DNA of 64,000 nt from Methylobacterium organophilum (GTDB lineage Bacteria > Pseudomonadota > Alphaproteobacteria > Rhizobiales > Beijerinckiaceae), in contig NZ_BPQV01000005.1 of the NCBI RefSeq assembly GCF_022179465.1, positions 297,732 to 361,731 of the forward strand. The letters run 5' to 3'. This document shows positions 1 to 64,000 of this stretch, one piece after another; position 1 is the stretch's first letter; each line of letters opens with the position of its first letter. The position numbers and the translations under genes are program-made. Under the pieces are notes generated by a model that was given only the letters and a program-made list of their open reading frames with translations, was not told the origin of the DNA and searched no databases.

Positions 1-73
1 CACAGGACGGGCGCCCGCGCTCAGAGCGCCCGGACGACAAGAGCCCGCCTGGACCGAAAGGGAGCGCCCGATC

Positions 74-712
74 ATGAAAGCCATCACGTTCGTCACCCAG
101 AAGGGAGGCAGCGGGAAGAGCACGCTGTGCATCTCGCTGGCCGTCGCGGCGCAGGAAGCCGGACACAGCGTCTGCATCCTGGAGATGGACCGGCAGGCCA
201 CGATCTCGGACTGGCTCGACCACCGCACGGCGGAGGGCCCCGAGGTGGCGCAGATCGACGCCACGCAGATGGAGCTCGTGATGGAGCGCCTGCGCGATTC
301 GGCCTACGACTACGTCTTCATCGACACCCCCGGCGTCGATTCCCCCGGCACCCTGGCGGCGATCCGCGCGGCCGATCTCTGCATCATCCCCTGCCGGCCC
401 ACCCCCGCCGATCTGCGCGCCTTCAAGCCGACGCTGGCGGCGGTCTACCGCTTGGAGAAGAAGTTCGCCTTCGTGCTGAACCAGACCCCGCCCCGCTCCT
501 ACCGCATCCGCGACGCGGCGGACGGCCTCGCGGTGCTCGGCATCCTGCCCGACGTGAACATCGTGGCCCGCACCGACCACCAGGACGCCATCGGCGTCGG
601 CCAGGGCGTGACCGAGTTCAACCCGAAGGGTCAGGCCGCCGACGAAGTGCGCCGGCTCTGGGGCTGGATCGAGCGGCGCATGCAGGTGAGCCGTCATGTC
701 AAAGCCGCCTAA
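74..712 (+). CDS. ParA/MinD-family ATPase, orphan
   Basis: This 212-residue protein has a deviant Walker A motif, KGGSGKST, at residues 10-17, and a DTPG Walker B-like stretch near residue 85. Both are typical of ParA/MinD ATPases that dimerise on ATP and position DNA or protein cargo. It is shorter than chromosomal ParA (about 260 residues) and lacks the N-terminal helix-turn-helix of plasmid type Ia ParA, so it resembles small type Ib or orphan ParA proteins. A GAAAGGGAGCG ribosome-binding region precedes the ATG. Its last 17 bases overlap the downstream ribbon-helix-helix gene, so the two are probably co-translated partners. Cargo is unknown: a plasmid remnant, or a protein-positioning pair, are both possible. 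Confidence 0.85.
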   Translation: MKAITFVTQKGGSGKSTLCISLAVAAQEAGHSVCILEMDRQATISDWLDHRTAEGPEVAQIDATQMELVMERLRDSAYDYVFIDTPGVDSPGTLAAIRAADLCIIPCRPTPADLRAFKPTLAAVYRLEKKFAFVLNQTPPRSYRIRDAADGLAVLGILPDVNIVARTDHQDAIGVGQGVTEFNPKGQAADEVRRLWGWIERRMQVSRHVKAA

Positions 713-1001
713 GCTCAACCTCGCCTCCATCGTGGCGGCGGCGAGCCCGGCGCGGGGACAGAAGACGGCGGAGATCGTCTCCCTCGACCGCGCCCCGCCC
801 CAGCGCCCGGCCCCCGCCACATTGAAGCAGCGGGCGCGGCAGATGTCGGTCTATCTGGAGCCGCCGGTCCACGACCAGCTGCGCGACCTCGCCCATGTCG
901 AGCGCACCAAGATGCACAGCCTGATGCTCGAGGCACTCGACCTGCTGTTCCGCCAGCGCGGCGCCCGCTCGATCGAGCAGGTCATGGCGGATCGCCGCTG
1001 A
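696..1001 (+). CDS. Ribbon-helix-helix protein, probable ParA partner
   Basis: This protein of 101 residues has a basic, proline-rich N-terminal 45 residues. A ribbon-helix-helix-like segment follows at about residues 49-90 (MSVYLEPPVHDQLRDLAHVE and the next helices), which matches MetJ/Arc-type DNA-binding folds. The gene starts inside the 3' end of the ParA-type gene. That arrangement is seen for ParA with small centromere-binding or regulatory partners. I infer that it binds DNA and stimulates or anchors the ATPase. No parS-like iteron array is evident nearby, so a partitioning role is not proven. Confidence 0.7.
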   Translation: MSKPPKLNLASIVAAASPARGQKTAEIVSLDRAPPQRPAPATLKQRARQMSVYLEPPVHDQLRDLAHVERTKMHSLMLEALDLLFRQRGARSIEQVMADRR

Positions 1002-1034
1002 GGGCGGCCGGAACGCGAAGACGCCCGCTGTCCG

Positions 1035-1078
1035 AGGGGCTTGAGGACGGATCCTGATCCGCCGCCTCAGGCCCCTTT
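1035..1078 (+). terminator. Rho-independent terminator after the ParA/RHH pair
   Basis: A 12-bp stem with one G-T wobble pairs AGGGGCTTGAGG (1035-1046) with CCTCAGGCCCCT (1065-1076). An inner CGGAT/ATCCG stem sits in the loop, and a short T run follows. It lies 34 bases after the RHH stop codon. Confidence 0.6.
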
Positions 1079-1302
1079 CCCCGTGCGGCCTCGCCGGGCG
1101 CCCGTCCGCCGGCGCGCAAGCCCCCGGCCCCGCAGGAAGATTGTTGTGCGCAAACGAATCCGTTCAGCTTTCCTTTACGGCGTTCGGACGATTTTGGGCG
1201 GGGGAGGCGGCTGCCGCCGGCTTCCCGTGTGACGGCCCCGCACCGGCGCTCCCCGCGCTGCGGGTGCCCGTGTGGCGTGACGGGGAGCCCGGGCGTGTCC
1301 TC
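1079..1302 (+). other. Intergenic leader of rlpA
   Basis: No gene is supported between the terminator and rlpA. An in-frame upstream ATG at 1141 would add 54 residues ahead of the RlpA signal sequence. That stretch has no family resemblance, so I treat it as leader. Confidence 0.5.
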
Positions 1303-2646
1303 ATGGCGGGTGTCGAGAAGACCGGAAAGGGTCCCTTCCCGTATGCGTCGGCCCTGCCGCCGTTCGGCGCGCCCTTCTGGAAGCTCCTCGGCGTCTGCGC
1401 GGTGGCGCTGACGACCGCCAATTGCAGCACCAATCCGCAGAAGCTCGCCGGCGCCTCCGGGGGCAACGGCATCGATCCGAAATACGGCGTGCGCGCCAGC
1501 CGGCGCCTCTACAACGAGGGCGACGTGATCCCGAAGGGCGGCGGCCGCCGCTTCTCCGGCAAGCCCTACGTGGTGGCGGGCAAGACCTACGTCCCGCGGG
1601 AGGAGGCCCGGGGCTATGTGCGCCAGGGCTTGGCCTCCTGGTACGGCAGCGCCTTCCACGGCCGCATGACCGCCAACGGCGAGGTGTTCGACCGCCACTC
1701 GATCGCGGCGGCCCATCCGACCCTGCCGCTGCCGAGCTATGCCCGGGTGACCAATCTCGACAACGGCTACTCGATGGTGGTCCGCGTCAACGACCGCGGC
1801 CCCTACCATGCCGGCCGCGTCATGGACGTGTCGGAGGAGGCGGCCCGCGCCCTCGATTTCCACCGCCGCGGCACCGCCCATGTGCGGGTCGAATATGTCG
1901 GCAAGGCCTCCACCGCCGGCAGCGACGACCGCCGGCTGCTCGCGACGCTCCGCACGGACGGCCGCCCGGCCGGCATCAGCACTCCGGTCATGATGGCCGA
2001 TCTCGGCCCCGACACGGATCCCGACGTCGAGCGCTTCACCCGGCCGGAAGCCGCGCCCCTCGCCTTCAAGCCGAAGGACGAGGAGGCCCGGGAGACCGGA
2101 ACGGCCGAAGCGCCCGAGCCCGCCCCGGCCCCGCGCCCGGCCCGGCCCGCCCCGGTCATGGTCGCGAGCGCGGCGAGCGTCGCCGTGCCGGCGGCCCTGC
2201 AGCCGACCGCGCGCCGCGCCGCGCCGTTCCGCCCCGCCCCCGTCGTGGCCGGCACGGCCCCGCGCGCCACCTTCGCGGCGGCGCAAGGGCCGGCCCGCAG
2301 CCAGCACGCCCAGGCCGCGCCGCTCAGCCTCGCCCCCGCTCCGCTCAAGCTCGCCGCCGCGCCCGCCGGCCGGGCGCCGATGGCGATCCACGGTTCGGGC
2401 CCGAAGGGCGCGCCGGCGATCCGCAACGCCGCCCTGGCGCCCGGCAAGGCCGCGGCCGCGCCCCGCATGGCGGCCCTCTCCGCCCCCGGTCCGGGCAAGG
2501 CCAAGCCGGCGGTGATGCCGGCCGCCGCCCAGGCCGCCATGGCCAAGCTCGCCGCCGCCTCGGCGCCGAAGGGCAAGGCCCCCGCGATGGCCGACACGAA
2601 GGCCGGCGCCAAGGGCAAGCGCTCGCGGATCGCGGGCGTCTACTGA
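1303..2646 (+). CDS. rlpA: RlpA-like septal ring lytic transglycosylase
   Basis: The protein has 447 residues from the ATG chosen here, just ahead of a hydrophobic segment (residues 26-40) ending at Cys41, a likely but non-canonical lipobox (TANC). Residues about 107-200 form the RlpA double-psi beta-barrel, with the family pattern ASWYG, then [14 protein letters not shown] and RVNDRGPY. RlpA proteins cleave denuded peptidoglycan glycans at the septum. Unlike classical RlpA there is no C-terminal SPOR domain. Instead about 240 residues rich in Ala, Pro and Lys follow, probably disordered and cationic. The gene lies 86 bases upstream of serS on the same strand. Confidence 0.85.
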
Positions 2647-2732
2647 CGGGAGGGGCGCCCCGGCCTTGTGATGCCGGGAGCGATGCGGCAAAGCGGGCCG
2701 GCCGACTTTCGAAGACGCCGCCCGAGCCCCCC

Positions 2733-4019
2733 ATGCACGACATCCGCGCCATCCGCGAGAACCCGCAAGGCTTCGACCACGACCTCGCACGCCGCGGGCT
2801 GGCGCCGCTCTCCGCCGAGCTGCTCGCCCTGGACGATGCCCGCAAGAACGCCGTTTCGGCCGCGCAGGCCAACCAGGAGCGCCGCAACGCCCTGGCCAAG
2901 GAGATCGGCGGCGCCAAGAAGGCGAAGGACGAGGCCCGCGCCGCCGAACTGATGGCCGAGGTCGCCCGGCTGAAGGAGGAAGGGCCGGCCCTCGACGCGG
3001 CGCAGGCGGAGGCCGCCAAGGCCCTGGACGAGCGCCTCGCCGCGATTCCCAACCGGCCGAAGGCCGAGGTGCCGGAAGGCGCCGACGAGCACGGCAATGT
3101 CGAGTATCGCCGCTTCGACTCCGCGCGCAGCCGCCTCGCCGAGGGCCGCCAGCATTTCGAGCTCGGCGAGGCCACCGGCCTGATGGATTTCGAGGCGGCG
3201 GCCAAGCTCTCCGGCGCGCGCTTCGTGGTGCTCAAAGGTCAGCTCGCCCGGCTGGAGCGGGCGCTCGGCCAGTTCATGGTCGACCTGCACACGCAGGAGC
3301 ACGGCTATCTGGAGGTCGCGCCGCCGATCCTCGTGCGCGACGAGGCGATGTTCGGCACGGCGCAGCTGCCGAAGTTCCGTGACGACCAGTTCGCCGCCGG
3401 CGACGGCTTCTGGCTCGTCCCCACCGCCGAGGTGCCGCTGACCAACCTCGTGCGGGAGAGCATCCTCTCGGAGGACCAGCTCCCCCTGCGCTTCACCGCG
3501 CTCACGCCCTGCTTCCGGGCCGAGGCCGGGGCGGCGGGACGCGACACCCGCGGCATGCTGCGCCAGCACCAGTTCAACAAGGTCGAGCTGGTCTCGATCA
3601 CCGCCCCCGAAAAATCGGACGAGGAGCACGAGCGCATGCTCGCCTGCGCCGAGGCGGTGCTGAAGAAGCTCGACCTGACTTACCGGGTGATGACGCTCTG
3701 CACCGGCGACATGGGCTTCGCCAGCCAGAAGACCTACGACATCGAGGTCTGGGTGCCCGGCCAGCAGACCTACCGCGAGATCTCCTCCTGCTCCGTCTGC
3801 GGCGACTTCCAGGCGCGGCGGATGAACGCGCGCTACCGGCCGAAGGACGGCAAGGGCGTTTCCTACGTGCACACCCTCAACGGGTCGGGCGTGGCCGTGG
3901 GCCGCGCCCTGATCGCGGTGATGGAGAACTACCAGAACCCGGACGGCAGCGTCACGATCCCGTCCGTGCTCCAGCCCTATATGGGCGGCCTCAACCGGAT
4001 CGAGGGACCGAACTCCTGA
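2733..4019 (+). CDS. serS: Seryl-tRNA synthetase
   Basis: This protein of 428 residues has the full class II architecture: an N-terminal long coiled-coil arm (residues about 1-110, Lys/Glu/Ala-rich), then the catalytic core. Motif 2 is visible in [20 protein letters not shown] and motif 3 in [18 protein letters not shown] near the C-terminus. It charges tRNA-Ser with serine in the cytoplasm. The start is the ATG at [11 protein letters not shown], the conserved N-terminus; the reading frame stays open far upstream but only as a shadow of rlpA. The stop codon overlaps the surE start (TGATG), implying translational coupling. Confidence 0.97.
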
Positions 4020-4783
4020 TGCGCATTCTCGTCACCAACGACGACGGCATCCACGCGCCGGGCCTCGAGACGCTGGAGCGCATCGCCGGGGAGATCAGCG
4101 ACGACGTCTGGGTGGTCGCCCCCGAATCCGACCAGTCCGGCGTGTCGCATTCGCTGTCGCTGAACGATCCCCTGCGCCTGCGCCAGGCCGGCGAGAAGCG
4201 CTTCGCCGTGAAGGGCACGCCCTCGGATTGCGTGATCATGGGGGTGGCCCACCTCCTCAAGGACCACAAGCCGGACCTCGTGCTGTCCGGGGTCAATCGC
4301 GGCCAGAACGTCGCCGAGGACGTGACCTATTCCGGCACCATCGCCGGCGCCATGGAGGGCACCATCCTCGGCGTGCCCTCGATCGCCCTGAGCCAGGCCT
4401 ACGGCCTCGGCGGCCGGGCCAACATCAAGTGGGGCTGCGCCGCCCATCACGGCGCCAAGGTGATCCGCAAGATCCTGGAGATCGGGATCGAGCCGGGCAT
4501 CCTCGTCAACGTGAACTTCCCCGATTGCGAGGCGGAGGAGGTGCAGGGCATCGCGGTGGCCGCCCAGGGCCAGCGCAACCAGGCCCTGCTCGCCATCGAC
4601 GCCCGCCACGACGGGCGCGGTAATCCCTATTTCTGGCTCGCCTTCGCCAAAGCCCGGTTCGAGCCGGGCAACGGCTCGGACCTCAAGGCCATCGCCGACC
4701 ACAAGATCTCGGTGACGCCCCTGCGCCTCGACCTCACCGACGAGCCGACCCTGACCCGCTTCGCCCAGGCCTTCCGGGATTAG
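4019..4783 (+). CDS. surE: 5'/3'-nucleotidase SurE
   Basis: The protein has 254 residues, the usual SurE length. The N-terminus [15 protein letters not shown] carries the metal-binding Asp-Asp pair, followed by VAPESDQSGVSHS and the VLSGVNRGQN motif. SurE is a cytoplasmic acid phosphatase acting on nucleoside monophosphates and linked to stationary-phase survival. The start codon overlaps the serS stop, and serS-surE is a conserved alphaproteobacterial pair. It converges with the carotenoid glycosyltransferase gene 20 bases further on. Confidence 0.97.
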   Translation: MRILVTNDDGIHAPGLETLERIAGEISDDVWVVAPESDQSGVSHSLSLNDPLRLRQAGEKRFAVKGTPSDCVIMGVAHLLKDHKPDLVLSGVNRGQNVAEDVTYSGTIAGAMEGTILGVPSIALSQAYGLGGRANIKWGCAAHHGAKVIRKILEIGIEPGILVNVNFPDCEAEEVQGIAVAAQGQRNQALLAIDARHDGRGNPYFWLAFAKARFEPGNGSDLKAIADHKISVTPLRLDLTDEPTLTRFAQAFRD

Positions 4784-4803
4784 GGGAGCGGCCCGGCGAG
4801 AGC

Positions 4804-5943
4804 TCAGGGCACCGGGTAGCGCCGCCCCTTCCAGCGGGCCACGCCCGCGCGCTCGGCGCGGGTGAGGGCGTTCCACTGGATCGCCAGGGCGATCAGGACG
4901 GTGACCGGATGAAGCGGGATCGTGGCCGCCGGCTCGGCCGCGGCCCGGGTGATCGCGGCCCGGGTCGCAAGCGAGATCAGGCCGGCGGCGAGGCTGACGG
5001 CGAGCGAAGCGGTCGAGAGCCCGCCGAGGAGCCCCAAGAGGAACCCTACGAGCACGAGCAGCCAGGGCAGGACGTGGCCGCCGAACAGGAGCAGCGTCCA
5101 GACGGGCAGCGCCCGCGGCGTCGCCATGCCCTCGTTGGCGTTCTTCGAGAAGCCCGCCCAGGCGGCCGCGAAGCCCGGATACATCCGGCAGGTCGCCAGC
5201 GCCGAGGCCGCGACCAGATCCGTCCGATAGCCGGCCGCCCGGAACAGGCGGGGCAGCCGCACGCCATCGTGCAGGCTCCTGCGGATCGCCCCGTGGCCGC
5301 CGCTCGCGGCATAGGCCGCCGCCTCGACCAGGATCAGCTGACCGCAGGCGGCGCCGAGGGAGGGATCGGGCCGCGCCCGCATCAGCGGCATCGGCAGGTA
5401 GCCGAGGAGCAGGAAGCCGATCATCGGCACGGTGAGGCGCTCGCCCAGCGTCTCCATGCGCTGGCGGGGCAGGCCGCTCACCAGGGCGGCCCCGCTGCGG
5501 GCGGCATGGGCCGCGAGGCGCGCGGCGCCCTCCGGCGCGAGGCGCACATCCGCGTCGATGAAGAGCAGGCGCTCGCCCCGCGCCGCCGCGGCCAGGGCCG
5601 CGCAGGCGTTGTTCTTCCCCGTCCAGCCCTCCGGCAGGGAGGGCACGGGCAGGAGGCGCAGGCGGGGATCGCGGGCGGCGAGGGCGGCGACGATCGCCGC
5701 GGTGTCGTCGCTGGAATGGTCGTCGCCGACCAGCACCTCCACCGCCACGCCGCGGCTCGCCAGGGCCGCCTCGACGGTTTCGGCGATGATCGCCGCCTCG
5801 TTTCGGGCCGGGATCAGGATCGAGACGAGGCCGGTCCCGACCGGGCCGGGCTCGGGCGTGCGGTAACCGACGAGGTTCACCGCCGCGATCACGGCCGGGA
5901 GCAGGGCGAGGACGAGGGCCAGGAGCGCGAGGGCGAACATCAT
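4804..5943 (-). CDS. GT2 family membrane glycosyltransferase, carotenoid locus (CruC-like)
   Basis: This 379-residue protein has an N-terminal membrane helix (residues about 2-25) and a GT-A fold beginning VSILIPARNEAAIIAET. The DAD metal-binding motif lies in LLFIDADVRL. Two or three C-terminal helices follow around residues 280-345. Last gene of the minus-strand carotenoid set, it overlaps the acyltransferase stop by 4 bases (ATGA). By context it should transfer a sugar to a carboxylated or hydroxylated carotenoid, making the glycosyl ester that the neighbouring acyltransferase then acylates. Hopanoid or glycolipid glycosylation (HpnB-like) is the main alternative. Confidence 0.8.
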   Translation of the reverse strand: MMFALALLALVLALLPAVIAAVNLVGYRTPEPGPVGTGLVSILIPARNEAAIIAETVEAALASRGVAVEVLVGDDHSSDDTAAIVAALAARDPRLRLLPVPSLPEGWTGKNNACAALAAAARGERLLFIDADVRLAPEGAARLAAHAARSGAALVSGLPRQRMETLGERLTVPMIGFLLLGYLPMPLMRARPDPSLGAACGQLILVEAAAYAASGGHGAIRRSLHDGVRLPRLFRAAGYRTDLVAASALATCRMYPGFAAAWAGFSKNANEGMATPRALPVWTLLLFGGHVLPWLLVLVGFLLGLLGGLSTASLAVSLAAGLISLATRAAITRAAAEPAATIPLHPVTVLIALAIQWNALTRAERAGVARWKGRRYPVP

Positions 5944-6743
5944 CGCGGCCGTTCCCCCTCCGGGCGATGGGCGGGGTCGAAGGACCGTCCGCGGGCGAGG
6001 GCGACGAGCCGGCGCCAGCCGTCATAGACCCCACCGATGCCGCTCCGGCCCGCGAGCACGGGTTCGAACCGGCCGGGATCGCGGGCGATCACGTCCTGGC
6101 TCAGGCGGTCGAGCAGGGCCGTCAGATCTCCCTCCAGCCGGGCCAGGCGGGCGGGGCGCGGGAGGGACAGCAGCACGGAGGCGGGGATCGGCGGGCCGAA
6201 GGCGCAGAAGGCTTCCACCCCGCGCTCCTGCCAGAGGGCGTATTCGAGGGCGACGGGCACGAACAGGGCATCGGGGGCGATCTCGGCGAGATGGGCGATG
6301 CCGGGCTTCAAGCCGAGGGGCCGCTCGCGCACATCCGCGAAGCGGCCCTGCGCGGTGACCCAGAGGGCGCGGTTCCGCCCCGAGAGCACGCTGCGCGCCG
6401 CGGCGAGGAACTGCAGCGCCCCCTTCCGCGACGCGAGGTCGACCGGGAAGGCGCCCATGCGGCGGAACACGCCGTAGCGCTCCAGCATCCGCGCCTCGAA
6501 CGGCGCGAAGCCCTCGCGCTCCGGAAACAGCCGGCCGGCGAGCACGATGAGGGTGGCGGCATCCCACCAGGCGGGATGGTTGCAATAGAGGACGAGCGGC
6601 CCGGCATGGCCGGCGCAGGCCGGCCGTCCCCAGCGGGCGAGGCGCAGGGCGTTCATGTGCCGGCGGAAGAAGCGGTCGAACCAGGGCAGCATGAAGCGCC
6701 AGACGAGGGCCGACCGCTCCGGCGGAGGCGGGGGGGCGCTCAC
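5940..6743 (-). CDS. PlsC-type 1-acyltransferase, carotenoid locus (CruD-like)
   Basis: The protein has 267 residues and a GTG start. The H-x4-D acyltransferase signature appears as NHPAWWD, and a second block near RRMGAFPVDL matches motif II/III of the PlsC family. These enzymes move an acyl chain from acyl-CoA or acyl-ACP to a hydroxyl group at the membrane face. Sitting between a carotenoid desaturase (28-base gap) and a glycosyltransferase (4-base overlap), it most likely acylates the sugar of a carotenoid glycoside rather than a glycerophosphate. A methionine 17 codons downstream is a possible alternative start. Confidence 0.8.
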   Translation of the reverse strand: MSAPPPPPERSALVWRFMLPWFDRFFRRHMNALRLARWGRPACAGHAGPLVLYCNHPAWWDAATLIVLAGRLFPEREGFAPFEARMLERYGVFRRMGAFPVDLASRKGALQFLAAARSVLSGRNRALWVTAQGRFADVRERPLGLKPGIAHLAEIAPDALFVPVALEYALWQERGVEAFCAFGPPIPASVLLSLPRPARLARLEGDLTALLDRLSQDVIARDPGRFEPVLAGRSGIGGVYDGWRRLVALARGRSFDPAHRPEGERPR

Positions 6744-6771
6744 GCGCGCGAGCCCGTCACGCGCCGGCTCC

Positions 6772-8322
6772 TCACGCGCTCTGGCGCAGGGCCGGCTCCG
6801 CCTGCTGCGGACGGCCCTTGCGCAGGTCCTGATCGAGGGCGTCGGCGGCGATCCAGCCGGACATCATCACCATGGGCATGCCGGGCCCGGGATGGGCGGC
6901 GCCCCCGGCGAGGTAGAGGCCGCCGACCTCCCGCGAGCGGTTGCCGGGCTTGAAGGCGCCCATCATCCGCCCGTGCGAGGCCAGCCCGTAGATCGCGCCG
7001 TTGAGCACGTTGTAGCGCTCGTGGATGTCCCGGGGCGTGAGGTGCCGCTCGACGACGATGCGCGCCTCCAGGTCCGGCATGCCGCCGGTGCGCTTCAGCT
7101 TCTCCAGGATCACCCGGCGATAGATCGGGAACATCGCCGACCAGTCGTGATGCGGCCGCAGATAGGGCGTGTGCACGAGGACGTAGAGCGCCTCGCCGCC
7201 CTCCGGCGCCACGCTCGGATCGGTGATCGAGGGCGCGGCCAGATAGGCGGTCGGGTCGGGGGCGGGCTCGCCCTTCCGGTAGATGAAGTCGAACTCCTCC
7301 TCCGGGTCGCGGGAGAAGACGAAATCGTGGTGGGCCAGGTGCTCGTAGCGGCGGTCGAGGCCGAGATAGAGCACCACGCCGGAGCAGGCGGGCTCGAAGC
7401 TCCGCTTCTCGTAGGCCTTGCCGACCGCCCCGCCGACGAGCTCGCGGTAGGTGCGCACGGAATCCATGTTGGAGATCACCGCGTCGTAGGCGACGCTCTC
7501 CCCGCCGAGGCGCAGCCCGCGCACGGCGCCCCCGGCGATGTCGAGCCCGGTCACCGCGGCGGCGGGCCGCAGGGCGACGCCGAGCTCCTGGGCGAGCCGG
7601 GTGAGCCCCTCGGCCACGGCCCGGGTGCCGCCCATCGGGTACCAGACGCCCTCCGCGGTCTGCATATGCGCGATCGCGCAGAGCACCGCCGGCGCGCCGT
7701 AGGGGGAGGAGCCGACATATTGCACGAAATGGTCGAGCATCTGCGCGAGGCGGGCATCCTTCACCTTGCCGCGGATGGTGCTCGCCACGGTGGCATGCAT
7801 GCGCAGGCTCAGAACGTCGCGCAGGGTGCCGGGATTCATGTTGGCGCGCAGGTCGATCGTGTCGAACAGGTCCTGCACCGCCTTCCAGAAGAAGAACCGC
7901 TCCGAGACGCCGTGCAGATGCTCGGAGAGGGCGATGAACCGCTTGTAGCCCTCGCCCACGCCCTGGCCGGGGGCGAAGCGCTCCATGGTGGCGGCCATGG
8001 CCTCCACGTCCTCGATCAGGTCGATCCGCGCGCCGTCCTCGAAGAAGCAGCGCCATTGCGGGTCAAGCCGGCGCAGGTCCATGTAGTCGTGGACGCTGCG
8101 GCCGGCCTCGGCGAAGATCCGCTCCAGCACCCGGGGCACGGTGAGGATGGTCGGCCCCATATCGAAGCGGAAGCCGCCCTCGTGCAGCACCGCGGCCTTG
8201 CCGCCGAGCCAGGGATTCTTGTCGTAGAGGGTGACGCGGTGCCCCCGCGCCGCCGTCACGCAGGCCGCCGCCAGCCCGCCGAGGCCGCTGCCGATCACGG
8301 CGATCGAGGAATCCTGGCTCAT
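6772..8322 (-). CDS. CrtI/CrtN-family carotenoid desaturase or oxidase (second paralogue)
   Basis: This 516-residue FAD enzyme opens with the dinucleotide-binding motif IGSGLGGLAAACVTAARG and the downstream GGKAAVLHEGGFRFDMGPT, typical of phytoene/diapophytoene desaturases. The C-terminal FAD-binding block GGAAHPGPGMPMVMMSG is also present. In methylotrophic bacteria such enzymes desaturate or terminally oxidise C30 carotenoids built from squalene. Which step this paralogue performs cannot be read from sequence. A plausible promoter sits in the 124-base gap upstream, and the acyltransferase and glycosyltransferase follow closely. The family is certain; the substrate is inferred. Confidence 0.85.
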   Translation of the reverse strand: MSQDSSIAVIGSGLGGLAAACVTAARGHRVTLYDKNPWLGGKAAVLHEGGFRFDMGPTILTVPRVLERIFAEAGRSVHDYMDLRRLDPQWRCFFEDGARIDLIEDVEAMAATMERFAPGQGVGEGYKRFIALSEHLHGVSERFFFWKAVQDLFDTIDLRANMNPGTLRDVLSLRMHATVASTIRGKVKDARLAQMLDHFVQYVGSSPYGAPAVLCAIAHMQTAEGVWYPMGGTRAVAEGLTRLAQELGVALRPAAAVTGLDIAGGAVRGLRLGGESVAYDAVISNMDSVRTYRELVGGAVGKAYEKRSFEPACSGVVLYLGLDRRYEHLAHHDFVFSRDPEEEFDFIYRKGEPAPDPTAYLAAPSITDPSVAPEGGEALYVLVHTPYLRPHHDWSAMFPIYRRVILEKLKRTGGMPDLEARIVVERHLTPRDIHERYNVLNGAIYGLASHGRMMGAFKPGNRSREVGGLYLAGGAAHPGPGMPMVMMSGWIAADALDQDLRKGRPQQAEPALRQSA

Positions 8323-8380
8323 GGGCGTCGTGCTCTCCGGATCGGCGTGAGGCCCGAAGCTCGGCCGATCCGCTGGGCCG

Positions 8381-8408
8381 AAGCTACGATCGGGAATCGC
8401 GGGGTCAA
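8381..8408 (-). promoter_or_regulatory. Candidate sigma-70 promoter for the second desaturase gene
   Basis: On the minus strand TTGACC (8403-8408) and TAGCTT (8381-8386) are separated by 16 bases, about 55 bases ahead of the desaturase start. It would let the desaturase-acyltransferase-glycosyltransferase part be transcribed apart from the upstream ABC genes. Confidence 0.35.
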
Positions 8409-8446
8409 CGCGCCAACCGGTCGCGCCATCCCCTTCGACAGGTTTT

Positions 8447-9646
8447 TCATGCGGGCTGCCCCCGTCGCACTAGGGCGAGGGCGGCGGCGAGGCCGGCCAG
8501 GGCCAGCCCCGCCAGCACGGCCCAGGCCGGAAGCGCCGCCGTGGCGCCCTCGCTCAGGGCGCGCTGGAAGGCCTCGATCGACCAGGCATTGGGCGTGAGC
8601 CATCCGGCCTGCTGCAGCCAGGGCGGCATGAGGAAGCGGGGCACCATGCTGCCGCCCACGGCGGAGAGCAGGAGCACGCCGAAGGTCGCGACGAGATGGG
8701 CCTGCTGCCGCGTCGCCGCGAGGGCGCACCCGGCCAGCGCCAGGCCCGCAGCCATGGCGGCGACGAGGAGCGCGGTGACGAGCCAGCCGATCCCGTGGCG
8801 GGACACGTCGACCCCGTGGAGCAGGGCGGCGGCGGCGAAGATCAGCGCCGTCTGCACGACGCCCTGGAGGGTGAGGAAGGCGAACTTGCCCAGGACGATC
8901 GCCGGCAGGCCGCCGGGGGCGGCGGCGAGCCGGTCGGCCAGGCCCGCGCTCCGCTCGTCGACGAGGGAGAGCGCCCCCTGCATCGCCGAGAACAGCAGGA
9001 ACACGGCGGTGATGGCGCCGGCGTAATAGGCGACGCGGTCGTTGCCGCGGCCCGATCCGGTGGAGCGGCGCTCCACCCAATGGGCGAAGGCGAAGGGCTC
9101 CTTCTTGGCCCGCTGCTCGGCGAAGGTCTCCTCCAGGAAGGCGCGCTCGTCCGCGCCGATCTTGCCCGAGCGCTCGACGTCGGCGACGATCCGGGCCAGC
9201 ACCACGTCGGGCAGGGCCTCGTTGAGGACCCGCTGGAGCTGGCCCAGGGCGATCGGCGTGGCCAGCGCCCGCGCGGGATTCTCGACGAGCAGCACCGGCT
9301 GATCGGCCGGCGCGGACGCGCTGCCTGCGGCGAGATCGCCGCGCAGGACCAGGGCGACGTCGACCGTCCCCCGGCGCACCGCCGCCACGACCGCGTCGAC
9401 GTCGCCCGCCTCCAGCCGTTCGAGGCGCAGGGAGGGCTCGGCGGCAAGGGCGCTCAGCAGGCGCCGGGTCGTCGGCGTGTCGGCGAGATCGGCCACGCCG
9501 AGATGGATCCGGATGCGCTCGCCGATGGCGCCGGAGAAGATCGCGGCGAAGACCACGAAGATCACCGTCGGCAGCAGGAAGGCCATCGCCAGGGCCGCCC
9601 TGTCGCGCAGGAGGGACAGCCACATCACCCGGAAGGCGGCGCTCAT
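8447..9646 (-). CDS. ABC-2 type transporter permease, carotenoid locus
   Basis: The protein has 399 residues. One N-terminal membrane helix (residues about 18-40) is followed by an extracytoplasmic domain of about 190 residues and then five C-terminal helices. This is the ABC-2/DrrB/YhfE-type export permease layout. It overlaps the ATPase stop by 4 bases (ATGA). The frame stays open upstream, but the sequence there is the shadow of the ATPase C-terminus. The protein should form the membrane half of an exporter. Its position between two carotenoid desaturase genes suggests a lipid or carotenoid cargo, which is inference. Confidence 0.85.
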
Positions 9647-10620
9647 CGGCCCGTCTCCGCCAGGGACAGGGCGGGGGCGGGCGCCGGGGGCGCGCCGGCC
9701 AGCACCGCGCGGTAGAGCGATTCCAGCCCCGGCCGGCGCAGGCGGATCTCCGCCACCGGCACGCCGAGGGCGCGCAGATGCGCGAGCAGGGCCGCCCCGT
9801 CGAGGCCGTTCTCGGTTCGTCCCCGCCACACCGTGGCACCGGCCGGGGTGAAGCCGGCGGCGGCGAGGGCGGCCCGCGCCGCCGCGGCGGGGGCGTCTTC
9901 GAGGAGCACCTCCTGCTCGGGCGCGTCCCGGCGCAGGGGATCAAGCAGGGCGGGGAGGGGCCCCTCGCGCAGGAGGCGCCCCTCCCCGAGGACGGCGACG
10001 CGGTCGGCGAGCCGTTCGGCCTCGGCGAAATCGTGCGTGCTGACGAGGAGCCCGGCGCCCTCCGCGCGCAGGCCGGCCAGCAGGGCATGGATCGCGGCCC
10101 GCGCCTCGAGATCGACGCCCTGGGTCGGCTCGTCGAGCAGGATCAGGCGGGGGCGGGCGACGAGGCTCGCGGCGATGTTCGCCCGGCGCTGGTAGCCGCC
10201 CGACAGGGTGCCGACGATCCGCCGCGCCACCGGCCCGAGCGCCCCCTGGTCGAGGGCCCGGGCGACGGCCGCCCGGCGCGTCCCGGCGGACAGCCCGGCC
10301 AGCTCGGCGAAGACGTCGAGATTCTCCGCTACGGTGAGCCGCGGATAGAGGGCGATCTCCTGCGGGACCCAGCCGATCAGGCGGCGCACGGCGCCCGCGC
10401 GGAACGGATCGCCTCCGGCCACCCGGACGCTGCCGGCGGCCGGGGCGAGGCGCCCGGCCACGAGGCGCATCAGCGAGGTCTTGCCCGCCCCGTTGGGGCC
10501 GAGCAGCGCCAGGATCTCCCCCGCCCGGAGCGTCAGGTCCACCCGCGCCAGGGCCGGCCGGCCGCGATAGGCCAGGGAGGCGGAGGCGACGACCACGAGG
10601 GGGGATCCGCTCTGGCTCAT
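9643..10620 (-). CDS. ABC transporter ATP-binding protein, carotenoid locus
   Basis: This protein of 325 residues has Walker [10 protein letters not shown] (41-49), signature LSGGYQRR, Walker [13 protein letters not shown] and a switch histidine in STHDFAEAE. About 100 extra C-terminal residues after the core domain resemble the regulatory tail of ABC-2 exporters such as DrrA or NodI. The start MSQSGSPL at 10620 lies 8 bases after the DUF2141 stop. With the downstream permease it forms a complete homodimeric exporter. Confidence 0.9.
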
Positions 10621-10628
10621 CGGCCGGG

Positions 10629-11054
10629 TCAGCGGGGCGGCAGCGCCCGGACGAGCTGCAGATGCAGCGCGGCGCCGGGCTCGTTCAGGCGGAAGCTGGC
10701 GGAGGCGAAGTCCGGCCGTGCCCGGCGCCCGCCGCCGGAGAAGGCGTAGGGCTCGCGGGGGAGGCCGAGGGGCGTGCGGTCGAGGCGGCGATTGCCGTTG
10801 CGATCCTGGAAGGCCGCGACGGCCCAGATCCCGGGGGGCAGGTCGCGGAAGACGAAACGCTGGCTCGCCCCGGCCGCGGGCGCGTCCTGCCCGATCCGGC
10901 AGGCCTCCTCCGACAGGCCGCCCTGGCACAGGGCGACGTAGAGCGTGCCGCCGGGCTCGATGCCGCTCACCGTCACGTCGAGGCCGGCCGCCTGCCCGGG
11001 GACGAGGGCGAGGGCCGCGAGGAACCCGCCCGCGCCGGCGGCGGCGCGAATCAC
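10629..11054 (-). CDS. Secreted DUF2141 protein, carotenoid locus
   Basis: This 141-residue protein has an N-terminal signal peptide (residues 1-24, ending GQAAG). The body matches the DUF2141 pattern: V-x-G-I-x3-G-x-L-Y-V-A-L-C, then FRDLPPGIWAVAAFQDRNGN, then PLGLPREPYAFS. The GTG start overlaps the upstream desaturase stop by 4 bases. The family is of unknown function, adopts a predicted beta-sandwich, and often accompanies carotenoid or isoprenoid genes. Being exported and co-translated with a desaturase and an ABC exporter, it may bind the pigment outside the inner membrane; this is a hypothesis. Confidence 0.8.
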   Translation of the reverse strand: MIRAAAGAGGFLAALALVPGQAAGLDVTVSGIEPGGTLYVALCQGGLSEEACRIGQDAPAAGASQRFVFRDLPPGIWAVAAFQDRNGNRRLDRTPLGLPREPYAFSGGGRRARPDFASASFRLNEPGAALHLQLVRALPPR

Positions 11055-12622
11055 GACGGCTCCCCCTGCGTCGCCAGGGGCTGCGTGGCGGGAAGCTCCG
11101 CCAGCACCTCCGGCGCCCGGCGGCCGGCGAGATCCTCGATCAGCAGCCGGGCGGAGATGCGCGCGCCCTCGTAGATCACCGGCAGGCCCGAGCCGGGATG
11201 GGTGCCGCCGCCGACGAGATAGAGGCCGTGGCCGAAGCGGTTGTGCGGCCGGAACCAGAGCATCTGGCCGAGATCGTGGGCGAGGTTGAAGGTCGCCCCC
11301 TCATGCACCGCGAAGTCGTCGCGCCAGCCGCGGGGATCGACGACGCGCTCGTAGCGGATGCGCTCCTCGATATCCTCGATCCCGAGGAGCCTCAGGCGGT
11401 CCAGGACCAGCCGGCGATAGGCGGGCCCGACCGCCGCCCAGTCGATGCCGGCCTTCAGGTTGGGCACCGGCACCAGCACGTAGAGGGCGGTGTGGCCCGG
11501 GGGCGCCATGCCGCCGTCCGTGAAGCCCGCATGCTGCACGTAGAGCGAGGGCTCCATCGGCAGCACGCCGCCGGTGATCTCCTCGATGTTGCGCCGGTAA
11601 TCCCGGGCCAGCAGGATCGTATGGTGCCCGAGCGCCTCGGGCATGCGTCCCTCGATGCCGAGATAGAGCATGTAGGTCGAGCAGGAGAGGCGGGCCTTGT
11701 CGACCTTGGCGTCGCGCCAGCGCGGCCGGTAGGCCTCCGGCACGATCTGCGGGACGACCTTGGCGAAGTCGCCGTTGATGACGACGGCATCGGCCTTCAG
11801 GGTCTCGCCCGGCACGGCCACGCCGCTCGCCTTGCCGTTCTCGAACAGAACCTGCTCCGCCGGCGTGTTGAGGCGGATGTCGACGCCCATGCGCCGGGCG
11901 AGCCCCGCCATCGCCTCGGAGACCGCGCCGCAGCCGCCGACCGGGTGATAGACCCCGTGCTCGTATTCGAGGAACGAGAGGATCGTGAATAGGCTCGGGC
12001 AGCGGAAGGGCGACATCCCGAGGTATTTGGTCTGGAAGGAGAAGGCGAGGCGCACCCGCGGATCGGCGAAGAAGCGCTTGAGGTCGCCCTCCACGCTGCG
12101 GCCGGGATGCAGGTGGGGCAGGGCGGTGAGCATGGCGGGGCTCGCCATCGACAGGAGGCTGTCGAAGGGCTGCTCCAGCACCGGCTTGAACTTCGAGAGC
12201 TTCTTCCGGTTCTCGGCGAAAAAGGACCGCAGGTTGCGGGCGTCCTGCGGGGCGATCCGGGCGATCTCCGCCTCCAGACGGTCGAGGTCGCCGGTGGCGC
12301 GGATCTCACTGGAACGGCCGCCCTCCCCCTCGAAGACGAGGTGGTATTGCGGGTCGAGCCGCTTGAGCGCCACGTGGTCCTCCAGCCGCTCGCCGCAGGA
12401 GGCGAAGATGTCGGCGAGGATCTGCGGATAGAGGAAGAAGGTCGGACCGATGTCGAAGCGGTAGCCGCCCGGCGCCTCGACGGTCTTGGTGCGGCCGCCG
12501 ACGGCGGCGTCGCGCTCCAGCACGGTGACGTGGAGGCCGGCCCGGGCCAGCAGGAGCGCCGTGGCGAGGCCGCCGGGGCCGGCTCCCACGACGATCACGC
12601 GGCTCCCGGACAGAGTGCGCAT
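11051..12622 (-). CDS. CrtI/CrtN-family carotenoid desaturase (first paralogue)
   Basis: The protein has 523 residues from the ATG at MRTLSGSRVIVVGAG. The FAD-binding motif VVGAGPGGLATALLLARAG is followed by GGRTKTVEAPGGYRFDIGPT and a C-terminal VGGGTHPGSGLPVIYEGA block. It is a clear paralogue of the enzyme at 6772-8322 and likely performs an earlier desaturation on a C30 or C40 backbone. It heads a set of genes joined by 4-base overlaps. The 19 codons upstream of the chosen start (from 12679) lack family resemblance. Confidence 0.87.
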   Translation of the reverse strand: MRTLSGSRVIVVGAGPGGLATALLLARAGLHVTVLERDAAVGGRTKTVEAPGGYRFDIGPTFFLYPQILADIFASCGERLEDHVALKRLDPQYHLVFEGEGGRSSEIRATGDLDRLEAEIARIAPQDARNLRSFFAENRKKLSKFKPVLEQPFDSLLSMASPAMLTALPHLHPGRSVEGDLKRFFADPRVRLAFSFQTKYLGMSPFRCPSLFTILSFLEYEHGVYHPVGGCGAVSEAMAGLARRMGVDIRLNTPAEQVLFENGKASGVAVPGETLKADAVVINGDFAKVVPQIVPEAYRPRWRDAKVDKARLSCSTYMLYLGIEGRMPEALGHHTILLARDYRRNIEEITGGVLPMEPSLYVQHAGFTDGGMAPPGHTALYVLVPVPNLKAGIDWAAVGPAYRRLVLDRLRLLGIEDIEERIRYERVVDPRGWRDDFAVHEGATFNLAHDLGQMLWFRPHNRFGHGLYLVGGGTHPGSGLPVIYEGARISARLLIEDLAGRRAPEVLAELPATQPLATQGEPS

Positions 12623-12691
12623 GCCCTCCCGCGACTGCAGCACTGCACACCGCTCCCCGTTTCGTGAACCCGACGCCAATCTTGGCCGGCT

Positions 12692-13549
12692 TCAGGGAGC
12701 CGGCAATTGGCGCGGATTGTCGCGCGTATGGCCCCGCTTGCGCGCGGCCACGGTGTTCAGCGCCAAGTGATGCAGGGCGATGGCCCCCGCGGTGGCGACG
12801 TTCAGCGAATCGAAGCCCGGCGCCATGGCGATGCGCAGCCGGCGCATCCGGGCCATCAGGGCGGCGGGCAGGCCCGGCCCCTCGGTGCCGAGCAGCAGGA
12901 GGGCGCGCGGCGGGGCGGCGAAGGCGCCGATCTCCTCGTCGCCGGACGGCGTCAGGGCAAGGGGCTCCAGGGCATGCCGCTCGGCCAGCGCCAGCAGGGC
13001 CGCCCCGTCCGCGACCCGGGCGAAGGGGACGGTCAGCGCCGCCCCGGCGGAGACGCGGATCGCCTTGCGGTAGAGCGGGTCGCAGGTCGCGGCATCGAGC
13101 AGGACCGCGTCCGCGGCGAAGGCGGCGGCGTTGCGGAACAGGCCGCCGACATTGTCGTGATTGGTCAGCCCGACCAGGGCGACCACCGTCGCCGGGGCGG
13201 GGGCGGGCGGGATCAGCGCCTCTGCCGCGGGCTCCGCCCCGCGCAGGCCCACGGCGAGGACGCCGCGATGGATCGGAAAGCCCGCCACCGCGCTCATGAC
13301 CGGCTTGGCGGCGAGATGGACCGGCGGCGCCTCCGGCCCGTCGAGAAGATCCGCCAGGCCGGCGAGCCGGTTCGGGCTCAGCAGGACGGATTCGACGCGA
13401 AAGCGCGCCCGGCCCGAGAGCAGGGTGCGCAGGGTCACCTCCCCCTCGACGATGAAGCGGCCCTCGCGCCCGACGAGGTCGCGCTCGCGCATCGCGGCAT
13501 AGGGCGCCAGCCGGGGGTCCAGGGGATCGTCGATGAGGATCGGGGTCAT
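12692..13549 (-). CDS. TrmH/SpoU-family RNA 2'-O-methyltransferase
   Basis: This protein of 285 residues has an N-terminal substrate-binding domain (about 1-110) and a C-terminal SPOUT domain. Its motifs are LTNHDNVGGLFRNAAAF, LLLGTEGPGL and DSLNVATAGAIALHHL, with the conserved Asn, Arg, Glu and Ser. These enzymes methylate ribose 2'-OH in tRNA or 23S rRNA using S-adenosylmethionine. It sits 69 bases upstream of the carotenoid set on the same strand; a functional link is unlikely. The specific target RNA cannot be assigned. Confidence 0.9.
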   Translation of the reverse strand: MTPILIDDPLDPRLAPYAAMRERDLVGREGRFIVEGEVTLRTLLSGRARFRVESVLLSPNRLAGLADLLDGPEAPPVHLAAKPVMSAVAGFPIHRGVLAVGLRGAEPAAEALIPPAPAPATVVALVGLTNHDNVGGLFRNAAAFAADAVLLDAATCDPLYRKAIRVSAGAALTVPFARVADGAALLALAERHALEPLALTPSGDEEIGAFAAPPRALLLLGTEGPGLPAALMARMRRLRIAMAPGFDSLNVATAGAIALHHLALNTVAARKRGHTRDNPRQLPAP

Positions 13550-13621
13550 CCCGCCTCTGTAGCGGATGTCCGGCCGCGCCGTGAGGCGGCCCCGGGATCC
13601 CCGGAGCCGCCCGCGCGGAAC

Positions 13622-13650
13622 CGCGCCCGGTCGCGGGGCGACCGGGCGCG
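13622..13650 (-). terminator. Strong hairpin downstream of the SulP gene
   Basis: A perfect 13-bp inverted repeat (CGCGCCCGGTCGC, loop GGG, then its complement) lies between the SulP stop and the RNA methyltransferase gene. There is no T tract, so it may be an RNA 3'-end stabiliser or a terminator without a U run. Confidence 0.45.
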
Positions 13651-13713
13651 GCGCGGCATCCTGGCGTCCCCTCCGCCGGACCGGGACCGCTTCCGCGGAT
13701 GCCCGATCCGGCC

Positions 13714-15276
13714 TCAATGGGCGGGCACCGGGCCCACCGCCGCGATCAGGCGGTCGCGCATCGAGCGGCTGCCGCCCACCACCTCGATCCGCGTCCCGCT
13801 CTTGAGCCGGCGCGAGGCCCATTCGCCGATCGCCTCCAGGCAGGTGTGGTCGACATGGTGCAGTTCGTCCGCGGCGAGCCGCACCGGGCCGCTCGAGGGC
13901 GTGCGCTCCAGGGCTTCGTTGAGGTGGGGCAGCTGCAGGAAGGTGGCCGAGCCCGAGAGGCGCAGCTCCGGCACCGCCTTGCCCACGCCGGCGGGCTGCG
14001 CCGTCTCCGCCGCGCCGGTCTCGATCTTGAGCCGGCCCTTCAGGAGGTAGGGCACGACCTGGATCAGGCTGAGGCCGAGCCCCACCAGCACGCCGGTGAG
14101 CAGGTCCGTGGCGACCACCATGACCATGGTGGCGAGCCAGATCGCCGCGGTGGCGAGGCCGTACTGGCGATGCAGGTGCAGGGCGTGGTGCGGCCCGATC
14201 AGGCGCCAGCCGGTGACGACGAGGATGCCGGCGAGGGCGGCCGTCGGCACCAGCTTGAGCAGGCCCGGCAGCAGCAGCAGGAAGGCCAGGATCCAGAGGC
14301 CGTGCAGGATCGCCGAGGCGCGGGTCGCGGCACCGGCCTGGACGTTGGCGGAGGAGCGCACGATCACGCCCGTCATCGGCAGGCCGCCGATGAGGCCGCA
14401 GATCACGTTGCCCACGCCCTGCGCGCCGAGCTCCCGGTTGTACTGGGTGCGCGGACCGTCGTGCATCCGGTCGACGGCGGCGGCCGAGAGCAGGCTCTCG
14501 GCGCTGGCGATGACGGCGAGCGTCAGCGCCGCGACGAGCATGGTCGGCTCGGCGAGCCGGGCCCATTCGCCGGAGACCGGCAGGGCGATGCCGGAGAAGA
14601 TCGCCTCCGGCACCACCACGTGCTTCACCGGCAGGGCGAACAGGGCGGCGATCACGGTCCCGGCCAGCACGCCGATCAGGGCGCCGGGCACGAGCTTCAT
14701 GTTCGCCGGCCGGAGCTTCTCCCAGCCGATCATCGCCACGATGGTGGTGAAGCCGACCGTCACCGCCCCGGCCCGGGAGCCCTCCCCGGTCACGAAGTTG
14801 AAGAAGGCGGCGGGGATGGCGACGAGGTTGTCGAGGCCGTTCGCCTGGGGCAGCGCGTCGGTCAGCACGTGGATCTGCGCGAGCACGATCAGGATGCCGA
14901 TGCCGGCGAGCATGCCGTGCACCACCGCCGGCGAGATCGCACGGAACCAGCCGCCGACCTTGGCCGCGCCGGCGATGAGCTGGATCGCCCCCGCCAGCAC
15001 GAGGACGGGACCGAGCATGCCGATGCCGTGCTCGCGCACGAACTCGAACACGATCACCGCGAGCCCGGCCGCCGGCCCGCTCACCTGGAGCGGCGAGCCG
15101 GCCAGCAGGCCGACCACGATTCCGCCGACGATCCCCGTGAGCAGGCCGCGCTCGGGCGGCACGCCCGAGGCGATGGCGATGCCCATGCACAGGGGCAAGG
15201 CCACGAGGAAGACCACGAAGGAGGAGGGCAAGTCCCGCTTCAGGGAGGGGGGCAGCAGCCGGGCAAGGGCGTTCAT
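13714..15276 (-). CDS. SulP-family anion transporter, probable bicarbonate importer
   Basis: The protein has 520 residues. About ten to twelve membrane helices (residues 20-400) begin with the SulP signature region FVVFLVALPLCMGIAIASGVP, and a C-terminal STAS domain (about 430-520) is present. SulP proteins carry sulfate, bicarbonate or dicarboxylates. The gene ends a two-gene unit, 13 bases after a beta-carbonic anhydrase gene, an arrangement that favours bicarbonate. Supplying bicarbonate to carboxylases would suit C1 metabolism. The substrate remains inferred. Confidence 0.87.
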   Translation of the reverse strand: MNALARLLPPSLKRDLPSSFVVFLVALPLCMGIAIASGVPPERGLLTGIVGGIVVGLLAGSPLQVSGPAAGLAVIVFEFVREHGIGMLGPVLVLAGAIQLIAGAAKVGGWFRAISPAVVHGMLAGIGILIVLAQIHVLTDALPQANGLDNLVAIPAAFFNFVTGEGSRAGAVTVGFTTIVAMIGWEKLRPANMKLVPGALIGVLAGTVIAALFALPVKHVVVPEAIFSGIALPVSGEWARLAEPTMLVAALTLAVIASAESLLSAAAVDRMHDGPRTQYNRELGAQGVGNVICGLIGGLPMTGVIVRSSANVQAGAATRASAILHGLWILAFLLLLPGLLKLVPTAALAGILVVTGWRLIGPHHALHLHRQYGLATAAIWLATMVMVVATDLLTGVLVGLGLSLIQVVPYLLKGRLKIETGAAETAQPAGVGKAVPELRLSGSATFLQLPHLNEALERTPSSGPVRLAADELHHVDHTCLEAIGEWASRRLKSGTRIEVVGGSRSMRDRLIAAVGPVPAH

Positions 15277-15289
15277 GACAGGGGCTCCG

Positions 15290-15991
15290 TCACTCGGCCG
15301 CGACCGGGACGCCCATCTCGGGCGCGGCGAGGCGCACCGCCGGCGCCTGCGCCACGGGGATCTCCGCATCCTGCTCGATCGACACGAAGCGGCCGAGCTT
15401 GCCGTCGTAGCCGAGGATCTGGCCGCTCTCGAGCTCGAAGAACCAGCCGTGCAGGCGCAGCTGCCCCTTGGCGAGGCCGGCGGCCACGCTCGGATGGCTG
15501 CGCAGATGGCCGAGCTGGACCACGACGTTCTCCAGGGCCACGGCGCGGTGGCGGGCCTTCGGGTCCATCCCCTCGGGATAGGCCTCGCAGACGATCTGGT
15601 TGGCGGCATGGCTGTGGCGCAGCCAGGCGGCGACGTTCGGCATGCTGGAGAGGGCGCCGGGGTTCATCAGCCCCTTCATGGCCCCGCAATCCGAGTGGCC
15701 GCAGACGACGATGTCGCGCACGCCGAGCGCCACCACCGCGTATTCGATGGCCGAGGAGACGCCGCCGTTCTGCTCGGCGAAGGGCGGGACGATGTTGCCG
15801 GCGTTGCGGCAGACGAAGAGATCACCGGGCCCCGCCTGGGTGATGTGCTCGGGCGAGACACGGGAATCCGCGCAGGCGATGATGAGGGCGCTGGGGGACT
15901 GCCCGTCGCGCACGAGGCGCTGATACATCGCCTGCTGCCCCGGAAACACGTTTCCGCGGAAGCTCGATATGCCCTGGAAGATGTGATTCAC
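15290..15991 (-). CDS. Beta-class carbonic anhydrase
   Basis: This protein of 233 residues carries the zinc ligands Cys40, His99 and Cys102, in CADSRVSP and CGHSDCGA, together with the Asp42-Arg44 dyad. It interconverts CO2 and bicarbonate in the cytoplasm. There is no signal peptide. It is the first gene of a unit with the SulP transporter (13-base gap), so transport and hydration are probably coupled. Its promoter should lie in the AT-rich region upstream. Confidence 0.95.
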   Translation of the reverse strand: MNHIFQGISSFRGNVFPGQQAMYQRLVRDGQSPSALIIACADSRVSPEHITQAGPGDLFVCRNAGNIVPPFAEQNGGVSSAIEYAVVALGVRDIVVCGHSDCGAMKGLMNPGALSSMPNVAAWLRHSHAANQIVCEAYPEGMDPKARHRAVALENVVVQLGHLRSHPSVAAGLAKGQLRLHGWFFELESGQILGYDGKLGRFVSIEQDAEIPVAQAPAVRLAAPEMGVPVAAE

Positions 15992-16616
15992 GTTGGTCCT
16001 CGTCGGTTAGGGGGTGGCCCGGTTGCCGAGCAACGGAGAACGACTCATCGACGACGGAGACCGTCCGGCGGGGGCCGGAACGGGCAACGATCCTTGGCGA
16101 GCACGCGGCCGCTCCGAGGAACGACGGGCGGGGCGGGGATGAAAGCCGGCTTCATCCCTCCCCCGTGCTGCGCCGGCACGACCAACCTCCCGCGATTCCC
16201 CCCGACGCAGCCTCTCGCCGCAGCGCGGTAACCGACAGGACTCCGCAGCCGCCGCCACGGAGCGGCACGCGGGGTCGTCGATGCCGATGGGGATCGGAAC
16301 GATGGCAGATTTTCCCGGAACTCCGGGGTCAGCACACAGTCCCGACCGGTGCTTCGCACGATAGGAAAAGAAGAAATTTATATCAGTGCGATATGTTACG
16401 AGCAGAGATCAGGCGTTTAATCCGCGAAAATTGACCATCGACGTGCCGATGCGCACCAGAAGACGATTTTTCGAAAAATTCCGGGATTAGAATAAACCAC
16501 GGCACCCGGAGGCCCTCGTTCCGCAGACCAGGCCCGCCTGGGCCGCGAGCCGGGGCGCGGCCCCGGCCCCGGCCCAGGCCCAGGCGACGGGCGATCCGGA
16601 ACGGGGAGGGGCGCGT
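15992..16616. promoter_or_regulatory. Long AT-rich intergenic region upstream of carbonic anhydrase, with two palindromes
   Basis: No convincing gene lies in these 625 bases. The stretch 16360-16500 is much richer in A/T than its surroundings. It contains ATATC-N5-GATAT (16380-16394) and a perfect 14-base palindrome ATTTTTCGAAAAAT (16466-16479). These may be operators or promoter elements for the carbonic anhydrase-SulP unit, although they lie about 390 and 475 bases from its start codon. Confidence 0.35.
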
Positions 16617-17207
16617 CTAGCGGACGGTGACGTGCGGGCGGATCGTCTCGAAGTCCCGGCGCGTCAGGATGCGCCGGGTCACGAGGTCGTCCGGGCTGGC
16701 ATAGGGCCGGCCCGCGACGATCACCCGGCCGATCATCCCGGCGCCGAGGCCGTTCAGCTGCTCCACCGACGCGGTGTTCAGGTCGACGCCGCCCGTCTCC
16801 CCCCCGGCGGCCTCGGCGGGCGCGGGCGCCGCCGGCACGTCCTGCGGATCCTCGCCGGGCATCTCGTCCGGCGGCGCGGCCTCGGCTCCCCGCGCGGGAG
16901 CGGCGGGAGCCGGCTTTTCGGTCCCGGCCTCCGGAAGCGGGGCGGGGGCAGGAGCGGGGGCGGCCGGTGCCTCGGCGCTGCTGCCGGGGCGGGGCGCCGC
17001 GCTCGGCCGCGGGCCGGGATAGACGCTGCGCACGCCCGGCTCTTCGGTGCGCTCCGCCGGGGCCGGTGCGGTGGGCGCGGGCTTCGTCGCCGGGCCCTGC
17101 AGGGCAGAGGGCGGAAGCGGCCTCGGCCCGAATGCCTGCCAGAGCAGGGTGAGCACCGCGGCCAGCACCGCCAGGGTGAAGCCGAGAAACAGCGTCGATG
17201 CCTTCAT
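16617..17207 (-). CDS. Membrane-anchored helix-hairpin-helix protein (ComEA-like C-terminus)
   Basis: The protein has 196 residues from the ATG at MKASTLFLG. A single membrane helix (residues 4-25) leads into about 110 residues of Pro/Ala-rich linker. The C-terminal domain of about 50 residues reads DLNTASVEQLNGLGAGMIGR..VIVAGRPYASPDDL, the helix-hairpin-helix pattern of ComEA-like proteins. ComEA binds DNA during uptake, but in alphaproteobacteria such short HhH proteins are often of unknown role. No competence genes are nearby. Confidence 0.75.
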   Translation of the reverse strand: MKASTLFLGFTLAVLAAVLTLLWQAFGPRPLPPSALQGPATKPAPTAPAPAERTEEPGVRSVYPGPRPSAAPRPGSSAEAPAAPAPAPAPLPEAGTEKPAPAAPARGAEAAPPDEMPGEDPQDVPAAPAPAEAAGGETGGVDLNTASVEQLNGLGAGMIGRVIVAGRPYASPDDLVTRRILTRRDFETIRPHVTVR

Positions 17208-17362
17208 CGCCCCAAGAAACCCGTCGTCCTCTCGCGTACCGGCGCGCGGCGGCTCGCCAGGCAAGAGAGCGCCGCGCCCCGGAAAGGGTTCCAGGGTATC
17301 ACGGGTCGAGCCGCCCGACGCCGTGGAAGCGTTGCGGGCAGGTCACGGTGAGGGCGGCGTCC

Positions 17363-18346
17363 TCAGCTGCCGGGCTTCCACACCGCGTCGGCGACGGTCA
17401 GAGGCTTGGGCAGCAGGCCGAGGCGGTGGAAGGCATCGGCGACGCGCTGCTGATCGGCCACGGTCTGCGCGTCGAGCGGCTGCACGCCGTAGGACAGGCG
17501 CTTGAGGGCGACGGTGAGGATCGGCGCCGGGATGCCGACGGAGGGGGCGAGCTCGGCGGCGACGGCGTCGGTATTGACCTTGGCCCAGGCGTCGATCTCG
17601 CCGATTGCCTGGAGCAGCGCGTCGATCGCCTTGCGGTTGGCATCGGCGAATTCGCGGCGCGACAGGTAGAATTGCCGGTTCGGAGCGAGGCCCTCCGCGG
17701 AGGCCAGGGTGCGCGCCCCGGTGCTGCGCTCCCCGGAGGCGAGATAGGGATCCCAGATCGCCCAGGCATCGACGGCGCCGCGGCTGAAGGCGGCCCCCGC
17801 ATCCGCGGGGGCGAGGAAGGCGGTCTTCACCGCCTCGTAGGGCACGCCCGCCTGCTCCAGGGCCCGCACCACGAGGTAATGCACGTTCGAGCCCTTGTTG
17901 AAGGCGATGGTCTTGCCCTTGAGGTCGGCCAGCGTCCGGATCGGGCTGTCCTTGGCCACGAGGATCGCCTCGCCCTGCGGGGCCGGCGGCTCGTTCGCCA
18001 CGTAGACGAGCCGCGGGCTCGCCGCCTGGGCGAAGATCGGCGGGGCCTCGCCGGCCGAGCCGAAATCGATCGCCCCCGCGTTCAGCGCCTCCAGGAGGGG
18101 CGGCCCGGAGGGGAACTCCGCCCATTCCACCCGGTAGCCGAGGGGCTTGAGCGTCCTCTCCAGCAGCCCCTTGCCCTTGAGCAGCACCAGGGTGCCGTAT
18201 TTCTGGTAGCCGACCCGGACCACCTTGTCCTGTGCCTCCTGCCCCCGTGCCGCGAGCGGCAGGAACAGGAGGAGCGCGAGGAGCGCGAGCAGGCGCCAGC
18301 GGCGGGGGAGATCGGGCCGGGACAGGGCGCGGGCGACGGCCGGCAT
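17363..18346 (-). CDS. ssuA: Aliphatic sulfonate ABC transporter substrate-binding protein (paralogue 1)
   Basis: This 327-residue periplasmic protein has a signal peptide (residues about 1-35, ending AARGQ). The SsuA/TauA-type fold is recognisable from VRVGYQKYGTLVLLKGKG, the FGSAGEAPPIFAQA binding-site region, and NKGSNVHYLVVRALEQAG. It should capture alkanesulfonates for the SsuBC importer. It is the last gene of the minus-strand ssu unit, 42 bases after ssuD, and is a paralogue of the binding protein at 21238-22212. Confidence 0.9.
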   Translation of the reverse strand: MPAVARALSRPDLPRRWRLLALLALLLFLPLAARGQEAQDKVVRVGYQKYGTLVLLKGKGLLERTLKPLGYRVEWAEFPSGPPLLEALNAGAIDFGSAGEAPPIFAQAASPRLVYVANEPPAPQGEAILVAKDSPIRTLADLKGKTIAFNKGSNVHYLVVRALEQAGVPYEAVKTAFLAPADAGAAFSRGAVDAWAIWDPYLASGERSTGARTLASAEGLAPNRQFYLSRREFADANRKAIDALLQAIGEIDAWAKVNTDAVAAELAPSVGIPAPILTVALKRLSYGVQPLDAQTVADQQRVADAFHRLGLLPKPLTVADAVWKPGS

Positions 18347-18388
18347 CGGGACATCCTCGGTCTGGAAAGGCAGGAAGAGACGCCGCCC

Positions 18389-19564
18389 TCAATGGGCGGC
18401 GATGCGGCGGCCGGGCACGATGTCGTTGGCGATGACCTCGCCGAAGGGGCCGTTGTTGCGGGCCGTGCTCGGCGGGTTGCCGGTGGTGGCGCGCAGGGGG
18501 AGCTTCGGGAAGACGAGCTCGGCGAAGCGGTAGGCCTCCTCCAGATGCGGGTAGCCGGAGAGGATGAAGCGGTCGATGCCGAGATCGATGTACTCCTTCA
18601 TCCGGTCGGCGACCTGATCGGCCGAGCCCACCAGGGCCGTGCCCGCCCCGCCGCGCACCAGCCCGACGCCGGCCCAGAGGTTGGGGGAAACGACGAGCTT
18701 GTCGCGGCGACCGCCATGCAGCGCCATCATCCGGCTCTGGCCGATGGAATCCTGGCGCTTCAGGGTCGCCTGGGCCTGGGCGATGGTCTCGTCGTCGAGG
18801 CGGGAGATCAGGCGCTCCGCCGCCTCCCAGGCCTCGGCCTCCGTCTCGCGGACGATCACGTGCAGGCGGATGCCGTAGGAGAAGGTCTTGCCGCGGCGAT
18901 CGGCGGCCTCGCGCGCCTTGGCGATCTTCTCGGCGACGCCGGCCGGGGGCTCGCCCCAGGTGAGATAGACGTCGCAATGGTCGGCCGCGACCTCGATGCC
19001 GGCGGGCGAGGAGCCGCCGAAATAGAGGGGCGGGTAGGGGGCCTGGACCGGGCGGAAGATCACCCGGCCGTTCTCGGCGCGCAGATGCTTGCCCTCGAAG
19101 CGCACCGTCTCCCCGGCCATCAGCCCGCGCCAGATGTGGAGGAACTCGTCGGTGACGACGTAGCGCTCGTCATGGTCGAGGAAGACGCCGTCGCCCCGGA
19201 GCTCGACGGGATCGCCGCCGGTGACGACGTTGATGAGGAGGCGGCCGTCCGAGATCCGGTCGAGGGTGGCGGCCATGCGGGCGGCGGCGGAGGGCTCCTG
19301 CAGGCCCGGGCGCACGGCCACGAGGAAGCGCAGGCGCTTCGTCAGCGGCGCCAGCGCCGAGGCCACCACCCAGGAATCCTCGCAGGAACGGCCCGTGGGC
19401 AGGAGCACGCCGTAATAGCCGAGATCGTCCGAGGCCTGGGCGATCTGGCGCAGGTAGTTCAGCGAGACGTCGCGGGCGCCGTCCGAGGCGCCGAGATAGC
19501 GGCCGTCGCCATGGGTGGGCAGGAACCAGAGGACGTCGGTGCGCCCGTCTTGAGAAGCGGTCAT
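18389..19564 (-). CDS. ssuD: FMNH2-dependent alkanesulfonate monooxygenase
   Basis: The protein has 391 residues in the bacterial luciferase fold. Its N-terminus [17 protein letters not shown] and the block [20 protein letters not shown] are characteristic of SsuD. It uses reduced FMN supplied by SsuE to cleave sulfonates to aldehyde and sulfite. It lies 17 bases after ssuB and upstream of ssuA paralogue 1. The reading frame is open further upstream only as a shadow of ssuB, so the ATG at 19564 is taken. Confidence 0.95.
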
Positions 19565-19581
19565 GTCGGTCTCCGTCTCGC

Positions 19582-20451
19582 TCAGGCGGCGTGCTCGCCG
19601 AGCAGATGTTCGAGGATGCGGCCTTCGAGGGCCGCGAGATCGGGGTCGCCGCGCCGGCGGGGCCGGGGCACGTCGACCTTGAGGTCGAGGGCGACGCGGC
19701 CCTGGTCGAGGACGAGGATGCGGTCCGCGAGGGCCACCGCCTCGCCGACATCGTGGGTCACGAGCAGGGCCGTGAAGCCCTGGGCGCGCCAGATCCGCTC
19801 GATCAGGTCCTGCATGCCGATGCGGGTCAGGGCGTCCAGGGCGCCCAGCGGCTCGTCGAGGGCGAGGAGGCCCGGGCGGCTCACCAGGGCGCGGGCCAGG
19901 GCCACGCGCTGGCGCTGGCCGCCGGAGAGGGTGGCGGGCCATTGCCCCGCCTTCTCGGCGAGGCCGACCTCGGCCAGCGCGGCGCGCGCCCGCGCGCGCT
20001 TCTCCTTGCCCGAGCCGCCCTGCCCGAGGCCGACCGCGACGTTGTCGACGACCCGGGACCAGGGCAGGAGCCGCGGCTCCTGGAACATGATGCGCTTGAG
20101 GCGCCGGCCCCGCCCCGGAGCCACGCCGGGCTCCTCGAAGTCGAGCCGGCCGCCGCTCGGGGTCTCGAGCCCGAGGATCAGGCGCAGCAGGGTGCTCTTG
20201 CCGCAGCCGGAGCGCCCCACCACGGCGACGAACTGCCCGGCCGGCACGTGCAGGTCGAGCCCCTCGATGACCGCATGGCCCTCGAAGCTCTTACGCAGGC
20301 CCCGCAGCGTCAGGCCGATGCCGGTTTCGTTCCGGGCCGGGGCGGCCGGGCCGGGGGAGGGCGCCGGGGCGACGGGGGAGGGGGGAACCGGGGCGGGATG
20401 CGCCGCCGGCGGAGGGGTGTCGGCCTCGGACCGCAGGATATCGAGCAGCAT
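19582..20451 (-). CDS. ssuB: Aliphatic sulfonate ABC transporter ATP-binding protein
   Basis: This protein of 289 residues has Walker [10 protein letters not shown] (79-87), signature LSGGQRQR, Walker [13 protein letters not shown] and the switch histidine in VTHDVGEA. About 40 proline/alanine-rich residues at the N-terminus precede the ABC domain. That exceeds the usual SsuB length and is probably disordered. It powers sulfonate import with the SsuC permease, whose gene ends 4 bases upstream of this start. Confidence 0.93.
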
Positions 20452-20455
20452 GGCG

Positions 20456-21241
20456 TCAGACCGTGCGGTAGGCGGGGTTCCAGGACAGGCAGATCCGCTC
20501 GAGCTGCCGGGTCAGGGCATCGGCGATCTTGCCCAGGGCGGCGTAGATCAGGATCGCCAGCACCACGACGTCGACGAGCATGAACTCGCGCGCCTGCATC
20601 GCCATGTAGCCGAGGCCGGAGGAGGCGGAGATCGTCTCGGCGACGATCAGCGTCAGCCACATGATGCCGAGGGCGTAGCGCAGGCCGACGAAGATCGAGG
20701 GCAGCGCCCCGGGCAGCACGACCCGGCGGAACAGCTCGGCCCGGGACATGCCGTAGACGCGGCCCATCTCGACGAGCTGCGGGTCGACCGAGCGGATGCC
20801 GTGCAGGGTGTTGGCATAGATCGGGAAGAACACGCCCAAGGCCACCAGGAAGAGCTTGGCCTCCTCGCCGATGCCGAACCACAGGATCACCAGCGGGATC
20901 AGGGAGAGATGGGGCACGTTGCGCACCATCTGCACGGTGGTGTCGGTGAGCCGCTCCGAGCCCTTGGACAGGCCGTTGGCGAGCCCCAGGGCGAAGCCGA
21001 TGCCGCCGCCGATCAGGAAGCCGCCGGCCGCCCGCAGGAAGCTGATCCAGAGATTGGTCCAGAGCTCGCCGGTGCGCGCCGCGCTCCAGCCGGCCCGGGC
21101 CACGTCGAGGGGCGCCGGCATGAAGCGGTTGGAGACGAGGCCCGAGGACACCGCCGCCTGCCAGCCGACGAGGATGGTGATGGGCAGGAGCCAGGGCACG
21201 GCCCGGCCGGCGAGGCGGTTCAGGGGGGTGGAGCGGCTCAT
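20456..21241 (-). CDS. ssuC: Aliphatic sulfonate ABC transporter permease
   Basis: The protein has 261 residues and about six membrane helices. The EAA loop is visible in [25 protein letters not shown], which contacts the ATPase. The sequence [14 protein letters not shown] at the first helix is typical of SsuC. The gene overlaps the upstream binding-protein gene by 4 bases and is 4 bases from ssuB, so all are read from one transcript. Confidence 0.93.
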
Positions 21242-22212
21242 GACGGGTCTCGTCCGGTGCGGGCGGGCGCCTGCCAGACCGCGTCGGCGACGCGGATCGG
21301 CTTCGGGATCAGCCCGAGGGCGTGGAAGCGGTCGGCGATGCGCTGCTGCTCGGCGACCGCCGCCGGGCTCATCGGCCCGATGACGTAGTCGGTGCGGTCG
21401 ACGGCGCGCCGGGTGGCGGCGAGCGGCACGCCGGTGCCCTTGGAGAGCAGGGCGGCGACCTCGTCGCGATGGGCCTCGCACCAGCGGGCGACGCCGGCCA
21501 GCGCCTCGATCGCCTCGGCGAGCACGACGCCCTGGCTGCGGGCGAAGCCGGCATGGGCCAGGAAGAAGTTGTTCGGCCGGGCCACGTCGGTGGCGAGCGT
21601 CAGCACGCGCACGCCCTCCCCGGCCTCGGCCACGGCGAAATAGGGGTCCCAGATCGTCCAGGCATCGACGCTGCCCCGGGCGAAGGCCGCGGCCGCGTCG
21701 GCCGGGGCCAGCGTCACCGGCTCGATGTCGCGATAGGTCAGCCCCGCCTTCTCGAGGGCGGCGATGGTGAAGTTGTGGGCGCTCGAGCCCTTGGCGAAGG
21801 CGACGCGCTTGCCCTTCAGCTCGGCCAGGGAGCGGATCTCGGAGCCCTTCGGCAGCAGGATCGCCGCCCCCGAGCCGCCCGCCTCCTGGGCGGCGGCGTA
21901 GACGATGTCGGCGCCCGCCCCCTGCGCGAAGATCGGGGGGGCGTCGCCGGTCTGCCCGAAATCGATCCCGCCCACATTGGCCGCCTCCAGGAGCGGCGGC
22001 CCGAAGGAGAACTCGGTCCAGCGCACGCTCCAGCCGAGGCGGGCGAGCCGCTCCTCGACCGAGCCGCGCTGCTTGGCGACGACGAGGATGCCGTTCTTCT
22101 GGTAGCCGATCCGGAAGACCTTCTCCTCGCCGGCCCGGGCGGAAGACGCCGCGCCGAGGGGCAGCCCGGCCGCCAGGGCCCCGGCCAGGAAACCGCGCCG
22201 GCCGATGCTCAT
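21238..22212 (-). CDS. ssuA: Aliphatic sulfonate ABC transporter substrate-binding protein (paralogue 2)
   Basis: The protein has 324 residues with a Tat-type signal (GRRGFLAGALAAGLPLG, cleaved after SARAG). The mature part, FRIGYQKNGILVVAKQRG and FGQTGDAPPIFAQGAG, aligns closely with the paralogue at 17363-18346. It lies between ssuE and ssuC with 4-base overlaps on both sides, so it is the binding protein embedded in the core operon. Two binding proteins for one permease suggests a widened substrate range. Confidence 0.92.
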   Translation of the reverse strand: MSIGRRGFLAGALAAGLPLGAASSARAGEEKVFRIGYQKNGILVVAKQRGSVEERLARLGWSVRWTEFSFGPPLLEAANVGGIDFGQTGDAPPIFAQGAGADIVYAAAQEAGGSGAAILLPKGSEIRSLAELKGKRVAFAKGSSAHNFTIAALEKAGLTYRDIEPVTLAPADAAAAFARGSVDAWTIWDPYFAVAEAGEGVRVLTLATDVARPNNFFLAHAGFARSQGVVLAEAIEALAGVARWCEAHRDEVAALLSKGTGVPLAATRRAVDRTDYVIGPMSPAAVAEQQRIADRFHALGLIPKPIRVADAVWQAPARTGRDPS

Positions 22213-22802
22213 CGGGCCGCTCCGGCCACGGCGGCCGCGGTCTGGGCCGGGCGGAGGCCGGGCAGCAGGCCGCGGGTGAGGAGGCCCGAGAGCTGGGCGG
22301 CGGCATCCTCGACCCGGGCGCGCACCCCCGGATTGACCAGAGCCCCGTTCTCGAAATCGGCATCCGAGCCGTAGACGGCGGTGGGGACCGCGAGGGCGTT
22401 GAAGAAGCCGAAGAGCGGGCGGAAGGCATGCTCGACCACGAGGGCGTGGCGATGGCCGCCGCCGGTGGCCACGATCGCCACGGGCTTGTTGGCGAGGGCC
22501 GCCGGATCGACGAAATCGAACAGGTGCTTGAACAGCCCGGTATAGGCGCCCTTGTAGACCGGCGAGCCGACGATCAGCGCATCGGCCTCCTCGATCTCGT
22601 CGAGGATGTGCCGGGCGGGCAGGGGCAGTTGCTCGCGGCTCCAGGCGGAGCCGAGGCCGTTGCCGGCATCGACCACGTCGTAGAGGCGGATCTCGACCGG
22701 GATGCGCGCCGCCGTCTCCGCGGCCACCGCCTCGACGAGGGCGCGGGTCTTGGAGGGACGCTGCAGGTTCGCACTGAAGCCGACGATTCTCTGACGTGAC
22801 AT
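22209..22802 (-). CDS. ssuE: NAD(P)H-dependent FMN reductase (SsuE/MsuE family)
   Basis: This flavodoxin-like reductase has 197 residues, beginning IVGFSANLQRPSKTRALVEA and carrying GSPVYKGAYTGLFKHLFDF, the family flavin-binding pattern. It provides FMNH2 to SsuD and possibly to the divergent SfnG. First gene of the minus-strand sulfonate unit, it faces sfnG across a 539-base regulatory region. Confidence 0.92.
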   Translation of the reverse strand: MSRQRIVGFSANLQRPSKTRALVEAVAAETAARIPVEIRLYDVVDAGNGLGSAWSREQLPLPARHILDEIEEADALIVGSPVYKGAYTGLFKHLFDFVDPAALANKPVAIVATGGGHRHALVVEHAFRPLFGFFNALAVPTAVYGSDADFENGALVNPGVRARVEDAAAQLSGLLTRGLLPGLRPAQTAAAVAGAAR

Positions 22803-23341
22803 GCGAGGCTCTTCCGTGGCCGAAACCGCGCAACCGGCCGGGACGGGCCAACCCCTTCCCGTCCCCCTGCCGCGCGGCGAAAAACGCTTTCGACAAACGT
22901 GCTCGCGACCGGTCCCACGGTCAATGAAACGTTCTTTTAAAGGGACGGGGCTTCGGAGATGATCGTCTCGGCCCAGGGCTGAGAATGGAGAATTCTTCGC
23001 TTTTCAGCGCAGACGAGGGGCCAAAAGACGTCTCGGCGCCCGATCCCGATGCCGATCGTTCTTTTTGACGAACGGCAGAGTGCGGCGCAGCAACCCCTCG
23101 CCCTCGCGAAGCATCTTCTCCGAAGCGCACCACAAGCGGAACGAACTCATCTAGACTGGTCACAAAAAGCTTTTTGCTTCCTTTGACGTCGCAAGCATCT
23201 TGCCGGATGCTTGGCTGCATCTGGAAAGACAGTCCCAGCCCCGCATGCCGCGAGGCGGCTGGCGAACTTCTGCTTCAGAATGTCATCCACCGCCCGAGAT
23301 CGGCCGGCCTATGCCGGACCGGGCTAGCGTCAGAGGCTGCC
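22803..23341. promoter_or_regulatory. Divergent control region between the ssu and sfn units
   Basis: No gene is supported here. The region contains an inverted repeat CGTTC-N8-GAACG (23057-23074) and a perfect AAAAAGCTTTTT palindrome (23164-23175). It is AT-richer than the flanks. Sulfate-starvation regulators of the LysR type, or SfnR with sigma-54, control such genes in other bacteria. I could not find a properly spaced sigma-54 GG-N10-GC site upstream of sfnG. Confidence 0.4.
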
Positions 23342-24457
23342 ATGAGCTCCCATCCGCAACCGCAGAACGGCCAGGAGCCGATCCGTTTCGCCTATTGGGT
23401 GCCGAACGTCTCCGGCGGCCTCGTCATCAGCAAGATTCCCCAGCGCACGAGCTGGGACGCGGACTACAACCGCCGCCTCGCCCAGATCGCGGAGGAGGCC
23501 GGGTTCGACTACGCGCTGACGCAGATCCGTTTCACCGCCGGCTACGGCGCCGAGTACCAGCACGAATCGGTGGCCTTCAGCCACGCCCTGCTCGCGGCCA
23601 CGAGCCGGCTCAAGGTCATCGCCGCGATCTTGCCCGGCCCCTGGAACCCGACGCTGGCCGCCAAGCAGATCGCCACGATCTCGCAGCTCACGGGCGGCCG
23701 CATCGCCGTCAACATCGTCTCGGGCTGGTTCTCGGGCGAGTTCCGGGCAATCGGCGAGCCCTGGCTCGACCACGACGAGCGCTACCGCCGCTCGGAGGAA
23801 TTCATCCGGTCCCTGCGCGGGATCTGGACAAAGGACGATTTCAGCTTCCGCGGCGATTTCTACCGCTACACGCACTACACGCTGAAGCCGAAGCCGGCCG
23901 AGCCGCTGCCGGAGATCTTCCAGGGCGGCTCCTCGCGGGCGGCGCGCGACATGGCGGCCCGCGTCTCCGACTGGTACTTCACCAACGGCAACACGCCGGA
24001 CGCGATCAAGGCGCAGGTCGAGGACATCCGCGCCAAGGCGGCCGAGAGCGGCAACCGTCCCCGCATCGGCGTCAACGCCTTCGTCATCGCCCGCGACACC
24101 GAGGCGGAGGCCCGCGCCGTCCTCCAGGAGATCCTCGACCAGGCCGACCCGGAGGCGGTGAAGGCCTTCGGCCACGAGGTGAAGAATGCCGGCAAGGCCT
24201 CGCCCGAGGGGGAGGGGAACTGGGCGAAGTCCAGCTTCGACGACCTCGTCCAGTACAATGACGGCTTCAAGACCAACCTGATCGGCACGCCCGACCAGAT
24301 CGCCGAGCGCATCGTGGCGCTGAAGGATGCCGGCGTCGACCTCGCCCTGCTCGCCTTCCTGCATTTCCAGGAGGAGGTCGCCTATTTCGGCGAGCATGTG
24401 ATCCCGCGGGTGCGCGCCCTGGAGGCCGCCCGCGAGCGCCGGGCCGAGGCGGCCTGA
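23342..24457 (+). CDS. sfnG: FMNH2-dependent dimethyl sulfone monooxygenase
   Basis: The protein has 371 residues of luciferase-like monooxygenase fold. Its N-terminal FAYWVPNVSGGLVISKIPQR and GRIAVNIVSGWFSGEFRAIGEPW are hallmarks of SfnG. It converts dimethyl sulfone to methanesulfinate for sulfur supply, and in a methylotroph the released C1 unit could also be used. The ATG at MSSHPQPQ is chosen because the upstream open frame is intergenic. It is followed 44 bases later by sfnB. Confidence 0.93.
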   Translation: MSSHPQPQNGQEPIRFAYWVPNVSGGLVISKIPQRTSWDADYNRRLAQIAEEAGFDYALTQIRFTAGYGAEYQHESVAFSHALLAATSRLKVIAAILPGPWNPTLAAKQIATISQLTGGRIAVNIVSGWFSGEFRAIGEPWLDHDERYRRSEEFIRSLRGIWTKDDFSFRGDFYRYTHYTLKPKPAEPLPEIFQGGSSRAARDMAARVSDWYFTNGNTPDAIKAQVEDIRAKAAESGNRPRIGVNAFVIARDTEAEARAVLQEILDQADPEAVKAFGHEVKNAGKASPEGEGNWAKSSFDDLVQYNDGFKTNLIGTPDQIAERIVALKDAGVDLALLAFLHFQEEVAYFGEHVIPRVRALEAARERRAEAA

Positions 24458-24501
24458 GCCGCCGCCCTCACGCCCCCCCTCATTTCTCCGGAGACCCGCC
24501 C

Positions 24502-25761
24502 ATGAACATCGCCGTGAATCCCAGCACGATCGAGGCCGGCCACAAGCCCCAGGGCGTGCCGGGCCCAGTCCGTCCGGACAGGCCCGCCCACGTCATCCGC
24601 GACGACGCGGAGGCGATCCGCGTCGCGCACGAGCTCGCCGCCCAGTTCCGCCAGGACGCCTCCCTGCGCGACCGCGACAGCCGGCGCCCGCTGGCGGAAC
24701 TCGACGCCTTTTCCCAGAGCGGCCTCTGGTCGATCAACGTGCCCAGGGCCTTCGGCGGGCCGGAGGTGTCCTACCGGACCCTCGCCCAGGTCATCGCGAT
24801 CATCTCGGCGGCCGATCCCTCCATCGGGCAGATCGCGCAGAACCATCTCGGCATCGTCGCGGCGATCCGCACCGTCTCCGATCCCGATCAGCAGGCCCTG
24901 CTGTTCGGCGAGATCCTGCGCGGCACCCGCTTCGGCAACGCCTTCTCCGAGAAGGGCACGAAGCGGGCGGCGGATTTCGACACCCGCTTCACCGATCACG
25001 GCGACCACGTGATCGTGCGGGGCCGCAAGTTCTACGCGACCGGCGCCCTGCTCGCCCATCTCGTGCCGATCGTCGCCCTCGATGAGCAGGGCCGGGCCTG
25101 GTACGCCATCGCCGAGCGCGATGCCCCGGGCCTGACCGTGATCGACGACTGGTCCGCCTTCGGCCAGCGCGGCACGGCGAGCGGCACGGTGATCATCGAC
25201 GACGTGCGGGTGGAGAAGACCCATCTCGTGCCGGCCTGGAAGGGCTACGAGAAGCCGCGCTCGGACGGGGCGATCTTCCAGATCATCCAGGCGGCGGTGG
25301 ATGCCGGCATCGCCCGGGCGGCCCTCGACGACACCATCGCCTTCGTGCGCGAGAAGGCCCGGCCCTGGATCGACAGCGGGCAGGAGCGGGCCTCGGACGA
25401 CCCCTACACGATCCAGGCGATCGGCGACCTCACCATCCGCCTGCACGCGGCCGAGGCCCTGCTCGACCGGGCCGGCCTCGCCATCGACGCGGCGGTGGCC
25501 GCCCCCGACGAGGCGAGCGTGGCCGCGGCCCAGCTCGCGGTCGCGGAATCGAAGGTGCTCACCACCGAGGTGGCGATCGACGCGGCCAACAAGCTGTTCG
25601 AGCTCGCCGGCACCCGCTCGACCCTGGCCGAGCACAATCTCGACCGGCACTGGCGCAACGCCCGCACCCATACCCTGCACGATCCCGTGCGCTGGAAATA
25701 CGCGATCGTCGGCAACCACGCGCTGAACGGGGTGAACCCGCCCTATCACGCCTGGAGCTGA
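24502..25761 (+). CDS. sfnB: SfnB-family sulfur acquisition oxidoreductase (acyl-CoA dehydrogenase fold)
   Basis: This flavoprotein of 419 residues is related to acyl-CoA dehydrogenases and DszC/SfnB. Recognisable blocks are LWSINVPRAFGGPEVSYRTL, IGQIAQNHLG, GNAFSEKGTKR and the C-terminal NLDRHWRNARTHTLHDPVRW typical of flavin-dependent DszC-like monooxygenases. Its genomic link with sfnG indicates a part in sulfone or sulfoxide use; the exact reaction is not established. An AGCCGCCG..TCTCCGGAGACC leader with GGAGA precedes the ATG. Confidence 0.9.
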   Translation: MNIAVNPSTIEAGHKPQGVPGPVRPDRPAHVIRDDAEAIRVAHELAAQFRQDASLRDRDSRRPLAELDAFSQSGLWSINVPRAFGGPEVSYRTLAQVIAIISAADPSIGQIAQNHLGIVAAIRTVSDPDQQALLFGEILRGTRFGNAFSEKGTKRAADFDTRFTDHGDHVIVRGRKFYATGALLAHLVPIVALDEQGRAWYAIAERDAPGLTVIDDWSAFGQRGTASGTVIIDDVRVEKTHLVPAWKGYEKPRSDGAIFQIIQAAVDAGIARAALDDTIAFVREKARPWIDSGQERASDDPYTIQAIGDLTIRLHAAEALLDRAGLAIDAAVAAPDEASVAAAQLAVAESKVLTTEVAIDAANKLFELAGTRSTLAEHNLDRHWRNARTHTLHDPVRWKYAIVGNHALNGVNPPYHAWS

Positions 25762-25783
25762 GCGCCGCCCGGACACGGGGAGG

Positions 25784-25818
25784 AAAAGGCCGCCGGAGAC
25801 ACCGTCCGGCGGCCTTTT
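25784..25818 (+). terminator. Rho-independent terminator of sfnGB
   Basis: A perfect 14-bp stem pairs AAAAGGCCGCCGGA (25784-25797) with TCCGGCGGCCTTTT (25805-25818) around a 7-base loop, 22 bases after the sfnB stop. The A run and T run flank it, so it could work in both directions. Confidence 0.9.
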
Positions 25819-25919
25819 CGCGCGCGGGTTCGGTAAGCTCCGGGGAGGGACGGGCGACGGCGCCGCCCTATCCTTCGCCCCAGAGCCGCCCGCGCGCGGC
25901 GCCCGCGCCAGGTCCCCGC

Positions 25920-27053
25920 ATGATCCTGCCGACACGCCGCCGGACACTGGCGGGCCTCGCCGCCGCCGCGCTGCCCCTCGCCCCGGCGCAGGCCGCCTCC
26001 TGGAGCCCCGACAGCCTGCAGGCGGCCGCCGCGCGGAAGGGGCTGGCCTATGGCAGCGCGGTGAACATCACGCCCCTGCGCCGCGACCCCGCCTATGGCG
26101 CGGCCATCGCCCGCGAATGCGGGATCGTGACGGCCGAGAACGCGATGAAGATGGAGCATGTCCTGCCCGATCCGGGCCAGGTGACGTTCCAGGGCGGCGA
26201 CGAGACCCTGCGCTTCGCGGCCGCCAACGGCCAGGGGATGCGCGGGCATTGCCTCGTCTGGCACCGGGCCATTCCCGACTGGGTGCTGCCGCGCATCGCC
26301 ACCGCCCGGGAGGCGGAGGAATTCCTGCGCCGCTGGATCGACGGCATGGCCCACCGCTACCGCGGCCGGATCGAGGCCTGGGACGTGGTCAACGAGATCC
26401 TGGCGCCGCAGGAGGGCCGGGCGGACGGGCTGCGCCACACGCCCTGGCTCGCCGCCCTCGGCCCCGCCTACATCGACCTCGCCTTCGGCATGCTGCGCGA
26501 CACCGACCCCAAGGCGGTCGGCGTGTGGAACGAGGACGATTGCGAGCTCGGCGCGGACTGGATCGACCGGCGCCGCGCCCTCGTGCTGACGACCCTGGAC
26601 GGGCTCCTCAAGCGCGGCGTGCCGGTGCGCCGCTTCGGGATGCAGGGCCATCTCGACAGCACCATTCCCCTGGACGCGACGGCCTTGCGCGCCTTCCTGC
26701 GGGAGATCGCGGGGCGGGGGCTCGCCATCGAGATCACCGAGTTCGACGTCGACGACCGCGCCTTCCCCGCGGCGATCGCGGCGCGCGACCGGGGCGTGGC
26801 CGATCGCGCCCGCGCCTTCCTCGACGTCGTGCTCGACGAAGCCGCCGTGCTGAACGTGGTGAGCTGGGACATCACGAATGCCGGCACCTGGCTCAACCAC
26901 AGCCCGCAGCGCAAAAGGCCAGACGGCCTGGCGCAGCGGGCGCTCCCCCTCGACGCCCAGTACCGCCGCACGCCCCTCTGGCAGGCGATGCGCCGGGCCT
27001 TCGAAGGCGCGCCGGACCACCGGGAGACCCGGGCGCGCCTGCGGCGAGACTGA
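25920..27053 (+). CDS. GH10 endo-1,4-beta-xylanase, Tat-exported
   Basis: The protein has 377 residues. A twin-arginine signal (RRRTLAGLAAAALPL, residues 6-20) is cleaved near AQAAS. The catalytic barrel shows the acid/base Glu159 in WDVVNE and nucleophile Glu274 in ITEFDV, both invariant in glycoside hydrolase family 10, along with GHCLVWH. It hydrolyses xylan in the periplasm or outside. There are no carbohydrate-binding modules and no other hemicellulase genes nearby, so it appears as a single accessory gene suited to a plant surface. Confidence 0.93.
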   Translation: MILPTRRRTLAGLAAAALPLAPAQAASWSPDSLQAAAARKGLAYGSAVNITPLRRDPAYGAAIARECGIVTAENAMKMEHVLPDPGQVTFQGGDETLRFAAANGQGMRGHCLVWHRAIPDWVLPRIATAREAEEFLRRWIDGMAHRYRGRIEAWDVVNEILAPQEGRADGLRHTPWLAALGPAYIDLAFGMLRDTDPKAVGVWNEDDCELGADWIDRRRALVLTTLDGLLKRGVPVRRFGMQGHLDSTIPLDATALRAFLREIAGRGLAIEITEFDVDDRAFPAAIAARDRGVADRARAFLDVVLDEAAVLNVVSWDITNAGTWLNHSPQRKRPDGLAQRALPLDAQYRRTPLWQAMRRAFEGAPDHRETRARLRRD

Positions 27054-27090
27054 CCGCCCCGGAGCGACGCGTATCGCAACTATAAGCTGT

Positions 27091-27106
27091 ATCACACGAT
27101 CGTGAT
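27091..27106. promoter_or_regulatory. Palindrome upstream of the chemoreceptor gene
   Basis: The perfect palindrome CACGATCGTG (27095-27104) lies inside ATCACACGATCGTGAT, in an AT-rich 193-base gap between the xylanase and the chemoreceptor. It may be an operator. Confidence 0.3.
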
Positions 27107-27246
27107 TCCATTACGTGTAGACAAGCAACGCGGCACGAAGCCGCAACATTCATGCGCCGAATGTCATCGACTGCACAAAATGCGAATTATGAAAATTTAA
27201 GGAATGCTCAATAACGACAAGGAGTGCAACTTCCAGAGGCGCAGGC

Positions 27247-28944
27247 ATGCATTTTCTCGCCCGTATCAACATCCTTTCCAAGCTTCTCGCCGTCATCGGG
27301 ATGATTGGAATCGTGGTCGGCGGCTGCGTCTGGTACGCGCAGGCGCAGATGACGAAGATCGACGACGCCTACAGCGTCTTCATCGTCCGCGAGGCCCGGG
27401 CGGTCGCGACCGCGCGCCGCCTCAATCGCATGGTCTTCGAGCTCAACTACAGTCTGTACCGCACCATCGCGGAGACCGAGCGGCCCCGGATGGAGAAGGC
27501 GAGTGCCGCCTTCGCGGACGCGCTCCCGCAGATCCGCAAGGCGCTGGCCGAGTTGCGCGAGCAGGCGCCGAGCTTCGCGGAGCGGACGGACCGGCAGGCC
27601 GCCCTGATCGAGGACTTCACCAAGGTCGCCCAGGAGGCGCTCCGGATCGCCCTTCTGCCCGGCCAGCACAGCGCCGAGGCCCTCGACCTGACCCATGCGC
27701 GCATCGACCCGATCTTCGAGACGCTGGTCGCCGGCACGCGCGACCTCGGGACGGAGATCCAGCGCTACATGGAGAAGGGCTCGGACGATCTCACCGATCA
27801 GACCAACGCCACGCGCCACAGCCTGATCGGCTTCAGCGCCCTCGGCCTGTTCCTCGGCACCCTCGCCGCCATCCTCGTTGCCGTGTTCGGCATCACGCGG
27901 CCGATGGGCAACCTCGTCTCCGTGCTCCGGCGCATGGCCGAGGGCGACACCGATGCCGAGATCACGGAAGCGACCCGCGGCGACGAGATCGGTGCGATCG
28001 GGCGGGCCGTGGCGGGCATCCGGGCCATGGTCGCCCAGAAGGCGGCGGAGCAGGCCGAGATTCGGCGCATCGCCGACGAGGCCGCCGCCAGCGAGCGCCG
28101 GCGCGCCATGATGGAATTGGCCAATCGCTTCGAGACCACGGTCGGCGGCATCGTCGGGCTGGTCTCCTCCGCGGCGACCGAGCTGCAGGCGACCGCCCAG
28201 ACCATGACCGCGACCGCCACCGAGACCGCCAGCCAGTCCAACACCGTCGCCGCGGCGGCGGAGGAGGCCGCCTCCAATGTCGGCACCGTCGCGGCCGCGG
28301 CGGAGGAGCTCGGCTCGTCGGTCCAGGAGATCGGACGCCAGGTCTCCGGCTCCGCCGATCTCGCCCAGGTCGCCGTGGGCGAAGCCGACCAGACCGCGCA
28401 GCTCGTGCACGAGCTGAGCCAGGCCGCCGCCCGCATCGGCGACGTGGTCAGCCTGATCTCGACCATCGCCGGCCAGACCAACCTGCTCGCCCTGAACGCC
28501 ACCATCGAGGCGGCCCGGGCCGGGGAGGCGGGGCGCGGCTTCGCGGTGGTCGCCGCCGAGGTCAAGGAGCTCGCCAGCCAGACCGCCCGGGCGACCGAGG
28601 AGATCTCCGGCCAGATCGCACAGATCCAGGGCGTGACCGATCAGGCGGTGGACGCGATCGGCGGGATCGCCACGCGGATCCGCGAGATCAGCCAGGTGGC
28701 GACCTCGATCGCCGCCGCCGTCGAGGAACAGGGCGCGGCCACCCAGGAGATCGTGCGCAACGTCGCCCAGGCCGCCACCGGCACCGGCGAGGTGACGCAC
28801 AACATCACGGGGGTGGCGGGCGCCGCCGAGGAGACCGGCGCGGCGGCGAGCCAGGTGCTGTCCTCGGCCTCCGAGCTCTCGCGCCAGTCCGAGCACCTCA
28901 ACGCCGAGGTGGCGCATTTCCTGGCGAGCGTGCGCGCGGCCTGA
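27247..28944 (+). CDS. Methyl-accepting chemotaxis protein, transmembrane
   Basis: This receptor has 565 residues. A first membrane helix (about 10-32), a periplasmic four-helix-bundle-like domain (about 33-195), a second helix (about 196-218), a HAMP domain (about 219-272) and a signalling domain follow in order. The signalling hairpin tip reads [25 protein letters not shown], the universal CheA/CheW-binding sequence. The ligand is unknown; the periplasmic part lacks Cache or PAS features. It stands alone, without che genes nearby. Confidence 0.93.
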
Positions 28945-28964
28945 TCCCCGGCAAAACGAAGCGC

Positions 28965-28989
28965 GACGGGCCGGATCCTCCGGCCCGTC
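28965..28989. terminator. Convergent hairpin between chemoreceptor and esterase genes
   Basis: A perfect 11-bp inverted repeat, GACGGGCCGGA-TCC-TCCGGCCCGTC, sits between two converging genes, one base short of the esterase stop codon. It lacks a T run. Confidence 0.6.
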
Positions 28990-28990
28990 G

Positions 28991-29896
28991 TCAGCGGATA
29001 TTGACCGTCGTCATCCGCCGCTCGGTGGCGTGCTGATGCAGGAAGGCGGTCATCTCGGCGAGCGCGGGGGCCTTCGAGCGGAAGGTAACCGAGAGGGCGA
29101 GGAGCGTGTCGGCATGGTCGAGGCCGGCATAGAGGCGCTCCTGCACCGGAACGCGGGCGGCGCGCAGGCGCCCGGCGAGGCTCTGCGTGTTGCGCGGCCG
29201 CACGACGGTGTCCCCGTCGCCACTGGCGAGGAAGGCCGGCGGCGAATGGGGGCCGGCGAAGGTCACGGGCTGGGTCTGCGCCGGATCCTCCGCCGCGCCG
29301 AACACGTCGATCGACGTCTTGTGGTCGAAGGGCAGGAAGTCGTAGGGCCCCGAGAGGCCGGCCACCGCGCGGATCACCCGCGGGTCGACCCCGGCCCGGC
29401 GCAGGTAGCGCGGGTCGAGCCCGAGCATCACCGCGTTGTAGGCCCCCGCCGAATGGCCGGCGAGCACGATGCGCTTCGGGTCGCCGCCGTAATCGGCGAT
29501 GTTGTCGTGCACCCAGGCCACCGCCGCGGCGCCGTCGTCGAGGAAATCGGGGAAGCGCGCCTTGGGGTAGAGCCGGTAATCCGGCACCACGGTGACGAAG
29601 CCCTGGGCCGCGAGCGCCTGGGCCGCGAAGGCGTAATCGTCCTTGCTGCCGCTCTTCCAGGAGCCGCCGTAGAAGAACACCAGCACCGGCGCGTGACGCG
29701 GGCCGGCGACCGGCACGAACACGTCGAGGCGCTGGCGCGGATCCTCGCCATAGGCCGCGTCCTGCCGCGCCAGCCGCCCGCCCGCGTCACGGGGACCGAG
29801 GGCGTCGAACAGCGCGAGGGGCGAGCAGCCCCCGAGACCGAGGGTGGTCGCGACGAGGCAGGCCAGGGACGCGAGGGCGGCGAGAGCTTTGAGCAT
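28991..29896 (-). CDS. Lipoprotein alpha/beta-hydrolase (esterase)
   Basis: The protein has 301 residues. A lipoprotein signal with lipobox LGGC ends at residue 24. The oxyanion-hole sequence VFFYGGSWKSGS, the nucleophile elbow GHSAG and the late Asp and His (GDGDTVV, GLDHADTL) give a complete hormone-sensitive-lipase/kynurenine-formamidase-like hydrolase. It probably cleaves carboxyl esters at the cell envelope; the natural substrate is unknown. It converges with the chemoreceptor gene. Confidence 0.87.
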   Translation of the reverse strand: MLKALAALASLACLVATTLGLGGCSPLALFDALGPRDAGGRLARQDAAYGEDPRQRLDVFVPVAGPRHAPVLVFFYGGSWKSGSKDDYAFAAQALAAQGFVTVVPDYRLYPKARFPDFLDDGAAAVAWVHDNIADYGGDPKRIVLAGHSAGAYNAVMLGLDPRYLRRAGVDPRVIRAVAGLSGPYDFLPFDHKTSIDVFGAAEDPAQTQPVTFAGPHSPPAFLASGDGDTVVRPRNTQSLAGRLRAARVPVQERLYAGLDHADTLLALSVTFRSKAPALAEMTAFLHQHATERRMTTVNIR

Positions 29897-29959
29897 ACAT
29901 CTTCCGATTGGCCTGAGCCCACGCTTCGCACGTGATCCGGGGCGGATTGATGGCGGCCT

Positions 29960-30919
29960 TCAGGTTCTCAGGACGATGCAGGCGCCCCCGACGCCGCGGA
30001 TGCGGGCGCAGAGCGCGTCGGCGGCCTTCCGCGTCTCCGCCGGCAGGCGCACCCGGTAGAAGGTGCGGGTGCCGCGGAAGCGCAGGCGCGTGCCGATGAT
30101 CATCGGCCGGGCCTCGCCGATCACGCTCGCGTAAAGGCTGCGGGCGCGGGAGAAGCTCGCCAGCGCCAGGGACTTGGAGAAGTTGCCGGCGAGCTGGACC
30201 CCCCAGGGGGCGGCCGGGCCGCCCTCGATAGCGAGGGCGAAGCGGTCGCCGCGGGCGGGGATGCGCAGGGCCGCGGTGACCTGGAGGCAGCTCTGGGCCT
30301 CGGCCTCGGGCCCATCCGCCTTCGCCTCCCCCTTCGCGACTTCCTTGGTCCCCTCCTTGCCGGCCTTCGGCGCCGCGGGCGCATCCTTGGGCGGCCCCTC
30401 CGGCATCTCGACCGTGGCGGCGGGGCGCCAATCCTCCGCCGGGCGGCCGGTGATGGCGATCACGTAGGCGCGGGTCTCGGCGGGCAGGCCGCCGCTCCCC
30501 GCGAGCCAGGCGGAGACCCGGGCCGGGCCGCCATTATAGGCCGCGGCGGCGAGGCCGAGATTGCCGAACTGGCGGCGCAGGTCGGCCAGGAAATGCGCCG
30601 CGTGCGGGATCGCCTGCTCCGGGTCGAAGGGGTCGGTCAGCCCGCGCTCCCGGGCGGTGCCCGGCATGAACTGGGCGACGCCCTGCGCCCCGGCGGGGCT
30701 CACCACGCCGACGCGGAAGCTGCTCTCGCGCCAGATCAGGCGGGTCAGGAAGGGGACGGGCAGCCTCTGCGCCCGGGCCGAGGTCTCGATCAGGCGGCAC
30801 AGCGCCTGCTCGACGGTCTCGGTCTGGGCCTCGGCCCGGGCCGGCGCCGCGGCCAGGACGAGGAATCCCGCGGACAGGACGGCGCGGGCCGCGGGGGCTT
30901 GGAGAGGGAGGAGGCGCAC
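29960..30919 (-). CDS. Lytic transglycosylase (SLT) with C-terminal SPOR domain
   Basis: This protein of 319 residues has a signal peptide (1-29), then an SLT goose-lysozyme domain (about 35-145). Catalytic Glu65 lies in IWRESSF, and the domain continues with GAQGVAQFMPGTA and AAYNGGPARV. A Lys/Ala linker leads to a C-terminal SPOR-like domain (about 235-319, WGVQLAGNFSKS to CARIRGVGGACIV) that binds denuded septal glycan. It should therefore cleave peptidoglycan at division sites. The start is GTG and no Shine-Dalgarno is visible. Confidence 0.9.
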   Translation of the reverse strand: MRLLPLQAPAARAVLSAGFLVLAAAPARAEAQTETVEQALCRLIETSARAQRLPVPFLTRLIWRESSFRVGVVSPAGAQGVAQFMPGTARERGLTDPFDPEQAIPHAAHFLADLRRQFGNLGLAAAAYNGGPARVSAWLAGSGGLPAETRAYVIAITGRPAEDWRPAATVEMPEGPPKDAPAAPKAGKEGTKEVAKGEAKADGPEAEAQSCLQVTAALRIPARGDRFALAIEGGPAAPWGVQLAGNFSKSLALASFSRARSLYASVIGEARPMIIGTRLRFRGTRTFYRVRLPAETRKAADALCARIRGVGGACIVLRT

Positions 30920-30925
30920 GGCCCG

Positions 30926-30933
30926 AACCTAGG
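30926..30933 (-). promoter_or_regulatory. Promoter -10-like element abutting the GTG start; possible leaderless mRNA
   Basis: On the minus strand CCTAGGTT occurs 6 bases before the GTG start. The same CTAGGT sequence is the proposed -10 of the tatA promoter in this window. If it is a -10, transcription would begin about at the start codon. No clear -35 is visible. Confidence 0.3.
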
Positions 30934-31073
30934 GCGCGGGGAGGGGGGAATCCATGGCGCGGCGGCGGCGGATCGGGGGTAGCGTTGTTCGGGAATAAAC
31001 GGCAAAACACTTGCCGGTCTTTCCCGTTTCACCAGACCGCCGTTCCCCGTTCCGCCCCGAGCGCGTCCCCGCG

Positions 31074-31361
31074 ATGTACGAGCCCAACGAAGTCCTGCAG
31101 ACGCTGCGTGGGAGCGGCCACGTCTCGGCCGAGGCGGTCGAGCCGGTCCGGGTCCGCTACACGGTGGTGATCGAGCGGCGCGACGGGGTCATCGTCGCCC
31201 ATGGCAAGCTCACCGGCTCGCACGCGGCCCTGCGCCCGATCTGGCTCACCCCCGATTCGACCCTGCGCCTCAAGAACGGCCGCAGCCTCGGCATCTCGGT
31301 GACCGATCTCGTCGGCGAGGTGGCGGAGTTCGAGAGCACCGGCGCGGTGCCGATGCTGTAG
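31074..31361 (+). CDS. Hypothetical protein, small, conserved-looking
   Basis: The protein has 95 residues from the ATG at MYEPNEVLQTLRG; an in-frame ATG 21 codons earlier lacks coding character. It appears to be a single small beta-rich domain with no membrane segment (VRYTVVIERRDGVIVAHGKL, LRLKNGRSLGISVTDLVGEV). Its neighbours are a lytic transglycosylase on the other strand and the large secreted protein. I do not recognise the family. Confidence 0.65.
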   Translation: MYEPNEVLQTLRGSGHVSAEAVEPVRVRYTVVIERRDGVIVAHGKLTGSHAALRPIWLTPDSTLRLKNGRSLGISVTDLVGEVAEFESTGAVPML

Positions 31362-31407
31362 GGGAGGGGGCGGCTCCGCCGCGCGGGGACGGGGCGGAGG
31401 GCGGGGC

Positions 31408-33345
31408 TTATTCCGCCTTGGCGTTCACCTCGAGCTTGTCGAGCACGGCGGCGGGGGTGGGGGCGGTGCTGAAATCGACCACGCCGAGGCCGGCGCCGTT
31501 CTTGGCCTTGGCGCTGATCGAGAGCGTGCCGGGCTTGGTCACGAACTTGCCCATGGCCGCGCCGATCGCCTTGGCGGCGGCGGAATTGCCGAGGATCACC
31601 GGCACACCGATCACGCTGGCGGTGACGTATTCCTTGCGCAGCTCGTCCGGCTTGAGGCTCAGATGCTTGGCCTGGGCGGTGATGAAGCGGTCGAACAGGC
31701 CGCCATTCTCCAGGGTCAGGTCGAGGGCCTTGGCGGTGGCCGAGAGCATGGCGAAGCCGGAGACCGCGGCGTCGGGGTCGAACACCTCCGGCCCGATGCC
31801 GCCCAGGGTCGCGTCGATGCGCAGGCGGCCCATATCCTTGCCGGAGAGGGTGACGCCGCTGAGCTTCAGCTCCTTGCTCGGCTCGTCCCAGGCGGTGTCC
31901 GCGCCGAGATCGAGGTCGAGGTCGCGATAGCCGTAGAAGCCGAGCGAGCCGAGCCCCGGCACGCCGGACACGGCGGAGGCCGGCAGGGTCAGGCCGGTGA
32001 GGGCGATCCGGCTCTCGGCGGGCACCCCGTCCTTGGGCGGGCCGAAGCTCAGGGTGCCCCCGCGCAGGCCGATCCGCAGGGGCTCGGCCGGCTTCTTCTG
32101 CGCCAGCTCGCGGCCCCGGGTCAGGGGATCGGCGGCGGCAGACGCCGCGGGCGCCTCCTCGGCCGGGACTTCCAGGGCGAGGCCGGTCAGGGTCAGGGTG
32201 CCGAGCATCGGGGTGAGGCGGCGCAGATCGGCCTCGGACGCCTCGGCGGCCTCGGCCCCCTTCTGCGCCTCCTTGGCCTCGCCGCCCGCGCCGGGTTTCG
32301 GCGCCTGCGCGGAATCGCTGGCGATGCGGCGGAGGGCGGCGATGGTCGGCGCCAGGGAGAAGCCCGACAGGGAGAGCTTGGCGAGGCTGCCACGCGTGGC
32401 GCCGCTGGCGAAGGTGAGGCCCGAGAGGCTGGTGCCGGCCTCCGCGCCCTCCGCCGCGTAGGCGAGGCGCTCAGCGGCGATGTCGATCGGCGCCTCGCCC
32501 TTGGTCTCGTGCACCGAGAAGCCCGTGGCCTCGACGCTGCCGACGGAGACCGCCTCGGCGAGATCGGCGGACATGCCCGCCACCTTGCCGCGGCGGGCGG
32601 CATCGGCCTCGGCGAGATCGGGGGCGGTGAGGGCCCCGAGCGCCGCGCCCCAGGTCGCCGGGATCTGCCGGCCGGCAAGGTCGCGCCCGGCGGTGTGGGC
32701 GACGCGCACCACGGTGCCGCGGTCATCGGTGAAGGCGACGTCGTCGACGGAGAAGCCGGCATAGGCCTTCAGCCAGGGGCCCTTGCCGTCCCCGGCCTCG
32801 GCATAGAGCCGGGACAGGGCGGTGAGGTCGACCTCCTCCGCCCGGATCTTGCCGTAGCTGCCGGTGCCGCCGGGGACCTTGGTCTCCCCCTCGCCGCCGC
32901 CCTCGATCGCCAGGGTGGCGCCGGAGGCCGTCAGCTCGGCGATGCGGCCGCCATGCACGCCCTTGGCCCAGACGTCCTTGTAGATCACCGACTGACGCCG
33001 GCCGCCGACGCTGCGCTCCGTGCGCAGGGCGGGGATGGTCAGGCTGCCGGCATCGAGCCGCCGCAGCCGGGCGGTCCAGGGCTCCTTGGAGTCGCTGCGC
33101 AGGATCGCGAGGAGGTCGTCCTTCGAGAGGCGGGTGCCGCTCACCGTCACCTTCTCGGCGCTCACCGTGGTGTCGCCGAAGACGAAGCCGAGGGGGCCGA
33201 TCTCGACGTCCTGGACGGCGGTGGCCGCCTCCTGCGCCCGCGCCGGCGCGGCGGACAGCGCCAGCCCCGCCTGCAGCGCCAGGACGCAGACCGATGCCAG
33301 CGCCGCCCGCCGGAAGAGGCCGGGACGTGTCGTCGACGGGATCAT
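31408..33345 (-). CDS. Large secreted protein of unknown function
   Basis: The protein has 645 residues. A signal peptide (about residues 1-38, ending APARAQE) precedes an otherwise soluble body rich in alternating beta-strand-like stretches ([35 protein letters not shown]). That organisation resembles AsmA-like or LPS-bridge-type beta-rich periplasmic proteins, but I cannot assign a family. Ala/Glu/Lys-rich linkers lie around residues 340-380. A monocistronic unit ending 46 bases before the convergent 95-residue gene. Confidence 0.7.
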
Positions 33346-33461
33346 GGGGCAGGTCCGAAAAATGCGCTGTCTGTCGCGGTTGGCTCGCAGGCGCCATCCG
33401 TGCCGCACTTCGCCGCGCCGCGCAATCGGGCGGGCGGCCCGAGCGTCACCGGGGCGGCGAC

Positions 33462-33788
33462 TCAGAGGGAGAACGAGGTGCCGCAACCACAGGAGGAGGT
33501 CGCCTGCGGATTCTCGATCTTGAAGGACTGGCCGATCAGGTCGTTCACGAAATCGATGGTGGCGCCGCCCATGTATTCCAGGGAGACCGGATCGACGAGC
33601 ACGGTGGCCCCGTCGCGCTCGATCACGATGTCCTCCTCCGTGCGCACCCGCTCGATGTCGAAGGCGTAGGAGAAGCCCGAGCAGCCGCCGCCATTGACGG
33701 AGATGCGCAAGGAGGCGCCGGGCGGCTCCGCCCCCATGATCTCGTTGATGCGCCGGGCGGCGCGGGCGGTGAGGGTGATCTCGGACAT
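33462..33788 (-). CDS. HesB/IscA-family iron-sulfur carrier (ErpA/IscA-like)
   Basis: This 108-residue protein has the three conserved cysteines Cys36 (GGGCSGF), Cys100 and Cys102 ([10 protein letters not shown]). A-type carriers deliver Fe-S clusters to apoproteins. It is divergent from dgt with a 171-base gap; iscA/erpA beside dgt and argS is a common alphaproteobacterial arrangement. ErpA and IscA cannot be separated by sequence alone. Confidence 0.93.
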
Positions 33789-33959
33789 CGTCACGCTCGA
33801 TTTTTTTGGCAAGCCGGGGACAGGGAGGGCGGCCGCGCCTCGCGCGATCCCTTCCCCCGCCCTAGCTCTCAAGATATGCGCGCCCCCGTTGCGCCGCAAC
33901 GCGGGTGGGCGATGCCGGCCGCGCAGGGCCGGGGCCGGCGCAGAGCGAGGGGACGAGAC

Positions 33960-35204
33960 GTGCGGCAGAACGGCGAGCGCTGGCGGGCCCCCTACGCCAC
34001 AAACCCGGCGCGGACGCGCGGGCGGCTCATCGCCGAGCCGTCCTCGCCCACGCGCAGCGACTTCCAGCGCGACCGCGACCGGATCGTGCATTCCACCGCC
34101 TTCCGGCGCCTGAAGCACAAGACCCAGGTCTTCGTGCACCACGAGGGCGACCATTACCGCACCCGGCTCACCCACACCCTGGAGGTGAGCCAGATCGCCC
34201 GGGCGCTGGCGCGGGCGCTCGGCCTCGACGAGGACCTGGCCGAGGCCCTCGCCCTGAGCCACGACCTCGGCCATACCTGCTTCGGGCATACCGGCGAGGA
34301 CGCGCTGGACGCCTGCATGGCCGGCTTCGGCGGCTTCGACCACAACGCCCAGGCCCTGCGCATCGTCACCCGGCTGGAGCGGCGCTATGCCGGCTTCGAC
34401 GGGCTGAACCTGACCTGGGAGACCCTGGAAGGGCTGGTGAAGCACAACGGACCCCTGCTCACCCCGGACGGGCATCCCACGCCCCGCCACGCCCAGGGCA
34501 TCCCGGCGGCGATCCTCGAATACAACGCCCTCAACGACCTGGAGCTGTCCCGCTTCGCCGGGCCGGAGGCCCAGGCGGCGGCGCTCGCCGACGACATCGC
34601 CTATGACAGCCACGACCTCGACGACGGCCTGCGCGCCGGCCTGTTCGAGCTTGAGGACCTCGCCGAGGTGCCGTTCCTGAAGGGTCTCCTCGACGAGATC
34701 GCCGCCGCCCATCCCGGGCTCGAGACCTCGCGGCGGGTGCACGAGCTGGCCCGCCGGGTGATCACCCGCTTCGTCGAGGACGTGATCGGCGAGAGCGAGC
34801 GCCGGCTCGCCGCGCTCAAGCCCCGGGACGTCGAGGCGATCCGGGCCGCCGGCGCGCCGGTCGTCGCCTTCTCCGCCGGGATCGCGGCGGCGGATGCCGA
34901 CATCAAGCGCTTCCTGTTCGCGCGGATGTACCGCCACCCGGAGGTGGTGGCGGTGCGGGAGAAGGCGCAGCGGATCGTGGTCGACCTGTTCTCGGCCTTC
35001 CGGGCCGACCCGACCCGGATGCCGGCGGAATGGTGCGCGGGACTCGCCGGCGCCGAGGAGGGCCGGATCGCCCGGCGCATCGCCGACTACATCGCCGGCA
35101 TGACCGACACCTATGCCGCGCTCGCCCACCGCGCCCTCTTCGCCGAGACGCCGGACCTGCTCTGGCGCCCGGCCCATCGCGGCCTGCCGCTGGCCGAACC
35201 GTGA
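33960..35204 (+). CDS. dgt: Deoxyguanosinetriphosphate triphosphohydrolase-like protein
   Basis: The protein has 414 residues from the GTG at 33960, preceded at 6 bases by AGGGGA (33948-33953). This places the family N-terminus ([13 protein letters not shown]) close to the start. An ATG at 33912 is possible but lacks a similar ribosome-binding site. HD-superfamily residues are visible in [15 protein letters not shown] and [19 protein letters not shown]. It hydrolyses dNTPs to nucleoside and triphosphate. argS follows after 122 bases. Confidence 0.92.
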
Positions 35205-35326
35205 GACCGCCCCGGCCGCGACGGGAGAGAATCGCGCGGCTTTCGTGACACCACCCCGCCCCGTTGCTATGGGCCGCCCTGACACGGCGGCTCCGGGCCA
35301 GCGGGGCCGCGCCACGGACGCAATCG

Positions 35327-37084
35327 ATGAACATCTTCGCCCTCTTCGAGGCCCGCATGCGCGAGGCGCTCGAATCGCTCACCCGTTCCGGCACGCTGCC
35401 CCCGGGGCTCGACCTGTCCCGCGTCGTGGTGGAGCCGCCGCGCGACCCGTCCCACGGCGACCTCGCCACCAACGCCGCCCTGGTTCTGGCCAAGGAGGCC
35501 AAGGCCAATCCGAAGGCGCTGGGCGAGGCGCTGGCGGCGGAGCTGCGCGGGGACGTGCGCGTCACCGAGGCGAGCGTGGCCGGCCCCGGCTTCATCAACC
35601 TGCGCCTCGCCCCCGGCGTGTTCCACGACGTGGTCCGGGCGGCGCTGACCGAGGGCGAGGCCTTCGGCAAGGCCAAGCTCCCCGGCGGCAGGGTCAATAT
35701 CGAATACGTCTCCGCCAACCCGACCGGGCCGATGCATGTCGGCCACGGGCGCGGCGCGGTGTTCGGCGACGCGCTGGCCAACCTGCTCGCCGCCGCGGGT
35801 CGCGACGTGACCCGCGAGTACTACATCAACGATGCCGGGGCGCAGGTCGACGTGCTCGCCCGCTCTGCCTATCTGCGCTACCGCGAGGCCCTGGGCGAGG
35901 CCGTCACCATCCCCGAGGGGCTCTATCCCGGCGACTACCTGAAGCCGGTCGGCGAAAAGCTCGCCGAGCTCCATGGCCGCGCCCTCCTCGACACGCCGGA
36001 GGCGGAGTGGCTGCCGCTGGTGCGCCGCTTCGCCATCGACGCGATGATGGACACGATCCGCGCCGATCTCGCCGCGATCGGCATCCGCCACGACGTGTTC
36101 TTTTCCGAAGCCACCCTCCAGGGCGAGAACGGCGGCAAGGTCGCGGAGCTGCTCGGCGCCCTGCGGGAGAAGGGCCTCGTCTACGAGGGCCGGCTGCCCC
36201 CGCCCAAGGGCCAGCTGCCCGAGGATTGGGAGGACCGGGAGCAGACCCTGTTCCGCTCCACCGATTTCGGCGACGACGTGGACCGGCCGCTCCTGAAGTC
36301 CGACGGCTCCTACACCTACTTCGCCTCCGACATCGCCTATCACCGGGACAAGTGGCTGCGCGGGGCCGACGAGCTCATCGACGTGCTCGGCGCCGACCAT
36401 GGCGGCTACGTCAAGCGCATGCAGGCGGCGGTGAAGGCGGTCAGCGACGGCCGGGCCAGCCTCGACGTGAAGCTGTGCCAGCTGGTGCGGCTGTTGCGCG
36501 CGGGCGAGCCGGTGAAGATGTCCAAGCGGGCGGGCGAGTTCGTGACGCTGCGCGACGTGATCGACGAGGTCGGGCGCGACGCGATCCGCTTCATGATGCT
36601 CTACCGCAAGAACGACGCGACCCTCGATTTCGACCTCGCCAAGGTGGTGGAACAATCGAAGGACAACCCCGTCTTCTACGTGCAGTACGGGCATGCCCGG
36701 CGCTTCTCGGTGATGCGCCAGGCCCGGGAGGCCCTGCCGGACGAGGACTTTTCCCGCGAGGCCCTCCTGGGCGATGCCGACCTGTCCGTGCTCACCGATC
36801 CCGGCGAGGTCGAGATGATGCGGCTGATCGCCCAGTATCCCCGGGTGCTCGAATCGGCTGCCGTGGCGCACGAGCCGCACCGAATCGCGTTCTACCTCTA
36901 CGAACTGGCAAGTTCGCTGCATAGTTTCTGGAACAAGGGCAAAGACTTGCCGCAATTACGGATTGTTAATCCAACCGACCGAAAGTCCACCCGGGCCCGC
37001 TTGGCCCTCGTCGAGGCCCTGGGAGGCGTGCTCGCCTCCGGCCTTTCGGTCCTCGGTGTCACCGCGCCCGAAGAGATGCGGTGA
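35327..37084 (+). CDS. argS: Arginyl-tRNA synthetase
   Basis: The protein has 585 residues from the ATG at [11 protein letters not shown]. The class I HIGH-type signature is HVGHGRG (in [13 protein letters not shown]) and the KMSKS-type loop is KMSKRAGEF. The N-terminal Add-1 domain and C-terminal anticodon-binding helices (ending GVTAPEEMR) complete the enzyme. It attaches arginine to tRNA-Arg. It is followed after 25 bases by the SPOR gene. Confidence 0.97.
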
Positions 37085-37109
37085 GGCGCCGGCTTTGAGA
37101 GGATGAACC

Positions 37110-38516
37110 ATGACGACGACCGCTGCGCGCGCGCCGATCGATTTCGACGCCTTCGAGCGTGAGCTGCGTCAAACCTCTCGGAACGAACATCCGGGCGCCC
37201 CTCCCAAGGCGCCCGCGCCGCAGGCGGCCAAGTCCGATCCCCTCGCCGAGCTCGCGCGGATCGTCGGCCAGGACGATCCCTTCCGCGCCCTCCTCGAGAC
37301 GCGCGGCGGCGCGCCGTCGCGGGAGCGGACGGAGCCGCGCTTCGAGGACGCGCCCGCCCCCCGGGCCGAGCCCTCGCCGGCCGACGCCTTCGACCAGTAC
37401 CTCGCCTCCGTCGAGCAGAGCGCCTACGGCCATCCGGCCGCCCATGCCGCCGCCCCCGCGGACGAGCTGCACGATCCGGCCGCCTTCGAGGAGACCGACC
37501 CCGGCCACGCCGCCCCCGCCGGGCGCCGGCCCAGGGGCTCGCGCATGGTCCAGGTCGGAGCCGGCCTCGGCGTGCTCGCGCTCTGCGTCACCGGGGCCCT
37601 CGGCTGGCGCGCCTTCCATGGCGGCGGCCAGAGCGGCCCGGTCACCGTGCTCGCCGACAAGACGCCCCTGAAGGTCGCCCCGACCAATGCGGACGGCGTC
37701 GAGATCCCCGACCAGAACAAGCAGATCTACGAGCGCAACGCCAAGGACGGCCAGATCAAGATCGTCAACCGCGAGGAGCAGCCCCTCGACGTGGCCGCCG
37801 CGGCCCGCGCCGCCCAGAGCAAGGAGGCGAGCGCCCCGGGGGGCACCGGGGCCTCGACCCCGCCCCAGACCGGCCTCCTCACGGAGTCGCTGGGCGAGCC
37901 GCGCCGGGTGCGCACCGTCTCGGTGAAGCCCGACACGCCGCCGCCGGCCCCGCAGCGGGACGCGGCCGCCGAGAGCGCCAATGCCGGCCCCTCGCCGATC
38001 CCGACGATGGTGCTGCCCGACGACGAGGGCACCGCCACCCCGGCCGCCCGGCGCCCGCCCCTGCGCAACCAGCCCGCGACCCAGGCGACCGCGACGCCGG
38101 CCCCCGCCCCGACCCAGGCCGCCGAGGCGCATGCCCCCGCGACCCCGGTGCCCGCCCCGGCCCCGGTGAAGGCCAAGCCCGCCCCGCAGCGCGTCGCCGC
38201 CGTCGCCCCGGAGACCACCGCCTCCATGGCGGAGCCGGCCGCCGCCCCCGCGGCAGAGGTGACCAGCGGCCCGGTCAGCGGCTTCTCGGTGCAGCTCGGC
38301 GTGCGCAACAGCGCCGCCGAGGCCCAGGCCGCCTTCCGCCAGATGCAGGCCAAGTACAGCCAGCTCGCCGGCAAGCCCGAGCTGATCCGCCAGGCCGAGG
38401 TGAACGGCAAGACGATCTTCCGCGTCCGCGTCGGGCCGCTGGAGAAGGCGGAGGCCACCAGCCTGTGCAGCCAGCTCCAGGGCGCGGGCGGCCAGTGCTT
38501 CGTCGCCAAGAACTGA
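37110..38516 (+). CDS. SPOR-domain inner-membrane protein
   Basis: The protein has 468 residues: a cytoplasmic Pro/Ala-rich N-terminal part (1-145), one membrane helix (about 148-168), a long periplasmic Pro/Ala/Thr linker, and a C-terminal SPOR domain (about 390-468, FSVQLGVRNSAAEAQAAFRQ to SLCSQLQGAGGQCFVAKN). SPOR domains bind septal peptidoglycan lacking stem peptides. Placed between argS and nagZ, as in many alphaproteobacteria, it probably acts in cell division. Confidence 0.9.
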   Translation: MTTTAARAPIDFDAFERELRQTSRNEHPGAPPKAPAPQAAKSDPLAELARIVGQDDPFRALLETRGGAPSRERTEPRFEDAPAPRAEPSPADAFDQYLASVEQSAYGHPAAHAAAPADELHDPAAFEETDPGHAAPAGRRPRGSRMVQVGAGLGVLALCVTGALGWRAFHGGGQSGPVTVLADKTPLKVAPTNADGVEIPDQNKQIYERNAKDGQIKIVNREEQPLDVAAAARAAQSKEASAPGGTGASTPPQTGLLTESLGEPRRVRTVSVKPDTPPPAPQRDAAAESANAGPSPIPTMVLPDDEGTATPAARRPPLRNQPATQATATPAPAPTQAAEAHAPATPVPAPAPVKAKPAPQRVAAVAPETTASMAEPAAAPAAEVTSGPVSGFSVQLGVRNSAAEAQAAFRQMQAKYSQLAGKPELIRQAEVNGKTIFRVRVGPLEKAEATSLCSQLQGAGGQCFVAKN

Positions 38517-38696
38517 CCGCCGCACCGGCGACGCGGCGCCCGCGCGCCTGACTCTCCCCGGCCACACCCGCCGGCGGCCCGCGCCGCCGGCCCCGCGGAG
38601 CGCTTGCCGCGGGGACGGGGGCGGTGTCCGATCCCGCGCGTTGACTCTCACCCGATTCGTTTGCCGACGAGCCAGCCCGAGCCAGATTCAAGACCC

Positions 38697-39704
38697 ATGA
38701 CCGCCCGTGCCCTGATCCTCGGCTGCTCCGGGACGCGCCTCCTGCCCGAGGAGGACGCCTTCTTCCGCGACGTGCGGCCCTGGGGCTTCATCCTGTTCAA
38801 GCGCAACATCGGCACGCCGGAGGAGGTGAGGGCGCTCACCGACGCCCTGCGCGACACGGTCGGCCGGGCGGACGCGCCGATCCTGATCGACCAGGAGGGC
38901 GGCCGGGTGCAGCGCATGGGGCCGCCCCACTGGCCGAAATACCCCGCCGGCAGCCGCTTCGGGCGGCTCAACGGCTCGGGCACGGCGATGGCCCGGCTCG
39001 GCGCGCGGCTGATCGCCCACGACCTGCGCGCCGTCGGCATCACCGTCGATTGTGCGCCGATCCTCGACGTGCCGGTGGAGGGCTCCGACGCCATCATCGG
39101 CGACCGCGCCTACGGCTCGCATCCCGACGTGGTCGCCGCGATCGGCCGGGCGGTGGCCGAGGGGCTGATGGAGGGCGGCGTGCTGCCCGTGATCAAGCAC
39201 ATGCCCGGCCATGGCCGGGCCGCCTGCGACAGCCACCACGCCCTGCCGGTGGTGGAGGCGAGCCGCGACAGCCTGGAGGCCAGCGATTTCCGGCCCTTCG
39301 TCGCCCTGGCCGACATGCCCCTCGCCATGAGCGCGCATATCGTGTTCACGGCCCTCGACCCGGAGCGGCCGGCCACGCAATCGCCGACCGTGATCCGCGA
39401 GATCGTGCGCGGCCGGATCGGCTTCGACGGCCTCCTGATGACCGACGACCTCTCCATGAACGCCCTTCGGGGCTCGTTCCGGGAGCGGGCGGAGGCCTCC
39501 TTCGCCGCCGGCGTCGATGCCGTGCTCCATTGCAACGGCGCCATGGACGAGATGCGCGCCGTGGCCGAGGCCGCCCCGCTCCTCTCCGGCGACGCCCTGC
39601 GCCGGGCCGCGGCGGCGCTGGCACGGCTGCGGCCGGATCCCGAGGGCTTCGACCTGGCCGAGGCCCGCGCCCGCTTCGAGGAAGGCCTCGCCGCCGCGGC
39701 GTGA
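38697..39704 (+). CDS. nagZ: Beta-N-acetylhexosaminidase NagZ
   Basis: This 335-residue cytoplasmic GH3 enzyme is recognised by DQEGGRVQRMGPPHWPKYPAG and by KHMPGHGRAACDSHHALPVV, which holds the catalytic His/Asp loop, with the nucleophile in LLMTDDLSMNAL. It removes GlcNAc from anhydromuropeptides in peptidoglycan recycling. It lies directly upstream of tatA, without the scpA-scpB genes expected there. Confidence 0.95.
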   Translation: MTARALILGCSGTRLLPEEDAFFRDVRPWGFILFKRNIGTPEEVRALTDALRDTVGRADAPILIDQEGGRVQRMGPPHWPKYPAGSRFGRLNGSGTAMARLGARLIAHDLRAVGITVDCAPILDVPVEGSDAIIGDRAYGSHPDVVAAIGRAVAEGLMEGGVLPVIKHMPGHGRAACDSHHALPVVEASRDSLEASDFRPFVALADMPLAMSAHIVFTALDPERPATQSPTVIREIVRGRIGFDGLLMTDDLSMNALRGSFRERAEASFAAGVDAVLHCNGAMDEMRAVAEAAPLLSGDALRRAAAALARLRPDPEGFDLAEARARFEEGLAAAA

Positions 39705-39773
39705 CCGGCCCTCCGGGGCGGGCCCCCTGTGACAGAGCGGCGACAGCGCGCACGGGTCATGCGGGCGCCCTGC

Positions 39774-39801
39774 TTGTGTTCGCCTTGCGCGATCCCTAGG
39801 T
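39774..39801 (+). promoter_or_regulatory. Candidate sigma-70 promoter of tatABC
   Basis: TTGTGT (39774-39779) and CTAGGT (39796-39801) are 16 bases apart, 77 bases before the tatA start, in the 173-base gap after nagZ. Confidence 0.45.
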
Positions 39802-39877
39802 TCCCGGCCATCCGAGCAGAACGGACATCCGCCGCGCGCAAGAGGTTGTCGCTCTCCGCGCGGCGCAGGAGGTTGCC

Positions 39878-40162
39878 ATGGGCAGCATGAGTATCTGGCA
39901 CTGGGTCGTCGTCGCCGTCATCGTGATGCTGCTGTTCGGCCGCGGCAAGGTGTCGGAGCTGATGGGCGACGTCGCCAAGGGCATCAAGGCCTTCAAGAAG
40001 GGCATGGCCGACGACGAGACCCCGGGCGCGGGCAACGCCGCGCCGCCGCCGAGCAGCGGCGAGCCGATCCGCACCCTGCCGCCGCAGGGCGAGGGGACGG
40101 GCGGCGCGCCGGGTGTCCCGCCGCAGACCCACGTGCCGGCCGGCGAGCGCAAGGCCGTCTGA
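39878..40162 (+). CDS. tatA: Sec-independent protein translocase TatA
   Basis: The protein has 94 residues: one N-terminal membrane helix (about 5-22), the FGRGK hinge, and an amphipathic helix ([19 protein letters not shown]), the TatA pattern. The tail is proline/glycine-rich. It forms the pore of the Tat pathway, which exports folded proteins such as the xylanase and SsuA paralogue in this window. First gene of tatABC. Confidence 0.95.
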
Positions 40163-40250
40163 GTCCCATCGGACGGGCGTTTTCGCGGGTCCCTCCCCGG
40201 GAGGCCCGCGACCGTCCTGATGGGGCGCTGACCGCGGGACGGACGACGCG

Positions 40251-40727
40251 ATGCTGGACATGAGCTGGGGCGAGGTGATGCTGATCGGCGGCGTCGCCCT
40301 CATCGTCATCGGGCCCAAGGACCTGCCGAAGGCCCTGCGCACGCTGGGCCAGGTGACGACCAAGGTGCGCCGCATGGCGGCGGAGTTCCAGGGCCAGTTC
40401 AACGAGGCGATCCGCGAGGCCGAGCTCGACGAGATCCGCCGCGACGTCGAGGGCGTGAAGCGCTCCGTCGACAGCTACCGGCCGAACTTCAACCCGGTCG
40501 AGACCATCCGCTCGGAGATCAAGAACGCGGTCGAGGGCCGGAGCGGCAAGGCCGAGGCCCCCGCCGCCGGCAGCTACGACGTGCCCCGCCCGGAGGAGGC
40601 CGCCCCGGCCGCGCCGCCGCCGGAGCCGGCCGCCGAGCCCGTGCCGGCCGCGAAGAAATCCTGGACGGGCGCGGTCGTGACCGAGCTCCCGAAGACCGAT
40701 CCGAATTCCGCAGGCGAGGCGCCATGA
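40251..40727 (+). CDS. tatB: Sec-independent protein translocase TatB
   Basis: This 158-residue protein has an N-terminal helix with the TatB sequence SWGEVMLIGGVALIVIGPKDLP. An amphipathic helix rich in charged residues and a Pro/Ala tail follow. It works with TatC as the twin-arginine signal receptor. Its stop overlaps the tatC start by 4 bases (ATGA). Confidence 0.95.
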   Translation: MLDMSWGEVMLIGGVALIVIGPKDLPKALRTLGQVTTKVRRMAAEFQGQFNEAIREAELDEIRRDVEGVKRSVDSYRPNFNPVETIRSEIKNAVEGRSGKAEAPAAGSYDVPRPEEAAPAAPPPEPAAEPVPAAKKSWTGAVVTELPKTDPNSAGEAP

Positions 40728-41524
40728 TCTCCGAGGCGGACGAGGCCGAGATCGAGGCCTCCCGCGCGCCCCTGCTCGATCACCTGATCGAGCTGCGCGC
40801 GCGGCTGATCAAATCGCTGATCGCCTTCGTGCTGATGTTCTTCGGGTGCTTCTTCTTCTCGAGGCAGATCTACAACATCCTCGTGCACCCCTACGTCGCG
40901 GTGGTGGGGGCCGAGAACGCGAAGCTGATCGCGACGCATTTCCTCGAGCAGGTCTTCACCAACATCAAGCTCAGCGTGTTCGGGGCGGCCTTCCTGGCCT
41001 TCCCGGTGATCGCCACGCAGATCTACGCCTTCGTGGCCCCGGGCCTCTACCGCAACGAGCGCCGGGCCTTCCTGCCCTACCTGATCGCGACCCCGATCTT
41101 CTTCGTGCTCGGCGCGCTGGTGGTGTTCTTCCTGGCGATGCCGCTGCTGATCCAGTTCTCGGTCTCGCTGCAGCAGGTGGGGGTCGAGGGCGAGCCGACG
41201 ATCGCGCTCCTGCCCAAGGTCGACGAGTATCTCTCGCTGATCATGACCCTGATCTTCGCCTTCGGCCTCGCCTTCCAGATGCCGGTGATCCTGACGCTGC
41301 TCGGCCAGATCGGGGTGATCGACGCGGCCTTCCTGCGGGAGAAGCGCCGCTACGCCATCGTGCTGGTCTTCGTGGCCGCGGCGGTGCTGACCCCGCCCGA
41401 CGTGATCTCGCAGCTCTCGCTGGCGATCCCCATGCTGCTCCTCTACGAGGCCTCGGTGTTCTCGGTGAGCCAGATGGAGAAGCGCCGCAAGGCGCAGCGC
41501 CAGGCCGAGGGGCTGGAGGACTGA
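40724..41524 (+). CDS. tatC: Sec-independent protein translocase TatC
   Basis: The polytopic protein has 266 residues and six membrane helices. The N-terminus reads APLLDHLIELRARLIKSLIAF, with the conserved H-L-x-E-L-R, and the FEMP-like block LAFQMPVILTLLGQIGV follows. It recognises twin-arginine signals. It is the last tat gene; a tRNA-Ser follows 121 bases on. The serS-surE genes usually next in line are found at 2.7-4.8 kb instead. Confidence 0.96.
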   Translation: MISEADEAEIEASRAPLLDHLIELRARLIKSLIAFVLMFFGCFFFSRQIYNILVHPYVAVVGAENAKLIATHFLEQVFTNIKLSVFGAAFLAFPVIATQIYAFVAPGLYRNERRAFLPYLIATPIFFVLGALVVFFLAMPLLIQFSVSLQQVGVEGEPTIALLPKVDEYLSLIMTLIFAFGLAFQMPVILTLLGQIGVIDAAFLREKRRYAIVLVFVAAAVLTPPDVISQLSLAIPMLLLYEASVFSVSQMEKRRKAQRQAEGLED

Positions 41525-41581
41525 CGGCCGCGGCCCCGCGCCGCCGGCCCCCGCTTTCCGGCCGGGCCCCGGCGGCCGAGG

Positions 41582-41610
41582 TTGACGCTGCCGCGGCGGC
41601 GATCCTAGAC
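41582..41610 (+). promoter_or_regulatory. Sigma-70 promoter of tRNA-Ser
   Basis: TTGACG (41582-41587) and CTAGAC (41605-41610) are 17 bases apart, 35 bases before the tRNA, in the gap after tatC. Confidence 0.6.
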
Positions 41611-41645
41611 AGGCATCCCGCCCCCGGCCCGGCCGGCGGCAGCGG

Positions 41646-41735
41646 GGAAGGGTGGCCGAGTGGTTTAAGGCAGCGGTCTTGAAAACCGCCGTGGGGGCAA
41701 CTCCACCGTGGGTTCGAATCCCACCCCTTCCGCCA
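41646..41735 (+). tRNA. tRNA-Ser (anticodon UGA)
   Basis: The 90-base gene has acceptor arms GGAAGGG (41646-41652) and CCCTTCC (41725-41731). The anticodon stem GCGGT/ACCGC encloses the loop CTTGAAA, with anticodon TGA at 41680-41682. A long variable arm, typical of tRNA-Ser, precedes the T arm GTGGG-TTCGAAT-CCCAC. The 3' CCA is encoded. Foreign-looking DNA begins shortly downstream. Confidence 0.95.
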
Positions 41736-41796
41736 GCCGGCCTCCGCGGGCCCGGCCGGACGCGTTGTCCGTCAAAGAGGTCTCAAGGCGCCAGCG

Positions 41797-41854
41797 CGAC
41801 AGGCCCTTGCGACGGCGGCCCCACCGCCGAAGGTGGAGCCGCACCGGCCTGTCG
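41797..41854 (+). other. Large stem-loop downstream of tRNA-Ser
   Basis: CGACAGGCC (41797-41805) pairs with GGCCTGTCG (41846-41854). An inner CGGCGG/CCGCCG helix gives a branched or extended hairpin of 58 bases. It could be a processing or termination structure, or a small structured RNA. Confidence 0.4.
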
Positions 41855-41924
41855 GGAGGTCATCGGAGAGGCGACCGAGCGGTTCGATCGAATTCCGCGT
41901 CAACCGCCGGAACTCTTGCCGAGG

Positions 41925-42626
41925 TCACTTAAAGGCATGAAGCAGTATTCTACCGCGACCATCTCTGACTGTCTGAGTGAACTGGTGACTGAACGTGCGA
42001 AAACCAACTTCTCGGCACATATCTTCTAGAGCATAAAGGTTTGGCGCAAAATAATTTGTTGGGTCATTGTTCAGCGACTTCCCGAGAAAATACCGCAGAA
42101 CAGGATTGGGGTTGTTCATTTCATCGACAACCGTTTCGATAACGGCAATTTCCCGTGTCACATGCGACAAGGCCGCAAGCCCACCTAACGGATCACGAAG
42201 GTGGTAGAGCACTCCCAAAAACAGAGTGACGTCGTGGATGCCTACAGTTCCGGGATTGATGGCGGGAAGATCTATATCTTTTGATTCGATCTTTGATCCC
42301 AACTTAGAATGGGCGTAATTAAATCCGTCTTTTGTTCCCCAGCCGGGGCCAGACCAGCAGAAATGATCGGTGGCCAGAACGGATTTAGCACCGCGCTTTT
42401 CCGCTTCGAAGCTGAAATACCCGTCCCATGCCCCGATATCCAGAACCGTCCGGTCGGAGAGAGACATCGTGAAGATCTTTCTCGCCTCGTCCTCGAGTTG
42501 GCCCGGCGGCTTCCTTCCTCGCACCTTTTCCCCATCCGGAAAATTGTAAGAGTGGAACCACCTGATATTCGCCCCGGCGGCATCTTCAGCTTTTTGCTCG
42601 GTTTGCACGGCTCGCCCTCCACACAT
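41925..42626 (-). CDS. Class I SAM-dependent methyltransferase, island gene
   Basis: The protein has 233 residues. Motif I is VLDIGAWDGYFSFEAEKRGA and a downstream block FLGVLYHLRDPLGGLAAL resembles the CmoB/DUF1698 group. Small methyltransferases of this type often decorate sugars in surface polysaccharide clusters. Base composition is clearly AT-richer than the genes up to tatC. The ATG lies in an AT-rich leader shared with the upstream glycosyltransferase gene. The substrate is unknown. Confidence 0.8.
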   Translation of the reverse strand: MCGGRAVQTEQKAEDAAGANIRWFHSYNFPDGEKVRGRKPPGQLEDEARKIFTMSLSDRTVLDIGAWDGYFSFEAEKRGAKSVLATDHFCWSGPGWGTKDGFNYAHSKLGSKIESKDIDLPAINPGTVGIHDVTLFLGVLYHLRDPLGGLAALSHVTREIAVIETVVDEMNNPNPVLRYFLGKSLNNDPTNYFAPNLYALEDMCREVGFRTFSHQFTQTVRDGRGRILLHAFK

Positions 42627-42727
42627 TTAATCTATGAATGATAGATCATCTGCTTTTTAAATTGATTTATTTTGACAAATTATTGAAAGACGAAGTATAC
42701 TCCCACGAAAACGTTCGCGATGGAGAA

Positions 42728-43732
42728 TTAATTCGCAAGCAGATTTCGCCATTGTTCCGCAATCACACTTTCATCGAACAATTCTATCGCCCGCGCACGA
42801 CCGGCATCGCCGATGTTCTTCGCAAGCTCCCGATCCGAGATCAGCCGCATGAGATACGTTCGGGCTTCGCTCGCCGTACTGGCTAGAAATCCACTTTTCT
42901 CGTGCTCAATGATGTGAGGAACTTCATAGACGGAGCGAGCCCAGGAATGGGCCTCCTCAGAAATGGCATCCACATTCATGGCGACGATTGGCACACCCGT
43001 CATCATCGCTTCGATGATTCCGAGCGTATAGCTCGCCGGGGTGGTGTGGGCGGCGAGGTATGCATCGGCGGTGCGCAAGGCGCGATGCTGATCGTCATCC
43101 GATAACACACCACCCGAATTTGGATGATCGTCGTTGCCGATCCCATACAGCACCCAGGGCAGCCCAGATGTCGCTTCCTCAAGAAAATCGGCTCTCACTG
43201 CCGGGCCGCGTTTCCGCGCGTTACTGGAAAACGTGATGATCTTTCCGGATCCTCCCTGCCAAGCGTCGAACTCCGAACGGCGCTTTGCAAATCTGATTTC
43301 CGCATCAGATCCGACGAAGCCAGGGATAAATCTCTCGAACAGAGAATAACGAGCAATCGTAAGCTGCGAGCGGTGGCTCCCGATGAAGCGTTCCATGGCT
43401 TCACTCGATTGGCCGATCGAGCGATAGATAATTTTTTGGCCGGGCCTGGCCCAGGGAAAGATACGCAGGACGGCATTGAGGGCGTGCGTTATTACAACAA
43501 CATCATATTGCTTGAAGGTTTCCTCATTGAAGCCCATGGGTCGCCCGACACTTGAACGCAAGGAGAGGCCAGGAATTGGCCGCCCTCCTGTATTCGATAT
43601 GTGGACCTCATATCCGAGCGACTCGAATATCCGAACCTCGTCAAACGCAAGAACTTCATGCACGGATATATAAAGCAATTTCAATTTCGATTCCCCATTA
43701 TTATTTACTGTGTCGGCTGATTTAATAGACAC
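42728..43732 (-). CDS. GT4-like glycosyltransferase, island gene
   Basis: This 334-residue protein looks like a GT-B fold enzyme. The Rossmann-like N-terminal part (KLLYISVHEVLAFDEVRIFE) is followed by a C-terminal domain with TLGIIEAMMTGVPIVAMNVD, the E-x7-E-like donor-binding region of GT4 enzymes. It ends in helices up to QWRNLLAN. Its start lies inside the 3' end of the beta-helix gene (28-base overlap). The AT-richer composition marks it as part of the acquired segment; it is probably for surface glycan synthesis. Confidence 0.78.
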   Translation of the reverse strand: MSIKSADTVNNNGESKLKLLYISVHEVLAFDEVRIFESLGYEVHISNTGGRPIPGLSLRSSVGRPMGFNEETFKQYDVVVITHALNAVLRIFPWARPGQKIIYRSIGQSSEAMERFIGSHRSQLTIARYSLFERFIPGFVGSDAEIRFAKRRSEFDAWQGGSGKIITFSSNARKRGPAVRADFLEEATSGLPWVLYGIGNDDHPNSGGVLSDDDQHRALRTADAYLAAHTTPASYTLGIIEAMMTGVPIVAMNVDAISEEAHSWARSVYEVPHIIEHEKSGFLASTASEARTYLMRLISDRELAKNIGDAGRARAIELFDESVIAEQWRNLLAN

Positions 43733-44940
43733 TTCGTGAAATCGATGTGTGATATTCTTGCATTCTTATTCGAGACGATCTTGTCTTCTCGAACAAACCC
43801 TCGCGATTTTTCAGAAACGTTGACATCTCCAGCAGCAAGCGACCCGCAGGCTGCCTTTAATTGACCGCCAGAATTTTGAACGGTGTTGTTTTCAATCGCA
43901 GCCTCACCATTGGCATCGCTGACACTGATGCCAAGCTCGGCATTCACAATGGTGTTGTTTCTCACCACTCCGCCCTTGGCAGAACTCACATACCAGGGAG
44001 TCCCTCCATAGATGAGACCAAACCCGCATGATCTCTGAGCACTACAGTCGATCTTGTTTCCTTCGAAAATTGATCCGGAAAAATCTCCGCTCGTATTCGG
44101 CCACCCCGCTAACATCATAGCAGCGTAAGACCCTCCGGCTGGCTTGCCGGTGTGTTTGAGTACGTTGCCTCTAATGGAACAATTCGAGCAACCGCCGACG
44201 ATCAGCTGGACATCCGTGTTATCGACGAAAACGTTATTCTCGATCACGGCATTTTTGGAATCCATGACGGTCAGGCCATCCCCCCAGAGGCGGGCGCGGC
44301 TGTGATCGCCGTTGAATCCAACGAAATTCCTTTTGAAGACGAAACCGTCGTTCCCGGCGAGAACCGAGATCGCGCCATTGCAGGGGGCGAGCCTGACCAC
44401 CGAGTTCGTCATCGTGAAATGATCTGCGGCAACGCCGACCAGGCCGCCCGTGCGCGCGGCTTCGCCCTGCTTCCCGCAGAAGAGGGCACGCTGGGGATCG
44501 TTCTTGCTGCCCTCGATCACGATATGATCGAGCTTGATCCCTGCCGCCGCGATTGTAATCGGCCGCGTTTCGAGTCCACGCACACCATTCTGCCGCGTTG
44601 CGGGGGTCGGGCGCGAAAGGAGGGTGAGGCAGCCGGCATCCCCATCCGGCGCGCAGGGCGCCGACGACGCGCCTTTACCGCTGGTTCCGATGTCGACCGG
44701 TTTGCGAAACACGATGGGCTGCTGAAGCACCAATGTTCCGGCACCAAGGGACAAGTGCGCATTGGCTGGCAGCGCATTCAGGCAGTTTTGAAGCTGACTG
44801 CTTGCATCGACTTTCGCATTCAACAAGCCGTCCAAAGCCTGACATTCTGCAATTTTTGCAGGCTGCGCAGAGACGGGGCCAGACAGGCATCCGGCAAGCA
44901 GCCAGGATGCGAAGAGCCATACCTTGTGATGTGAATTCAT
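43705..44940 (-). CDS. Right-handed beta-helix lipoprotein, island gene
   Basis: The protein has 411 residues from the ATG at MNSHHKVWLF. The signal has a lipobox-like LAGC and also a cleavable VSAQ site. The body has repeated NNxF/NNT turns (AVIENNVFVDN, VVRNNTIVNAELGISV, AAIENNTVQNSGG) of a parallel beta-helix, as in pectate-lyase-like or polysaccharide epimerase/lyase proteins. Several cysteine pairs (CSNCS, CSAQRSC) suggest disulfides. It may bind or trim an exported polysaccharide. No catalytic set can be assigned. Confidence 0.78.
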   Translation of the reverse strand: MNSHHKVWLFASWLLAGCLSGPVSAQPAKIAECQALDGLLNAKVDASSQLQNCLNALPANAHLSLGAGTLVLQQPIVFRKPVDIGTSGKGASSAPCAPDGDAGCLTLLSRPTPATRQNGVRGLETRPITIAAAGIKLDHIVIEGSKNDPQRALFCGKQGEAARTGGLVGVAADHFTMTNSVVRLAPCNGAISVLAGNDGFVFKRNFVGFNGDHSRARLWGDGLTVMDSKNAVIENNVFVDNTDVQLIVGGCSNCSIRGNVLKHTGKPAGGSYAAMMLAGWPNTSGDFSGSIFEGNKIDCSAQRSCGFGLIYGGTPWYVSSAKGGVVRNNTIVNAELGISVSDANGEAAIENNTVQNSGGQLKAACGSLAAGDVNVSEKSRGFVREDKIVSNKNARISHIDFTKCLLNQPTQ

Positions 44941-44987
44941 CAGGAGCGACCTGTCTCGCAATACATGGCGCATGCGCATCGCGACCC

Positions 44988-46046
44988 TCATTCAGTCATG
45001 TCGGAAATCTTCACGATCTTTGATGCAATCCCCTTCCGGTCCAGCCACATGGCATGGCGGTAGAGCAGCCCGATCTTGAGCTGGGCATCCTTGGGGGGAA
45101 GCGGGTCGAGGGGGATCTCGAAGGGGATCGCCTGGCCGGGGAGGATGCTGTCGCCGTCCACCGGGATCCGGCCCGTGCCGGCCTTCACGCCGCCTTCGTA
45201 GATCTCGTAGCCGATCTCGGCATAGACGGTCTCGTTGATCCGGCAGGGGATGGCCTCCGCCGACCGGTTCGTGAACACGCCCCGCGCGGCCGGGGCCGTG
45301 CCGCCGCCCTCGGGGGCGCTCCCCCGCGCGGCGATCTCGATGTCGCCCGCCATCGGCCCCTGGGCGCCGATCAGGGCGACGGCCTCCTCGATCTCGTCCT
45401 TCATGATCAGGGCGCCCGGCCGGTGGCGCGCCGCGAGGGCGTCCAGGGCCTCCACGATCGCCCGGCGCTCCGCCGCCTCCCGGTACGCCGCCTCGGCCGG
45501 CAGGGCGAACCAGAGGCTGCCGATGACCTGCAGCCGGCGCCCCAGGGAGCGGGCGAGCGCCCGGGCGCCCCGCCGCACATCCGCGAACTTCTCGACGTAG
45601 TCGTGCCCGGAGACGATGCCCGCGGGCGCCAGCCGGCCGCTCCAGAAGGCGAGGTTCTGGGCGAGGATCGGATCGGTATGGACCGCGTCCTCGAAATACA
45701 GGTCGACGGGCTGCGCCCAGTCCTGGAAATCCTGCGGGCTGAAGCCCCGATGCGCCTGGATGTTGTCGCAATCGGCGACGTTCCGGAGGAACTGGTCCCG
45801 GGTGAAGGTCTGGCGGTGGCTGGAGGCGAGCTTCTGGAAATTGCCGCCCCCGGCCAGCTCCCAGGGGTCCAGGCAATGGACCGTGACCCCCTCGGCCGCG
45901 TTCTTGGCCCAGATCCAGCTCGACAGCCCCAGCAGGGAGCCGACCTCCACGATCTGGCCCCCCTTCGGCACCAGCCGCGCCAGAAGCTCGATGGCCTGCA
46001 TCTCCTCGTCGCGCAGCTGGCCCGGGATGGCTCGGTTGACCGCCAT
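44988..46046 (-). CDS. SAM-dependent methyltransferase with C-terminal beta-sandwich-like domain
   Basis: The protein has 352 residues from the ATG at MAVNRAIPGQ. Residues about 20-190 form a class I methyltransferase fold (IVEVGSLLGLSSWIWAKNAA; the catalytic region YFEDAVHTDP; GIVSGHDY). The last 110 residues look beta-rich (FTNRSAEAIPCRINETVYAEIGY, DSILPGQAIPFEIPLDPLPP) and recall the carbohydrate-binding domain of Wzt-like proteins. The gene is GC-rich like the host, unlike the three following genes. It may methylate a glycan end, as polysaccharide length-control methyltransferases do. Confidence 0.72.
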   Translation of the reverse strand: MAVNRAIPGQLRDEEMQAIELLARLVPKGGQIVEVGSLLGLSSWIWAKNAAEGVTVHCLDPWELAGGGNFQKLASSHRQTFTRDQFLRNVADCDNIQAHRGFSPQDFQDWAQPVDLYFEDAVHTDPILAQNLAFWSGRLAPAGIVSGHDYVEKFADVRRGARALARSLGRRLQVIGSLWFALPAEAAYREAAERRAIVEALDALAARHRPGALIMKDEIEEAVALIGAQGPMAGDIEIAARGSAPEGGGTAPAARGVFTNRSAEAIPCRINETVYAEIGYEIYEGGVKAGTGRIPVDGDSILPGQAIPFEIPLDPLPPKDAQLKIGLLYRHAMWLDRKGIASKIVKISDMTE

Positions 46047-46254
46047 GCTCGCCCTTTTCCTTCCTGTGACCGGCGCCCGGCCCTTCGGACCCGATGGCGT
46101 CTGGCGGCCCGACAGGCGCCCCATGCAACCCTCGGTACCCTAATGGCCCTGCGGCTCGCGAGTGGCAAGCGATGGCCGCGCGCACCGCTCGGCCCGCAAA
46201 GCGTAAGACTTTTTACCACTTTCGCCGGCGCGCCCGGCCGCTTACCCTGTCGGA

Positions 46255-46500
46255 ATGAGCGGGCCTGCCGAGGTAGCCATCGTCGTGGCCACCCCGCGCG
46301 ACCTGCGCCGGATGGTGGGCACATCCGAGCGGGAGGTCGCCGGACCAGCCGAGGATCTGCTGCGCAGCCTCGGACCCGGCCTGCTGGGATCCCGCATCTG
46401 GGTCCTCACCCGCGATCCCGGCATGCGGCGGCGCCTCATCCGCTACCTGCGGGACGTGAAACGGGACGTGCTCGCCGAAATCCGGCGCGGCACGCCGTAG
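46255..46500 (+). CDS. Hypothetical protein, basic, 81 residues
   Basis: The ATG at 46255 follows CGGA. The protein is Arg-rich and soluble, with a central hydrophobic stretch (LLGSRIWVLTRDPGMRRRL) and a charged C-terminus. It is divergent from the methyltransferase gene across 208 bases. No family is recognised, and the coding status is moderately supported by codon composition. Confidence 0.5.
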   Translation: MSGPAEVAIVVATPRDLRRMVGTSEREVAGPAEDLLRSLGPGLLGSRIWVLTRDPGMRRRLIRYLRDVKRDVLAEIRRGTP

Positions 46501-46616
46501 ACGGCGCGGATCAGAGTCGCGTTTTCGCGCAGACTGAGCCGGCGATGCTCAGTCGGACAGCTTGAAAATTCTCCGGGGCGGTGGCCTACCCGAGGGATCG
46601 GCCGCGTTCGGGAACC

Positions 46617-47165
46617 ATGATCTTCTCTACAAATTCCGCCGGGTGCCTCACCTATCTGAGCGAAGACTGGGAAAGGCTCACCGGGCAATCCCTCGCCCGG
46701 GCCGCGGATTTCGGCTGGGCCGAGGCCGTCCACCCGGAGGACCGGGCGCTCACGCGCTCGGTCGTCGCCACGGCGATCGCGGCGCAGAGCGAGTTCTCCG
46801 TGCGCTACCGCGTCCTGCGGCCCGACGGGACCCCCGTCTGGGTGGTGGGGGGCGGCGTGCCCGCCCGCCGCCTGCACGACGACGTCTTCCAGGGCTTCAT
46901 CGGCTCCGTCGGCACCGTCTCCGCCGCGCGGGAGGAGCCGCCCGTGGCCGGCGGCCGGATCGGGCGCTTCCTGGCCCCGCTCTATGCCGACCAGAGCTAC
47001 GGCAACGATCTCGAGCAGCTGGCCGGGCAGCTCCTGACCTTCAACGCGCTCCACCCGGCGGTGACCCTGGAGCGCAAGCCCGTCTCCCTGGTCTTCGCCC
47101 TCGCCGAGGTCGGCCACAGCCTGGCCGGGCTCCAGCGCTTCCGGTTCGGAACGCAGCCGCACTGA
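46617..47165 (+). CDS. Single-PAS-domain protein
   Basis: The protein has 182 residues from the ATG at 46617 (an in-frame GTG at 46581 is the alternative). Residues 1-110 form a PAS fold: CLTYLSEDWERLTGQSLAR, then WAEAVHPEDR and FSVRYRVLRPDGTPVWVVGG. The remaining 70 residues are helical with no output domain. It may be a regulatory input subunit acting on a partner protein; the ligand is unknown. Confidence 0.8.
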   Translation: MIFSTNSAGCLTYLSEDWERLTGQSLARAADFGWAEAVHPEDRALTRSVVATAIAAQSEFSVRYRVLRPDGTPVWVVGGGVPARRLHDDVFQGFIGSVGTVSAAREEPPVAGGRIGRFLAPLYADQSYGNDLEQLAGQLLTFNALHPAVTLERKPVSLVFALAEVGHSLAGLQRFRFGTQPH

Positions 47166-47182
47166 GCCCGGCCCCTCCCGCC

Positions 47183-47518
47183 TCAGCGGGGCTGGAGCAG
47201 CTTGTCGACCAGCGGCATCAGGGCGTCGACGCAGGCCTTCGTGGAATCCTCGGCGGCGCATTTGAAGTCGAGGCCGGTCTCGCCCCGGTGGAAGCGGAGA
47301 TGGGCGCCCTTCGTCTCGGGCATCCGCGGCGGCGGGGGAGGGGGGCGAAAACCGCCGTCGCGCTCGCCCTCGGGCGGGCCGCGGCGCGGGCCTTCGGGGC
47401 GGGCGCCCTCGGCGGGTCCGGGAGGCGGGCCGCCGGGCGGGCCGGGCGGCTGCGGCTCGGCCACGGCCGCGGACAGGCCGAGGAGGGTGACGAGGCCGGC
47501 GGCAACGAGACGTTTCAT
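47183..47518 (-). CDS. Secreted proline/glycine-rich protein with two cysteines
   Basis: The protein has 111 residues with a signal peptide (1-20, ending AVA). The Pro/Gly/Arg-rich middle (21-65) is probably disordered. The C-terminal 40 residues include KCAAEDSTKACVDAL, spaced like a disulfide-bonded helical hairpin. It converges with the PAS gene. The function is unknown. Confidence 0.65.
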   Translation of the reverse strand: MKRLVAAGLVTLLGLSAAVAEPQPPGPPGGPPPGPAEGARPEGPRRGPPEGERDGGFRPPPPPPRMPETKGAHLRFHRGETGLDFKCAAEDSTKACVDALMPLVDKLLQPR

Positions 47519-47565
47519 CGGATTCCACCCGGTTGTGTACGCGGAGGCCGCATTCCTACGCGCCG

Positions 47566-47720
47566 ATTGTTTCCGCTCTGCGGCTGGATCCGGACGGGGC
47601 GGGGGCCGGCTTCGGAGACGGACAGGCTCCCCCGGCCGGACGCCCCGAAGCCGGGGAGATCCGGCTTCGAAGCCCCGGCTTCCGACGCCTCGAAGCCCGA
47701 CGAAGCCAAATCGACCGCCC
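47566..47720. repeat. Clustered CGAAGCC/GGCTTCG inverted repeats
   Basis: Between the secreted protein and the zinc-ribbon gene, the 7-base word CGAAGCC or its complement recurs at least six times in about 100 bases. It includes a perfect inverted repeat CGAAGCCGG-N6-CCGGCTTCG (47646-47669). RNA from here would be strongly structured. Confidence 0.5.
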
Positions 47721-47842
47721 GCGCCTCATTACGCAGGGCCGGCGGGCCGGGAGGCCGCCGCCCCGGTCCGAGGAAACCTCCCTGCGGCTCGGCCGTTGAA
47801 TCGCCGCTTGAGCGCGGCCCCCGCCGCCCGACCGAGGATCCG

Positions 47843-48058
47843 ATGAGCCGCGACCGACAGCCCCCCGAGAACGCCACCCGCAAGGTGACCTTCCTGGGCC
47901 GCGGGCTGGCCTTCCGGTCGCCGACGAAGCTCAAGCTCGTGGTCTGCCCGCTCTGCTCGCAGCGGAACGGGGAGCGCATGGCGGATCTCGGCCAGTGCCT
48001 CTGGTGCGGCTACGAGCCCGCGGAGCGGGACGAGCAGCCCTGCCCGGCGGAGGTCTGA
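47843..48058 (+). CDS. Small zinc-ribbon-like protein
   Basis: This 71-residue protein has two Cys-x2-Cys knuckles, CPLC and CLWC, about 20 residues apart, as in rubredoxin-like zinc ribbons. A basic N-terminal region (TRKVTFLGRGLAFRSPTKLK) could bind nucleic acid. The ATG at MSRDRQPP follows a GGATCC leader with a weak ribosome-binding site. It ends 4 bases before the convergent permease gene. The partner is unknown. Confidence 0.6.
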   Translation: MSRDRQPPENATRKVTFLGRGLAFRSPTKLKLVVCPLCSQRNGERMADLGQCLWCGYEPAERDEQPCPAEV

Positions 48059-48062
48059 GCGC

Positions 48063-48800
48063 TCACGGCAGGGCGGGCCGGACGAGGCCGCCCCAGAGAA
48101 GGCTCGCCCCGGAGAGCAGCAGCAGGCCGTCCATCACGAAGCGGAAGGTCTCGGGCGCGAGGCGCAGCACGAAGGGCCTGGCCAGAAAGGCCCCTCCCAT
48201 CAGCGAGGCGCCCACCGCCAGGCCGCGCATCAGGCTCGCGGAGGGCAGGGCGCCCGCATCCCGGAAGGTCAGCGCCTTGCTCGCATAGACGGCGAGCGAG
48301 CCCGCGGCCTCGGTGCCGATGAAGGGTCCCTTGGTCAGCCCGTAGCCGAGGAAGACGGGGACCGAGGCGGGCCCCGTCGAGGCGACGATGCCGGTCAGGA
48401 AGCCGATCAGCGCCCCCGCCCCGGCGAGGTGCCAGAGGGTGAGCCTCAGGAGGCGGGCCGCCAGCCAGTGCCGGGCGGGGATCATCAGCAGGAGGAAGGC
48501 GCCGATGGCGGTGTCGACCGCGCGGGGCGGGAGGACGAGCATCGTCCGCGCCCCCAGGGCCGCGGCGGGCGCGCCCGTGGCCGCATAGGCCGCGACGGCC
48601 CGCCACTCCACCGCCCGCCACCAGGCGAGGATGCGTGCGACATTGGCCATGACCGAGGCGACGGCCATGATCGGCACGGCTTCCTTCGGCCCGTAGACCG
48701 AGGCGAGGACGGGCACGAGGATGATCGAGGACCCCGTGCCGATGATGCCGCTGACGAGGCCGGCGGCGAGCCCGATGAGAAGGATGAGGAGGAGGCCCAT
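48063..48800 (-). CDS. TauE/SafE-family (TSUP) permease
   Basis: The protein has 245 residues and about eight membrane helices. The signature IGLAAGLVSGIIGTGSSIILVPVL is repeated in weaker form at GFLTGIVASTGPASVPVFLG, the internal duplication of the sulfite/organosulfonate exporter family. It may export sulfite or another small anion, which would suit the sulfonate-degrading genes elsewhere in the window. That link is inference. Confidence 0.9.
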   Translation of the reverse strand: MGLLLILLIGLAAGLVSGIIGTGSSIILVPVLASVYGPKEAVPIMAVASVMANVARILAWWRAVEWRAVAAYAATGAPAAALGARTMLVLPPRAVDTAIGAFLLLMIPARHWLAARLLRLTLWHLAGAGALIGFLTGIVASTGPASVPVFLGYGLTKGPFIGTEAAGSLAVYASKALTFRDAGALPSASLMRGLAVGASLMGGAFLARPFVLRLAPETFRFVMDGLLLLSGASLLWGGLVRPALP

Positions 48801-48880
48801 GCCGCCTCCTGTAGCGCATCGACCGCAGCGCCGCCGCGTCCGCCGCTATGAGACCTCCCCGGCGGGCCGGGGCCGATCCG

Positions 48881-48973
48881 TCACCACTCGAAGAAGGAAT
48901 CGAGGCCGGGCATCAGGCACACCATCGTGCCGGCCGCTCCGACAAGCCCCGCGAGCATCACCAGTCCGGCCAT
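48881..48973 (-). CDS. 30-residue membrane peptide A of a tandem pair
   Basis: The ATG at 48973 is preceded by AAGGTG 7 bases upstream. The peptide is a single hydrophobic helix (about residues 3-20, MAGLVMLAGLVGAAGTMVCL) ending in MPGLDSFFEW. Its C-terminal pattern PG-x-D-x-F-x2-W is shared with the peptide encoded at 49045-49143. It is too short for routine gene calling. I infer a small membrane-associated or regulatory peptide. Confidence 0.5.
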   Translation of the reverse strand: MAGLVMLAGLVGAAGTMVCLMPGLDSFFEW

Positions 48974-49044
48974 GGGGAGACACCTTGTGCGCGATCTTTC
49001 GGCGCACCAACCCGCGAGAGGCCGCCGGGTTTCCTCGCGCCGCC

Positions 49045-49143
49045 CTACCAGCGCAAGAATCGGTCGGCCCCTGGCAGAGCGGCCACAGTGATGGCGATGC
49101 CGCCCAGGGCACCGACCGCCATGATGATGAGGGCGAGAGCCAC
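49045..49143 (-). CDS. 32-residue membrane peptide B of a tandem pair
   Basis: The GTG at 49143 follows a strong Shine-Dalgarno, GGAGAGG, spaced 5 bases. The peptide begins MALALIIMAVGALGGIAITV, a membrane helix, and ends LPGADRFLRW. The last ten residues follow the same PG-x-D-x-F-x2-W pattern as peptide A, 71 bases downstream on the same strand. The two look like diverged duplicates transcribed together. Confidence 0.5.
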   Translation of the reverse strand: MALALIIMAVGALGGIAITVAALPGADRFLRW

Positions 49144-49419
49144 GGCAGCCTCTCCGCGTCGCATCCTGCTTCGTCGCAGCGTGCTTCACAGGAACAACAG
49201 GCGCAGGACGTGCCCCGTGCCGTGCGGCAGATTGGCGTGCGCCCGGCCCTCCTCCCACGACAGGGGCCGCGGAGGACGACGCCCCGCCGGGCTGCGGGAC
49301 CGGACAACACCGTTCAGAACGGTTAGCCGACGCGAAAAGGGGCTTGCGAGATCCCCGCGAACGGTCCTAGCCTGACCTCCTCGACGCCCGGCGCGTCGCC
49401 TTGCGAAAGGAGGTCAGCC
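49144..49419. other. Intergenic region between the tiny genes
   Basis: No gene is seen. The region must hold promoters for the minus-strand peptide pair and the plus-strand 28-codon ORF; I do not recognise clear -35/-10 boxes. Confidence 0.3.
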
Positions 49420-49506
49420 ATGATGCATCACGGCCCCAGCCGCTCCCCCTCGCGTACTGCCGCCCCGGATCAGGACACGCCGCCCGACTACGACCGGCAG
49501 GGATGA
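49420..49506 (+). CDS. 28-codon ORF with near-ideal Shine-Dalgarno
   Basis: AAAGGAGGT (49406-49414) is almost a full anti-16S match, and the double ATG begins 5 bases later. The encoded peptide starts MMHHGPSRSPSRTA and ends in an acidic PDYDRQG. It is hydrophilic, without a membrane segment. A strong terminator follows at 49591. It could be a real small protein, or a translated leader on a small RNA. Confidence 0.45.
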   Translation: MMHHGPSRSPSRTAAPDQDTPPDYDRQG

Positions 49507-49590
49507 GGCAGCTCGTTTCGTCGGCTGGTCGAGCCCCGGTCCTCTCCTTGACCGTGCGGCTCCCGCGGCACTGACCTGCGTGGACCCTGC

Positions 49591-49625
49591 AAAGGCCTGC
49601 CGGCTTGACCCCCGGCGGGCCTTTT
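49591..49625. terminator. Rho-independent terminator, probably bidirectional
   Basis: A 13-bp stem with one G-T pair joins AAAGGCCTGCCGG (49591-49603) and CCGGCGGGCCTTT (49612-49624), followed by T-rich sequence. It lies between the plus-strand small ORF and the end of the minus-strand PAS-XRE gene and could serve both. Confidence 0.85.
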
Positions 49626-49656
49626 CCTTGTCTAGCACACGCCCGCGGAAGCGGGA

Positions 49657-50751
49657 TCACACCTCGCGCAAGCCGGGCTTGCCGGAAGCGTCGAACAGGA
49701 ATTCGATCCCCGACTCCTCGAGAGCCCGGCGTACGGCGAGAAGCGTGTCCGCCCGCGGGCGCACGGGCGACTCGCCATCCTCCAGCCGGACGATCGTCGA
49801 GACCGAGACGTTCGCGCGCCGGGCCAGCTCCTCCTTCGAGAGGCAGGCCATGCCCCGAGCCGCCCTTATCTGTGCGGGGGTGAGGAGCTGTCCTGAGGCC
49901 TCGTCCGGGGAAGCCGAGACCACCGGGGAAGGGGAGGACGCCTCCGAGCCCAGCCGGCCGCGGCCTGGGACGCCGAGGCAGACGCCGACCCATTCCCGCA
50001 CCGACCCATCCTTGTTGAGCACCGGCGCGCCGCGGGCGTTGAACCAGCGATAGACCCCGTCCGCGCAGCGAATGCGGTAATCCGCGTTGTAGGGGGTCGT
50101 CTCCGCGACCGCCGCCGCCCAGGCCGCCTGTGTCCGGGCCCGATCATCGGGATGGATCGCGTTCAACCAGCCGTGCCCCTCCGTCTCCGCGCGGGTCTGG
50201 CCCGTCAGGGCCATCCATTGCAGCATCTCGCTGGGAGCGCCGTTGGGCTTGATGACCCAGAACGCCGCCATCCTGGCCGTAATCAGGGCGTTCATGCGGT
50301 CATGATGCTGCCGAATGGCCTTCAGGGTGTCGTGGCGTAGGGTCACGTCGAAGACCACGCCCATGCCGTGGCTCGGCTGGCCGTCCGGCCCCAGGATCAC
50401 CTCGGCCCGATGCAGCAGCCAGCGCTGCGTCCGGTCCGGTCGGATGACACGAAACTCCCGGGCGATGGGCTGCCCCGAGCGGAGCACCTCGATCTGGTCG
50501 CCATGGGCCGCCTGATCCTCGGGATGGATCATGTCGAGCCACATATCGAAGGTGACCACGACGGTGGGGTCGAGGCCCAGGATACGAGAGAGACCGACCG
50601 ACGCCTCGAACCGCTCACCGCTCAGATCGGCCGACCAGAAGCCGACCTCGCCGGTATCCTCGATGAGCTTCAGGAAATGGCGGGAGGAGAGGCCGCGCAG
50701 CGATGCACCCTGCTCCCTCGGCGCCGCCCGCAGCAATGATCGTGTCGGCAT
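49657..50751 (-). CDS. PAS-PAS-XRE transcriptional regulator
   Basis: The protein has 364 residues from the ATG at MPTRSLLRA, which has GAGGCGG 5 bases upstream; in-frame ATGs at 50796 and 50841 are weaker. Two PAS domains (about 25-145 and 150-270) each end in a PAS/PAC-like block (FRVIRPDRTQRWLLHR; YRIRCADGVYRWFNARG). The C-terminal 75 residues are an XRE-type helix-turn-helix (LTPAQIRAARGMACLSKEEL, ANVSVSTIVRLEDGES). Cofactor or ligand sensing coupled to DNA binding in one chain is likely. The targets are unknown. Confidence 0.8.
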   Translation of the reverse strand: MPTRSLLRAAPREQGASLRGLSSRHFLKLIEDTGEVGFWSADLSGERFEASVGLSRILGLDPTVVVTFDMWLDMIHPEDQAAHGDQIEVLRSGQPIAREFRVIRPDRTQRWLLHRAEVILGPDGQPSHGMGVVFDVTLRHDTLKAIRQHHDRMNALITARMAAFWVIKPNGAPSEMLQWMALTGQTRAETEGHGWLNAIHPDDRARTQAAWAAAVAETTPYNADYRIRCADGVYRWFNARGAPVLNKDGSVREWVGVCLGVPGRGRLGSEASSPSPVVSASPDEASGQLLTPAQIRAARGMACLSKEELARRANVSVSTIVRLEDGESPVRPRADTLLAVRRALEESGIEFLFDASGKPGLREV

Positions 50752-51466
50752 GGGAACCCGCCTCGATGACAGAGACTCCGAGGGGACGGGGTCCATGCCT
50801 CGAAATGATCGAGGGCTCGGAAAAGTCTGCCAGCACGGCAAGGAGTGGCCTCAGGGCGCCCTCCAGTGATTCGCACCTTGCCCCGGCCTTTCCCGACCCA
50901 GGCCAGGAATAACATGGAATGCCCCCATCTCGAAAACTATTTTATTTTGCATCAATCGATGTCACGAGCAATGAAAGACAATGACCGGCCTCGCGCAGGC
51001 GTCCGTTTGCTCAATTGCAAGCGACTTTGTCGACAAGTTCACAATCAGGAACTGAAAAAATCATAGCCCTGCGCGGTTTTTTGTATCGGGCAGCCGCGCA
51101 ATTCGCAAGCATGGCACACCAATTCATCAAAAGTATTAGCTCGCCATCCGCGAAATTTTATGAGAAGGTAGCAAGCTGAATCATGACCTCACTCGGTCAC
51201 CGGGGCATCCGGCGGTTAGCATCCCACCATTCGAGGATGCGCAATGCTGGCTAACCGCCATGGTTGCGCACGATCTGCTTGCCGAAATGACCGGAATCTC
51301 GGTATCCAGCCCGCTGCCACGGGCACGTTGGTAAAAATGGTATAAAATCTACCAAGAAAATTGAGCGTGCACGTCGCCGCGTCGTGGGCGGCTTCAATTC
51401 TTGGCAGCCTCGTCCCGGCTATCCTCTTGGCCACTGGTGCAAAATACATCCAGAAGGGGATTGCCG
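50752..51466. other. AT-richer 715-base intergenic region
   Basis: No convincing gene is seen. Base composition drops in GC from about 50925 to 51365. An inverted repeat TTGGTA-N16-TACCAA (51328-51355) surrounds a TATAAAAT box about 110 bases before the chemoreceptor start and may be its control site. Short ORFs here look spurious. Confidence 0.4.
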
Positions 51467-52945
51467 ATGTTGTTGAGCAACCATGCTGCCACGTCCAAGC
51501 TGAAGGCCATCGACGCGTCGCAGGCACTGATCGAGTTCGACCTCGACGGGAAGGTCGTCACCGCCAACGCCAATTTCCTGGCAGCCCTGGGCTACCGTCT
51601 GGAGGAGATCCAGGGACAGCACCACAGCCTGTTCGTCGATCCGGCCGAGCGGGACAGCGAGGGCTACCGCCAGTTCTGGGCGGCCCTGCGCCGGGGCGAG
51701 TTCCAGCAGGCGGAGTACAGGCGCATCGCCAAGGGCGGCCGCGAGGTCTGGATCCAGGGCTCCTACAACCCGCTGATCGGCCGCAACGGCAAGCCCTACG
51801 GCGTGTTCAAATGCGCCACCGACATCACCACCCAGAAGCTGCGCAACGCCGATTTCGAGGGCAAGATCCAGGCGCTGGACCGCTCGCAGGGCATCATCGA
51901 GTTCAATCTCGACGGCACGGTCATCACCGCCAACACCAATTTCCTCGCCGTGGTCGACTATGCCCTCGCCGAGGTCCAGGGCAAGCACCACAGCCTGTTC
52001 GTCGATCCGGCCGAGCGGGAGGGCGAGGCCTATCGGCGGTTCTGGGCGGCGCTCCGCCAGGGCACGTTCCAGCAGGCGGAGTACAAGCGCATCGCCAAGG
52101 GCGGCCGGCCGGTCTGGATCCAGGCCACCTACAATCCGGTGATGGATGCGGCAGGCCGGCTCGTGAAGGTCGTCAAGTTCGCCACCGACGTCACGGCGGC
52201 CGTGGTCGACCGGATGCGGCGGGCCGAGCTTCAGCGCGGGATCGACCGCGACCTCGACGGCATCGCCAACGCCGTGTCGCAGGCTTCGCAGCAGGCCGTG
52301 AGCGCCGCGAGCGCCTCGCAGCAAGCCTCGGGCAACACCCAGAGTGTCGCCTCCGGCGCGGAGGAACTCGCCGCGTCCGTCGGCGAGATCAGCCAGCAGG
52401 TCTCCCGTGCGCTGCAGGTCACCGGCCAGGCCGTGGCGCAGGCGAATGCCACCTCCACCGTCGTGGCCGGCCTCGCGGCGGCCGCGCAGCGCATCGGCGA
52501 GGTGGTCGAGCTGATCGACAAGATCGCCGCCCAGACCAACCTCCTCGCCCTCAACGCCACCATCGAGGCAGCCCGGGCCGGGGAAGCGGGGAAGGGCTTC
52601 GCCGTGGTCGCCGCCGAGGTGAAGAGCCTCGCCGCCCAGACCGCCAAGGCGACCGAGAGCATCAGCACCCAGATCAACGAGACCCAGGGCGCGGCCAACG
52701 AGGCCGCCGCCGCCATCTCCGGGATCGGCCAGACGATCGCGCAGGTCAACGAGATCTCCTCGGCGATCTCCGCCTCCATCGAGCAGCAATCGGCCGTCGC
52801 CCACGAGATGTCGGCCAACATGCAGGCGATGACGACCGCGGTGACCGAGATCAGCCAGAGCGTCGGGGCGATCGCCGCGGCGACCCAGGAGGTCGACCGC
52901 TCGACCCAGCAGGTCCGCGAAGCCTCCCGCAGCATGGCGGCCTGA
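51467..52945 (+). CDS. Soluble chemoreceptor with two tandem PAS domains
   Basis: The protein has 492 residues and no membrane helix. GAAGGGGA precedes the ATG. Two PAS domains (about 10-125 and 132-247) are close copies of each other, sharing [11 protein letters not shown] and KGGR-x-VWIQ. The signalling domain (about 280-492) has the tip [25 protein letters not shown]. There is no HAMP domain. It should sense a cytoplasmic or redox cue and signal to CheA. The duplication of the sensor is recent enough to be obvious. Confidence 0.92.
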
Positions 52946-52956
52946 GGGCCGTCCCG

Positions 52957-52996
52957 GGACCGGAGGGCGAGGGAGACTCCCCTCGTCCTCCGGTCC
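52957..52996. terminator. Hairpin after the soluble chemoreceptor gene
   Basis: GGACCGGAGG and CCTCCGGTCC form the outer stem, with an inner CGAGGG/CCCTCG helix, 12 bases after the stop. There is no T run. Confidence 0.5.
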
Positions 52997-53082
52997 GCGC
53001 TCAATCCGCCTGAATAGAGCCGGGGCGCGAAAGCCCTCCCAAAGCCCCTGGTCAAAAGCCGTGTTTTGCGCCAGTCTCGCTA

Positions 53083-53096
53083 TATCTTATTAGATA
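53083..53096. promoter_or_regulatory. Inverted repeat upstream of the DUF2325 gene
   Basis: TATCT-TATT-AGATA, an AT-only-centred inverted repeat, lies 11 bases before the chosen ATG in otherwise GC-rich DNA. It could be an operator covering the promoter or ribosome-binding region. Confidence 0.4.
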
Positions 53097-53107
53097 CAGC
53101 CATACCG

Positions 53108-54397
53108 ATGGGGACGCGCGTGGCCTACGGCTCTCATCTCGATGGACCTGCCCTGCGCGCCCTGCAGGCGAAGGGCGTCCGGCCGGCCTTCGCGCCCGTC
53201 TCCGCATCCCCAGAGGTCGTCGCCCCAGCGGAGATCGGCGCGCCCCCGGAGCGTCGGCGCGAGCGGATCTGGGAGCTGTCCGAGACGCTGCATTGCTCGA
53301 TCGTCGGCACCTGTCTCTCGACGGCGGACGCCCGCTCGCTGCTCGCCAAGCTCGGCGTCGCGGAGGCGCGCAGCATGCGCGAGCATCGGTTGCACGGGGA
53401 GGTCGTGCATCTGGCCCGGCGCCGGGACGGGGGAGGCCGGCTGCTCCAGAAGATGCTCGACCGGCGCCACGAACGGGAGATCCGGCGCTTCGACAGGGCG
53501 GAGAGCGCCGAGGCCGTGCGCGCGCTCTGGCGCGCATCGCTGGAGCGCGGCGAGATCCCGGGGGCCTATTGGGCGGCGATCACCCATCCCGCCACCGACT
53601 GGCCCCTCGTCCAGGACATCTTCGGCGAGGTGCACATGCTCTCGCACCTCGTCGGCCAGTCGAACCGCGCCGACATCCGGCGGCTGCGCCAGCTCGAGGG
53701 CGACCTCGCCGAGCGCGAGGAGCGGATCGCGGCGCAGGAGACCCGGATCCGCGCGCTGACGGGGGAGCGCGACGACCTCGAAGCCCGCCGGCGCGAAAGC
53801 CTCGCCACCCGGGCCGTCGCCCAGGCCTCCCCCGCGAAGCCGGACACGGCGATGCGCGCGGCGCTGGACGCCCTCGAAGCGCGGCTCGCCCGGGAATGCG
53901 CCCACGCGGAGGCCCTGGAGGAGAAGCTCGCCGTTCTGATGCGGGCCTCGGCGCAGCTTAGCGGCGCGCTCGAGACCGAGCTCGCGCGGCGCGGCGCCCT
54001 CGAAGCGGAGCTCGCCGCCCTGGAGGGCCTGCTCGGCGGGGAGGAGGCTACGGCGCAGGCGCCGGAACCGGGGGAAGCCCGGCTCGCCGGGCGCCGGCTG
54101 CTCTATGTCGGCGGACGGCCGCGGCAAGTCGCGCGCCTGCGCCGGTTCGTCGAGGCCCGCGACGGTACGCTGCTCAGCCATGACGGGGGCCTCGAGGACA
54201 GCATGAGCCTGCTGCCGGGCCTGGTGAGCCAGAGCGACCTCGTGCTCTTTCCGGTCGAGTGCGTCAGCCACGAGGCGACCGGGCTGGTCAAGCGCTGCTG
54301 CGAGGCCGGCGGCACGCCCTTCCGGCCCGTGCGCAGCGCCAGCCTCGCGAGCTTCCTCCACGCGGTCACGGCGGAGCCGCTGCCCGGCCGTGCCTGA
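53108..54397 (+). CDS. Coiled-coil DUF2325 protein
   Basis: The protein has 429 residues from the ATG at MGTRVAYG. An N-terminal helical domain (about 40-195) is followed by a charged coiled coil (about 200-320, Arg/Glu/Ala heptads). The C-terminal DUF2325 domain (about 335-425) begins LLYVGGRPRQVARLRRFVEA and has the LPGLVSQSDLVLFPVECVSH block. DUF2325 has no defined activity; it often appears near metal or nitrogen genes. It is paired with the DUF2478 gene 73 bases downstream. Confidence 0.82.
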   Translation: MGTRVAYGSHLDGPALRALQAKGVRPAFAPVSASPEVVAPAEIGAPPERRRERIWELSETLHCSIVGTCLSTADARSLLAKLGVAEARSMREHRLHGEVVHLARRRDGGGRLLQKMLDRRHEREIRRFDRAESAEAVRALWRASLERGEIPGAYWAAITHPATDWPLVQDIFGEVHMLSHLVGQSNRADIRRLRQLEGDLAEREERIAAQETRIRALTGERDDLEARRRESLATRAVAQASPAKPDTAMRAALDALEARLARECAHAEALEEKLAVLMRASAQLSGALETELARRGALEAELAALEGLLGGEEATAQAPEPGEARLAGRRLLYVGGRPRQVARLRRFVEARDGTLLSHDGGLEDSMSLLPGLVSQSDLVLFPVECVSHEATGLVKRCCEAGGTPFRPVRSASLASFLHAVTAEPLPGRA

Positions 54398-54470
54398 GAC
54401 CGCCGCTTCCCCGAGAGGGCCCGGTTGCCGTAGGGAGGATCTGGTTTCGCTTCACGATCCGGCGCGCGGC

Positions 54471-55010
54471 ATGAGCCTGCCGATCCTCAGACGGCCGATC
54501 CTGGCTCTCCAGGGGGCGCCGAACGACGCCATCCAGGCGCTTCTCCTGGCGAGCGCCCGGCGCTGGCAGGGGGCGGGCCTGCGCGTGGCCGGCATCGTCG
54601 AGAGACCTGATCCGGAGGGGGCGCGGCACCGGCTCGAGGACCTCGCCACCGGCGCGCGCTACGACATCTATCGGGAGCTGGGGCCGGGCTCCGACGCCTG
54701 CAAGCTGTGCGGCTCCGGCATCGTCGCCGCCTGCCAAAGCGTGCAGCGCCAGATTCTCGCCGGCTGCGATCTCGTGGTGCTCAGCAAGTTCGGCAAGCTG
54801 GAGGCCGCCCGCAGCGGGCTCGTCGCCGCCTTCGCGGCGGCAATCGCGGCGGAGCGGCCGATCCTCACCGCCGTGGCGCCGATCTTCGCCGAGGCATGGC
54901 GGCTGTTCTCCGATCCCCTCTCCGCCGTCGCCGGCCCGAGCGAGGCGGCGATCGAGGCCTGGCGCGCCGCGCTGGAAACGGCGGAACAAGACACACCCCC
55001 GGCGCCGTAA
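54471..55010 (+). CDS. DUF2478 protein
   Basis: The protein has 179 residues from the ATG at MSLPILRRPI. The pattern ASARRWQGAGLRVAGIVERP, the Cys pair CKLCGSG, and ILAGCDLVVLSKFGKLEA match DUF2478, a P-loop-like family usually found beside molybdenum transport or cofactor genes. No Walker A is evident here, so nucleotide binding is doubtful. An upstream in-frame GTG at 54390 is an alternative start but overlaps the preceding stop. Co-occurrence with DUF2325 suggests a shared function. Confidence 0.75.
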   Translation: MSLPILRRPILALQGAPNDAIQALLLASARRWQGAGLRVAGIVERPDPEGARHRLEDLATGARYDIYRELGPGSDACKLCGSGIVAACQSVQRQILAGCDLVVLSKFGKLEAARSGLVAAFAAAIAAERPILTAVAPIFAEAWRLFSDPLSAVAGPSEAAIEAWRAALETAEQDTPPAP

Positions 55011-55079
55011 CGCCGCCGGGCACCCCCTCCGCCCTCTCCGGACACGACGAAGCCGGCCCCTGGGGGAGGGGCGGAGGCG

Positions 55080-55205
55080 TCAGCGCCCGCTCACCGCATG
55101 GGTGGTCTGGGCGGGGAGACCGGCCGGAGCGGTGTAGCTCTGGGCCTGGGCGGCAGTGCCGGCGACGAGGGAGAGGGCGAGGGCGGCGGCGAGGATACGG
55201 GACAT
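55080..55205 (-). CDS. 41-residue secreted peptide, copy 1 (intact)
   Basis: The ATG at 55205 has GGAG 8 bases upstream. The signal peptide (MSRILAAALALSLVAGTAAQ-AQ) is followed by the mature sequence SYTAPAGLPAQTTHAVSGR. The gene lies in a repeat also found at 62653-62959. The mature-peptide codons differ between copies only at synonymous positions (three changes), which argues that the peptide is real and selected. The function is unknown. Confidence 0.65.
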   Translation of the reverse strand: MSRILAAALALSLVAGTAAQAQSYTAPAGLPAQTTHAVSGR

Positions 55206-55303
55206 GATCGGAGCTCCATCTTCGGGTTGGGGTGGGGGTCGCTGTGGCCGCCACCGGATGGAGGGAACATGGCCCCGCCCGCTCCTCCCAAACAGCCGAA
55301 TAC

Positions 55304-55315
55304 GTTCGATCGAAC
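55304..55315. promoter_or_regulatory. Palindrome GTTCGATCGAAC upstream of secreted peptide, copy 1
   Basis: A perfect 12-base palindrome lies about 100 bases upstream of the peptide start and is fully conserved in the other repeat copy (62927-62938). It is a candidate operator or promoter element. Confidence 0.4.
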
Positions 55316-55336
55316 CGTTCAATAAATCAGAAAAGC

Positions 55337-55655
55337 CCGCCTTCATCGCTACGGTCGGAGCGGGGTGATCCGCAAGGATTTCGACGGACGGGCACCGACG
55401 AAATCTCGCGCGCTCCTATGCCTTCGCTCGCTTGAGACTTGTCTGCACCGCATATTCATCTTCTGGTTGCGCCAGCGCTTCAGAAGGGGAATCGCCCGGC
55501 GGAGGCCGCTTCGCGATCAGACTAAAACTGGAAACGATACGTTTCGATCGTTTCTGTTTTCGAGCACTCTTACCCGGGGCACTCTCCTGACGTCGAAGGC
55601 GGCGGCGTCCCCGACGGAAGGATCCGGCGGCCCGACCATCCTCAGGAGGTTCACC
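55337..55655. promoter_or_regulatory. Control region of the hydrolase-pirin unit
   Basis: No gene is supported in these 319 bases. An inverted repeat GAAACGAT-N8-ATCGTTTC (55531-55554) with a nested GAAACG/CGTTTC lies about 100 bases before the hydrolase start. It is a likely operator. Confidence 0.4.
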
Positions 55656-56486
55656 ATGCCCACGCTCACGACGAAGGACGGCACCGAAATCTTCTACAAG
55701 GATTGGGGTCCCCGCACGGCGCAGGCGATCGTCTTTCATCACGGCTGGCCCCTGAGCGCCGACGATTGGGACAGCCAGATGCTGTTCTTCCTCGGCGAGG
55801 GCTACCGCGTGATCGCCCATGATCGTCGCGGCCACGGCCGCTCCAGCCAGACGGCCACCGGCAACGAGATGGACACCTACGCGGCCGACGTCGTCGCGCT
55901 TGCCGCCGCCCTCGACCTGCGGGACGCGATCCATGTCGGCCACTCGACCGGCGGCGGCGAGGTCGCCCGCTACGTCGCCCGCGCCGAGCCGGGCCGGGTC
56001 GCCAAAGCCGTGCTGATCGGCGCCGTGCCGCCGGTGATGGTAAAGTCCGACCGCAATCCCGGCGGCCTGCCGATCGAGGTCTTCGACGGCTTCCGGGCGG
56101 CGCTCGCCGGCAACCGGGCGCAGTTCTACCGCGACGTGCCCGCCGGCCCCTTCTACGGCTTCAACCGCGAGGGCGCGCAGGTCTCGGACGGGATCGTCGA
56201 CAATTGGTGGCGCCAGGGCATGATGGGCGGGGCCAAGGCGCAGTACGACTGCATCAAGGCCTTCTCGGAGACGGATTTCACCGAGGACCTGAAGGCGATC
56301 GACGTGCCGGTCCTCGTCCTGCACGGCACCGACGACCAGATCGTGCCGATCGCCGATTCCGCCCTGCTCGCTCATCCCCTGCTGAAGCACGGCACCCTCA
56401 AGACCTACGAGGGCCTGCCCCACGGGATGTGCACCACCCATCCGGACGTCATCAACCGGGACCTCCTCGCCTTCATCCGGAGCTGA
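55656..56486 (+). CDS. Alpha/beta-hydrolase of the non-heme chloroperoxidase/arylesterase type
   Basis: The protein has 276 residues; CAGGAGGT precedes the ATG by 6 bases. The fold shows [14 protein letters not shown] at the oxyanion hole, the nucleophile GHSTGG, the acid in GTDDQIVP and the catalytic His in GLPHGM. These proteins hydrolyse esters and, with peroxide and acids, form peracids. A pirin gene follows 41 bases on, so the pair may respond to oxidative or aromatic stress. Confidence 0.92.
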
Positions 56487-56527
56487 GGCCCGCCTTCTCC
56501 GCTTTCGACCACACGGGAGGACCACCC

Positions 56528-57466
56528 ATGAGCTGGCACGGTGCGGAGGATCCGGTCCCGGGAGATCACTTCTCCTGCGACGCGATCCGGACCCTGATCA
56601 TCCCGCGCTCGCGGGATCTCGGCTCGTTCGCCGTCAGGCGGGCGCTGCCCTCGACGGAATGCCGGATGGTCGGCCCCTTCGTCTTCTTCGACCAGATGGG
56701 ACCGTCCGAGTTCCTGCTCGGCCAGGGCATGGACGTGCGGCCCCATCCGCATATCGGGCTCTCGACGGTCACCTACCTGTTCGCGGGCGAGATCATGCAC
56801 CGGGACAGTCTCGGCACGGCGTTGCCGATCCGGCCGGGCGAGCTGAACTGGATGACCGCCGGGCGCGGCATCGCCCATTCCGAGCGCACCGGCGCGGACC
56901 TGCGCAAGACCGGATCGAGCCTGTTCGGCATCCAGAGCTGGGTTGCCCTCTCGGCGAAGGACGAAGAGACGGCCCCGGCCTTCGAGCATTACGACGCGGA
57001 CGCGCTGCCCGTGCTTTCCGGCGAGGGCAAGAGCGTGCGCCTGATCGCCGGCGAGGCCTTCGGCGCCCACTCACCGGTGCGCACATCGAGCCCGATGGTC
57101 TATGCCGACGTGGCCCTGGAGGCCGGCGCCGTGCTGCCCCTCGACCCGGATTACGACGAGCGGGCGATCTACACGGTCTCGGGGGCGATCGAGATCGCCG
57201 GCGACGGCTTCGGCCCGGGGCAGCTCCTCGTGTTCCGGCCGGGCGACCGCATCAGCGTGCGCGCGACCGAGGCTGCCCGCTTCATGGTGCTGGGCGGCGA
57301 ACCGATGGACGGGCCGCGCCACCTCTGGTGGAACTTCGTCTCCTCGCGGCCGGAGCGGATCGCGCAGGCCAAGGAGGATTGGCGCCGGGCTCGCTTCGAC
57401 ACCGTGCCCGGCGAGAGCGAGTTCATCCCGCTCCCCGAGGACCCGCCGCCCGTCCGCTATCCGTGA
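56528..57466 (+). CDS. Pirin family protein
   Basis: This bicupin of 312 residues has the N-terminal metal-binding HPHIGLSTVTYLF (two of the ligands) and NWMTAGRGIAHSER with further His/Glu ligands. GGGAGG precedes the ATG. Pirins bind Fe and act as quercetinases or redox-sensing cofactors. Its coupling to the upstream hydrolase and the downstream antiporter gene (36 bases) suggests one transcript. Confidence 0.93.
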   Translation: MSWHGAEDPVPGDHFSCDAIRTLIIPRSRDLGSFAVRRALPSTECRMVGPFVFFDQMGPSEFLLGQGMDVRPHPHIGLSTVTYLFAGEIMHRDSLGTALPIRPGELNWMTAGRGIAHSERTGADLRKTGSSLFGIQSWVALSAKDEETAPAFEHYDADALPVLSGEGKSVRLIAGEAFGAHSPVRTSSPMVYADVALEAGAVLPLDPDYDERAIYTVSGAIEIAGDGFGPGQLLVFRPGDRISVRATEAARFMVLGGEPMDGPRHLWWNFVSSRPERIAQAKEDWRRARFDTVPGESEFIPLPEDPPPVRYP

Positions 57467-57502
57467 AGCCCCGGACCCCATGAAACCCGCAGGAAAGGTC
57501 GC

Positions 57503-59278
57503 GTGAACGCCATGGCTGTCGAAGGATCCGGGGTGACGGGGGAGCTCGTCCAGGTGGTGGCGCTGCTCGCCGCGGGCGTCGTGGCCGTGCCGCTGTTCAA
57601 GCGGGCGGGACTCGGTTCGGTGCTCGGCTATCTCGTGGCGGGCCTCGCCATCGGCCCCTTCGGCCTCGGCCTGTTCAGCGACGCCCATGCCATCCTGCAC
57701 ATCGCCGAGCTCGGCGTGGTGATGTTCCTGTTCATCATCGGGCTGGAGATGGAGCCCTCCCGGCTCTGGGCCATGCGGCGGGACATCTTCGGCCTGGGCC
57801 TCGCCCAGGTCGGGGCCTGCATCGCGGCGCTCACCCTCGTCGGCCTCGCCCTGGGCTTCTCGGCGCCAATCGCCTTCGTGGCCGGCACCGGCTTCGTCCT
57901 GACCTCGACGGCGATCGTGATGCAGCTCCTCGACGAACGGGGCGCGCTCTCGAAGCCGAAGGGCCAGCGCATCGTCGCGATCCTGCTGCTGGAGGACCTC
58001 GCCATCGTGCCGCTTCTGGCCGTCGTCGCCCTGATGGCGCCGGGCGGGGCCGAGACCGGCGGGCTCGCCCGGATCATCGCCATCGGGATCGCCCTCGGCT
58101 CGGTCCTCGCCCTCGTGGCCGCGGGACGCTGGCTGCTCAACCCGCTGTTCCGCCTGCTGGCAGCGGCCAAGGCGCGGGAGGTGATGACCGCGGCGGCCCT
58201 GCTCGTGGTGCTGGGCGCGGCGCTCGCCATGCAGCTCGGCGGCCTCTCCATGGCGATGGGCGCCTTCCTGGCGGGGGTGCTGCTCTCGGAATCGAGCTTC
58301 CGACACCAGCTGGAAGCCGATATCGAGCCGTTCCGCGGCATCCTGCTCGGCCTGTTCTTCCTCGGCGTCGGGATGTCCCTCGACCTCACGGTGATCGCCG
58401 CGAGCTGGGCGCTGATCCTCACGGGCGTGGCCGCCTACATGGTCGCCAAGAGCCTCGTCATCTACGCCGTGGCCCGGGTGCTCCGGGCCTCGCATCCGGA
58501 GGCCCTGGAGCGGGCGGCCCTGATGGCCCAGGGCGGCGAATTCGCCTTCGTGCTCTACGCGGCGGCCACGGGCGCCGGCCTCATCGACGGGCCGACCAAC
58601 GCCGTCCTGACCGCGACCGTGATCCTGTCCATGGCGGTGACGCCCCTGATGGTGATCGCCTTCGACCGCCTCGGCCCGAAGCCCGCCGTCACGACGGACG
58701 GCCTGGAGGTGCCGGAGAACCTCGCCGGCAGCGCCCTGATCGTCGGCTTCGGCCGGTTCGGGCAGATCGTCAGCCAGCCGCTGATCTCCCGCGGCTGCTC
58801 GGTCTCGATCATCGACACCAGCGCCGAGAACATCCGCCTCGCCGAGGGCTTCGGCTTCAAGGTCTATTACGGCGACGGCACCCGCCTCGACATCCTCCGG
58901 GCCGCCGGCGCCGGCACGGCCCGCGCCATCCTGGTCTGCCTCGACGATGCGGAGGCCGCGCGGCGCATCGCCGAGCTGGCGAGGGCGGAATTCCCCCTGG
59001 TGCCGGTGCTCGCCCGCGCCCGGGACCGCGAGCACGCCATTGCGCTGATCCACGCGGGCGTCGCCTACCAGATCCGGGAGACCTTCGAATCGGCGCTCGC
59101 CTTCGGCGAGCAGGCGCTGCTGACGATCGGCGACGAGCCGGATTCCGCGGCCGAGGCCATGGCCGAGGTACGCCGCCGGGATCTCGAGCGCCTCGCGCTG
59201 GAGACCGTCGGCGGCATCTATGCCGGCCGCGCGCTGATCCGCGGCAATGCGGCCCTCGCCCCGCACGTGGCCGGGTAG
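57503..59278 (+). CDS. CPA2-family cation:proton antiporter with RCK domain (KefB/C-like)
   Basis: The protein has 591 residues. A GTG start is taken because AGGAAAGG lies 4 bases upstream; an ATG follows three codons later. About twelve membrane helices (1-390) include MFLFIIGLEMEPSRLW and EFAFVLYAAATGAG. A TrkA-N/RCK domain (about 410-530) begins ALIVGFGRFGQIVSQPL and continues FKVYYGDGTRLDILRAAGAG. It exports K+ or Na+ in exchange for protons under nucleotide control, typically in electrophile or alkaline stress. Confidence 0.92.
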   Translation: MNAMAVEGSGVTGELVQVVALLAAGVVAVPLFKRAGLGSVLGYLVAGLAIGPFGLGLFSDAHAILHIAELGVVMFLFIIGLEMEPSRLWAMRRDIFGLGLAQVGACIAALTLVGLALGFSAPIAFVAGTGFVLTSTAIVMQLLDERGALSKPKGQRIVAILLLEDLAIVPLLAVVALMAPGGAETGGLARIIAIGIALGSVLALVAAGRWLLNPLFRLLAAAKAREVMTAAALLVVLGAALAMQLGGLSMAMGAFLAGVLLSESSFRHQLEADIEPFRGILLGLFFLGVGMSLDLTVIAASWALILTGVAAYMVAKSLVIYAVARVLRASHPEALERAALMAQGGEFAFVLYAAATGAGLIDGPTNAVLTATVILSMAVTPLMVIAFDRLGPKPAVTTDGLEVPENLAGSALIVGFGRFGQIVSQPLISRGCSVSIIDTSAENIRLAEGFGFKVYYGDGTRLDILRAAGAGTARAILVCLDDAEAARRIAELARAEFPLVPVLARARDREHAIALIHAGVAYQIRETFESALAFGEQALLTIGDEPDSAAEAMAEVRRRDLERLALETVGGIYAGRALIRGNAALAPHVAG

Positions 59279-59305
59279 GGGCTTCGTGCGGGGAGCGGAT
59301 GGCGG

Positions 59306-60562
59306 TCAGCCCGTGCCCCCGATGAACAGGCCGGCGATCGCCGCGCTGGTGAGATTCGAGAGGGTCCCGGCCAGGATGGCGCGCAAGCCGTAGCGGGCCA
59401 CCTCGGCGCGCCGCTCCGGGACGAGGCTCGAAAAGCTCGCGAGCTGGATCGCGATGGATGCGAAATTCGCGAAGCCGCAGAGCGCGAAGCAGACGATCGC
59501 CGTGCTGCGCGGGCCCAGCGCGCCCGATTGCAGCGTCGGCGACAGGTTCGCATAGGCCAGGAATTCGTTGAAGGCGATCTTCTGGCCGATCGCCCCGCCG
59601 ACCAGGAGCGCCTGCTCCCAGGGCACGCCCAAGAGCCACGCCAGCGGGCTGAGCAGCAGGCCGAGGGCGCCCTCGATCGAGGCCTGCGGGTAGCCGAGAT
59701 GGCTCCCGAGAGAGGCGAGGATGCCATTGGCCAGCGCGATCAGCCCGACGAAGGCAATCAGCATGGCACCGACCGAGACGGCCACGGCGAGGCCCTTCTG
59801 GGTGCCGTCGGCGGCCGCCTCGATCAGATTCGCCGCCCGGCTCTCGCCGAAGGTGACCTTCGTGGTCAGGATCCGCGTCGGCTCCGCCGAGGGCATCAGG
59901 ATCTTGGCGTAGAGGAGGCCGCCGGGGATCGCCATCACGGAGGCCGCGAGCAGGTAGGTCATCGGCACGCCGAGCGCCGCGTAGCCGGCGAGGATCGAGC
60001 CCGCGGTCGAGGCGGCCCCGCTCGTCATCACGGCGAAGAGCTCGGCCCCGGTGAGGAGCGGGAGGAACGGCCGCAGGGCCACGGCGATCTCGCTCTGCCC
60101 GATGGCGATGGTGATGACGGCGGAGAAGGACTCGATCGGCGAGGTACCGACGAGCCGGCGCAGCACGGCGCCGAGCCCGCGCGCCAGGGCCTGCATCACG
60201 CCGAGATGGTAGAGCACGCCGATCAGCGCGGAGACGTAGAGGATCTGCGGCAGCACCCGCAGGGCCAGGATGAAGCCGCTGCCGCCGAACAGCTCGAACA
60301 TCTTCGGCTCGACGAGGCCGCCGAACAGGAAGGCGGTGCCCCGATCGCCATAGGCGAGCACCGTCTGCACCGTGCCGGCCGCCGCGCTCAAGCCGTCCCG
60401 CCCCAGGGGCACGAACAGAACCAGGGCCCCGAGGCCGACCTGCAGCGCCAGGGCGGCGAGGATCACGCGCGGCCGGATACCCCGTCGGTTCGTCGAGAAC
60501 AGCACGCCGATCGCGAGGAGGACGAGGATGCTGCAGGCGGCATGGAGCAGGCGGTCGGTCAT
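59306..60562 (-). CDS. NupC-family concentrative nucleoside transporter
   Basis: The protein has 418 residues and about ten membrane helices. The family sequence GQSEIAVALRPFLPLLTGAELFAVMTSGAASTAGS binds the nucleoside, and NEFLAYANL and GFANFASIAIQ follow. It imports nucleosides with H+ or Na+. The large open frame upstream is a shadow; the ATG at MTDRLLHAACS fits the family. It converges with the antiporter gene. Confidence 0.93.
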   Translation of the reverse strand: MTDRLLHAACSILVLLAIGVLFSTNRRGIRPRVILAALALQVGLGALVLFVPLGRDGLSAAAGTVQTVLAYGDRGTAFLFGGLVEPKMFELFGGSGFILALRVLPQILYVSALIGVLYHLGVMQALARGLGAVLRRLVGTSPIESFSAVITIAIGQSEIAVALRPFLPLLTGAELFAVMTSGAASTAGSILAGYAALGVPMTYLLAASVMAIPGGLLYAKILMPSAEPTRILTTKVTFGESRAANLIEAAADGTQKGLAVAVSVGAMLIAFVGLIALANGILASLGSHLGYPQASIEGALGLLLSPLAWLLGVPWEQALLVGGAIGQKIAFNEFLAYANLSPTLQSGALGPRSTAIVCFALCGFANFASIAIQLASFSSLVPERRAEVARYGLRAILAGTLSNLTSAAIAGLFIGGTG

Positions 60563-60811
60563 GGTCTCGCTTACAGGCCCGGAGCTAGGCGCGATGGAAC
60601 TTCCGGGCCAGGGGGAGGCGGTCTCATGAATCGGAGGCGGGGTGCGGCGCCGGGACCACACCGGCCCGACAGGCCGCGCCCGGGCCGATCGGCTCAGGCA
60701 GGGCGCATCCTGCGACGGAGGGGCCGGGACGGCCGTTCGGCCCGGAATCCCATCGAACTTTAACCGACCCGTGCTTTCCCTTTCCTCGTTCTCGGGGGGA
60801 AAGCCTGCCGA

Positions 60812-61936
60812 ATGTCGACGCGCGGGGAATCGGAAGAGGTTTATGGGGCCCTCGTTGCCGAACTGACGCTGACCCGCGTGCCGACCAGCATCATGGGCCT
60901 CACCCTGCTGGGCGTCGGCCTGTTCACCGCTCAGGTGCTCGACGATCCCATCCTGTTCGCGGCCGCCGTGATCGGCGCCCTGGCCTCGGTCAGCAAGCTG
61001 GTGCTGATGTTCCTGCACGGGCAGCGCAATGCCCAGGGACCGCTCCCGATGCCGGAGGCGCGGCAATGGGAGCTGCGGCATGCCCTGTCGACCGTCTGCG
61101 TCGCGGGTTCGGTCGGCACGATCGCCGCGCGAATCTTCACGCATCCCGACATGGCGATGCAGATGCTCGCGACCGCCCTGCTGTTCGGCTACTGCAGCGG
61201 CGTCGTCAGCCGCCTCTCGGTGCGTCCCGTCATCGCGACCGCAGCGGTCCTGCTGGCCGCCCTTCCCGCGATCGTGTCCGCGGCGCGGGTCGGCGACACG
61301 CCGCACGGCATCATCGCCACGATGTTCAGCGTCTTCCTGCTCGGCGGTCTCGACGGTGTCCGGTTCGCCTATCGCGTCGCGGTCCGGCAGATCACGCTCC
61401 GGCTGGATATGGGGACCCTGGCCCGCAGCGATCCCCTGACCGGCCTCGCCAACCGTCTCGGGCTCCGCGAAGCCTTCCGCAAGGCTCCCCGTGGGCGCGA
61501 CACGAAGATCGCGCTCCACTTCTTCGACCTCGACGGCTTCAAGCCCGTCAACGACCGCTTCGGCCACGCCGCCGGCGACGCGCTGCTTCAGGCACTCAGC
61601 CAGCGGCTGCGCGCCCTTCTCGGCGAGGCCGAACTCGCGGCCAGAACGGGCGGGGACGAGTTCGTCGTCCTCCAGCCCTCCGTGCGGGATCCAGACGAGG
61701 CGCAAGGGCTGGCTTGGCGCATCGTCGACAGCCTGAGCCAACCCTATGCGGTGGCCGGGGAGAGCGTCCGCATCGGCGTCAGCCTGGGATTGTCCTGCGT
61801 GCCGTCCCTGTCCGCCCATCTCGACGACCTGCTCCGCGATGCGGATGCGGCCTCTTACGCGATCAAGCGGAAGGGCGGAGGGGTCGCCACGCGGTCGGAC
61901 GATCGCACCGGGGACGCCCAGCGCATCCCGGCGTGA
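60812..61936 (+). CDS. Membrane-bound diguanylate cyclase (GGDEF)
   Basis: The protein has 374 residues. Around five or six membrane helices (20-195) are followed by a GGDEF domain (200-365) with DPLTGLANRLGLREAF, FFDLDGFKPVNDRFGHAAGD and RTGGDEFVVLQ. No RxxD inhibitory site precedes GGDEF. There is no EAL domain, so it should make cyclic di-GMP. The input signal is unknown. Confidence 0.93.
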   Translation: MSTRGESEEVYGALVAELTLTRVPTSIMGLTLLGVGLFTAQVLDDPILFAAAVIGALASVSKLVLMFLHGQRNAQGPLPMPEARQWELRHALSTVCVAGSVGTIAARIFTHPDMAMQMLATALLFGYCSGVVSRLSVRPVIATAAVLLAALPAIVSAARVGDTPHGIIATMFSVFLLGGLDGVRFAYRVAVRQITLRLDMGTLARSDPLTGLANRLGLREAFRKAPRGRDTKIALHFFDLDGFKPVNDRFGHAAGDALLQALSQRLRALLGEAELAARTGGDEFVVLQPSVRDPDEAQGLAWRIVDSLSQPYAVAGESVRIGVSLGLSCVPSLSAHLDDLLRDADAASYAIKRKGGGVATRSDDRTGDAQRIPA

Positions 61937-62119
61937 GAGAGCCCCCGGCCCTGCGGCCTTCGGCCGGGCTCGGCTCCGCGGGATGAGGCGGATCTGGCCC
62001 CGTTCCTGCGCGGTGCTCCCCCGCACGGCACCGATCCGTCCGCGCCGGGACATCCCGGACCGGCGATCTAGTTTCCCTCCCTCAACCGTCGCGACGACGC
62101 CGAGAGGAGGCCGACGCCC

Positions 62120-62641
62120 ATGTCGCTGTCGATCAGAGCCGAGCGCGGACTCGTGTCCCAGGACGAGTTCGAGACCCTGTCGCAGACCCACCATCCGCGG
62201 CTGCACGACCTGTCGGATGCGGATCTCACCACCGCGCAGCGGCGCATCCGCGACCTGCGCGCCAAAGAGCGGACGCTGGCGCGGGATCTCCGCCGCAGCA
62301 TTCGCGGCAAGGCGGAGACGCGGGGCGGCAGCTTCCCCGGCACGGTCGAGAAGCCGGCCCGCCGCAAGGGCGTCTTCGCAGCCGCCCTGAAGCGCCTCAA
62401 TGCGGAGGTCTCCCGCCGCCGCGCCATCGCCGCCCGGGACGCCCTGAGGGACGCCTCGCGCCGAGCGTTGCGCAGCCGGAAGGCGGCGCGCCGCCACCAT
62501 CCCGCCCCCGGCCGCACCGGGCACGGGGGCATGACGCCCAACGAGAGCGAGCGCGGCCGGACCCAGGTACCACCCGCCAAGGTCGGCAGCGTCTCCCAGG
62601 CCACCAAGGCGGCTCAGGCGACCAAGGATTCGCGGGGCTGA
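62120..62641 (+). CDS. Hypothetical arginine-rich protein
   Basis: This 173-residue protein has a helical, Arg/Ala-rich middle (ADLTTAQRRIRDLRAKERTL; RRRAIAARDALRDASRRALR) and a low-complexity tail. GAGAGGAGG precedes the ATG by about 9 bases. It could bind nucleic acids or be a structural coiled coil. It ends 11 bases before repeat copy 2. The family is not recognised. Confidence 0.6.
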   Translation: MSLSIRAERGLVSQDEFETLSQTHHPRLHDLSDADLTTAQRRIRDLRAKERTLARDLRRSIRGKAETRGGSFPGTVEKPARRKGVFAAALKRLNAEVSRRRAIAARDALRDASRRALRSRKAARRHHPAPGRTGHGGMTPNESERGRTQVPPAKVGSVSQATKAAQATKDSRG

Positions 62642-62652
62642 TCCCCCGGAAT

Positions 62653-62959
62653 CCCTCCGCCCTCTCCGGACACGACGAAGCCGGCCCCTGGGAAGGGGCC
62701 GCGAAGGGGAGGGCGGGAGAGGAGGCGTCAGCGCCCGCTCACCGCATGGGTGGTCTGGGCAGGGAGACCAGCCGGGGCGGTGTAGCTCTGGGCCTGGGCG
62801 GCAGTGCCGGCGGCGAGGATACGGGACATGATCGGAGCTCCATTTCGGGTTGGGGTGGGGGTCGCTGTGGCCGCCACTGGACGGAGGGAACATGGTCCCG
62901 CCCGCTCCTCCCAAACAGCCGAATACGTTCGATCGAACCGTTCAATAAATCAGAAAAGC
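62653..62959. repeat. 310-bp repeat, copy 2
   Basis: This is the direct repeat of 55025-55336, about 7.6 kb apart start to start. It carries the same leader, palindrome (62927-62938) and downstream stem-loop, with a shortened peptide gene. The intervening segment contains the hydrolase, pirin, antiporter, NupC, GGDEF and Arg-rich genes. Confidence 0.92.
62728..62829 (-). pseudogene. Secreted-peptide gene, copy 2, signal-peptide core deleted
   Basis: The frame is intact over 33 residues (MSRILAAGTAAQAQ plus the same 19-residue mature sequence). An in-frame 24-base deletion relative to copy 1 removes eight hydrophobic residues (ALALSLVA) of the signal peptide. Secretion is therefore probably lost. 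The mature peptide is identical, with three synonymous changes. It may be a decaying copy or a cytoplasmic variant. Confidence 0.6.
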
Positions 62960-63051
62960 TGTTCCCCTGCGGCCTGTTCGCCCCACGCGGAACCGGGCCG
63001 GCTACCCCTGGTTGGGGCGGTAGCGTGCGGGAAGCCGCGACAGGAGAATCC

Positions 63052-63816
63052 ATGCAGCGTTTCGCGAACAAGGTCGTGCTCGTCACGGGGGCGGCGTCCG
63101 GGATCGGCGAGGCGGCCGCGCGGCGCTTCGGAGCGGAGGGCGCGAGGCTCGTCCTCGCCGACCAGAAGGCAGAGGGCCTGCGCGCGGCCGCGGGCGGCCT
63201 CGAGGCCGCCGCCCTGCATACGGTGACGGCAGACCTGTCGAAGGCGGATCAGTGCGAGGAGGTGATCGCGGCGGCCATCGAGCGGTTCGGCCGGCTGGAC
63301 GTGCTGATCAACAATGCCGGCAAGGATCATCTCGGCAAGGTCGATGCGGGCGACATCGGCGACTTCTCGACCGTGATCGAGACCGATCTCTACGGCGTCT
63401 TCTACATGACGCGCTTTGCCCTGCCCCATCTGCGCAGGAGCCGCGGCTGCATCGTGAACGTCTCGTCCGTCTCGGGTCTCGGCGGCGACTGGAACCACAG
63501 CTTCTACTGCGCCGCCAAGGGTGCGGTGACGAACTTCACCCGCGCGGTGGCCCTGGACGAGGCGGAGAACGGGGTGCGCGTGAACGCGGTCAACCCGAGC
63601 CTGGTCTACACGCCCTTCACCGCCGGCATGCAGGAGCAGCCGGAGCTCGTCGCCAAGTTCGAGGAGCGCATCCCCATGGGGCGGGGCGCCAAGCCCGAGG
63701 ATATTTCCGGCGCCATCGCTTTCCTGGCGAGCGAGGACGCCCATTTCGTAACCGGAGTGAACCTGCCGGTGGATGGCGGCCTCTCGGCCTCGAACGGCCA
63801 GCCCCGGCTGACCTGA
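63052..63816 (+). CDS. Short-chain dehydrogenase/reductase
   Basis: The protein has 254 residues. It has the classical SDR NAD(P)-binding motif TGAASGIGEAAARRFGA (13-29), NNAG, and the Ser-Tyr-Lys triad in NVSSVSGLGGDWNHSFYCAAKG. An acidic residue at the end of the second strand (VLADQ) favours NAD. It is an oxidoreductase of unknown substrate. CAGGAGA precedes the ATG. The gene directly follows repeat copy 2. Confidence 0.93.
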   Translation: MQRFANKVVLVTGAASGIGEAAARRFGAEGARLVLADQKAEGLRAAAGGLEAAALHTVTADLSKADQCEEVIAAAIERFGRLDVLINNAGKDHLGKVDAGDIGDFSTVIETDLYGVFYMTRFALPHLRRSRGCIVNVSSVSGLGGDWNHSFYCAAKGAVTNFTRAVALDEAENGVRVNAVNPSLVYTPFTAGMQEQPELVAKFEERIPMGRGAKPEDISGAIAFLASEDAHFVTGVNLPVDGGLSASNGQPRLT

Positions 63817-63892
63817 GGAACCGTGGTCCCGCCTCGCGCGACAGGAGGCTTGACGAGGCGCAGCCCCCAGCGGCTTGTGCGCACGCGTTTGC

Positions 63893-63923
63893 GCCCGCCT
63901 TTTTGAGGCGGGCTTTGTTTTGT
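63893..63923 (+). terminator. Rho-independent terminator of the SDR gene
   Basis: A 7-bp stem GCCCGCC (63893-63899) pairs with GGCGGGC (63907-63913) and is followed by a T-rich run beginning TTTGTTTTG. Confidence 0.85.
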
Positions 63924-63946
63924 TTGTGTGTTTTGTGTGTTTGTGT

Positions 63947-64000
<54 letters not shown>

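Follow-up and report, generated by a model that had tools for sequence, protein, structure and literature searches.

A candidate carotenoid exporter: an ABC transporter pair linked to C30 carotenoid genes in Methylobacterium, with relatives linked to C40 carotenoid genes in other bacteria

In 2021, Rizk reportedly placed the carotenoids of Methylobacterium extorquens in the outer membrane. The hopanoid transporter HpnN, a member of the RND rather than the ABC family, delivers a lipid derived from squalene to the outer membrane, and the crt operon of Corynebacterium includes the transporter gene cg0722. Members of Methylobacterium are pink bacteria of leaves, and their C30 carotenoid is red. 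In M. extorquens AM1, the C30 pathway and its glycosyl and acyl tailoring have been proved by gene deletion, with an acylated glucosyl 4,4'-diapolycopenedioate as the product, and a cassette of glycosyltransferase (GT), acyltransferase and CrtP has been reported in several Methylobacterium strains (PMC10448405). The AM1 genes (META1p3663, 3664, 3665 and 3670) comprise the same enzyme set and tailoring cassette as the locus analyzed here, which in addition contains an ABC transporter and a DUF2141 protein, neither of which is named in the parts of the AM1 account used here (PMC10448405). Four locus tags, 3666-3669, separate CrtP from CrtN in the AM1 numbering (PMC10448405); judging from the gene order in relatives, we infer that these might stand for DUF2141, the two ABC genes and a GATase-like gene.

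Dedicated transport genes are known from aryl polyene clusters, which encode ApeM (RND), ApeL (LolA-like) and ApeN (LolB-like) together with two tailoring enzymes, a glycosyltransferase and a lysophospholipid acyltransferase, and whose pigment is located in the outer membrane (PMC8253772). With respect to carotenoids, ABC and MFS transporter genes adjoin crtZ and crtY in Fulvimarina pelagi, and a gene for a putative carotenoid transporter lies by C40 carotenoid genes in S. astaxanthinifaciens (PMC4962014). Beyond such passing remarks on gene neighbourhoods, no bacterial carotenoid exporter is described in the literature searched, as far as the consulted parts of these sources extend (PMC4962014).

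The window, a 64,000-nucleotide stretch of the Methylobacterium organophilum genome, contains a block of seven genes, all on the minus strand and running from 12622 down to 4804 (Table 1), and each of the seven proteins could be assigned to a family using Pfam and NCBIfam. The block combines CrtN, CrtP, a PlsC-like acyltransferase and a GT2 glycosyltransferase, the set that marks a Methylobacterium C30 locus; both desaturase-family proteins exceed the crtI_fam cut-off (TIGR02734), and a CrtP relative is present in all 60 genus genomes. By gene order and family, CrtN corresponds to META1p3670, CrtP to META1p3665, the PlsC-like protein to META1p3664 and GT2 to META1p3663. If the AM1 assignments are carried over on these grounds, squalene would be converted to 4,4'-diapolycopene-dioate through desaturation and oxidation by CrtN and CrtP, GT2 would glucosylate the dioate, and the PlsC-like enzyme would then acylate the sugar. 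The original prediction of a C30 or C40 carotenoid locus with glycosyl and acyl tailoring was right as regards C30, with the proof by deletion coming from AM1 (PMC10448405), and this part is already published for Methylobacterium; what is new here is the linkage of the ABC pair to C30 and C40 carotenoid genes.

Table 1. Coordinates of the carotenoid block and the evidence for each feature
Feature	Position	Strand	Evidence
CrtN-type C30 carotenoid desaturase, 523 aa	11051..12622	-	TIGR02734 485 bits (cut-off 238); genus orthologues
DUF2141 protein, 141 aa	10629..11054	-	PF09912 63.3 bits (gathering cut-off 24.4)
ABC transporter ATPase, 325 aa	9643..10620	-	PF00005 109 bits; motifs; trees
ABC-2 permease, 399 aa	8447..9646	-	PF12698 94 bits; hydropathy; AF2 model
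Gap permease-to-CrtP, 124 bp	8323..8446	-	Boundary between two modules
CrtP-type carotenoid oxidase, 516 aa	6772..8322	-	TIGR02734 405 bits
PlsC-like acyltransferase, 267 aa, motif NHPAWWD	5940..6743	-	PF01553 26.2 bits (cut-off 23)
GT2 glycosyltransferase, 379 aa	4804..5943	-	PF00535 72 bits

The originally noted arrangement of seven minus-strand genes with three 4-base overlaps is borne out: CrtN and DUF2141 share GTGA (11051-11054), ATPase and permease share ATGA (9643-9646), and the acyltransferase and GT genes share another ATGA (5940-5943). This arrangement is not a chance one because CrtN, DUF2141, ATPase and permease recur together in 42 of the 59 other genus loci. Between ATPase and permease, 41 of 42 genus loci show an overlap of precisely 4 bases; the CrtN/DUF2141 and PlsC/GT junctions vary, with the 4-base overlap present in 16 of 43 and 19 of 58 loci, respectively. 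The spacing between the CrtN-DUF2141-ATPase-permease and CrtP-PlsC-GT segments ranges from 102 to 2953 bp in 43 genus loci, and these segments never overlap, so that the block reads as two modules. At least 20 genus loci also include a GATase-like gene.

The ABC pair shows the features of an ABC-2 exporter. The ATPase contains Walker A, signature and Walker B motifs (Walker [13 protein letters not shown], Walker B LILLDE, STH), and the permease matches the ABC2_membrane families, with six TM helices and an external domain of approximately 170 residues between TM1 and TM2 predicted from hydropathy. No match to the permease was found among PDB sequences at E 0.01. Its AF2 model (pLDDT 84.7) is closest in fold to ABCH-9C and NosY, followed by ABCA and ABCG chains; the fold is thus shared with ABC lipid exporters, namely the ceramide-bound insect ABCH-9C, human ABCA1, ABCA4 and ABCA7 and the ABCG family, which differ from the present pair in that ATPase and permease are separate chains here and in that identity to the fold-matched exporters is at most 18%. 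In the permease tree and in the ATPase tree alike, the relatives are set apart from the control rows with support 100/100. Of the genus sequences, 13 of 44 entered the permease tree and 11 of 42 the ATPase tree; the control permeases L162 and L186, both shorter than 230 aa, were excluded.

Within the genus, the permease is found in 58 of 60 genomes with one strong match per genome, which is partial for G011 and G051, and it lies with CrtN in 55 of these 58: in the window, in 42 loci, in L064, whose CrtN is split in two, and in 11 further genomes, in which the permease follows CrtN, on the same strand, at a distance of about 1.4-1.5 kb. CrtN and CrtP are apart in 11 genus genomes, in nine of them on different contigs, which may represent assembly breaks; in G024 and G054 (~100 kb), and also in G036, the two genes are separated within a single contig. 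In G016, G033 and G185, three genus genomes with the pathway genes retained, no exporter was found.

Relatives outside the genus were searched for with the permease alone as query (strong, E from 1e-39 down; up to 9, 6 or 4 candidates scored per genome), and the loci of all 24 strong relatives were scanned for carotenoid genes; 23 genomes with only weaker matches were left out of the scan. Twenty of the 24 adjoin carotenoid genes in rearranged orders. Four are linked to C30 genes in new gene orders (L148, L149, L151, L153), and 16 to C40 genes (L150, L152, L154-L161, L177-L181, L183), a number counted from permease relatives and not a share of all C40 clusters, with the C40 enzymes verified by profile in example loci. 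Three more (L145-L147) adjoin a DUF2141 gene in genomes that carry the C30 genes at another place, and one (L182) is on a 4.9-kb contig. Among weaker relatives taken as controls, none of six is near carotenoid genes (L162, L184-L188). The L152 locus, which brings together the ABC pair, CrtY, CrtW and MFS, resembles the mix mentioned for F. pelagi (PMC4962014).

The pair is optional for C30 pigment loci because, in addition to the three genus genomes, the exporter is missing from 9 of 15 C30 genomes belonging to the family but not to the genus, among the candidates scored (up to 9 or 7 per genome, so that absences are not absolute, and incomplete C30 genomes are among those with no permease match: G179 74%, G158 84%). 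The linkage between the ABC pair and carotenoid genes stands in the genus and extends to C40 clusters, and these absences go part of the way toward the contrary outcome that the original prediction itself had named, namely absence from most homologous carotenoid loci.

On balance, this genomic linkage and the fold class argue for a candidate ABC lipid exporter that is probably dedicated to carotenoids, with DUF2141 as a possible periplasmic partner in C30 producers. The ABC-2 pair would pick up a carotenoid with polar ends in the inner membrane's cytoplasmic leaflet and flip or extrude it, driven by ATP, to the periplasmic face, from which it might be supplied to the outer leaflet or the outer membrane. 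Because the exporter family would also serve C40 clusters, a polar-ended carotenoid rod is a likelier recognized feature than the acyl-glucose. The glycosyl-acyl carotenoid originally proposed as the cargo is probably not the common factor: no match to the GT2 and PlsC queries was found at 40 bits in the C40-linked loci, which account for 16 of the 24 relatives, although this is not absolute given a GT4-type glycosyltransferase gene near the C40 locus L150.

More tentatively, the pair could represent an alphaproteobacterial carotenoid-dedicated ABC family that moves both C30 acyl-glucosyl diacids and C40 (ketolase/hydroxylase) carotenoids from the inner toward the outer membrane, with DUF2141 as a partner in C30 producers. 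Such a family, if it exists, would be the counterpart of the aryl polyene RND-Lol route, from which it would differ in the pump, an ABC-2 pair instead of RND; none of the RND, LolA and LolB families was matched in the seven proteins (Pfam, E 0.001). The candidate pump consists of two genes, belongs to a tractable laboratory genus and is tied to two carotenoid pathways through several gene orders. Given this two-pathway linkage, with the natural gene losses as controls, the placement of carotenoids in membrane or leaflet is directly testable.

We consider it unlikely that the cargo is a different compound whose export carotenoid producers need, for instance a toxic compound, a fatty acid or an isoprenoid of another kind, with the pair regulated alongside the pigment genes in light or oxidative stress. 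This possibility accommodates the optional status of the pair, the permease fold, which is common to multidrug exporters including ABCG2 and Pdr5, and the best NCBIfam names, the drug exporters DrrA and DrrB, but the linkage holds for two carotenoid pathways in a variety of gene orders and is missing in the six weaker relatives. Assignment to the DrrAB daunorubicin exporter itself was rejected, with scores far under the cut-offs (TIGR01188, 188.4 vs 312.45 bits; TIGR01247, 38.6 vs 223.05 bits).

DUF2141 is a predicted secreted beta-sandwich protein, with a signal-peptide-like hydrophobic N-terminus (1-19, from hydropathy), two Cys residues (43 and 52) that are invariant in the alignment, and an AF2 model (pLDDT 84.6) with an unspecific beta-sandwich as the fold match. 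No lipid-carrier fold is prominent among the matches listed, so that fold comparison gave no support to DUF2141 as a proven carrier. Its presence at loci was determined by a profile scan of split frames with positive controls included; among the genomes with split loci, G024 (L176) is the one in which its place next to CrtN and the ABC pair was verified. DUF2141 and the ABC pair are often relocated or lost jointly: both are missing at the locus in G016, G033 and G185, and both lie apart from the C30 genes in G204, G212 and G224. As the putative periplasmic partner of the exporter in C30 producers, DUF2141 might aid the export step or, perhaps, act on the pigment end groups, and the linkage offers a lead on its function.

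It appears rather improbable that DUF2141 and the ABC pair serve biosynthesis instead, placing an intermediate or a sugar or acyl donor within reach of CrtP, GT or PlsC. Such a role would be compatible with the location of DUF2141 between CrtN and CrtP in eight C30 loci that lack the ABC pair, with its position beside crtG in Sphingomonadales (PMC5989583, PMC9241875) and with the aldehyde-to-acid step, which has no assigned gene in AM1 in the consulted part of that account (PMC10448405). However, the pathway genes persist in the three genus genomes that lack both components, and DUF2141 matches no catalytic family in Pfam and has an unspecific fold. Separately, an aldehyde dehydrogenase encoded beside the C30 loci L148 and L151 was considered as the missing enzyme of Methylobacterium and rejected because a relative (E 1e-60) turned up in only 2 of the 60 genus genomes.

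It is very improbable that the ABC pair and DUF2141 play no part in pigment biology and are retained as neighbours through shared transcription: bystanders do occur in the locus, as the GATase-like gene indicates, and the CrtN gene of G036 is far from the ABC pair, but 20 of the 24 strong relatives outside the genus adjoin carotenoid genes in rearranged orders, and selection on the three genes is purifying. Median dN/dS values are 0.26 for the permease, 0.39 for the ATPase and 0.40 for DUF2141, and 0.21-0.37 for the four enzymes.

The gene layout put forward in the original prediction, seven minus-strand genes with three 4-base overlaps, was confirmed, and Pfam and NCBIfam assign these genes to two crtI-family desaturases (CrtN and CrtP), DUF2141, an ABC ATPase, an ABC-2 permease, a PlsC-like acyltransferase and a GT2 glycosyltransferase (GT). 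The ATPase retains the Walker A, signature, Walker B and STH motifs; six TM helices are predicted in the permease, where a large external domain separates TM1 from TM2; the acyltransferase retains the NHPAWWD motif; and the DUF2141 protein contains an initial hydrophobic stretch and two invariant cysteines. M. extorquens AM1 has a C30 pathway to which the four enzymes correspond by family and gene order, so the enzymatic part of the proposal was already described: according to the available text of PMC10448405, deletion of META1p3663 and 3664 yields 4,4'-diapolycopenedioate without glycosylation and acylation, whereas META1p3665 and 3670 are required for colour. Neither "abc transporter" nor "DUF2141" occurs in that text.

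The best-supported interpretation of the ATPase-permease (ABC) pair is a carotenoid-linked exporter that is optional to the pathway, with DUF2141 as its periplasmic partner in the C30 setting. The pair would handle polar-ended carotenoids of the C30 or C40 type, and DUF2141 would act as the periplasmic partner where the pathway is C30. It is very likely that the pair works on carotenoids in some way; that it exports them is a somewhat better than even proposition. The exporter idea gained real support from C40 loci but at the expense of the proposed glycosyl-acyl specificity.

Searches of the family, order, class and phylum, and of the family of genome G515, with permease profiles built from genus sequences only (A1) or with new members added (A4, A5) identified 24 strong relatives outside the genus; the locus of each was retrieved and searched with enzyme queries for both pathways, C30 and C40. 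Sixteen are C40-linked, frequently in the order crtE-ATPase-permease-crtW or crtZ, with crtB, crtY or crtI nearby; in L181, a short contig, crtZ is the sole carotenoid gene seen, and L177 has just a crtE-like gene and crtZ. Four loci are C30-linked (L148, L149, L151 and L153), among them L148, in which GT-PlsC-CrtP-CrtN face DUF2141-ATPase-permease, and L153, which comes from a different family and has a fused HpnC-HpnD frame alongside. L145-L147 are linked to DUF2141 only, and on L182, a 4.9-kb contig, no other query matched. When example C40 proteins were compared with NCBIfam, the CrtI-family and CrtY proteins exceeded the cut-offs, CrtW and CrtB had the respective top family but fell under the equivalog cut-off, and the best profile of the crtE-like protein was farnesyl diphosphate synthase, under the cut-off; the CrtZ example matched only Pfam FA_hydroxylase. 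The carotenoid link persists across at least eight gene arrangements, as counted by eye (some of the 24 come from sister species and so are not independent of each other), whereas none of six weaker permease relatives used as a control (E 6e-22 to 7e-29) lies near carotenoid genes. In the small order of genome G656, the ABC pair is missing from two of four genomes.

The permease (41 rows) and ATPase (40 rows) trees both separate the carotenoid-linked rows, together with the DUF2141-linked rows and L182, from the control rows at 100/100. In the permease tree, a single group unites the C30 rows with the DUF2141-linked ones (90/95, unstarred). L150 and L152, which are C40 rows from the window's family, cluster with C40 rows of another family; monophyly of the window's family was rejected (p-AU 0.0039), for a grouping defined post hoc, after inspection of the tree. 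The type of permease may thus track the pathway and not the taxonomy. These results are no more than a lead, since the ATPase tree has no single C30 group and contains long branches.

Within the genus, a CrtP relative is present in all 60 genomes (the window's own gene, 58 with an identity of 80 to 90%, and a partial match at 83%), and the permease in 58, with one strong match apiece, of which those in G011 and G051 are partial. Of 59 fetched loci, 42 have CrtN, DUF2141, ATPase and permease side by side. The predicted co-occurrence stands here, with the permease linked to CrtN in 55 of the 58 genomes: the window, these 42 loci, L064, where CrtN is split in two pieces, and 11 further genomes with the permease about 1.4-1.5 kb after CrtN on the same strand. 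The two genes are on separate contigs in G041 and G011; G036 keeps the ABC pair beside CrtP, with CrtN distant. The 4-base overlap is found in 41 of 42 loci for ATPase/permease, 16 of 43 for CrtN/DUF2141 and 19 of 58 for PlsC/GT, and the permease is at least 102 bp from CrtP in all 43 loci; the locus therefore reads as two modules, with the ABC pair part of the CrtN module. In three genomes, G016, G033 and G185 (the latter from a later draw), the permease query had no match, and a DUF2141 gene was likewise not found at the C30 locus; they retain near full-length CrtN, CrtP, PlsC and GT matches (in G033, one internal stop was counted at the very end of the CrtN match), and a 123-bp remnant of the ATPase gene lies in the gap of G016. 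For G229, also from the genus, no permease was matched and no CrtN hit exceeded 600 bits. Of the 26 genus loci in which permease and CrtP are at least 600 bp apart, 20 carry a glutamine amidotransferase-like gene, assigned by Pfam on L062 only, in that gap; it is also present in L046 (by eye) and missing from the window.

In the rest of the family the co-occurrence weakens. Among 199 sampled genomes, CrtN matches above the 600-bit threshold in 24, nine from the genus and 15 others; the permease is present in six of these 15 (G093, G132, G142, G204, G212, G224) and was not found in nine (G078, G092, G117, G127, G129, G147, G157, G158, G179). Eight of the nine, all except G158, keep DUF2141 between CrtN and CrtP (L164-L171), and thus DUF2141 may have a role independent of the exporter. 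In G204, G212 and G224, DUF2141 accompanies the ABC pair at a site away from the C30 genes, and the scan of the C30 locus itself detected no DUF2141 gene; in G093 it was not found within the fetched stretch.

Carotenoids of Methylobacterium have been reported in the outer membrane. Hopanoids of the genus are preferentially found in the outer membrane (PMC5358736). In the available text of the papers cited here, DUF2141 adjoins crtG in Sphingomonadales (PMC5989583, PMC9241875), ABC and MFS genes adjoin crtZ and crtY in Fulvimarina pelagi, S. astaxanthinifaciens has a putative carotenoid transporter gene (both PMC4962014), an RND-LolA-LolB set is proposed for aryl polyenes (PMC8253772), and a yeast ABC transporter was used for carotenoid engineering (PMC12557945). 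No closer precedent was found in the literature searched on carotenoid export and ABC genes in carotenoid clusters; the available portions of PMC10731981, PMC13036509, PMC11365102 and PMC13274349 mention neither carotenoid export nor cluster ABC genes.

Several other genes are encoded at these loci (see table). The aldehyde dehydrogenases that directly adjoin C30 genes in two genera (51% mutual identity) are candidates for the aldehyde-to-acid step at those loci; this type is not conserved in Methylobacterium, with a relative in 2 of 60 genomes (E 1e-60). The frames of 362-365 aa between CrtN and CrtP at three C30 loci are candidates for pigment carboxyl methylation; the one profiled, from L173, matches SAM methyltransferases.

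Coordinates of the features discussed (L, fetched loci)
Sequence	Coordinates	Feature
Window	12622 to 4804	Seven-gene locus, minus strand
Window	10629..11054	DUF2141, putative secreted protein
Window	9643..10620	ATPase
Window	8447..9646	ABC-2 permease
Window	41646-45000	tRNA-Ser gene, then low-GC stretch
L062	9057-9899	Class I glutamine amidotransferase/peptidase C26-like
L148	4-1359	Aldehyde dehydrogenase
L151	9186-10580	Aldehyde dehydrogenase
L153	17057-18640	HpnC and HpnD in a single open frame, both above NCBIfam cut-offs; fused squalene-synthesis gene beside C30 locus
L154	8885-9406	Phospholipid/isoprenylcysteine methyltransferase-like, after crtW (one C40 locus)
L164	7444-8532	Frame between CrtN and CrtP
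L172	7719-8816	Frame between CrtN and CrtP
L173	10669-11766	Frame between CrtN and CrtP

Elsewhere in the window, the low-GC stretch after the tRNA-Ser gene (0.51 at 42-44 kb) is a possible surface-polysaccharide island; judged by eye, its frames resemble a methyltransferase, a glycosyltransferase and a right-handed-helix protein.
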